From the IMG/VR virus record IMGVR_UViG_3300009599_000903, positions 1 through 28,989 of that record: DNA of 28,989 nucleotides. One strand, written 5' to 3'. Origin of the DNA: a virus. Made by a program: the position numbers and the translations under genes. Positions 1 through 28,989 of this stretch are shown one piece after another. Under the pieces are notes generated by a model. The model did not search any database and was not told the DNA's origin. It worked only from the letters and a program-made list of their open reading frames with translations. Numbering within the stretch: the stretch's first letter is position 1; every line of letters begins with the position of its first letter.

Positions 1-3000
1 GGCCTTTCTGATTTCTTCTATTTTTTCTGTTGCATGCTTTCTAGCTGCGCCATTCATGTTTTTCTGCTCATTTGCCCACCACTCACCTATCTTAAGCTTA
101 TCAACACTAATTCCTTGCTCATTTACTCTAAAATCTAAATAAGCTTTAAAGAATTCGTTGTTTATTCCTTTGATAGATGGAGATGACCTGGTGTAGTTTT
201 GTTCTATTTGTCGCTGAAGCTTATTTAAAAGCTTGTTCATGTCCCCTTTTGGTCCAGGAATCATTAGATTCATAACTCTAGCGTGGTAAACGAACTTGAT
301 TGTCTTATCTAGCTTTTCTTGTAAAGCTTGCGTGTCTGCAGCTATATACTCAACTATTTGTCCACTACCAACCCCAGAACTTCCTTTTTTAAACACACCT
401 TCTTTGTAAAGTGTTCTAGCCTCCATTAATTTGTCAAACTGCTCCATAGCAACGCCATACATACCCAGGTTTTCTTTTAAAAGCAAGGCCATTTCGTCAG
501 TATCCATACTGGTTTTTTCTAGGTCTGAAGAAATGTATTCTGGAATTATTTCATCTCCATAGATTTCATTCATTGCCATGTATGCAAAATCATAAAGAGG
601 CTCTGGAGCTGGAATAGGTGATGCGTTTTGAAGTACATCAAAAGCTGTTTGAACAAGAACACTATAGTTCTTTGATATCTCAAACTTATTTTCATATTCC
701 ATTGAGGTTTTATATATCTCTAGTAAAGTGTTATCAATGCCGCTTGTGGACTCATTCATTGAGCTTCTAAACCCTTCTAACGTCTCTCTTTGAGCTCTCG
801 GCATGTCTGATAAGGTTTCTGCATAATCAGCATCTTCTATACTTAATGCATCAGATATGAGTTTTGTCATTCCGCCTTCATATCTTTTTATATCATCTTC
901 ATCTGTGCCTAATAAACTAACTATACCTCCAATAATTCCCATTGTGGAAACACTATTTGTTGTTAGTTTTATCCCATTAAAAACAGATACCTCATTGACA
1001 ACACCCTGCATTCTTCTTCTAGCCTCTTCTCTTTGAACTTCTGGTAGTGTCTTATCTATACTTCTAGCATATTGATTTGCAAAGTTTGCTTTTGCGTTTA
1101 ACATAAATTTACCCCAAGGGAAGATAGTTCTTTGAGCGAATTTCGTGTTGTCGCTTGCATTTACAGCATAAAACTCAGCCTCAGAAGTTGGTTCTGTTTG
1201 CCTCATTGTTTCTGCTATTCTTCTATCCGCATATTCTATAGCTTCTTTGTTAGGGTTTTCATTTTCTTTTTTCCACCAAGCACCCATATCTTTAGGAATT
1301 ACTGCTCCTTGGTCTATTCTGTTTTGAAGATAATGAGACTCAAAAGCAGAATTTGCAGCAGCTCTATCTGCATTAGCTAAAAAGAACTCTAGAGATAATT
1401 CTGAGCTTTTAGTGATTGTATCTAAAAACGAATCCGCAGTATACTTTAGAGTCCTCATCTCATCTGAAAAAACACTACTATCCATATTAAATTTACTAAC
1501 ATAGTAATCAAGAGGTAGTTTTGTTTTGTCTCCTATAGCAAATTCAGCTTTCAGTGCGTTACGCAGTCCTGTTCTAGATTGCTTATATATGTTCGTGAGA
1601 TTACCACCTCCAATAAGATTGTTGGCCCATTGTGCGTATTTTGCAGTTTTTTGACCATTACCAACACCAGCCATACTATATAAAAACCTTGCATTGGCTA
1701 ATTGTAAATGGTTTTTTGCTCTTGCATCCGTCAACATGGGTATTGTTCCAGAAGTTGCACTGTAAAACTGAGATGCTGGTTGGTTTACTCTAGCTAGTCC
1801 TATTGCAGAAATAGTAGAGTAAAATGCTGCTCCAGCTTTTTTGTAAGTTGAAAAAACATTATTCATACTGCCAAAATCAGCATTCACGTTTTGACCTTGG
1901 CTAATCATGAAATTAAAAACCTCCATTCTAGAACCAAAATATTTTCTAACCATTTCATACTCTTTTGTATCCTTGAAAAGTCCTTCAAATTCAGAAGAGT
2001 TCACAATCATGTCTATCTGCTCAAAGTCGTTTCTAGAATTCATGTCTATAAAAGAGCCTTGCATTTGTTGGTATGCTCTTTCGAAATAGTTTCCAAAAGA
2101 CAGTCTAGAGTTTTCAAGAGTATCATCCATTACAATGTCTTGGAATACGCCAGCTATAGTTCCGTAGTTTGACGAACCTCCTTTATTACTTCCGTCAGAC
2201 CTTTCATTCCCATCTTCTCCTCTTCTAAAACTAGGAACATAAGTGCCATCTACGAAGTAAGTATCCTGTCCATCATAATCTTGCTTCCTTTTTTTAGCTT
2301 CTGCATGTGGAAATCTATTAGACAACCTATTTAAGGCGTTTACTATTGGGTCTTTAGCGTTTTTAGTTACATCATCATATGATAAAGCGTTTGTTACGCC
2401 AAGACGATTCAAAGTGTCTTCAAGCTGTCTGTAAAGAACTTCGTTTGTTGAATCTTTCTTATCTTTCTCATACTCCTGCTTTCTTAACTCAAGTTCTTTT
2501 AATAAACTGGCTTTTTGTCTTTGAAACTCCGTATCAAGACCTGTTGCTTGGTCTACTTCTCCAGACCTTCTTCTTAAATGTGCCAGAACTTGCATTTCAT
2601 ATGAAGTTTCTAGACTTCTCAAGTCTGTTGATATTTTGTTTTTTGGGTTTGCCTTGTTGTATGCTTTTATTTCATTAACAAACAAACTAGAATCTTGATT
2701 AATAAATTCTTGAGATGAGTTTATAGACGTGGCTACACCTCTATTAGCAGAAGAAACCAAATCTATAAAAGGCTTTCCTTTAGTAGTATTTTTAAATATA
2801 GCACCTAAAAATACGTCGGAAGTCATTAAGTTTTTAGGATTCAACTTTGTTCCTCCCATCATTATTTTTCTTCCTAAATTATTTAGGTATGGGTACAAGT
2901 CTTTTATAAAGTCAACTGGCTTTTTGTCTTTTAAATTAACATTTGGGTTACCTAAAATACTTATTGGACTGTTGTTATTTAAAACCTTTAAGTCGTTTAT

Positions 3001-6000
3001 TGTTTCCTGAGCGTCTAAAATAGTTTCTAGTCTAGCATATTTTGGTCTATTACCATTTTGAACATCTGTAAGAAATCCTGAAAGTATCTTTTTTTGTCTT
3101 TTATCCAAAGAATTATAAAGACCTTTTGATAAGTTTAAATTCTTTATTCTGGATATAATATTATTTGTTCTGTCCTTATCCTCTTGCTCTAAGTCGCTAG
3201 AATCGTCTTTAACCTGTTCTGCATCTGTTTGCTCTAAGTCTAGTTCAGTTTGAGCAGGCGGCTTTTCTGTAGTTGCTTTTTGCTCTATTTCTGATATAGC
3301 GGCATCAACATCAAAATCAGATTCTTCTGGTTGAGTTGTTTCTGCGTAATAATCAGAAACATTATTGAAATATCCAGAAACATCTACATTCTCATCTGGT
3401 TCTACCATTCGCTCTAAAACATCAGCTTTATATATCTGTGAAGCTCGCTCAATAACCCTTGAATCTTCACTTGTAAGGCTAAAACTTTCTTCTGGACCAG
3501 CTTCTTCTGAAAGCTCTGTCAGCGCTCGGTCTATAAGTTTTGTTTGCGTGTCTTTTGGTAAGAAATAATAACTAAGTTCGCTTGGGTACTTTGTAAGAAG
3601 CTTTCTCATTTTAGCTTTCTTTTCATCAATAAGCTTTTGAGTTGCGTTTATTTCTTCTGGCTTCCCACCTTCTTCCATTGTTGCTTGAAATCCTTCTAAA
3701 TCTGCAACACCTTGTAAGAAGTTTTTTTTGTCGCTAACACTCATCTGCTCTACTAACTCCTCTTTTCTCTGCATAATATTCATTATGCGAGTGTCTGCGT
3801 CTTTTTGCATTTCCAAAGCAGCCTCAAACCTTACATTGTTTTTTTCAACCCCAGAATTTTCAAGGTCATAAACAAGCTGGTCTGCGTTAAGCTTGTCTTT
3901 TACGGCTTCCATTTCTCCGTCAAGAGTTATTTTCCTATTTATTGTTTTATTTGCAATTTCATTAGCGTTTGGAGTAATTAATTTACCGCCAACCGACATA
4001 GCTGAACTGCTAAACAAAGAGTTTAATCCAGCGTCCTTAGCTAATTTAAGTGCTTTTTGAGAGTCATATTCCTCTAATCCAAAAGCAACTTGAGTAAGGT
4101 ATCCTGTGTATGCTATAAACTGCTCTTCAGGTACTTCACTAGCGATAACCCTAGCGTCTAGACCCGTATATTTTGAAAAAGAAGCTATCAACCCCTTCCT
4201 GTTTTGTCTTGCAAAAGCGTCTGTTAATTGTTGAGCAGATTCCTGTGTTTTTGGAATGTTTTTGAATCCGTTTGCAAGTTTTAATTGCTTAAAGTATCTT
4301 CCAGTAAAAGCGGCTGTTATAGCTGTTTCTAATCCTGCCTTAGAAAAAGCATATGCTCTAGCCTCGTTGTTAGACATTCCAAGTATACCCTTTTCCTTTT
4401 CCGTCAATATAGCTCCAGAAACTTGCGCTTGTTTAGCAGCGTCTTTAGCATCCCTAACCTCTTCAATACTACCTCCGTAAGTGCTACCAAAAGTAACACC
4501 TAGGCCCACAGTAGGGTTAGCGATAAAAGCGCCTATATATGGTACAGAAGCTGTAAAGCCTTGCATTCCATATGACAAAAACTCACCCATACCCCTTGAG
4601 TCTGATATAGAACCGCTATATTCAGGAATTAAAGCCATTGCATCTTCAACATCTTTTTTAGATGGAAGACTAAGTTTTGTCAAGTTCATTGAAGGGCTAA
4701 ATCTTGAACCTCCTACAACAACTCCAAACTCTCCAAATACTGCATAATCAGCAGCTTCTCTACTCATGCCTAAAGCTTGAAAAGAATCAGAAATTCCTAC
4801 TCCAAAATTGTTTAATATATCTAATGTATGAGCATATATTCCTTGTGGAACGTCCATTAATCCTCTCAAAAAAGAGTTTAATCTTGGGTTTCCTTCGTCC
4901 AAAAAAGCAGTGTTTCTTTCTTGACTTGTTTTTAATTTACCAACTAATTCGTTAAAAAGCCCGACATCTACAGTGTCATCTATTGAGACCTTTATATCCC
5001 CTCTTTGTATGTATCCTAGAGTTTTTGGTGTTGATATTAAATCATACACGTCTTGAAATGATGCTTGCTTGTCATTTATCATTAAGGACGGAAGTGGCAT
5101 ATCTAACATATCAAGACCGCTATTTACTAGACCGCCTATAATTTCTTCGTCATGCAAATCAACCTGGCCTATAGCAGCGCTTCGTTTTAAAGCCTTGCCT
5201 AAAAGTTTAGATGTATTTCTTTTTGATGTTTCATATTTTTTTATTATATCATCTATCTTTCGGTAAGTCGATTTAACTCTGTTGTTGCTTTCAATTTCTT
5301 GTTCAGATAGAGATGTCTGTGGGTTTTCTGGTAAAACAAGATTATCTGTTTTTACGCTTGATAACGTAGCCATTCTTACTTCTCTTTGGTATTCAGATTC
5401 TTGATTAACTATATTATTATACGCAGGCGATATACTACCCTTAAGCTGCTGTAAAGCAGACATAAATAGTTCTGGGTTAAATGTACCTCCTGTGTTAAAT
5501 AAAGTAGAGTTTTCCTCACCAGTAAGAGCTTTAGAAAGAAATGATAAATCTTGTTCTTCTGGCTTGTTCATTTGCCTTGTAAAAAGCAGCATTCCCTCGT
5601 TGACTCCATACGGATTACTATCAAACTGGTCAGCCATAACCTGGACAAGATTCTGCTTTCCAAGAGCTAAATCCATCACAAACTTATTGTGTTTTAAGTT
5701 TAGTGATTGATTGTAGTCATCACTCCTAACCACCTCATACAAATCATCTCCCATATCAGACATCAAATTGATTTCTAATACACTATCGTCTGGTCTTGAA
5801 ATTTTTAAACTATTAGAGCCAGCTTCAGTCTCCATAGCATTATACCCAAAGTCACTTAAAATATCATTAAAGGCTAAGGCAGCATCTCCTTCACCCATAG
5901 TAAGTAAATTCCTAGGGAGTTGCCTTATTACTGGAAGTATACTGTTGTTCTCGTTTAGTTGCTCTGTATAGTATTCTGTAACTCTTGGCTGAGGTATATC

Positions 6001-6132
6001 CGATAAGCTAGTCGGCTCTTGAGAACCCGATGTTAAAGGAGTAGTTTCCAATATGGATTGAGAATCCGTATCTTCTGCCGTAGGAACAATTGCATTTTCC
6101 TGAAGTGAGTTTTTTAAAGTCTGAACTTGATT
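1..6132 (-). CDS. Giant internal virion (cargo/ejection-type) protein, main C-terminal part, partial at left edge
   Basis: One frame is open from base 6132 to base 1 (2044 codons, no stop); I read it line by line. It has no start of its own near 6132. It is the continuation of the 6484 start after skipping one A in the A11 tract, giving a protein of more than 2160 residues whose C-terminus lies beyond the window. In fused numbering, residues about 620-690 are glycine-rich and hydrophobic, about 1050-1110 are very acidic and Gln/Glu-rich like a linker, and about 1315-1345 are charged and coiled-coil-like. A short hydrophobic stretch lies near 1845. I recognise no enzymatic motif. Size, mixed helical/linker composition and position as the last gene after the muzzle and two other candidate internal proteins match the huge cargo/ejected proteins of crAss-like podoviruses. 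That role is inference; the open frame is seen directly. Confidence 0.75.
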
Positions 6133-6484
6133 TTTTTTTTTCAACCTTTACTTGGTCTACCCAAGTAGATGATAGTTTTTTCCAACTATTGTCATCTAAA
6201 ACCTCCTGTCCAGTTTTTCCATGAGCCCAGTTAACCCAATATCTAATGTCTGAAGTAGAAGATATTTGTCTAAGCTTACTCTCATTATATCCTTTACCAG
6301 CGTTATCGTAAAGAGAAACTAAATAAGAATAAACCTTTTCCTTGTTAACAGGTGGGTCTGGGTCTACTGATACATCAGTAGCAGAAGCATCTTGAACATC
6401 ATTTGTCCCTTCAGCAATAACTGTGTCTTTATTTAATTCCTCAGGAGCTAATCCTTCAACTTGATTTTCTGTGTTCACAATCAT
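6008..6484 (-). CDS. N-terminal part of the giant internal virion protein (frame broken at A11)
   Basis: The ATG at 6484 lies 2 bases after the stop of the preceding 678-residue gene. Residues 1-118 look genuine: an acidic, Asp/Pro-rich leader, then a small compact domain containing VYSYLVSLYDNAGKGYNESK and WVNWAHGKTGQEVLDD. After Lys118, read through A11 (6131-6141), the frame gives a short Ser/Lys/Cys/Gly-rich tail to a stop at 6008 that looks unlike phage protein. Skipping one A joins Glu-Lys-Lys to the open frame beginning Asn-Gln-Val-Gln-Thr-Leu and running to base 1. I therefore read this as the head of the giant protein, not an independent 158-residue gene. If the break is natural, slippage could yield both a short and a giant product. 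Confidence 0.7.
   Translation of the reverse strand: MIVNTENQVEGLAPEELNKDTVIAEGTNDVQDASATDVSVDPDPPVNKEKVYSYLVSLYDNAGKGYNESKLRQISSTSDIRYWVNWAHGKTGQEVLDDNSWKKLSSTWVDQVKVEKKKSSSDFKKLTSGKCNCSYGRRYGFSIHIGNYSFNIGFSRAD
6131..6141 (-). other. A11 homopolymer at the frame junction of the giant protein
   Basis: The coding strand carries G followed by eleven A. Read straight through, it gives Glu-Lys-Lys-Lys, then Ser-Ser-Ser and an early stop. With ten A (or thirteen) it joins the 2044-codon open frame. Runs of A this long are known sites of RNA polymerase slippage and also of sequencing and assembly indels. Confidence 0.7.
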
Positions 6485-6486
6485 AA

Positions 6487-8523
6487 TTAATTCATTTCTT
6501 CAGTGTAAGCTTCAAATGCTTTAAGCCATTGGTTTTTGCTTGAGCCAAAATTAGCATCTACGTTAAATCCTTTACCTTCTAATATTTTTCTGAAAGATTT
6601 AGGCCCTTTGCCTTGGTCCCAAAGCTTTCTATATAAACTCGGCAGCTCATTAGTATTAACTACATAAAAATCAGGAACAGATATTGATTGGTTTTGAGCC
6701 ATAGTTCCTGAGCCAGCTGAGCTAGCGCCTGTAACTGATGTCGCTGTTGATGCTAATTCAATAGTTCCTTCAATTAATACTTGAGGAGAGGCTGATTTTC
6801 CATCAACAATACCTTCATCCATGAATAAAATATTGTTAACGCTTGTAAGTTTACCGCCAGAAGCTGTCGTGCCTTTTAAGTCTTGCATTATTTTAGTCCT
6901 TACATCATCTGAACCCCTTGTGGGTGTTGATGCGTAAACTATAGAAAACCCTCCTACAATATCATTTCTTCTCTTATAGAGGTTTGCAGATTGGCCAGTA
7001 GACGCCGCCAACATAGCAGTATTAACTATTTGACCATTACTGTGTGTAGACATAGCAGTTCTTGTCTCATTTGCAGATGCTCCAGTACCTGAACTAAACT
7101 CATTTCTACCAATTACAGCTACACCCAATATATTACTGATGTAGTCTGAGTCAATTTTATTTGTGTTATTCATTCCACTAGGTGTAGATTTAGAATAAAC
7201 CGCCTGGTTGTAGGAAACTGTTGGAGGTGTTTTTGAAGATGTCTTTGTTCCGTCTAAATACTCTTTGTAGTCTTTGTATTCTACATTAAAAGATTTAAGC
7301 ATATGGTCTCTTTTAAAAGCCTTTGCAAGCTCTCTTTGCTCTTCAGTTACCATTATTTTACCAGAGCCGTCTGTTTGTAGGTCTAAAGGGTCTGAACTGA
7401 AGGTCAAAGAATCTCCATTCATGTCATAATACTTTGGAAGAATTGTTTTTTCACCATTCACAACAATCTCCATAAGATTAGAGTTATTTACCTCATCAGT
7501 AGTCCTTGGAATACCATAATCTGGCTGCCAATCAGCTCTTGCTTTCATATAACTATGAAGTATAGATATAACCTCCTCATCTTTTGGGCTCCCAATATAA
7601 TTTTCCACCTGTCTAATCATGTCTGGAAAATTTTCTGGCTCAATAGTATATCCTTGAATTATAGTTCCGTTAGCAGTCTGACCAAGCTGGCTGTAAGGCA
7701 TATTCGTAATCTGCCCTGTATTTTTATCTACATACCTGAATCTATCACCCGTAATAGATTGAAATCCCTTAACATCGTCAACTAAGTCGTATCGGCTTAC
7801 CTTTTTAAGTGAAGGATTTAAAAATTCCGTTAAAGGTTGAGAAAATGTCTTGTTTGTTGTTAAAGGAGCTCCTGTATTTGGGTCAAACTGAGGGTTGCCA
7901 TTTTCATCCCTCAAAGGCACTTCTTTTATTTTAACAACAGATAAAACCCCATTTATTCTTTGAGTCTGAAGGCCCTCCATAGACGGTCTTCTAACCATCA
8001 TAGGACTTCCGTCTGGATTTGTTTTAATAGTTCCATCAGAATTTGTTGCGGGTGAAACAAAAACATCATTTTTTAAATTCGGGTCAGTATACCACAAATT
8101 GTTTTGATAATCAAATGATATTGAATCTAAATCTTCGTCTTCAATTCCCTTGGATATGTTTTTAATATTTTCGTCTTGTAGCTTCGCCATATTAGATAAA
8201 ATTCCAACTTCAGAATCTAATTGAGATGACATAGCCGAAACTTCACTTAAAGAAATTTCTCCTCTTTTGTTAGCTTCAAAACCCTGAGCTAGTCTGTTTA
8301 CTGCATCTCTAGCACCTTGTTGAATTAATTTATCGTGAGTAGTTATCCCAGTAGAGGTAATTTTAGAGATACTTTCAGCTAAAGAAGCTGCTTGTTGGTC
8401 TCTTCTTTTACCTATCTCAAGATTAATCTGAGCTATCTCAGAAGAACCTTGAAGAAGCATAGTTGCTAAGTCTCCAAACCCTCCTAGTATTGGTTGTGTT
8501 ACAGTTCCTCCTCCGTATGACAT
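6487..8523 (-). CDS. Putative internal virion/cargo protein, 678 aa, function unknown
   Basis: A 678-residue open frame with ATG at 8523 and TAA at 6487. The N-terminus (residues 1-35) is Gly/Leu-rich and begins MSYGGGTVTQPILGGFGDLA, followed by about 100 helical residues rich in Ala, Gln, Glu and Ser. The middle is Asn/Asp/Pro/Gly-rich and looks beta or loop structured. Near residues 560-640 is a Ser/Thr/Gly-rich stretch, and the last 50 residues form a charged helical tail ending KAFEAYTEEMN. I recognise no enzyme motif and no signal peptide. It sits between the 197-residue Met/Ala/Gln-rich protein and the giant protein, in a tail-to-cargo block of consecutive genes. The ejected/cargo role is inferred from position and N-terminal composition only; a tail component is the alternative. 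Confidence 0.65.
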   Translation of the reverse strand: MSYGGGTVTQPILGGFGDLATMLLQGSSEIAQINLEIGKRRDQQAASLAESISKITSTGITTHDKLIQQGARDAVNRLAQGFEANKRGEISLSEVSAMSSQLDSEVGILSNMAKLQDENIKNISKGIEDEDLDSISFDYQNNLWYTDPNLKNDVFVSPATNSDGTIKTNPDGSPMMVRRPSMEGLQTQRINGVLSVVKIKEVPLRDENGNPQFDPNTGAPLTTNKTFSQPLTEFLNPSLKKVSRYDLVDDVKGFQSITGDRFRYVDKNTGQITNMPYSQLGQTANGTIIQGYTIEPENFPDMIRQVENYIGSPKDEEVISILHSYMKARADWQPDYGIPRTTDEVNNSNLMEIVVNGEKTILPKYYDMNGDSLTFSSDPLDLQTDGSGKIMVTEEQRELAKAFKRDHMLKSFNVEYKDYKEYLDGTKTSSKTPPTVSYNQAVYSKSTPSGMNNTNKIDSDYISNILGVAVIGRNEFSSGTGASANETRTAMSTHSNGQIVNTAMLAASTGQSANLYKRRNDIVGGFSIVYASTPTRGSDDVRTKIMQDLKGTTASGGKLTSVNNILFMDEGIVDGKSASPQVLIEGTIELASTATSVTGASSAGSGTMAQNQSISVPDFYVVNTNELPSLYRKLWDQGKGPKSFRKILEGKGFNVDANFGSSKNQWLKAFEAYTEEMN

Positions 8524-8547
8524 GTTTTTTCTAATCTTTAATTAATT

Positions 8548-9141
8548 TTACATTGGTATACCACTTGGTACTGGAGCTGTACCCTTAGCGCCTGCTTTTC
8601 CAAATAAACTTGTACTTTTACCTTGTGAGGCAGCTAATTTATCTGAAGCCATACCAGCACTTAAAGCCATGCTTCCTAAATCTTTTATTGCACTTGTTTG
8701 CATTTGCGAACCAGCCATTTTTTGAGCTTTAAGAGATTGGAGTTCTTCCATCTTTCTTTTCTCTATCATAGCTCTCATATTCTGTTCTTCTTGAACTCTT
8801 ACTTGGTCTGCCTGATATTCTTTATCTAAGATACTTGAAAAAGCCTTCATCTCCATATCTTGAGTCTGTCCTAGACCCATAGCCATCATCCCCATCGCTT
8901 GAGCAGCGTCCATTCCCTGAGAGACATCAACTACAGCAGCTCTTTGTTTAGATGCTGCTACTTGCACTTGTCTTTCTGCTTCTAGAGATGGTTTTAAGTT
9001 TTCAGCTAAATTTGTTAGCTCTTGATGGCGGAACTGAGATAGTTTAGCCTCAGCTTCTCTTTTCATTTTTGACCCTTGGAAAAACTGAACACCAGCGCCA
9101 ATAGCACCGACTCCCATTCCAATTGCACTCATTATAGCCAT
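8548..9141 (-). CDS. Putative internal virion (ejection) protein, 197 aa, helical
   Basis: Starts MAIMSAIGMGVGAIGAGVQF: a short, glycine-rich hydrophobic helix (residues 1-22), then about 120 residues of Ala/Met/Gln/Lys/Glu-rich amphipathic helix with coiled-coil character, and a flexible Gly/Ala/Pro tail. This pattern (a small hydrophobic N-terminal segment followed by long helices) resembles small podovirus internal proteins such as T7 gp14-type ejection proteins. I infer the resemblance from composition, not clear homology. A second Met at residue 4 (9132) is an alternative start. A promoter-like TATATTTG element lies 16 bases upstream, in the only gap of this part of the cluster, so the three internal-protein genes may form their own transcription unit. 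Confidence 0.65.
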   Translation of the reverse strand: MAIMSAIGMGVGAIGAGVQFFQGSKMKREAEAKLSQFRHQELTNLAENLKPSLEAERQVQVAASKQRAAVVDVSQGMDAAQAMGMMAMGLGQTQDMEMKAFSSILDKEYQADQVRVQEEQNMRAMIEKRKMEELQSLKAQKMAGSQMQTSAIKDLGSMALSAGMASDKLAASQGKSTSLFGKAGAKGTAPVPSGIPM

Positions 9142-9152
9142 AATACTTTATT

Positions 9153-9169
9153 TTTTACAAATATACAAA
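9153..9169 (-). promoter_or_regulatory. Candidate promoter, Bacteroidota -7 type (TATATTTG)
   Basis: On the minus strand this reads TTTGTATATTTGTAAAA. It contains TATATTTG (9158-9165), an exact match to the Bacteroidota -7 consensus TAnnTTTG, 16 bases ahead of the ATG at 9141. The same 17 bases occur ahead of the gene starting at 26852. I see no convincing -33 TTG box at the usual distance. Confidence 0.5.
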
Positions 9170-9171
9170 AT

Positions 9172-9945
9172 TTACATGTAGCTCTTAAACACCTCTGCGT
9201 TTGCCCCATAGAGTTCCACAAAACTTGTAGAATTATTATTTAATGTTATTGTTGCGTGATAACCACGTAAACCATAAGATTCTGACTCTGCGTTTTTAAC
9301 AACAAAACAAAAATCGTTTACGGATGGTGTATTTGTTGAAGAAACAGTTGTTATCGTATTACCTGTAAACGAATCAATTACACCAATCTCTTGAGTGCTT
9401 CCGTCATTAAAGTATAATACATCTCCTCCTATTGAGTCAGCGTTATTCGCATTTACCTGATTAGGCACTTGATTAGTAAACTCATACTGATTCGCCCCTG
9501 GAATAGCTTGAAGCTCTCCTATACCAAGAATAGAAAGCTTGTTAAAATCAAGGCTGTTATTTGAATTTCTTCTTATATGCGCATATCTAAAACCCTCTTT
9601 ACTTTCAAATAATAAATTACTCGAACTACCTATAGCCCCAGCCTCTTGCTCTGATGATAAAGTGGCATACCAACTGTCAGAATTTGTTTCTAACCCTACT
9701 GTTTTAAAAACCTTTACATCAGATGGATTCTTATTTGAAGAGTATGTTATACTACATCCATAAGAAGAACCATAAAAGTTTGTTCTAGAGTTGTTTTCAT
9801 CGTGAATATACAACTCTCCGTTCTTGAAGGTGTAAAAGTTAGTGCCCAAACGTTCCATCCACTCAGGTTCGTATGAGTGAAAAGAAGTCCATGCAGTGTA
9901 AACCTCGTCAAATGTTATTGTTCTTTGTCCTGTTTGTAGTGCCAT
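9172..9945 (-). CDS. Tail protein related to the C-terminal part of muzzle/gp10-like proteins, 257 aa
   Basis: The ATG at 9945 lies one base past the stop of the 1771-residue muzzle gene. The N-terminal third carries TFDEVYTAWTSFHSYEPEWM and FYTFKNGELYIHDEN. From memory, this signature of a tyrosine/phenylalanine-rich beta strand followed by a 'FKNG-LY-H' turn occurs near the C-terminus of P22 gp10-like and crAss-like muzzle proteins. The remainder is beta-rich, Asn/Ser/Thr-rich and ends SFVELYGANAEVFKSYM. The tight spacing and motif suggest this is the final domain of the muzzle, encoded separately here, and that the protein assembles on the tail barrel. A minor tail or fibre-attachment role is the alternative. 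Confidence 0.65.
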   Translation of the reverse strand: MALQTGQRTITFDEVYTAWTSFHSYEPEWMERLGTNFYTFKNGELYIHDENNSRTNFYGSSYGCSITYSSNKNPSDVKVFKTVGLETNSDSWYATLSSEQEAGAIGSSSNLLFESKEGFRYAHIRRNSNNSLDFNKLSILGIGELQAIPGANQYEFTNQVPNQVNANNADSIGGDVLYFNDGSTQEIGVIDSFTGNTITTVSSTNTPSVNDFCFVVKNAESESYGLRGYHATITLNNNSTSFVELYGANAEVFKSYM

Positions 9946-9946
9946 A

Positions 9947-12900
9947 TTATCCGTCGTCTTCTATTACTGGCCAAGTTATACCATCTGGAGTAAACCCAAG
10001 CGTGTTAAGCGCACTTGTCACCCAATATAAGTAATAATATTGCCATTGGTCAAATCTATCAGTTGTAGAGCCTGGTTTAAATGGAGCAGTAGCGTCATTG
10101 TTTGTGCTATCTTCAAGGTCATACTCAAATACAAATGTAGGTGAAGTTCCTCCCATCAAATCAGATAGACAATTTGTTCCTGTGTAGTTTCCTGCACCGA
10201 ATTCAACATTCTCCAAAAACGCTTTGAATGGGTAAATTGGATTTCCCATATTATCTTCTACGTGGAAAACAACTCCCCTATAAAAACCTGTATTAGTAGA
10301 ATTTAAAGAAGTAACTCTTGACCTTAAGTCAGCAAGGTCTGTGTTGTAATCTGCTGTCCTTCCTTCGGTTACTTGGGTAAAAGTATCACTAGCTCTAGAA
10401 TCGTGATAAATAGTACTCGCTTCGTCTTGGAAAACCATCATTATCACATTAGATGCGTCTGAAGGGAACGCGGTGTGTGTGCCTGTATTTATAAAATTAT
10501 TAACATGAATATCAGAAAGAGCAGCAAGGGTTTGTTCATTTGTCCATAAATTATTAAAAGGAGTTGGATTATAAACAATAGAAACCTTATTATCATACTC
10601 ATCACTACCGTTAGTTGTAGTGTCTGTATTACCACTTGACTCCGTGCCTCCTGTTGCGTATAAATCTTGAAGCGTAGATTTTAAAGCTCCAGTACGCATG
10701 GTTTGAAGTTCTGCAAGAGTGGTATTCATAGAGCCTGAAGCATCAAAATATATGTAAATATATGTATCAACACTAATAGCTATTGCTTGAGTAGTTACTG
10801 TTGCTTCTGCGCTACAAACTCCCCCTCTGTCTATAATGTAAGTAAAACTGTCATCTAAGTCTGCCTCTGCGGTATGAGTATAGGTGATAGTGTTGTCAGC
10901 ATTAATAACAACCGTTCCGTTTGTTGGTTGTGTGCCTATCGTAATAGTATAAGGCGAAGGAATTGTATCATTAGCAACTACATTAATTGTTGTGCTTCCT
11001 CCGTTTGTTATTCCCGTTATAGAATCATCAACTAATACTGGAAGTTGGTCAATGTAGTTCCAAATCAAGTATAATTTTTGACTTGTATTATTTCTGTTAA
11101 AAGTAAATGAAGTTGTGTTCTCCTCATCTCCATTAGCTAGTGTTTGTCCTGTAACTGATGGATATGTAGCTTGGTCTATTATATTTTGAACAGTCAACCC
11201 ACTCGCAGCAGAAACTAAATAACCTAAGCTATTACAATCATTGAAATCTCCAGTATGAACTCCTGACTGTTTTAATGAAGAAAGCGTTACAGTGTCACCG
11301 TTGTCTGGAATAATATCAGTTCCCATAAAACCAGATAAAGTTTCAAATCTTGTCAATTCATCAGCGTCAAAAATATCTAAATCGGCATTAAACACACCTC
11401 CTTGAGCCCCATCGTGCTTGTATCTGTTGATAATGGTTTGGTTAGCCTCTCCTTCGTCATTAACTACAACTAATATTACTTCAAGAGTTTCTGGTTCTGG
11501 ACATGTGTGTGCCAATGTAATAAGAGAAGAAGATGCTGGTGTTATTGTTACATCTGCAATGTTTGTTGTCTCAAGGTCTGTTGACGTTACAGGGAAAGTT
11601 ACAGTTCCTGTTCCAGTAAGACCATTATTGGTATATGTGTTACCGTTGTAAACAACTACTATATCTATAGATGCTGATGTTGTGTATGCTATGGTAGCTG
11701 TACCCGCAAAAGACCCTAGGTTTAAATCGTAATTAAATGCTGAGGTAATTGTTCTTGTAAATGTAGAAGCACAATCCACTTCTAATGGTGGTTGAGGCAT
11801 TTGCTCGTTGCCCATAGATAAAACATATTGATGATACTTTGGGTCAAAACCACCTATGTTAAAGTTTGTTTTATTATTGTATAAGTTTTCCTTAAAAAAC
11901 GCCTTCATTCCTGCGTATGATATGGGTGTTATCCCATCTCCACCAAGTCTTAAAACAGCACCCCTATTAGGGTCTGCAAAATACATTCTACCCTCGTAAT
12001 GACCAAAAGACTCTGGATTTACAGAAATTCCGTATTCTCCAGAATAAGGAACATCTTGACCCAAAACTTTTTCTATTTGAGATATGCTTCCGCTTCCATC
12101 TGGGCTGTTTAGTATGTTTTTTCCGTAAAGAACCTTTGAAACTCTATCTTCTTGAAAAACAATCAAGTCCGATTCTCTAGCAAAGAGCTTTTGAATAGAA
12201 CCATATTTCATGTCCATATACTTTGTTATCCCTCTACTTGAGTTAAATTCATTTAATGTGTTATACCCAGTGTTTTCGTTAAAAGCGCCGCTATATATAA
12301 GTTTATTTGCGTCTTTTTTTCTCTCATAACCCTCCACTATAGCTATGTTTGGCCTAGATTTTATATCAAAAATAGGCTTAAATCTATCGTCTTTTACTCT
12401 TATTGATTCAGCGCCATTTCCAAAACTAAAACAGTTACCAAAACCAAGTACCGAAACAGCTGGTTGTGTAGCTGTTTGGTCTTGCTCATTACCTTTGTGT
12501 AGCCCATTTTCAATTAAAAAAGTCTCTTCAGTTTCGTAGTAAATCTCATCATCTATTTCGGTTGGCTCTGTTTCAAATATTAAAACTCCGTTAGTGAGAA
12601 TTAAATCTATATTAGTTGTTAAGTAAGACCTTTCCAAACCACTGGTTCTTTCTGATGTAGTTACATGAAGCAAAGTTAAGTCTGTTGTTGTATTTGCTTT
12701 ATAAAAAGTTAATATAAAATCATCACTAGGACTTTGCTGAAAAGATTCTATTCTAAAACGAACAGCTGTTGCGTCTCCCCCGTAGGAGACCTCCTCACTA
12801 GGAAAGGCTGTTTCATTTTCCATCCACTGAACAAATGTATTAAGCCTTGTTGGTGAATTAGCAGCACAAGTGTAATTTCCGTTGACAGTGAATTTTCCGT

Positions 12901-15262
12901 TCCAATTAAAATTATCACCTATCTCTTCGTATTTAAAGTCTAGTTTTATTTGTGAGCCAGTGTTTAAATCTTGATTTATATATGTACTACTACCTTCATC
13001 GAATATCTGTAGTATACCTTTGTTTTTATCTCCATAACTACCAAAACTTAAACCTGGAAAAAGAGAAAAATGTGGTAGAGTGTGATTATTATATCCGCTA
13101 CTTGTCCTACTTTTCTTACTTCTTTTATTGTAATTTTGAAAGTTATTAGGATTAAAATCCATATTAAAATTAAGTGGCCTAATTTTCATATAGGTTCCTG
13201 ATTTTTCAAGCACATCATTATCTGGTAGCCACCCCTTTTCACCTTGTGGTTCGTCAGCAGCATTTTTAGTAGTAACCTCAAGAACCTTACACTTTACCTC
13301 TTGGTCTAAAGGGCCGTCGTCATCTGACTTTACAATTAAAACTGTACCAGCTTCTACTTTTCCTAAATTTGCGCCCTGAAGCAAAACCCATCTATAAAGG
13401 TCTTCTTCGTAAAAAAGACTTGCATACATTGTAAAATGAGGTGTCTTATTTACCTTTACAAAATACTTGTATCTATTTGCCCAATAAGGTGCTGGATTTG
13501 ATATAGAAACTCTTAACTTATTTATATCTATACTGTTTTGTATAGGAACAAAAACCTCGCTGGAAGATTCTCCTAAAGATTCTTTTGGAAGTAAAACACT
13601 AGAATATCTTCCATATGAATCTAAATAAACCAAACCGACCTCATAGCTTCTCATGGATTTCAAAGAAACATTACTTGAATCTTCTTTTATAGCTGCAACA
13701 TTGTCTGTTTTAAATTTATATGGTTCGTCTATTTCTGTAAAATCATCGTCATCAGTAACAGCAGGAGTGTTGTCGACTGTGTGTGTTAATGTAGGAGCTA
13801 AAAGTGTAAAAGACGTTTGTGTGTTTGAGTCTAAAACAAATTCTCCATACTCTGTATCTGTAACATCATCTGGTGGAACCGTATTGACTACTGCAGAAAA
13901 AGAACCACTCAAAGACACTAAGAAGTCTAAAAACTCGTTAGATAAAACTATATCATCAAAAGTAGTGTAGTCTTGTGAAAGAACAAAAGCTCCTTGCACA
14001 TCTCCCTCTCCTCCAAAGTATTGGTTTGGAGCTGTACCCGCTTCATCAGATTCCAATAATAAAAACACAGATATAGTATTTCCTTCTTTAAGTTCATAAC
14101 CATCGAAATCAAAAGTTATTTTAGTGTCACCAGATGTTCTTGAGCCTTCTATTATTTCTCCCTCCTGTGACTTTATTTCTAGAGAAACATCATAATTTAT
14201 TTTTATCAATTCCTCCGAATCTTCCTCTTCCAGTAAATCGTATTGACTTGTCGTGTTTCCAAGAACTATTCTGTCGTTAATTATATCCTGAGCCTTTGCG
14301 GTTAAAGGAACATCATCGAAAGTTCTAAAAACCTCATCTTGTGGTAGTGTTTTGTATATTTTTTTATTAGCAAACTCATAAGTTTGATTAGTATTATCTA
14401 ATATAGAGCTTTCTTTTTTGTTTATATTGTCTATAACATATATTGTTGGCTCTACTGGGTATTTAAAAAGCAGTTGAATGTCTGTAACCCTGTGGTCTCC
14501 ACTGTCATAGGTTAATCTGTATCCATTAAAAACATTTTCCATTCCATTATTTTCCATAGAAGCAAAATCTATCTCAAATAGCTTGGGAGAAAATTTAAAG
14601 TAACTAAACGAAGAACAAGCAGAGTAACCCCCATCTAAATACCTATATCTAGTTGCAAATGCAAAAAAGTTTTCTTTGACAGCGTTTTCTGTTGCAACTC
14701 CCGTGTTAAAAGGAGTGACTTTAGGTGCTTGAAATGGTGGTTTTTTATACAAAGAAATATCATCTTCATAAAAATTGTTCAATCCATATGACTTTGACCT
14801 ATTGACATCAATCATTCTAGGCTGGTTTAACCCATCCGTAAACAACAAAAGCTTTGATTTTTTTGATGCGTTGTATATAACATTTACACCAGTGATTTTA
14901 TAGTCTTTACTAAACCCTAAAACTTGTTCGTCACCAACCCTTTCATCTGCTAGTACCTGAGATGTAATTTGATTTGTTCGGTCGTACTCATATATGTATG
15001 AAAATCCATCATCATTAACAATAAACCAATATATCTTTTCCTCTGCTTCATCTGAAACAGAGCCAATACACTCTGGGCTATTTAATAAATTGATGTTGGT
15101 TAGTTGTATGTTTCCTTTTTCATTTTCAATAGCACCTGCATCTGAGCCAGCGGTATTTAGTACACGAATGTTTTTAGCATCAATAAACTCGCCATTTTGA
15201 ATAAGACGTTCATCAACATCCTTATTCATTTTACCTGTAGAAAATAAATTTTGTATCTTCAT
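9947..15262 (-). CDS. Giant tail muzzle / P22 gp10-like protein with cadherin-like and VWA C-terminal domains, 1771 aa
   Basis: Starts at ATG 15262, one base after the preceding gene's stop. The N-terminus (KIQNLFSTGKMNKDVDERLI, then an 'AxNIRVLNTAGSDAGAIENEKGN' type pattern in two parts) is typical of gp10-like tail accessory and crAss muzzle proteins, whose body forms beta-propeller-like sheets. Around residues 1065-1155 is the family's FGHYEGRMYFADPNRGAVL region followed by IGGFDPKYHQYVLSMG. Beyond this lie extra modules: a pre-peptidase-type beta domain (about 1160-1255, paired Cys), a cadherin-like/tandem-95 repeat (about 1410-1485, with VVANDTIPSPYTITIG and QPTNGTVVINADNTITYTH), and a VWA domain (about 1498-1690) with an intact MIDAS motif Asp1507-x-Ser1509-x-Ser1511 (FDASGSMN). 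Role: closes and extends the tail barrel; the C-terminal modules probably project outward and bind host surface or metal-dependent ligands (inference). Confidence 0.8.
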   Translation of the reverse strand: MKIQNLFSTGKMNKDVDERLIQNGEFIDAKNIRVLNTAGSDAGAIENEKGNIQLTNINLLNSPECIGSVSDEAEEKIYWFIVNDDGFSYIYEYDRTNQITSQVLADERVGDEQVLGFSKDYKITGVNVIYNASKKSKLLLFTDGLNQPRMIDVNRSKSYGLNNFYEDDISLYKKPPFQAPKVTPFNTGVATENAVKENFFAFATRYRYLDGGYSACSSFSYFKFSPKLFEIDFASMENNGMENVFNGYRLTYDSGDHRVTDIQLLFKYPVEPTIYVIDNINKKESSILDNTNQTYEFANKKIYKTLPQDEVFRTFDDVPLTAKAQDIINDRIVLGNTTSQYDLLEEEDSEELIKINYDVSLEIKSQEGEIIEGSRTSGDTKITFDFDGYELKEGNTISVFLLLESDEAGTAPNQYFGGEGDVQGAFVLSQDYTTFDDIVLSNEFLDFLVSLSGSFSAVVNTVPPDDVTDTEYGEFVLDSNTQTSFTLLAPTLTHTVDNTPAVTDDDDFTEIDEPYKFKTDNVAAIKEDSSNVSLKSMRSYEVGLVYLDSYGRYSSVLLPKESLGESSSEVFVPIQNSIDINKLRVSISNPAPYWANRYKYFVKVNKTPHFTMYASLFYEEDLYRWVLLQGANLGKVEAGTVLIVKSDDDGPLDQEVKCKVLEVTTKNAADEPQGEKGWLPDNDVLEKSGTYMKIRPLNFNMDFNPNNFQNYNKRSKKSRTSSGYNNHTLPHFSLFPGLSFGSYGDKNKGILQIFDEGSSTYINQDLNTGSQIKLDFKYEEIGDNFNWNGKFTVNGNYTCAANSPTRLNTFVQWMENETAFPSEEVSYGGDATAVRFRIESFQQSPSDDFILTFYKANTTTDLTLLHVTTSERTSGLERSYLTTNIDLILTNGVLIFETEPTEIDDEIYYETEETFLIENGLHKGNEQDQTATQPAVSVLGFGNCFSFGNGAESIRVKDDRFKPIFDIKSRPNIAIVEGYERKKDANKLIYSGAFNENTGYNTLNEFNSSRGITKYMDMKYGSIQKLFARESDLIVFQEDRVSKVLYGKNILNSPDGSGSISQIEKVLGQDVPYSGEYGISVNPESFGHYEGRMYFADPNRGAVLRLGGDGITPISYAGMKAFFKENLYNNKTNFNIGGFDPKYHQYVLSMGNEQMPQPPLEVDCASTFTRTITSAFNYDLNLGSFAGTATIAYTTSASIDIVVVYNGNTYTNNGLTGTGTVTFPVTSTDLETTNIADVTITPASSSLITLAHTCPEPETLEVILVVVNDEGEANQTIINRYKHDGAQGGVFNADLDIFDADELTRFETLSGFMGTDIIPDNGDTVTLSSLKQSGVHTGDFNDCNSLGYLVSAASGLTVQNIIDQATYPSVTGQTLANGDEENTTSFTFNRNNTSQKLYLIWNYIDQLPVLVDDSITGITNGGSTTINVVANDTIPSPYTITIGTQPTNGTVVINADNTITYTHTAEADLDDSFTYIIDRGGVCSAEATVTTQAIAISVDTYIYIYFDASGSMNTTLAELQTMRTGALKSTLQDLYATGGTESSGNTDTTTNGSDEYDNKVSIVYNPTPFNNLWTNEQTLAALSDIHVNNFINTGTHTAFPSDASNVIMMVFQDEASTIYHDSRASDTFTQVTEGRTADYNTDLADLRSRVTSLNSTNTGFYRGVVFHVEDNMGNPIYPFKAFLENVEFGAGNYTGTNCLSDLMGGTSPTFVFEYDLEDSTNNDATAPFKPGSTTDRFDQWQYYYLYWVTSALNTLGFTPDGITWPVIEDDG

Positions 15263-15263
15263 A

Positions 15264-16151
15264 TTATTTTATCCACTTATCTCTTCCTCGTAAAATCTGA
15301 GTAAGCTCACCTAGTTTTATAGAGTTTAATCTAATTTTAGTATTTCTTAATGAAGCTGAAGCTTGTTTCTGAGCTCTTCTTACGATATATTCTTGAACCC
15401 CAAACTTTTGCTTTAATATGCTAGACACTAAGTAATCATACATAAACGTCTCTGCTAATTTATGAACTTTTATTTCATCATCAGCAAGTCCATATATTCC
15501 ATCAGATACATACTCTATAACAATCTGCTTGCCTAACAAGTCTGAGCTAAATAAAATAAAGCCTTGATTTTTATCTAATACATAACTACCATTGTTGTTA
15601 GCTGTAGAAGTATCCATTCCAAAATTTTGACCTAAATGATTTGGGTTTGGTTTTTTTGGAGTAGAAGATGATTGATTGCTCCAGTTAGTTTCTATAACAG
15701 GAGTCCCTGTAAGAGCATCATCGTTATTGTCCATAAGAATGTTTTTATGAACTGTATTGTCTTGCAAATAGCTTGTTGGAGTAGCTGTTCTGTAATTAGG
15801 CATTATTGGGTGAGTAAGACCCTCATCTCCAACAAATGAAACTTTTACACAGCTAACAAAATCATGAGGTAAATGCATCTTAAGTGTATCAGGAAGCTCT
15901 GCTTCGAATTGCTGAATTTCCCTTAACGCATCATAGTGAATCTCCTGCAGACCTCTTTTTGCGTGAAAAATAACTTCGTTTCTGTCAGCTTTGTTTATAA
16001 CCTTGTCGTCTCCTACGTATGTTAGTAAAAAATTATTTATAATATCCCTCAACAAAAGATACTGATATGTACCCCAGTTTTCATCTCTAGGGACGTTTCC
16101 GTTGTTTTGATAATATTCTCTATGGTCTATATGTGTTCCTATAATTGGCAT
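15264..16151 (-). CDS. Tail connector / ring protein (crAss-like ring family), 295 aa
   Basis: The ATG at 16151 is three bases after the previous gene's TAG; the stop TAA at 15264 touches the start of the muzzle gene. The N-terminal half has LLRDIINNFLLTYVGDDKVI followed by NKADRNEVIFHAKRGLQEIH. From memory, this block is conserved in neck and tail connector proteins of many phages, including crAss-like and marine phages. A variable Asn/Pro/Ser loop lies in the middle (about 155-195), then a conserved beta region (GFILFSSDLLGKQIVIEYVS), and a basic helical C-terminus with QKFGVQEYIVRRAQKQA. Together with the upstream gene it should build the ring stack between portal and muzzle. The exact ring position is not determinable here. 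Confidence 0.75.
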   Translation of the reverse strand: MPIIGTHIDHREYYQNNGNVPRDENWGTYQYLLLRDIINNFLLTYVGDDKVINKADRNEVIFHAKRGLQEIHYDALREIQQFEAELPDTLKMHLPHDFVSCVKVSFVGDEGLTHPIMPNYRTATPTSYLQDNTVHKNILMDNNDDALTGTPVIETNWSNQSSSTPKKPNPNHLGQNFGMDTSTANNNGSYVLDKNQGFILFSSDLLGKQIVIEYVSDGIYGLADDEIKVHKLAETFMYDYLVSSILKQKFGVQEYIVRRAQKQASASLRNTKIRLNSIKLGELTQILRGRDKWIK

Positions 16152-16154
16152 GCT

Positions 16155-16898
16155 CTATGAATTTTGTTTTGCGTATTCAACTTGCTCTTGCTGGGCTGTA
16201 ACCTGTACCACGTCAGCTTCCCTAATACTTAGACCAGCGTATTTACATATCTTAATTACTAGCTCCGTTTCATCTTCTTCAGATATTTCAAAATCTGTTG
16301 AACTATCTGCGTTATATACTGGGTCCGAGTTAATAGTTACATATCCCCAGTTTGGGTCTAAGGGCTTTCTTATGTAGTTTGCTTGCACTGAAGCCTGAAT
16401 TGATAGTGGGCGGACAAATATGTTATTACCAGAACGAACATACACGGGATATGTTACGGTTGGCTTAGTTAGATTGCTGTTCACAATCATATCAAATTTA
16501 TGCGGTGGAACTGATTGAACAATCCTTCCGCCACTCATTGATGTGTCTGTCCCAAAACCTCCTCCATAAGTAATATTTATTAATTTATAAAGGTCAGAAG
16601 GCAACTGAAAGTAATCTTGTTCTTCGCCGTTGTTTGAATCAATAGAGGTGTATGTTAAACTAGTGTTTGCGTAAAACCTATCTATTTTATCTTGAATGTG
16701 CTGAACTGTATCTCCATAATTTAAAGCTTTTTTTCTTGAGTTTTGCAAGGACACAGCCTTAGAAATGTCTGTAAAATAAGACTCAAAAATCTCTAATTGA
16801 GCTTGCTTTGCAAAATAATTAAACTCTGATGGCGATACATACCCCCTGTTATCTTTGTTCAGCAAAAACAAAACAGTATTTCTTATGCTATTTATCAT
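16155..16898 (-). CDS. Tail tube / ring protein (head-tail connector family), 247 aa
   Basis: First gene after a strong terminator and behind its own promoter-like element; ATG at 16898, TAG stop at 16155. The N-terminus (MINSIRNTVLFLLNKDNRGY then VSPSEFNYFAKQAQLEIFES) and the later YIRKPLDPNWGY motif (about residues 178-189) are, as I recall them, hallmarks of the ring protein that accompanies the 295-residue family in crAss-like and other Bacteroidota podoviruses. In between is beta-rich sequence with DYFQLPSDLYKLINITYGGG. The C-terminus is a Gln/Glu-rich helix (about 215-247). Expected role: a dodecameric ring below the portal that links the head to the tail barrel. Confidence 0.75.
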   Translation of the reverse strand: MINSIRNTVLFLLNKDNRGYVSPSEFNYFAKQAQLEIFESYFTDISKAVSLQNSRKKALNYGDTVQHIQDKIDRFYANTSLTYTSIDSNNGEEQDYFQLPSDLYKLINITYGGGFGTDTSMSGGRIVQSVPPHKFDMIVNSNLTKPTVTYPVYVRSGNNIFVRPLSIQASVQANYIRKPLDPNWGYVTINSDPVYNADSSTDFEISEEDETELVIKICKYAGLSIREADVVQVTAQQEQVEYAKQNS

Positions 16899-16911
16899 AG
16901 GATATATTTTC

Positions 16912-16926
16912 TACAAAAGTACAAAA
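16912..16926 (-). promoter_or_regulatory. Candidate promoter (TACTTTTG) for the ring/muzzle operon
   Basis: On the minus strand TTTTTGTACTTTTGTAG contains TACTTTTG (16914-16921), matching TAnnTTTG, 15 bases ahead of the ATG at 16898. The preceding T-run is the U-tract of the terminator at 16923-16954, so termination and re-initiation are packed end to end. Confidence 0.5.
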
Positions 16927-16954
16927 AAAAAGAGGTCACAATTTGTGGCCTCTT
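16923..16954 (-). terminator. Rho-independent terminator after the 258-residue gene
   Basis: On the minus strand AGAGGCCACA-AAT-TGTGACCTCT forms a 10-bp stem (one G-U pair, triloop), extendable by an outer A-T pair, and is followed directly by a run of nine T (16931-16923). It lies 40 bases past the stop of the 258-residue gene. Confidence 0.85.
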
Positions 16955-16993
16955 CCCCCCTTTCACGGTGCACAAAAAGTAATTACTTTATAA

Positions 16994-17770
16994 TTACAAT
17001 TTGTTAGTTATGTTTTGTAAAACGTCCAATCCTTCGTCTGTTTTGAAAAATAAAGCCAAAGCGCTATAAACATTTTCCCCATAAGGAGCTACGATTATTT
17101 GCTCTTTTTTATTATCTCCCCATACAACTGTTCTATTGTCTTGTTTTATATGAAGAATGTTCATTTCAACAGCTCTAACAGCTAAGTTTCTTAGCTTTAG
17201 ATTTTCATCGTTAATTAGATTCATGAACTCTGCTGGGTTTTTCTTAGCCCAAAGAATCATATCTCTCCTTAATTCCGAAGATGTCATAGATGAAACATTC
17301 CCTTTCATAACAACCCTAGCTATTGCTTCAAGGTCATTAATGTCAAGATTTTTAGCTTCTACTTGAGCATCAATTTCACTGTAGATGTCCTCAACCTCTT
17401 TACTAGCTTCTTGCTCTTTATCTAATTCGAAAAAAATCTTGTTAAACTGAGGATGAATCATTAAAAACTTTTGAAGATTAACATTCCAAGAAGGAACTAT
17501 TAGTGTTCCGTTTTCAAATGTAACAGGTTCAAGAGTAACAACACCATCTTGCTCATCCACAAAAGGAGTGAGTTGATTTGTTGCATATCTTAAAGCTCTG
17601 TTTAAAGAACCATCAAAGTAAGTAAGTGGTCTTCTTGATGTATGTTTGACTGATATCATCAGTCTTATAGGAGATGAGTTTCCTTTTAAAACGAATACTC
17701 TGTCTTTTTGTTCTAGTTTTGGTAAAATTGAGTTATAACCAAAACTTTTTGTTGCAGTTTTTGTTGCCAT
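16994..17770 (-). CDS. Conserved structural-region protein, 258 aa, function unknown (possible auxiliary capsid/neck protein)
   Basis: ATG at 17770, TAA at 16994. The N-terminus is basic (MATKTATKSFGYNSILPKLE), followed by a beta-rich half with LMISVKHTSRRPLTYFDGSL, RYATNQLTPFVDEQDG and a GTLIVPSWNVNLQKFLMIHP segment. The second half is helical and acidic (about 115-205: EVEDIYSEIDAQVEAKNLDI, LRRDMILWAKKNPAEFMNLI) and ends ENVYSALALFFKTDEGLDVL. I recall similar proteins at this position, just after the major capsid gene, in other Bacteroidota podoviruses, but cannot name a function. It is the only gene here with a terminator on both sides and has no TAnnTTTG element, so its transcript probably comes from read-through of the capsid terminator. 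Confidence 0.65.
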   Translation of the reverse strand: MATKTATKSFGYNSILPKLEQKDRVFVLKGNSSPIRLMISVKHTSRRPLTYFDGSLNRALRYATNQLTPFVDEQDGVVTLEPVTFENGTLIVPSWNVNLQKFLMIHPQFNKIFFELDKEQEASKEVEDIYSEIDAQVEAKNLDINDLEAIARVVMKGNVSSMTSSELRRDMILWAKKNPAEFMNLINDENLKLRNLAVRAVEMNILHIKQDNRTVVWGDNKKEQIIVAPYGENVYSALALFFKTDEGLDVLQNITNKL

Positions 17771-17794
17771 TATATTTAATATTTAATTTAATTT

Positions 17795-17831
17795 AAAAAA
17801 AAGGAGGGAATCTTTAATAAGCTCCCTCCTT
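17795..17831 (-). terminator. Rho-independent terminator after the major capsid gene
   Basis: On the minus strand AAGGAGGGA (17831-17823), a 13-base loop and TCCCTCCTT (17809-17801) form a perfect 9-bp stem, continuing into a T-run (to 17795). It begins 9 bases past the capsid stop, the classic place to cap a highly expressed transcript. Confidence 0.88.
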
Positions 17832-17839
17832 ATTTAATA

Positions 17840-19246
17840 TTACTTCAATAACATGAAGTTGTTAGCTCCCATTGTACAAAGCGCACGCTCTGACAAGAAG
17901 TGAACTTCCATTTTATCGTCTCCGCTTGTTGCGGCTCCTCCAGCAGAACCAACTACCCAAGACTTATACTTTCTGTCTTCAGTAGGTGAAACTCGGTAAC
18001 GAACGTGTAAGAATGGTCTCTTAGCGTTCTCTCCTAGTACTTGGTCATAAACTGTTACAGAACCAGCAGGTACAACGATACCGTCAATTCCTCCAACGTT
18101 ACCACGTGTAGTAGCATCATTTAGGTATTTCCAGTCAGACTTGTAAAAGTCATATCCGATACGGAAACCTGAGAACCCAAGGTTCAAGGCCATATCTTCA
18201 TCGTTATCAAACAATCCGTAAGAAGCAGTTGATGCTCCAGAGTTGTTTTGAGCAGCTAGCACTTTGTCTACATCAAAAGATGTGGCTCTATTCACGAACA
18301 TAACGTTCTCTTGAATAGCTCCTTCTTTATCAAGAACCTTAGCGATATCCTCTAAATCTTCTCTACTGTCGATAGTTCCAGAAGTAACGTTACCTCCAGT
18401 TTCTACTTCATAGAAAAGACCTTTAGTACCCTTATAGCCAGCAGTAGCAGCAGCAGAACCAGAAGCAGCAGGCTCACCTTCAATCATTGAAGTCTCTAGG
18501 TAATCCTCAAAACGTAGTCGAGTTTCGCTTTCAGACTTCAAATACCATAGGTATCCAGAAGCTCCATTTTCAGTTGTTACTTCAACCCATCCAACGTGTG
18601 CCATCTCAGAACCAGATACTTCGTATTTGTCTTTGATGATGATTGGATTGTTTTCTTTAGCTTCGAAATCAGCTTCAAGAGAACCTACCATTCCAGCAGT
18701 TCCTTTTTTGAATTCAGAACCGAATACAAAGATAGTAACAGCATCGTCGTCGTCAAAAGGTCCAGTGCCATCAGCAGAAGAAGTTTCGTCGATAAGACTT
18801 AAAGTTGCAAAAGTAGCTACCTCAATAGAGTCAGCAGCAGAAGCATCTGTAATAAGTGCTTTAGCTTGAACTCCAGCAGCAGTTGAAACGATGATTGTTT
18901 GGTTTGTACGGAAACTGTGAGCAGTAAGGCCGTCAATAGTTGTTCCGTTAGCAGCAACAGCTCCAGAGGCTTGTACGTGCAATCTTCCTTGCTCACTCCA
19001 TTTGATTAAATCAGAAGAAGAAGGAATCTCAGCACCTACCATACGTAAGAAAGATGCTACAGAACGATTTCCGTAACGCTCAAACTCTTGCTCATATAAG
19101 TCTGGTAAATATTGTTGTGCGAATGTGTAATCTGCGTTAGAAAGGTAATTAGCATTAGCTAAACTCTTCCCTGGAGCAGGTGTTAGGGATGTAGAACCAC
19201 CGATTTGTGCTCCTGCAGACCCGTCAAAATTAATACTTTGTGCCAT
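17840..19246 (-). CDS. Major capsid protein, HK97-fold, crAss-like type, 468 aa
   Basis: ATG at 19246, TAA at 17840. The N-terminal region has QYLPDLYEQEFERYGNRSVA then FLRMVGAEIPSSSDLIKWSE, which I recognise as the N-arm/E-loop lead of crAss-like and related major capsid proteins. Residues about 95-185 are Ala/Thr/Asp-rich beta sequence, perhaps an inserted surface domain. The C-terminal half carries the P-domain/A-domain-like sequence (NVMFVNRATSFDVDKVLAAQ, GIDGIVVPAGSVTVYDQ, PFLHVRYRVSPTEDRKYKSW). Length fits the 450-500 residues usual for the group. Several arginines use CGT while neighbouring genes favour AGA, consistent with high expression. It follows the scaffold gene and precedes a strong terminator. 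It builds the icosahedral shell. Confidence 0.9.
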   Translation of the reverse strand: MAQSINFDGSAGAQIGGSTSLTPAPGKSLANANYLSNADYTFAQQYLPDLYEQEFERYGNRSVASFLRMVGAEIPSSSDLIKWSEQGRLHVQASGAVAANGTTIDGLTAHSFRTNQTIIVSTAAGVQAKALITDASAADSIEVATFATLSLIDETSSADGTGPFDDDDAVTIFVFGSEFKKGTAGMVGSLEADFEAKENNPIIIKDKYEVSGSEMAHVGWVEVTTENGASGYLWYLKSESETRLRFEDYLETSMIEGEPAASGSAAATAGYKGTKGLFYEVETGGNVTSGTIDSREDLEDIAKVLDKEGAIQENVMFVNRATSFDVDKVLAAQNNSGASTASYGLFDNDEDMALNLGFSGFRIGYDFYKSDWKYLNDATTRGNVGGIDGIVVPAGSVTVYDQVLGENAKRPFLHVRYRVSPTEDRKYKSWVVGSAGGAATSGDDKMEVHFLSERALCTMGANNFMLLK

Positions 19247-19270
19247 TTTTTTGTTTTTTTAGCGTTGTTT

Positions 19271-19555
19271 TTATTTTTTTCTTACTTTCAGTCCAGAACC
19301 AAATCCTTTGTTGCTATCAACAACTCTAAATTTCATTCCAGGTTTCGATGAATCAACTTTAGAACGCACATTCATATCTATATTCTTGCCATCAGTTACA
19401 ACTTGATTTACCGCATCTGCTTTACCTTGCTCATAAAAGAACTTAGCGTAAGCCTCTGGGTTCATAGCCATATTAAGGGCGGTATGATATTGTTTTGCAT
19501 CCTTTAAAACACCTTTGTCGTCTAAGAAAGATTGTACGAAGTTGTTTAAATTCAT
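19271..19555 (-). CDS. C-terminal part of the scaffold-like protein (94 aa from first ATG)
   Basis: The frame enters from the scaffold gene: skipping one A of the A7 run gives Lys-Lys-Glu-Val-Val-Glu-Lys-Gln and then this Met at 19555, so the restored scaffold would be about 389 residues. Contents: SFLDDKGVLKDAKQYHTALN, MAMNPEAYAKFFYEQGKADA (helical) and a short basic tail SGLKVRKK. A basic C-terminal helix/tail is the usual capsid-binding end of phage scaffolds. The sequence reads as the tail of a scaffold and not as a free-standing gene; independent initiation at 19555 cannot be excluded because phages sometimes make a short scaffold form. It ends 24 bases before the major capsid start. Confidence 0.7.
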   Translation of the reverse strand: MNLNNFVQSFLDDKGVLKDAKQYHTALNMAMNPEAYAKFFYEQGKADAVNQVVTDGKNIDMNVRSKVDSSKPGMKFRVVDSNKGFGSGLKVRKK

Positions 19556-19562
19556 TTGCTTT

Positions 19563-20441
19563 TCAACAACTTCTTTTTTTATTCTTAGGCTTAAAGTTTA
19601 AAGTTTTGTCGCCGATTTTAAATTCAAAACCTTTGAATTCTTCGCCAAAAAACTTTGAGGTTTTAGTCTCAAAAGATTCCCTTTGAGAGTTTATAATCTC
19701 CTGCTCTTTAGATTTTTCATCATTATATTGCTTATAAAACGTAACAGCTTCTTTAGCTTCTTCGGGTAAATTCTCCAAACTTGACTCAAGTGGAGCTTTG
19801 TATTTTTCCCTTGTCTGCTCAAAATACTGCTTTGCTTTATGTAGCTCTTGTTTTTTATCAAGACTTTTCTTCTTTTTGTCCGTGTCTGTATCTACACTTT
19901 CATCAATGTTAAACCTATCTTCTATCAGGAAACTGATATCCGAATCATCTAACTCTGGATTTGATTGTTTATAATATTCACACAATAAAGCTTCCTCTTT
20001 ATAGTCACTAATGTCTTCATTAGCTTTTACAAAGTCCTTCAAACCTCTTTTGGTTTCGTTTTTAAATTGTAAATATTTTTCAACCTCCTCAGGAAGTTCT
20101 TGATTTTTACTATCCTTATTTGAAAGAACGTTTTCTAATTCCTCTAATCCCATACTATATTTATTAGTAAGGAATTCAGCAATTATTTCTTCTTTGGAAA
20201 TATTAACCTCTTTATTTTGAGTTTGTACCTCCTGTTCAGCATCAGCGCTTGCTTCTGCATTAATTTCTTCTTTTACCTCTTGGTTTTCTTCAGCTACAGC
20301 TGCTTCTTCTTTAACCTCAGGTTCTTTTGGTGTTTCCTCAACCGTGTTTTCGGTTTCTGAAACATTTTTACTATCATCCTCCTTTACAGGTGGCTTTGAT
20401 AAGTCGACTTTAAAGTCAACTTCATTATTTTCTTGATTCAT
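19563..20441 (-). CDS. Scaffold-like capsid assembly protein, N-terminal part (292 aa as read)
   Basis: ATG at 20441, just upstream of the capsid gene and behind a promoter-like element. Residues 1-80 are extremely acidic and low-complexity (Glu, Val, Ala, Asn), and 80-280 are charged, helical and coiled-coil-like (KQELHKAKQYFEQTREKYKA). The last family-like stretch is GFEFKIGDKTLNFKPKN. As read, the frame then runs AAT-AAA-AAA-AGA-AGT-TGT to TGA, ending Lys-Lys-Arg-Ser-Cys. With one A fewer it continues Glu-Val-Val-Glu-Lys-Gln into the 94-residue frame. Acidic helical composition, position between portal and capsid, and the basic C-terminal tail in the next frame all fit a scaffold. No homologue-level motif was needed or seen. 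Confidence 0.75.
   Translation of the reverse strand: MNQENNEVDFKVDLSKPPVKEDDSKNVSETENTVEETPKEPEVKEEAAVAEENQEVKEEINAEASADAEQEVQTQNKEVNISKEEIIAEFLTNKYSMGLEELENVLSNKDSKNQELPEEVEKYLQFKNETKRGLKDFVKANEDISDYKEEALLCEYYKQSNPELDDSDISFLIEDRFNIDESVDTDTDKKKKSLDKKQELHKAKQYFEQTREKYKAPLESSLENLPEEAKEAVTFYKQYNDEKSKEQEIINSQRESFETKTSKFFGEEFKGFEFKIGDKTLNFKPKNKKRSC
19574..19580 (-). other. A7 tract at the scaffold frame junction
   Basis: The coding strand reads AAT-AAA-AAA-A-GAA. Seven A end the 292-residue frame four codons later; six A would give one continuous scaffold of about 389 residues. Confidence 0.7.
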
Positions 20442-20464
20442 AATAGATTAAATTAAAATTTATA

Positions 20465-20485
20465 CTGCAAAATTAAACAAAAAAA
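20465..20485 (-). promoter_or_regulatory. Candidate promoter (TAATTTTG) for the scaffold-capsid unit
   Basis: The 44-base gap between portal and scaffold carries TAATTTTG on the minus strand (20475-20468), matching TAnnTTTG, preceded by a T-run ending in G. It lies 27 bases ahead of the scaffold ATG. With the terminator at 17795-17831 it would define a scaffold plus capsid transcript. Confidence 0.45.
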
Positions 20486-22927
20486 CTATACATTTTCTGG
20501 GGCCACTGTTGCTTGCAAATTACTCATAATCTGATTAGCGTCACCAGCTTCCCTAAAATCGACAGGTGGTAAATCCTGTTTTCTTTGTCTTATTAATTTA
20601 CTTTGTTGAGTTGCTTGTTTATCTGTCCTTTCGTCTTTCCTATCTTCTTTATACTTATCCTTACTAGAAGACATGTCTTTTTCCATCTGCTTTAATTGCA
20701 TCTGAAACTGATGCTTCATTTGAAGGATTTCTTTGTCTATTTCTTTTTGAGCTTGCATTTTTTGCATCTCTAATTGACTCTTCATCTGAGCTAATTGAGA
20801 TTCCATTTCAGATTTAATCTGCTCTTCTTGTATTCTGCCTTGAGATGCTGCTTGAGCAGACTGAGCGTTTGCTTGACTTTGCATCTGAATGTTTTGTTGC
20901 TGAATATCCATATCCTCCTTTTGCTTCTTTTTCTTTTTGATTTTCAAAAGGGAATTGGCTAGAGTGAAGTTTTTGACAGACCTAATATCTATAGCGTCAT
21001 CAAGGTCTATTTGTTTCGCTTGAATTGATTGCTGAATATTTTGTTCTAGCCTTTGCTTTTCTTCTTCATCTGGCTCTATTTCTATAAACACCCCAAAGTC
21101 ATGCAAGTGAAGTCCTATTATCTCTTCAACAACTTCCAGGTTGTTTTTACCAATCATCTTAGCAAAATCTTCTGCAAAATCAGAATACTGCATTATATCG
21201 GATATTCTGTAAGAAAGAGCCTCTGCAAGTCTTTTAGTTATGTTAATTCCAGATTGAACCACATGTCTAGTGGCTGTATTACTGTTTAACGCAGCAAGCT
21301 TCTGAAGTCCAACCAAAGCGTATTGGTCAGGATTACTTCCGTCCCTAGCTTCATTAATTCCAGTCACCGCTCTAATCATATTTAATTGATAATTATACAT
21401 ACCAATTAAACTTTGTATTTTAGCGTTTGAACCACTGCTAGTTAGCTCTTGAATAGGAACTCTTGCGTTATTAAAATCTCCGTCTTCAGTATAGCTCCTA
21501 CCAATAACACTACCAGTTTGAAAATACATTGATAAAGCTTCTGATGGATTATAAGAAGCTCCATTACCTAAATCAACACTGTTTAAACCATCGGCATCAA
21601 TAAACACGCCATCTGGTATCATCTTTGCAACTACCTGCTGCAGTTTTAAGTGAGTAAGTTGTATTTGGTCAGCAAAAGGTATCATTCTTTTTACTAAAGA
21701 ATCTATATTTCCTTTTGATAATTTTATAGCAGACACAATGTATGGAGGTAAAGACCTTTGAAATGCAGATTTTGGTCTTACCATATTAGACATAAGTTCC
21801 CATTTTAGCAAATGGTTTGTGCCCATAACTAAAACTCCCTCATACCAAACATCTATCCTTCTTGATACTTTTTTAAATCTTTCTTCCTGGTCTTCTGGAG
21901 GGTTGAATGAGCCGTCTTTTTTTATCGCTTTTTGACCGCCATTGTCATTTTGCTTTACTTTATATACTATTTCTTTGTCTGTTTTGTAGCAAAAATACAA
22001 CAAAGAAACATTTGCTTTATCTAATCCACTTTGTGTTTGTAGATTTTGAGTGCTTCTGTAGCCATCAAATCTACTTGCAACTTTAGATATTTGTTCTATA
22101 TCCTCTTGAGTTAGATTTGGGTTTATCTTTTTAATCTCTGTTACATGAACAGATTTAAGTTCCCCAAAATAATAACAGTCCCTAAAATTAGGGTCTTCTG
22201 TAGGTGAATAAACAAAGTTTAATGGGTCAACATATTCCACCCTAACGCCATCATGGACATCAAAAGAGTGTTTTAAAGCTGATATACCTAAGACAACATT
22301 GTCTTCATCTACACGCCTTTTGACCTCATCATATTCATTTAACTCCATCAGGGCCTTGATGGCTGTTTCTTCAGCCACCTCTACAGCTTGCTTATACCTT
22401 AAATCCATATAAAGATTTAACTCTTCCTCTGAGTCTGGTACAATATCTTCTTTTATGTTAAATGCATCAACGCCAGTTTCGGCTTTTACTTTCTGCAAAA
22501 GCTCCTTTCCTATCATATCTGTTTGCATTTCAGTCCTGAACATCTGTCTCCTTAAAGAAGACAAATCATCTACAGCTTCTACTTTAACATCTAAAAGTCT
22601 ATTCTGTATACCGTTTACAACAACATCTACAAATTTAGGAATAATAGGTACTGGTGTCCAATCTAAATTCAGGTAAGAAAGGTCTCCATTTACAGATAAC
22701 TCATTTTTGTATTTTTCTACTGGCTGCTGACCTCTTGCATAAAGTCTTCTTTTTAGAAACTCAGAACGTATTTCTCCATACATACTTGTTCCGTTATCCC
22801 TAGAAAACCATTCAGACTCTATAGCATGGCCAACTCGCAGTCCATACTCATAAGAGTCCTTCTCTACGTCTGGTACAAATTGATTTGGAAAACCACCACC
22901 CGAATTGAATTTTGGCTTATTTATCAT
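20486..22927 (-). CDS. Portal protein, crAss-like type, 813 aa
   Basis: ATG at 22927, two bases after the terminase stop; TAG stop at 20486. The N-terminal part has RLYARGQQPVEKYKN and FVDVVVNGIQNRLLDVKV. The core includes ISALKHSFDVHDGVRVEYVD and PLNFVYSPTEDPNFRDCYYF. Further on come FADQIQLTHLKLQQVVAKMI, then a Gly/Asn stretch and RAVTGINEARDGSNPDQYAL; these I recognise from portals of crAss-like and related Bacteroidota phages. The last 170 residues begin with a Lys-rich segment (KIKKKKKQ) and form a Gln/Met-rich coiled coil (QMKHQFQMQLKQMEKD), matching the long helical barrel end of this family. Length of about 800 also fits. Role: dodecameric ring at one capsid vertex through which DNA is packaged and ejected. 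Confidence 0.9.
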   Translation of the reverse strand: MINKPKFNSGGGFPNQFVPDVEKDSYEYGLRVGHAIESEWFSRDNGTSMYGEIRSEFLKRRLYARGQQPVEKYKNELSVNGDLSYLNLDWTPVPIIPKFVDVVVNGIQNRLLDVKVEAVDDLSSLRRQMFRTEMQTDMIGKELLQKVKAETGVDAFNIKEDIVPDSEEELNLYMDLRYKQAVEVAEETAIKALMELNEYDEVKRRVDEDNVVLGISALKHSFDVHDGVRVEYVDPLNFVYSPTEDPNFRDCYYFGELKSVHVTEIKKINPNLTQEDIEQISKVASRFDGYRSTQNLQTQSGLDKANVSLLYFCYKTDKEIVYKVKQNDNGGQKAIKKDGSFNPPEDQEERFKKVSRRIDVWYEGVLVMGTNHLLKWELMSNMVRPKSAFQRSLPPYIVSAIKLSKGNIDSLVKRMIPFADQIQLTHLKLQQVVAKMIPDGVFIDADGLNSVDLGNGASYNPSEALSMYFQTGSVIGRSYTEDGDFNNARVPIQELTSSGSNAKIQSLIGMYNYQLNMIRAVTGINEARDGSNPDQYALVGLQKLAALNSNTATRHVVQSGINITKRLAEALSYRISDIMQYSDFAEDFAKMIGKNNLEVVEEIIGLHLHDFGVFIEIEPDEEEKQRLEQNIQQSIQAKQIDLDDAIDIRSVKNFTLANSLLKIKKKKKQKEDMDIQQQNIQMQSQANAQSAQAASQGRIQEEQIKSEMESQLAQMKSQLEMQKMQAQKEIDKEILQMKHQFQMQLKQMEKDMSSSKDKYKEDRKDERTDKQATQQSKLIRQRKQDLPPVDFREAGDANQIMSNLQATVAPENV

Positions 22928-22929
22928 AT

Positions 22930-23403
22930 TTATTTAATAATTTCACTAACAAAACCTTTGTTACTGTATTTGGCAAAGTTAAGATTTATTTGATTACGTT
23001 TTTCTCGACCTATATTTTTTGTGGACTGATTTGCCATTATTGCAAAACCCGAACTAACCGTAGCGTCAAACCTTGTTCTATTGTTAATATCATAATTAGC
23101 CCAGTCTAAAAGAGTTCTGTTGAAAAACATGTTTCCACAACTCCCGTAGTCTGAATTTGCTTCATCTCTAAGTACGCCAACATGGTTTTCAATATAGCTT
23201 TCAATATTCTCTGCATGAACAGATATTACAGCACTAGAAGAAGGTATTCCACCTAATTCTTTTTCTGATTTTGACAATATATTCCTGTGTTTATCTGGTC
23301 TGTTTATTGAAAATGCTCTATATCCTCTTTCTTTTAAATAGTATAAAATTCTAGGCTTATTGTTCTCAAGCAATATAGGCATGCCATAAAAGTGAAGAGC
23401 CAT
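22930..23403 (-). CDS. Terminase large subunit, C-terminal nuclease part (frame-separated)
   Basis: The frame is read from at least 23433, ahead of the first ATG at 23403: Thr-Ala-Glu-Ile-Phe-Tyr-Glu-Asp-Val-Leu then MALHFYGMPILLENNKPRIL. This is the 'TAEIFYED...ENNKP' signature of the second acidic nuclease motif of this terminase family. Near the end, TRFDATVSSGFAIMANQ carries the third conserved Asp of the RNase H-like nuclease. The first ATG is therefore internal to a conserved motif and is unlikely to be a true start. Joined to the upstream frame, the terminase would be about 748 residues, a normal length for the group. Ends two bases before the portal start. Confidence 0.8.
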   Translation of the reverse strand: MALHFYGMPILLENNKPRILYYLKERGYRAFSINRPDKHRNILSKSEKELGGIPSSSAVISVHAENIESYIENHVGVLRDEANSDYGSCGNMFFNRTLLDWANYDINNRTRFDATVSSGFAIMANQSTKNIGREKRNQINLNFAKYSNKGFVSEIIK

Positions 23404-25177
23404 TAAAACGTCTTCGTAAAATATCTCTGCTGTTTGGTCTTGATATATACTCTAAGAAAAACATGTTTGTTGGCGCATCTTCCATATGAAACTTAGTCAT
23501 TCCATGAACAGAGCCTTTGGAACCACCACCACCGACAACTCCTGATATATCATATGAATCCCCTCCAAAAGAACCTATATGTGCATTTCCTGGATGTTTT
23601 CTTCCATTTTTTTCAACCACATTATTAATTAATCCTTTGGATGGAATCCAAGAAACAAAAAATCTACCCTTTACGTCTGGAGAGAAAACAACTTCAGTGT
23701 CTCTCAATCCGTTTTTCCAATGAAAATTACCCCTTGACACTGTTGATTTTATAGCAAAAGAATCGTTATAATCAATCTGTTCGTATATTTTTGTTAAATT
23801 AAATATTGTGTTTTTAGACTCATCTCTAAACGCATGAGACTCTGTTCTTGGGAATTGCCTATAATATTCATTTAGAGCATCTGGGTCGTTCTTGAGGCTA
23901 TCTACTTCATTTTGCCAATACTCTAAAGCTCCTTGGTGAATGTAATCACCATTGGTACTAACTATTGGTGATTTTGGAGTTTGCAGAACAGGTTGACCGT
24001 ACATATCAATAAATCCCTCCATATTCCATTCCATTGGAATAAATAGATTATAAAGACCACTCTTTGTTTGTCCATTAGAGTTTCTAGAAGATGTGTCTGA
24101 ATCGTAATATAGTTTTTTAAAGTTTTCGCCTCCTTTATCTAATGCGTTTGAGGTGGAGCCCATCATGCATTTGCCAATGATTCTGCTACCCAATCTCAAA
24201 CAGGTTTTTGTGACCCTCCAGTTGTTAAGTATATTATCTGGCTTTTCCCATTTTCCACTTTCATCATGCACAAGAAGAGCTAATTTTTCTCCATCATAAC
24301 TGTTGTCTCCCGTATTCTTCCAATCAATAGTAGTATCTAACCCTTGAAGGTCACTATTTGTTTTAAGGCTAGACATGGATTTCCTTGTTAGCTTAGAAGC
24401 TGGAACTCTATATGCAAGCTCTGATTTAGGCCTGTCCATACCATCTTGTATGGGTTTAAAGAAAAATGGATAATTTACTGAAATAGGAACAACTTTGTCC
24501 GTAAACATTTTTTTTGCGTCACTACCTGTTTTTGATAATATTCCAAACCTAGAGTCTGAGGTTATTGTTGCTTGGTTTACTGTTTCTGAGGAAGACATAA
24601 ACGAGAACCCCGAACGCCTATTCTTTAAGTAGCACATTCCATAGCACCTGTTATCCGCTTTACATGCCTCCCAATAAATAAAAAATATTCTATTTGATTC
24701 CCTATATTCTGGCCTTCCTACATCAATCTTTGTCCATTGTAAGTACATGTAATGTGTACCAGTTATGTACACTGGTTTTCCATTATTCATAAACCAAAAC
24801 CCATTTTCCCTCCTGTCGAACTCGTTTTCAATATAGGGAATCCAAGTCTCCTTGAACTCTTTGTTCATTTCATTCCATTGAAATATAGTTTGTAGTGGTT
24901 TTAGTGCTTTTGAGTATTCTGAAGCTTCCCAGTATTGCTCCTTTTTATCTAATGACCGTTTGTGAACTTTTGTTGGTTTTTTAGGAAGTGCAATATTGAG
25001 ATTGTTTATTTGAACCACATCCCCAATAGTTCCGTCTTTAGATATTACGATTACATCTAACTCTTTGTCATAGCCGTAATTGAATGATTTTTTTGCGTTC
25101 TTTTTTTTCATTACCTTCTCAGGAATGAAATCTTCTATCACACATAGTAAATCATTATTTAGACCTTCTTTCAGCAA
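23366..25177 (-). CDS. Terminase large subunit, N-terminal ATPase part and start of nuclease (603 aa as read)
   Basis: The motor that drives DNA into the procapsid and cuts it. The ATG at 25177 overlaps the preceding gene by 23 bases; Met23 (25111) is an alternative. Residues 80-180 carry the lead region (FWFMNNGKPVYITGTHYMYL). A Walker A-like loop is at 185-193 (KNRRSGFSF, Phe where Lys is usual), Walker B at 299-306 (LALLVHDE, catalytic pair Asp305-Glu306), and the coupling motif at 340-345 (GSTSNA). The nuclease begins at about 500, with the first metal-binding Asp in GGDSYD (538-543). Up to Pro581 the sequence is family-like. After that the frame gives a short Arg/Ser-rich tail to a stop, whereas one frame over continues the nuclease. 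Without rejoining, two of the three nuclease acidic motifs are missing. Confidence 0.88.
   Translation of the reverse strand: MLKEGLNNDLLCVIEDFIPEKVMKKKNAKKSFNYGYDKELDVIVISKDGTIGDVVQINNLNIALPKKPTKVHKRSLDKKEQYWEASEYSKALKPLQTIFQWNEMNKEFKETWIPYIENEFDRRENGFWFMNNGKPVYITGTHYMYLQWTKIDVGRPEYRESNRIFFIYWEACKADNRCYGMCYLKNRRSGFSFMSSSETVNQATITSDSRFGILSKTGSDAKKMFTDKVVPISVNYPFFFKPIQDGMDRPKSELAYRVPASKLTRKSMSSLKTNSDLQGLDTTIDWKNTGDNSYDGEKLALLVHDESGKWEKPDNILNNWRVTKTCLRLGSRIIGKCMMGSTSNALDKGGENFKKLYYDSDTSSRNSNGQTKSGLYNLFIPMEWNMEGFIDMYGQPVLQTPKSPIVSTNGDYIHQGALEYWQNEVDSLKNDPDALNEYYRQFPRTESHAFRDESKNTIFNLTKIYEQIDYNDSFAIKSTVSRGNFHWKNGLRDTEVVFSPDVKGRFFVSWIPSKGLINNVVEKNGRKHPGNAHIGSFGGDSYDISGVVGGGGSKGSVHGMTKFHMEDAPTNMFFLEYISRPNSRDILRRRFNGSSLLWHAYIA
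23432..23437 (-). other. Frame junction in the terminase large subunit (CCA-AAC)
   Basis: The coding strand reads AGA-CCA-AAC-AGC-AGA. Skipping one A gives Arg-Pro-Thr-Ala-Glu-Ile-Phe-Tyr-Glu-Asp; a two-base step back after AAC gives Arg-Pro-Asn-Thr-Ala-Glu, which would keep the spacing I recall for the family. Only three A occur here, so homopolymer slippage is a weak explanation. Confidence 0.65.
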
Positions 25178-25433
25178 ATCCTCCAGTTAATTTCTTTTTT
25201 TCCTCTTCTGGGTTTTCAAGCATGTTCTTTTCGTTTTCTATTCTATTTAAAATTTCAAACGCATCAAAAATAGCTAGCTTTTTTGTAGCTGCTGCATTTT
25301 TTAACCTATCGGCAGCTAACTCATCTTCAGGGTCTGGTTTTATTATTTCCTCTTCCGCAACCCTAATTAGTTGATTTACAGCTTCATGACCAGCTTTTAT
25401 AATTCTTTCTTTTATGTCTTTTATATTTGTCAT
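25155..25433 (-). CDS. Small helical protein before the large terminase; candidate small terminase subunit, 92 aa
   Basis: Chosen start: ATG at 25433, because it overlaps the previous gene's TGA as ATGA, the typical coupled arrangement; an earlier ATG at 25445 would add four residues. The protein is highly charged and helical: IKDIKERIIKAGHEAVNQLI, then RVAEEEIIKPDPEDELAADR, LKNAAATKKLAIFDAFEILN and a C-terminal GGFAERRSK. The PDPEDELAADRLKNAAATKK segment with its basic flank could be a DNA- or oligomer-contacting helix pair. Position immediately ahead of and overlapping the large terminase is where the small subunit normally sits. I see no clear helix-turn-helix, so the assignment is positional inference. 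Confidence 0.55.
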   Translation of the reverse strand: MTNIKDIKERIIKAGHEAVNQLIRVAEEEIIKPDPEDELAADRLKNAAATKKLAIFDAFEILNRIENEKNMLENPEEEKKKLTGGFAERRSK

Positions 25434-25987
25434 ATTATAGCACATATGTCAGATGACCTCATTCGATAAAGTATCTCTCCATCTATATCGAATTCGTATT
25501 CACTGTCTTTTAAGAAATTTATTTTACTACCCTCTAAAACACCTAAATCTTTAAGGATGCTGTTAGAGTAAACTACATGACCTGTATTATCCTCATAACC
25601 TTCTTCATAAAGATAAGAATTTTCCTTATCAATTGGTTTTACGAAACAGTAGTCACCTACAGAGTTCCACTCAGTACCATTATTGTATAAATAAAACTGA
25701 TATTCATCAATAAAATACAGACCGTCCTTAAAATAATTAGGTGATTTTTTTGGTCGACCTCTCATGTCGTAATATATCCTAAATATATTATGATGAACAA
25801 TTATTTTGTCCCCAACAGATATACTTCCTTTGTATCTCCCTGGAAGACAAACTACCTCAGCGTACCTGTTTACGTGCTTATGATTTTCCACCGTGGAGTT
25901 CACAATCACCTTTTGACCAGACAGCTCTATTTCATTATTGTATTCACCTCCAATAGGCTTTACAATAAAGTAATAAGGTGACTTCAT
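25430..25987 (-). CDS. Tandem GroES-like (co-chaperonin fold) protein, 185 aa
   Basis: The protein divides into two related halves. Both open with the same strand (YYFIVKPI at 5-12, DYCFVKPI at 112-119). Both then have a VV-turn region and a 'G-D/S-K-I' strand (YKGSISVGDKIIVHH at 52-66, KDLGVLEGSKINFLK at 146-160), and both close with a DG strand pair (DGLYFIDEYQFYLY; DGEILYRMRSSDICAII). The last element closely resembles the end of GroES (LIMSESDILAIV), and 'SVGDKIIVHHN' matches GroES 'KVGDIVIFND'. I therefore infer a duplicated GroES fold, analogous in role to phage co-chaperonins such as T4 gp31, possibly helping fold the capsid protein on host GroEL. Residues 20-45 could be the mobile loop, but the usual hydrophobic tripeptide is not certain. 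A structural beta-barrel protein reusing the fold is the alternative. Confidence 0.6.
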   Translation of the reverse strand: MKSPYYFIVKPIGGEYNNEIELSGQKVIVNSTVENHKHVNRYAEVVCLPGRYKGSISVGDKIIVHHNIFRIYYDMRGRPKKSPNYFKDGLYFIDEYQFYLYNNGTEWNSVGDYCFVKPIDKENSYLYEEGYEDNTGHVVYSNSILKDLGVLEGSKINFLKDSEYEFDIDGEILYRMRSSDICAII

Positions 25988-25988
25988 T

Positions 25989-26213
25989 TTAAAAGAATAT
26001 ATTGTATTCTATAGAAACAGGTATGTTTTTATTAAACTCCTTCCAAAGAAAAACCTCGTTATCTTTTTCAATATATATAAGATACGACTCTTTTTCTTTG
26101 TTGAAATCAATAAGATGAATAGAATGACTGCCGCTCAAAACATCTTGACCTAAGATGTAATGCATAGCACTGCTTTTGTAGTCTGCCCCTATTGATATTT
26201 TACGAATTTCCAT
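25989..26213 (-). CDS. Small conserved-type phage protein of unknown function, 74 aa
   Basis: ATG at 26213 overlaps the end of the preceding gene by 14 bases; TAA at 25989 sits just before the GroES-like gene. The sequence MEIRKISIGADYKSSAMHYI and LSGSHSIHLIDFNKEKESYL followed by IYIEKDNEVFLWKEFN suggests a small alpha/beta or beta-barrel protein without membrane segment or signal peptide. I recall similar short proteins near the terminase in other Bacteroidota phages but cannot assign a role. Overlap on one side and tight spacing on the other indicate translational coupling with neighbours. Confidence 0.6.
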   Translation of the reverse strand: MEIRKISIGADYKSSAMHYILGQDVLSGSHSIHLIDFNKEKESYLIYIEKDNEVFLWKEFNKNIPVSIEYNIFF

Positions 26214-26475
26214 TTTCAGTCGAATCTAAAGTAAGTTCACCCGTATCTAAGTTGATAGTTCCCTTACCATGCTCTTTTTCAAGCTCAACCATGATGGTCT
26301 GCAATTCATCTCCTTCTTGATGTAGTTTATGAAGTGCGAGATGTTTTTGTGCTTCTAAAGCCCCTACCTCTAACTGAATGTTAGATTGTTTTTGTCTAAT
26401 TTGACGAATGTTATTTAACAATTTTTCGTCGATTTGAATTTTTACATCTACAGAGATGTCTTTAAGTTTAGTCAT
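26200..26475 (-). CDS. Small coiled-coil protein, 91 aa, unknown function
   Basis: ATG at 26475, TAA at 26200, overlapping the next gene. Residues 10-70 form a continuous charged helix with heptad-like hydrophobics (IQIDEKLLNNIRQIRQKQSN, LEVGALEAQKHLALHKLHQE), followed by a short beta-like tail GTINLDTGELTLDS. Likely an oligomeric helical protein. Its place in the structural cluster suggests a virion or assembly factor, but nothing in the sequence fixes its job. Confidence 0.6.
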   Translation of the reverse strand: MTKLKDISVDVKIQIDEKLLNNIRQIRQKQSNIQLEVGALEAQKHLALHKLHQEGDELQTIMVELEKEHGKGTINLDTGELTLDSTENGNS

Positions 26476-26504
26476 TTTTATTTAATTTAGATTATATTAA
26501 TACT

Positions 26505-26852
26505 CTAGCTCCAAGGGAAGTTTTCTTCTACAGATTCCTTTGGTGTTTTTTTCTCTTCAATTGCTCTCTCTATAACACTGTTCATGTTTTCTACTGGGTG
26601 TCTGTCTTGCGCCCAAGAAATAACTTGCTCTTCCGTAAGGTCACTAAAATCTATAAATTCAGACTCATCTTCTGGTGGCGGTGAAGCAGGAACCTGACCG
26701 TTAAATGTATGAGTATAAGGATTTCCCTCAGCATCAACCTCATCTGAAACCCCAGTGTAATTAAACATTATAGATGTAATAACATCGCTTAATTCATTTA
26801 AAGATGGAGCTTTTAAAATGCCCCTTATAGACCAAGTATAAGTAATAGCCAT
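26505..26852 (-). CDS. Small protein of the tail/fibre region (DUF7936-like), 115 aa
   Basis: Starts MAITYTWSIRGILKAPSLNE at 26852, behind a promoter-like element; TAG stop at 26505. The pattern (a beta-strand 'YTW' opening, a Gly/Thr-rich middle, then FIDFSDLTEEQVISWAQDRH and a closing KKTPKESVEENFPWS) resembles small phage proteins, classed as DUF7936 if I recall correctly, that have 'Y.ELTE..VI.W' and end in 'PW'. They commonly lie beside fibre genes, and their function is unknown to me. Directly downstream of two fibre genes, so an accessory tail or assembly role is plausible. Confidence 0.6.
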   Translation of the reverse strand: MAITYTWSIRGILKAPSLNELSDVITSIMFNYTGVSDEVDAEGNPYTHTFNGQVPASPPPEDESEFIDFSDLTEEQVISWAQDRHPVENMNSVIERAIEEKKTPKESVEENFPWS

Positions 26853-26868
26853 AAATAATTTTATTTTA

Positions 26869-26885
26869 TTTTACAAATATACAAA
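26869..26885 (-). promoter_or_regulatory. Candidate promoter, Bacteroidota -7 type (TATATTTG)
   Basis: The minus strand reads TTTGTATATTTGTAAAA, identical over 17 bases to the element at 9153-9169. TATATTTG (26881-26874) lies 21 bases ahead of the ATG at 26852, in the 49-base gap after the fibre-like gene. No clear -33 box. Confidence 0.5.
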
Positions 26886-26901
26886 TAAATATGTTTCATT
26901 T

Positions 26902-27672
26902 TTAACTTACAACGTCCAAATAAAAGTCTAAAGTTCCAATTGTACTTCCATACCTTCCTAAAGTCATTCCAATTGAAAGTATTCCGCTTGATGATAATAA
27001 AACTTCAGGAGACCTCAACCAGAACGTTTTATTTGAGTATCCAGGACTAGATGTTTCTGCGTATAAGTAATGTGTGCCACCATACCCCTGTGAAAGACCA
27101 GTAGAACCACTTGGTGTTCCGCCACTTCGTCTGTTCCATCTTAATGCAGAAGTTGCCTGTTGTACAGATGAAAAAGATGCTGAATTATAACTCGTTGTAG
27201 ATGATGTTGTTGTTTCAAAGGAGTTATTAGAGCTGTCAAAATTATATGTTACTTGCCCAAGGACTCCTGGGCAGCTGACAGTGTCTATCTGTATATCTCC
27301 AGTGTAACTTGTTCCAGAAACATACCTCCAAACAAGCCTAACTGTTTTTCCATAATAATCAGATGATAAAAGAAGCCCAATTGTCTCCCATGAACTTGAA
27401 CTATATTGACCACTCTTTGTAAGTAGGGATGACGATAACCCTATTGCAGCTCCAGAAGATGCGTCATGGTCGTATCCTCTGAATTCTGACATCTTGTGAG
27501 GTGTATTTCCATCTGGTTTTTGTGCGCTGTTTGAGTTTATGGTTCCATTTGTTCCGTCTGAAACATCACTTAAACTTACGTTTAAAATAGAAACGGGTTG
27601 AGTGTAGTTGTTATATGCAATCTCCCTCCTAATGCCCCTTAAAGAAACTGAGCCTGTTGTTGGTACTGCCAT
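26902..27672 (-). CDS. Tail fibre / adhesin-like protein with lectin- or MAM-like C-terminal domain, 256 aa
   Basis: ATG at 27672, two bases after the preceding fibre gene's stop. The N-terminus MAVPTTGSVSLRGIRREIAY followed by ISLSDVSDG-type sequence and KMSEFRGYDHD is a short attachment module I recall at the start of many marine phage structural proteins. From about residue 80 the protein is Ser/Thr/Tyr-rich beta sequence: VRLVWRYVSGTSYTGDIQID followed by TVSCPG recalls the 'DIQIDDI' strand of MAM/concanavalin-like beta sandwiches. It ends with strands (GTLDFYLDVVS). Probably a receptor-binding or decoration protein on the tail; the domain name is tentative. Confidence 0.6.
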   Translation of the reverse strand: MAVPTTGSVSLRGIRREIAYNNYTQPVSILNVSLSDVSDGTNGTINSNSAQKPDGNTPHKMSEFRGYDHDASSGAAIGLSSSLLTKSGQYSSSSWETIGLLLSSDYYGKTVRLVWRYVSGTSYTGDIQIDTVSCPGVLGQVTYNFDSSNNSFETTTSSTTSYNSASFSSVQQATSALRWNRRSGGTPSGSTGLSQGYGGTHYLYAETSSPGYSNKTFWLRSPEVLLSSSGILSIGMTLGRYGSTIGTLDFYLDVVS

Positions 27673-27674
27673 GA

Positions 27675-28989
27675 TTATTTTTGTTTATCTTCTAAATCTT
27701 TTACCTTAGCTGTAAGTTCTTTTATTGATTCAATAAGAACCGCTGTTAGTTTAGGGTAGTCTACAGCCTTATATCCATTTTCTCTGGTTTCAACAATTTC
27801 TGGAAAAACCTTTTCAACTTCTTGTGCTATTACACCTATATCTTTTTTTCCAGTTTTTTTATGCGATAGTTCATTCCATTCAAAACTAACCCCTCTAATG
27901 GAGTTTACCTTATCCAAAGAGTTTTTTATAGTTGATATATTCTCTTTATATCTTTTGTCTGATGAGTAATAGGCAACAATATCTCCAGCTACTCTAATTG
28001 AATCCCCAGTATTTCCTCCATCAAAATAATAACCAGAGTTACTTTTGGTTACAAACTTAAGACCTGTTACTGCTGCCCCAGTGCTTGATGTAGGGCTTCC
28101 AACATACAGAGAATTACTTGTCCATATAGAAGCGTAATAAGCGCTAATGCTGGGGTTTCCATAAGAATTTCTAAAACCTATTGACTTGGATTCATTTGTA
28201 AATATATGCCCATTAAACTCGTTATTAAAGTCGCCATTTACATTTGCTATAAACACAGTACCTCCAGATGTAGTTCCGTTTGTATTATTAGCGTTTGATA
28301 TGATATCAGCAACCTGATTTCCAATCCCAGCCTTAACCTTTACATTAAGCTGTTGGTAATTCCCTGGAGACCTAACTTGTAACTCATATCTATTTTTTCC
28401 CGTCTCTTCTATCTTATACCATCTAACAATACCTGATATAGCAAATGGTACACTTGCGTGAGCTGTTTCAGGCTCAGTCCCAGTGGCTCCCCAATGATAA
28501 ATACTAAGAGCCCCTCTATAAAACTCGCCTCCGTTATATAATGCATTACCATAGTTTCCGCTAAAATTGGTAATTTCTATTTCCGCCCCAAAGCCTGAAT
28601 AGCTGGCGTCACTTATAATAACATCACAAAGTTTTTTCCAGTTAAGGTCAGTACTTCCACCAACACTCCACTCCATTTCTGGAGTTTCTAAGTTGCCATG
28701 TTTTCTATGGCCTCCTGCGATGGTTCCTAAAACGTTAATAGCATAATTTCCGCTTGTAACTAAATCTACTCCATCTTTAGACGCATTTCCATTAAAGAAA
28801 TAAGCAGTATTTAATCTATCATAGTATATATCAGCCGCCACATTCCCAATTACATGTAGTTTTTGTCCAGGGCTAATCGTCCCAATACCGACTTCTCCAG
28901 ATGTACTTAAAAACATTCTGCTAGTCGTAGCCACGGTGTTTGATGTCTGAGTATCTACTCTAAAATCAAGACCATAACCACCATCTGAA
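27675..28989 (-). CDS. Tail fibre/spike with C-terminal S74 self-cleaving chaperone domain, partial (5' end beyond the window)
   Basis: The frame is open to the right edge; codons upstream of the apparent GTG at 28934 (reading Ser-Asp-Gly-Gly-Tyr-Gly-Leu-Asp) continue the protein, so the true start lies outside. The visible N-terminal part has LSTSGEVGIGTISPGQKLHV, the 'GIGT..P...L.V' repeat that heads S74 fibres. About 250 residues of Gly/Asn/Ser-rich beta sequence follow. The C-terminus is a peptidase S74 intramolecular chaperone: SDKRYKENISTIKNSLDKV with the catalytic Ser near visible residue 343, then GVIAQEVEKVFPEIV and YPKLTAVLIESIKELTAKV as a trimer-forming helix. In this family the domain trimerises the fibre, then cleaves itself off at that Ser. 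Likely role: host recognition. Confidence 0.88.
   Translation of the reverse strand, partial: SDGGYGLDFRVDTQTSNTVATTSRMFLSTSGEVGIGTISPGQKLHVIGNVAADIYYDRLNTAYFFNGNASKDGVDLVTSGNYAINVLGTIAGGHRKHGNLETPEMEWSVGGSTDLNWKKLCDVIISDASYSGFGAEIEITNFSGNYGNALYNGGEFYRGALSIYHWGATGTEPETAHASVPFAISGIVRWYKIEETGKNRYELQVRSPGNYQQLNVKVKAGIGNQVADIISNANNTNGTTSGGTVFIANVNGDFNNEFNGHIFTNESKSIGFRNSYGNPSISAYYASIWTSNSLYVGSPTSSTGAAVTGLKFVTKSNSGYYFDGGNTGDSIRVAGDIVAYYSSDKRYKENISTIKNSLDKVNSIRGVSFEWNELSHKKTGKKDIGVIAQEVEKVFPEIVETRENGYKAVDYPKLTAVLIESIKELTAKVKDLEDKQK

Follow-up and report, generated by a model that had tools for sequence, protein, structure and literature searches.

The window, i.e. the whole stretch of DNA that was analysed, is a virus record of 28,989 bases with podophage structural genes. 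Its large ORFs all lie on the minus strand and encode terminase, portal, head and tail proteins and a muzzle. The portal matched phrog_6547 (E 1e-156). Its nearest isolates were MW202828 (53% identity, Manatee Spring) and then the flavobacterial elemo phages (44%), and the isolates nearest to the muzzle were phi18:3 and its kin (34%). These isolates belong to the crAss-like phages known from Flavobacteriia (Pachyviridae, Pervagoviridae, Elemovirus), and the window phage is a marine crAss-like podophage related to Flavobacteriia phages. The frame of the terminase large subunit (22930-25177, minus strand) is broken: towards its end, ORF 23366-25177 is out of frame, and ORF 22930-23403 seems to encode the remainder of the protein, by a frameshift that is either real or a sequencing error. 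A second frameshift is possible near 6008-6144, where a 158-aa ORF (6008-6484, minus strand) overlaps the giant ORF 1-6144 and the C-terminus appears out of frame.

The features of the muzzle locus are listed in Table 1. The initial annotation had taken the 1771-residue ORF for a phage muzzle protein, and the profile searches agreed. The crAss_MUZ profile (PF25731) matched the start of this chain and phrog_14478 spanned residues 3-1516, while the end of crAss_MUZ (profile positions 1187-1223) and crAss_MUZ_C (PF25729) were found in the adjacent ORF 9172-9945 and not in the 1771-aa ORF. Together the two chains thus carry the sequence signature of the crAss muzzle family. The gene order is also that of the family, as the muzzle adjoins tail ring-type proteins in the structural module; the neighbouring ORFs 15264-16151 and 16155-16898 matched virion structural families, and their order was kept in relatives.

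Table 1. Features of the split muzzle and its appended tail, with positions in the window.
Feature	Position	Strand	Evidence or remark
Muzzle chain 1, 1771 aa (stop included)	9947..15262	-	PF25731 E 1.4e-15; phrog_14478 E 4.7e-280
Muzzle core, residues 1-1155, to propeller split point	11798..15262	-	Alignment of split and unsplit muzzles
First part of appended tail, residues 1156-1405, beta-rich	11048..11797	-	Common to phi18:3
Big_9/cadherin-like Ig domain, residues 1406-1490	10793..11047	-	PF17963 E 6e-10; Ig sandwich in model
Exchanged cassette, about residues 1481-1740, borders approximate	10043..10822	-	Nucleotide identity drop; unaligned DNA
VWA-fold domain, residues 1493-1771 (predicted)	9950..10786	-	AlphaFold2 pLDDT 85.7, pTM 0.87; integrin beta I-like neighbours
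MIDAS motif 1, D1507-A-S1509-G-S1511	10730..10744	-	D and S invariant, middle S/T, 25 sequences
MIDAS motif 2 candidate, T1578 (NEQT)	10529..10531	-	T 20, S 5 of 25; first residue of helix in model
MIDAS motif 3, D1613 (FQDE)	10424..10426	-	Invariant in 25; directly after central strand
Muzzle chain 2, 257 aa, rest of propeller and C-terminal domain	9172..9945	-	PF25729 crAss_MUZ_C E 2.3e-10; PF25731 end

The ATG of chain 2 lies one base past the stop of chain 1. When split and unsplit muzzles were aligned, the two chains of the window jointly missed nothing at the junction; the chain break falls between ...HQYVLS and TITFDE..., at the predicted turn of a propeller beta-hairpin. The earlier claim of a VWA domain fused to the muzzle holds in so far as the domain sits on a muzzle protein, but this muzzle is incomplete: the VWA ends the first of two chains, and MUZ_C lies in the second. 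In a set of 103 distinct muzzles, seven had MUZ_C in the same ORF, all without an appended tail, and tail lengths in the split muzzles ranged from 235 to 1253 aa. Each of the 27 VWA muzzles whose ends were complete was split, and split muzzles without a VWA were common in the same set of 103.

The tail of the window, with its Ig and VWA domains, is attached at the new C-terminus made by the split. Elsewhere this position holds other domains, such as ten TSP1 repeats in L091 (PF19028, E 5e-121), BACON in L123 (and below the cut-off in L143), and Big_9 without a VWA in L102 and L086. Hence, the split point is a display site for exchangeable modules (VWA, TSP1, BACON, Ig). The TSP1 repeats, surprising in a phage, occur in related phages either as part of the muzzle tail or in a small separate gene that lies between the muzzle halves (L091:3618-10439, L091:10473-10979, L093, L094). 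Two extra genes separate the muzzle halves at L106:6144-7672, by eye glycosyltransferase-like and methyltransferase-like. In L065, L091 and L094, chain 2 is followed by a gene of 130-136 aa that is acetyltransferase-like; its counterpart in MW202828 bears the annotation N-terminal acetyltransferase complex subunit.

No Pfam model matched residues 1156-1405, with which the appended tail begins. The cadherin-like module that had been proposed for the C-terminal part was confirmed as a Big_9 domain, with 40.3 bits against a cut-off of 23.6 and an E of 7e-11 when the C-terminal part alone was the query; Cadherin_4/5 matched more weakly. The model of this Ig domain reached a Z of about 10 to Ig domains of phage collars. 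The interval originally assigned to both modules, 9947-11000, encloses the VWA but cuts the Ig domain, which starts near 11047.

Residues 1493-1771 of the window had no Pfam match of any kind, and hence none to a Pfam VWA model. Among 19 family members, the best Pfam VWA match was CobT_C VWA in one member (E 0.15), and sequence searches of Pfam, PHROGs and the PDB gave no significant VWA match; by sequence, the domain is not assigned to any Pfam VWA family. In contrast, structure prediction produced the VWA domain that had been suspected at the muzzle C-terminus. AlphaFold2 modelled the domain alone (278 aa, 25 sequences) with alternating strands and helices at the values given in Table 1, and the Ig and VWA domains together, with an alignment of relatives, at a pLDDT of 77 and a pTM of 0.75. 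In a second-look structure comparison of the VWA model with VIA-align, integrin beta I-like domains scored best, with Z 8.2-9.4 and rmsd 3.3-4.7 across some 160 residues. They were followed by Rpn10, Sec23/24, heavy chain 1 of ITI (ITI-HC1), Ku and the alpha-1 I domain, so that nearly all neighbours were VWA folds. These are moderate Z values, and the structure compared is a predicted model; a Foldseek search of the PDB with this model gave nothing significant (best E 0.08). Because model quality, the homogeneous neighbour list and motif conservation agree, we assign the predicted structure of residues 1493-1771 to the VWA fold superfamily.

The Asp-x-Ser-x-Ser motif, previously read as an intact MIDAS, stood up to comparison with relatives. 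In 25 sequences, 42-76% identical to the window, positions 1507 and 1613 were Asp and position 1511 was Ser throughout, position 1509 was Ser in 20 and Thr in five, and position 1578 was Thr in 20 and Ser in five. All 25 thus had DxSxS or DxTxS, Thr or Ser, and Asp in the order of the VWA superfamily. As all five positions were kept with Ser/Thr exchange only, DxSxS is not a chance motif. The model places residues 1507, 1509 and 1511 after strand 1, T1578 at a helix start and D1613 after a later central strand. Order and places match what is expected of a MIDAS, and we infer from the model topology and the conservation that the five residues lie together. Furthermore, the same five sequences carry Thr at 1509 and Ser at 1578; this paired change is consistent with adjacent side chains, and as the five form one clade it was perhaps one event. 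The predicted MIDAS probably holds a divalent metal. As a candidate for motif 2, THT at residues 1590-1592 was dropped, because it is unconserved and close to D1613, whereas position 1578 is Thr or Ser in all sequences. Variability within the VWA was highest in surface loops, where residues 1615-1636 and 1669-1677 had a mean entropy near 2 bits.

The suspicion that the C-terminal region is swapped between relatives was supported by protein and nucleotide comparisons, trees and synonymous sites alike. Between the window and L014, L020 and L022, the VWA was only 50-52% identical, against 93-96% for the muzzle core, 94-96% for residues 1151-1395, 94-95% for the Ig domain, 89-95% for chain 2 and 98-99% for the upstream tail protein. 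Nucleotide identity between the window and L014 was 97-100% at residues 1341-1460, fell to 33-73% through about 1481-1730 and exceeded 80% from about 1741. The pair L007/L021 had the same cassette borders, and in the nucleotide comparison of close relatives the identity outside the cassette was 95-100% before the drop. Over 16-17 kb of compared structural DNA, the VWA was the only stretch that did not align; the other 300-base bins were 74-98% identical.

Synonymous differences per site were 0.11 in the flank (residues 1001-1480) and 0.71 in the VWA for the window and L014, and 0.37 and 0.73, respectively, for L007 and L021. Because synonymous sites were near-saturated inside the VWA and less diverged in the flank, these data imply that a foreign VWA allele was brought in by recombination; fast evolution as the cause of the divergence was rejected, since synonymous sites diverge too. 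Within allele classes, dN/dS was mostly 0.08-0.23, with one outlier of 0.90 that rests on few synonymous changes. The VWA tree separated two allele classes with full support, whereas in the flank tree these classes need four changes and a grouping of class II together was rejected (AU p 4e-5). Moreover, L015 carried a VWA 70-75% identical to that of the window on a muzzle only 29-32% identical, with a chain 2 of 36%. Contig chimerism was judged unlikely, as class II alleles recurred across six or more contigs that came from different metagenomes, in intact ORFs followed by MUZ_C.

The VWA is replaced as a cassette, as are receptor-binding modules of phages. Exchange is not unique to it, because muzzle residues 101-1000 (window 12263-14962) are also mosaic between some lineages, being 24-78% identical to L016 and L001 with flanks of 80-100%. 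By sequence comparison, this is a second exchanged region, which makes the tail tip a mosaic at more than one site. Of all segments compared, exchange is sharpest in the VWA.

Another virus record, of 94 kb (L058), encodes a 376-aa protein with a VWA of the same subfamily. A genome scan yielded two bacterial-looking loci, besides two muzzle contigs binned in metagenome-assembled genomes (MAGs): a lipoprotein-like Ig+VWA protein of a Marinimicrobia MAG (L068) and a protein of a Chitinophagaceae MAG (L069). No VWA match was found in 295 other genomes from the phylum of the latter, in the isolate phages searched, or in the plasmids searched with L069 as query. Judged from these searches, the subfamily appears rare in bacteria, and a wide bacterial origin was not found. 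At L068:2537-6040, tandem lipoprotein-like paralogues share an N-terminal Ig-like part and differ in their C-terminal modules, one of which is the VWA.

We consider it probable that the VWA is an exchangeable, metal-dependent, putative host-receptor-binding module on the tail tip of a crAss-like podophage. Residues 1-1155 of chain 1 would make up the muzzle jointly with chain 2 (9172-9945), and from its free C-terminus chain 1 would display a stalk of beta-domains, of which Big_9 is the recognisable one, capped by the VWA. If the hexamer of phi-crAss001 applies, each virion would probably expose six copies at its surface. As in integrin I domains, a ligand on the cell surface would supply the acidic group that completes the coordination of the divalent metal in the MIDAS. 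Recombination in the conserved flanks would swap VWA alleles and so probably shift receptor specificity. We favour receptor binding because the VWA sits on a free C-terminus, behind an Ig stalk, and is swapped as a cassette, because the same slot carries other binding-type modules (TSP1, BACON, Big_9) elsewhere, and because the tail fibres of extracellular contractile injection systems (eCIS) offer a VWA precedent (PMC12923769). Another candidate host-recognition protein is encoded at 27675-28988 (minus strand); it resembles a tail fibre, carries an intramolecular chaperone of the Peptidase_S74 type (E 7.5e-18) and may be the main receptor binder instead.

The main rival is a structural role, in which the MIDAS metal would dock the VWA to a virion protein (tail fibre, fibre hub, cargo or chain 2) and stabilise the split muzzle without host contact. 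VWA domains often mediate protein-protein contacts inside complexes, and both the split of all 27 complete VWA muzzles and the retention of the MIDAS in all alleles fit such a joint. However, the many split muzzles that lack a VWA indicate that it is not needed for the split, and no other gene in the compared 16-17 kb, which does not include the tail-fibre genes, changes together with the VWA. We regard the structural role as unlikely. Alternatively, the VWA, TSP1, BACON and Ig modules could hold the virion in mucus, capsule or polysaccharide and thereby raise the encounter rate, without binding a specific receptor. The variety of binding-type modules in one slot agrees with this, and phage BACON and Ig-like domains have been proposed to act in this way; whole-allele exchange in otherwise near-identical phages, however, suggests selection on specificity and makes general adhesion quite improbable. 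That the domain is merely Rossmann-like, with DxSGS kept for structure and no metal bound, would suit the lack of a Pfam VWA match and of a significant Foldseek hit, but it is very hard to reconcile with the conservation of five MIDAS positions in 25 of 25 sequences, the joint Ser/Thr change at 1509 and 1578, and a VIA-align list made up almost wholly of VWA folds.

If the VWA binds a receptor, the domain might also act as an integrin-like switch, in which a ligand bound at the MIDAS would displace the last helix, and the Ig stalk, rooted in the split propeller blade, would pass this movement on and loosen the muzzle gate. We hold this to be distinctly doubtful, but it would couple recognition and ejection in one tail-tip protein. 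Host recognition at the tail tip of crAss-like podophages is poorly known. The present case names a display slot, the muzzle split point, together with a module that has a predicted metal site, and it places adhesion domains that are well known in the surface proteins of animals (the VWA, and in related phages TSP1) at one position on the tail tip of phages. That close relatives have replaced the VWA by a strongly divergent one, with little change in the other structural DNA compared, suggests a part that recognises the bacterial host. As natural allele pairs differ in this region almost only in the VWA, a role of the muzzle in host recognition is directly testable.

In phi-crAss001, the muzzle gp44 forms the distal end of the tail as a hexamer and gates ejection (Bayfield 2023, PMC10172136). 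Accordingly, the VWA module would belong to the distal end of the tail and not to the tail barrel, where the initial annotation had put it. The window muzzle shares with gp44 the PF25731 and PF25729 family, the presumed distal position and Ig-like domains, but gp44 is one chain with Ig domains inserted in the propeller, and a VWA is not described in the part of that paper available to us; its exposed loops are proposed there to contact the cell surface, and its insertions are noted as a source of variable surface (PMC10172136). Closer in architecture is Cellulophaga phage phi18:3 (Baltivirus), whose two-gene muzzle, gp114/gp115, has the same tail start and Big_9; both proteins were detected in virions by mass spectrometry. 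It has about 150 other residues after the Ig domain instead of a VWA (34% identity). Cellulophaga phi38:1, Flavobacterium elemo and Tenacibaculum Gundel phages have a homologous muzzle core and MUZ_C, but in one unsplit chain without an appended tail.

With integrin beta I-like and alpha I domains, the VWA of the window shares the predicted fold and the five MIDAS positions, at 11-16% identity, and no evolutionary link is claimed. The Marinimicrobia protein L068:2881-3975 has a VWA of the same subfamily (about 42% identical) behind an Ig-like domain and a lipoprotein-like N-terminus, but is apparently a cellular surface protein and not part of a muzzle. Halovirus VWA proteins occur in a different setting, with AAA-ATPase partners or CobT. 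In a literature search that covered mostly open-access papers, neither a phage muzzle with a VWA nor a paper joining von Willebrand with crAss-like turned up. A published catalogue lists VWA modules on eCIS tail fibres (eBAP4; PMC12923769). Like the window protein, these combine VWA and Ig-like modules on a tail-derived particle and are viewed as acquired receptor-binding domains, but they sit on tail fibres of contractile injection systems and not on a muzzle, and the likeness is one of description. Furthermore, a VWA adhesin of a type IV pilus, PilB, is known (PMC8179133). Modular binding domains of phages and VWA domains on eCIS fibres and on a pilus are therefore known, and what is new here is the unusual fold and its position on the muzzle.
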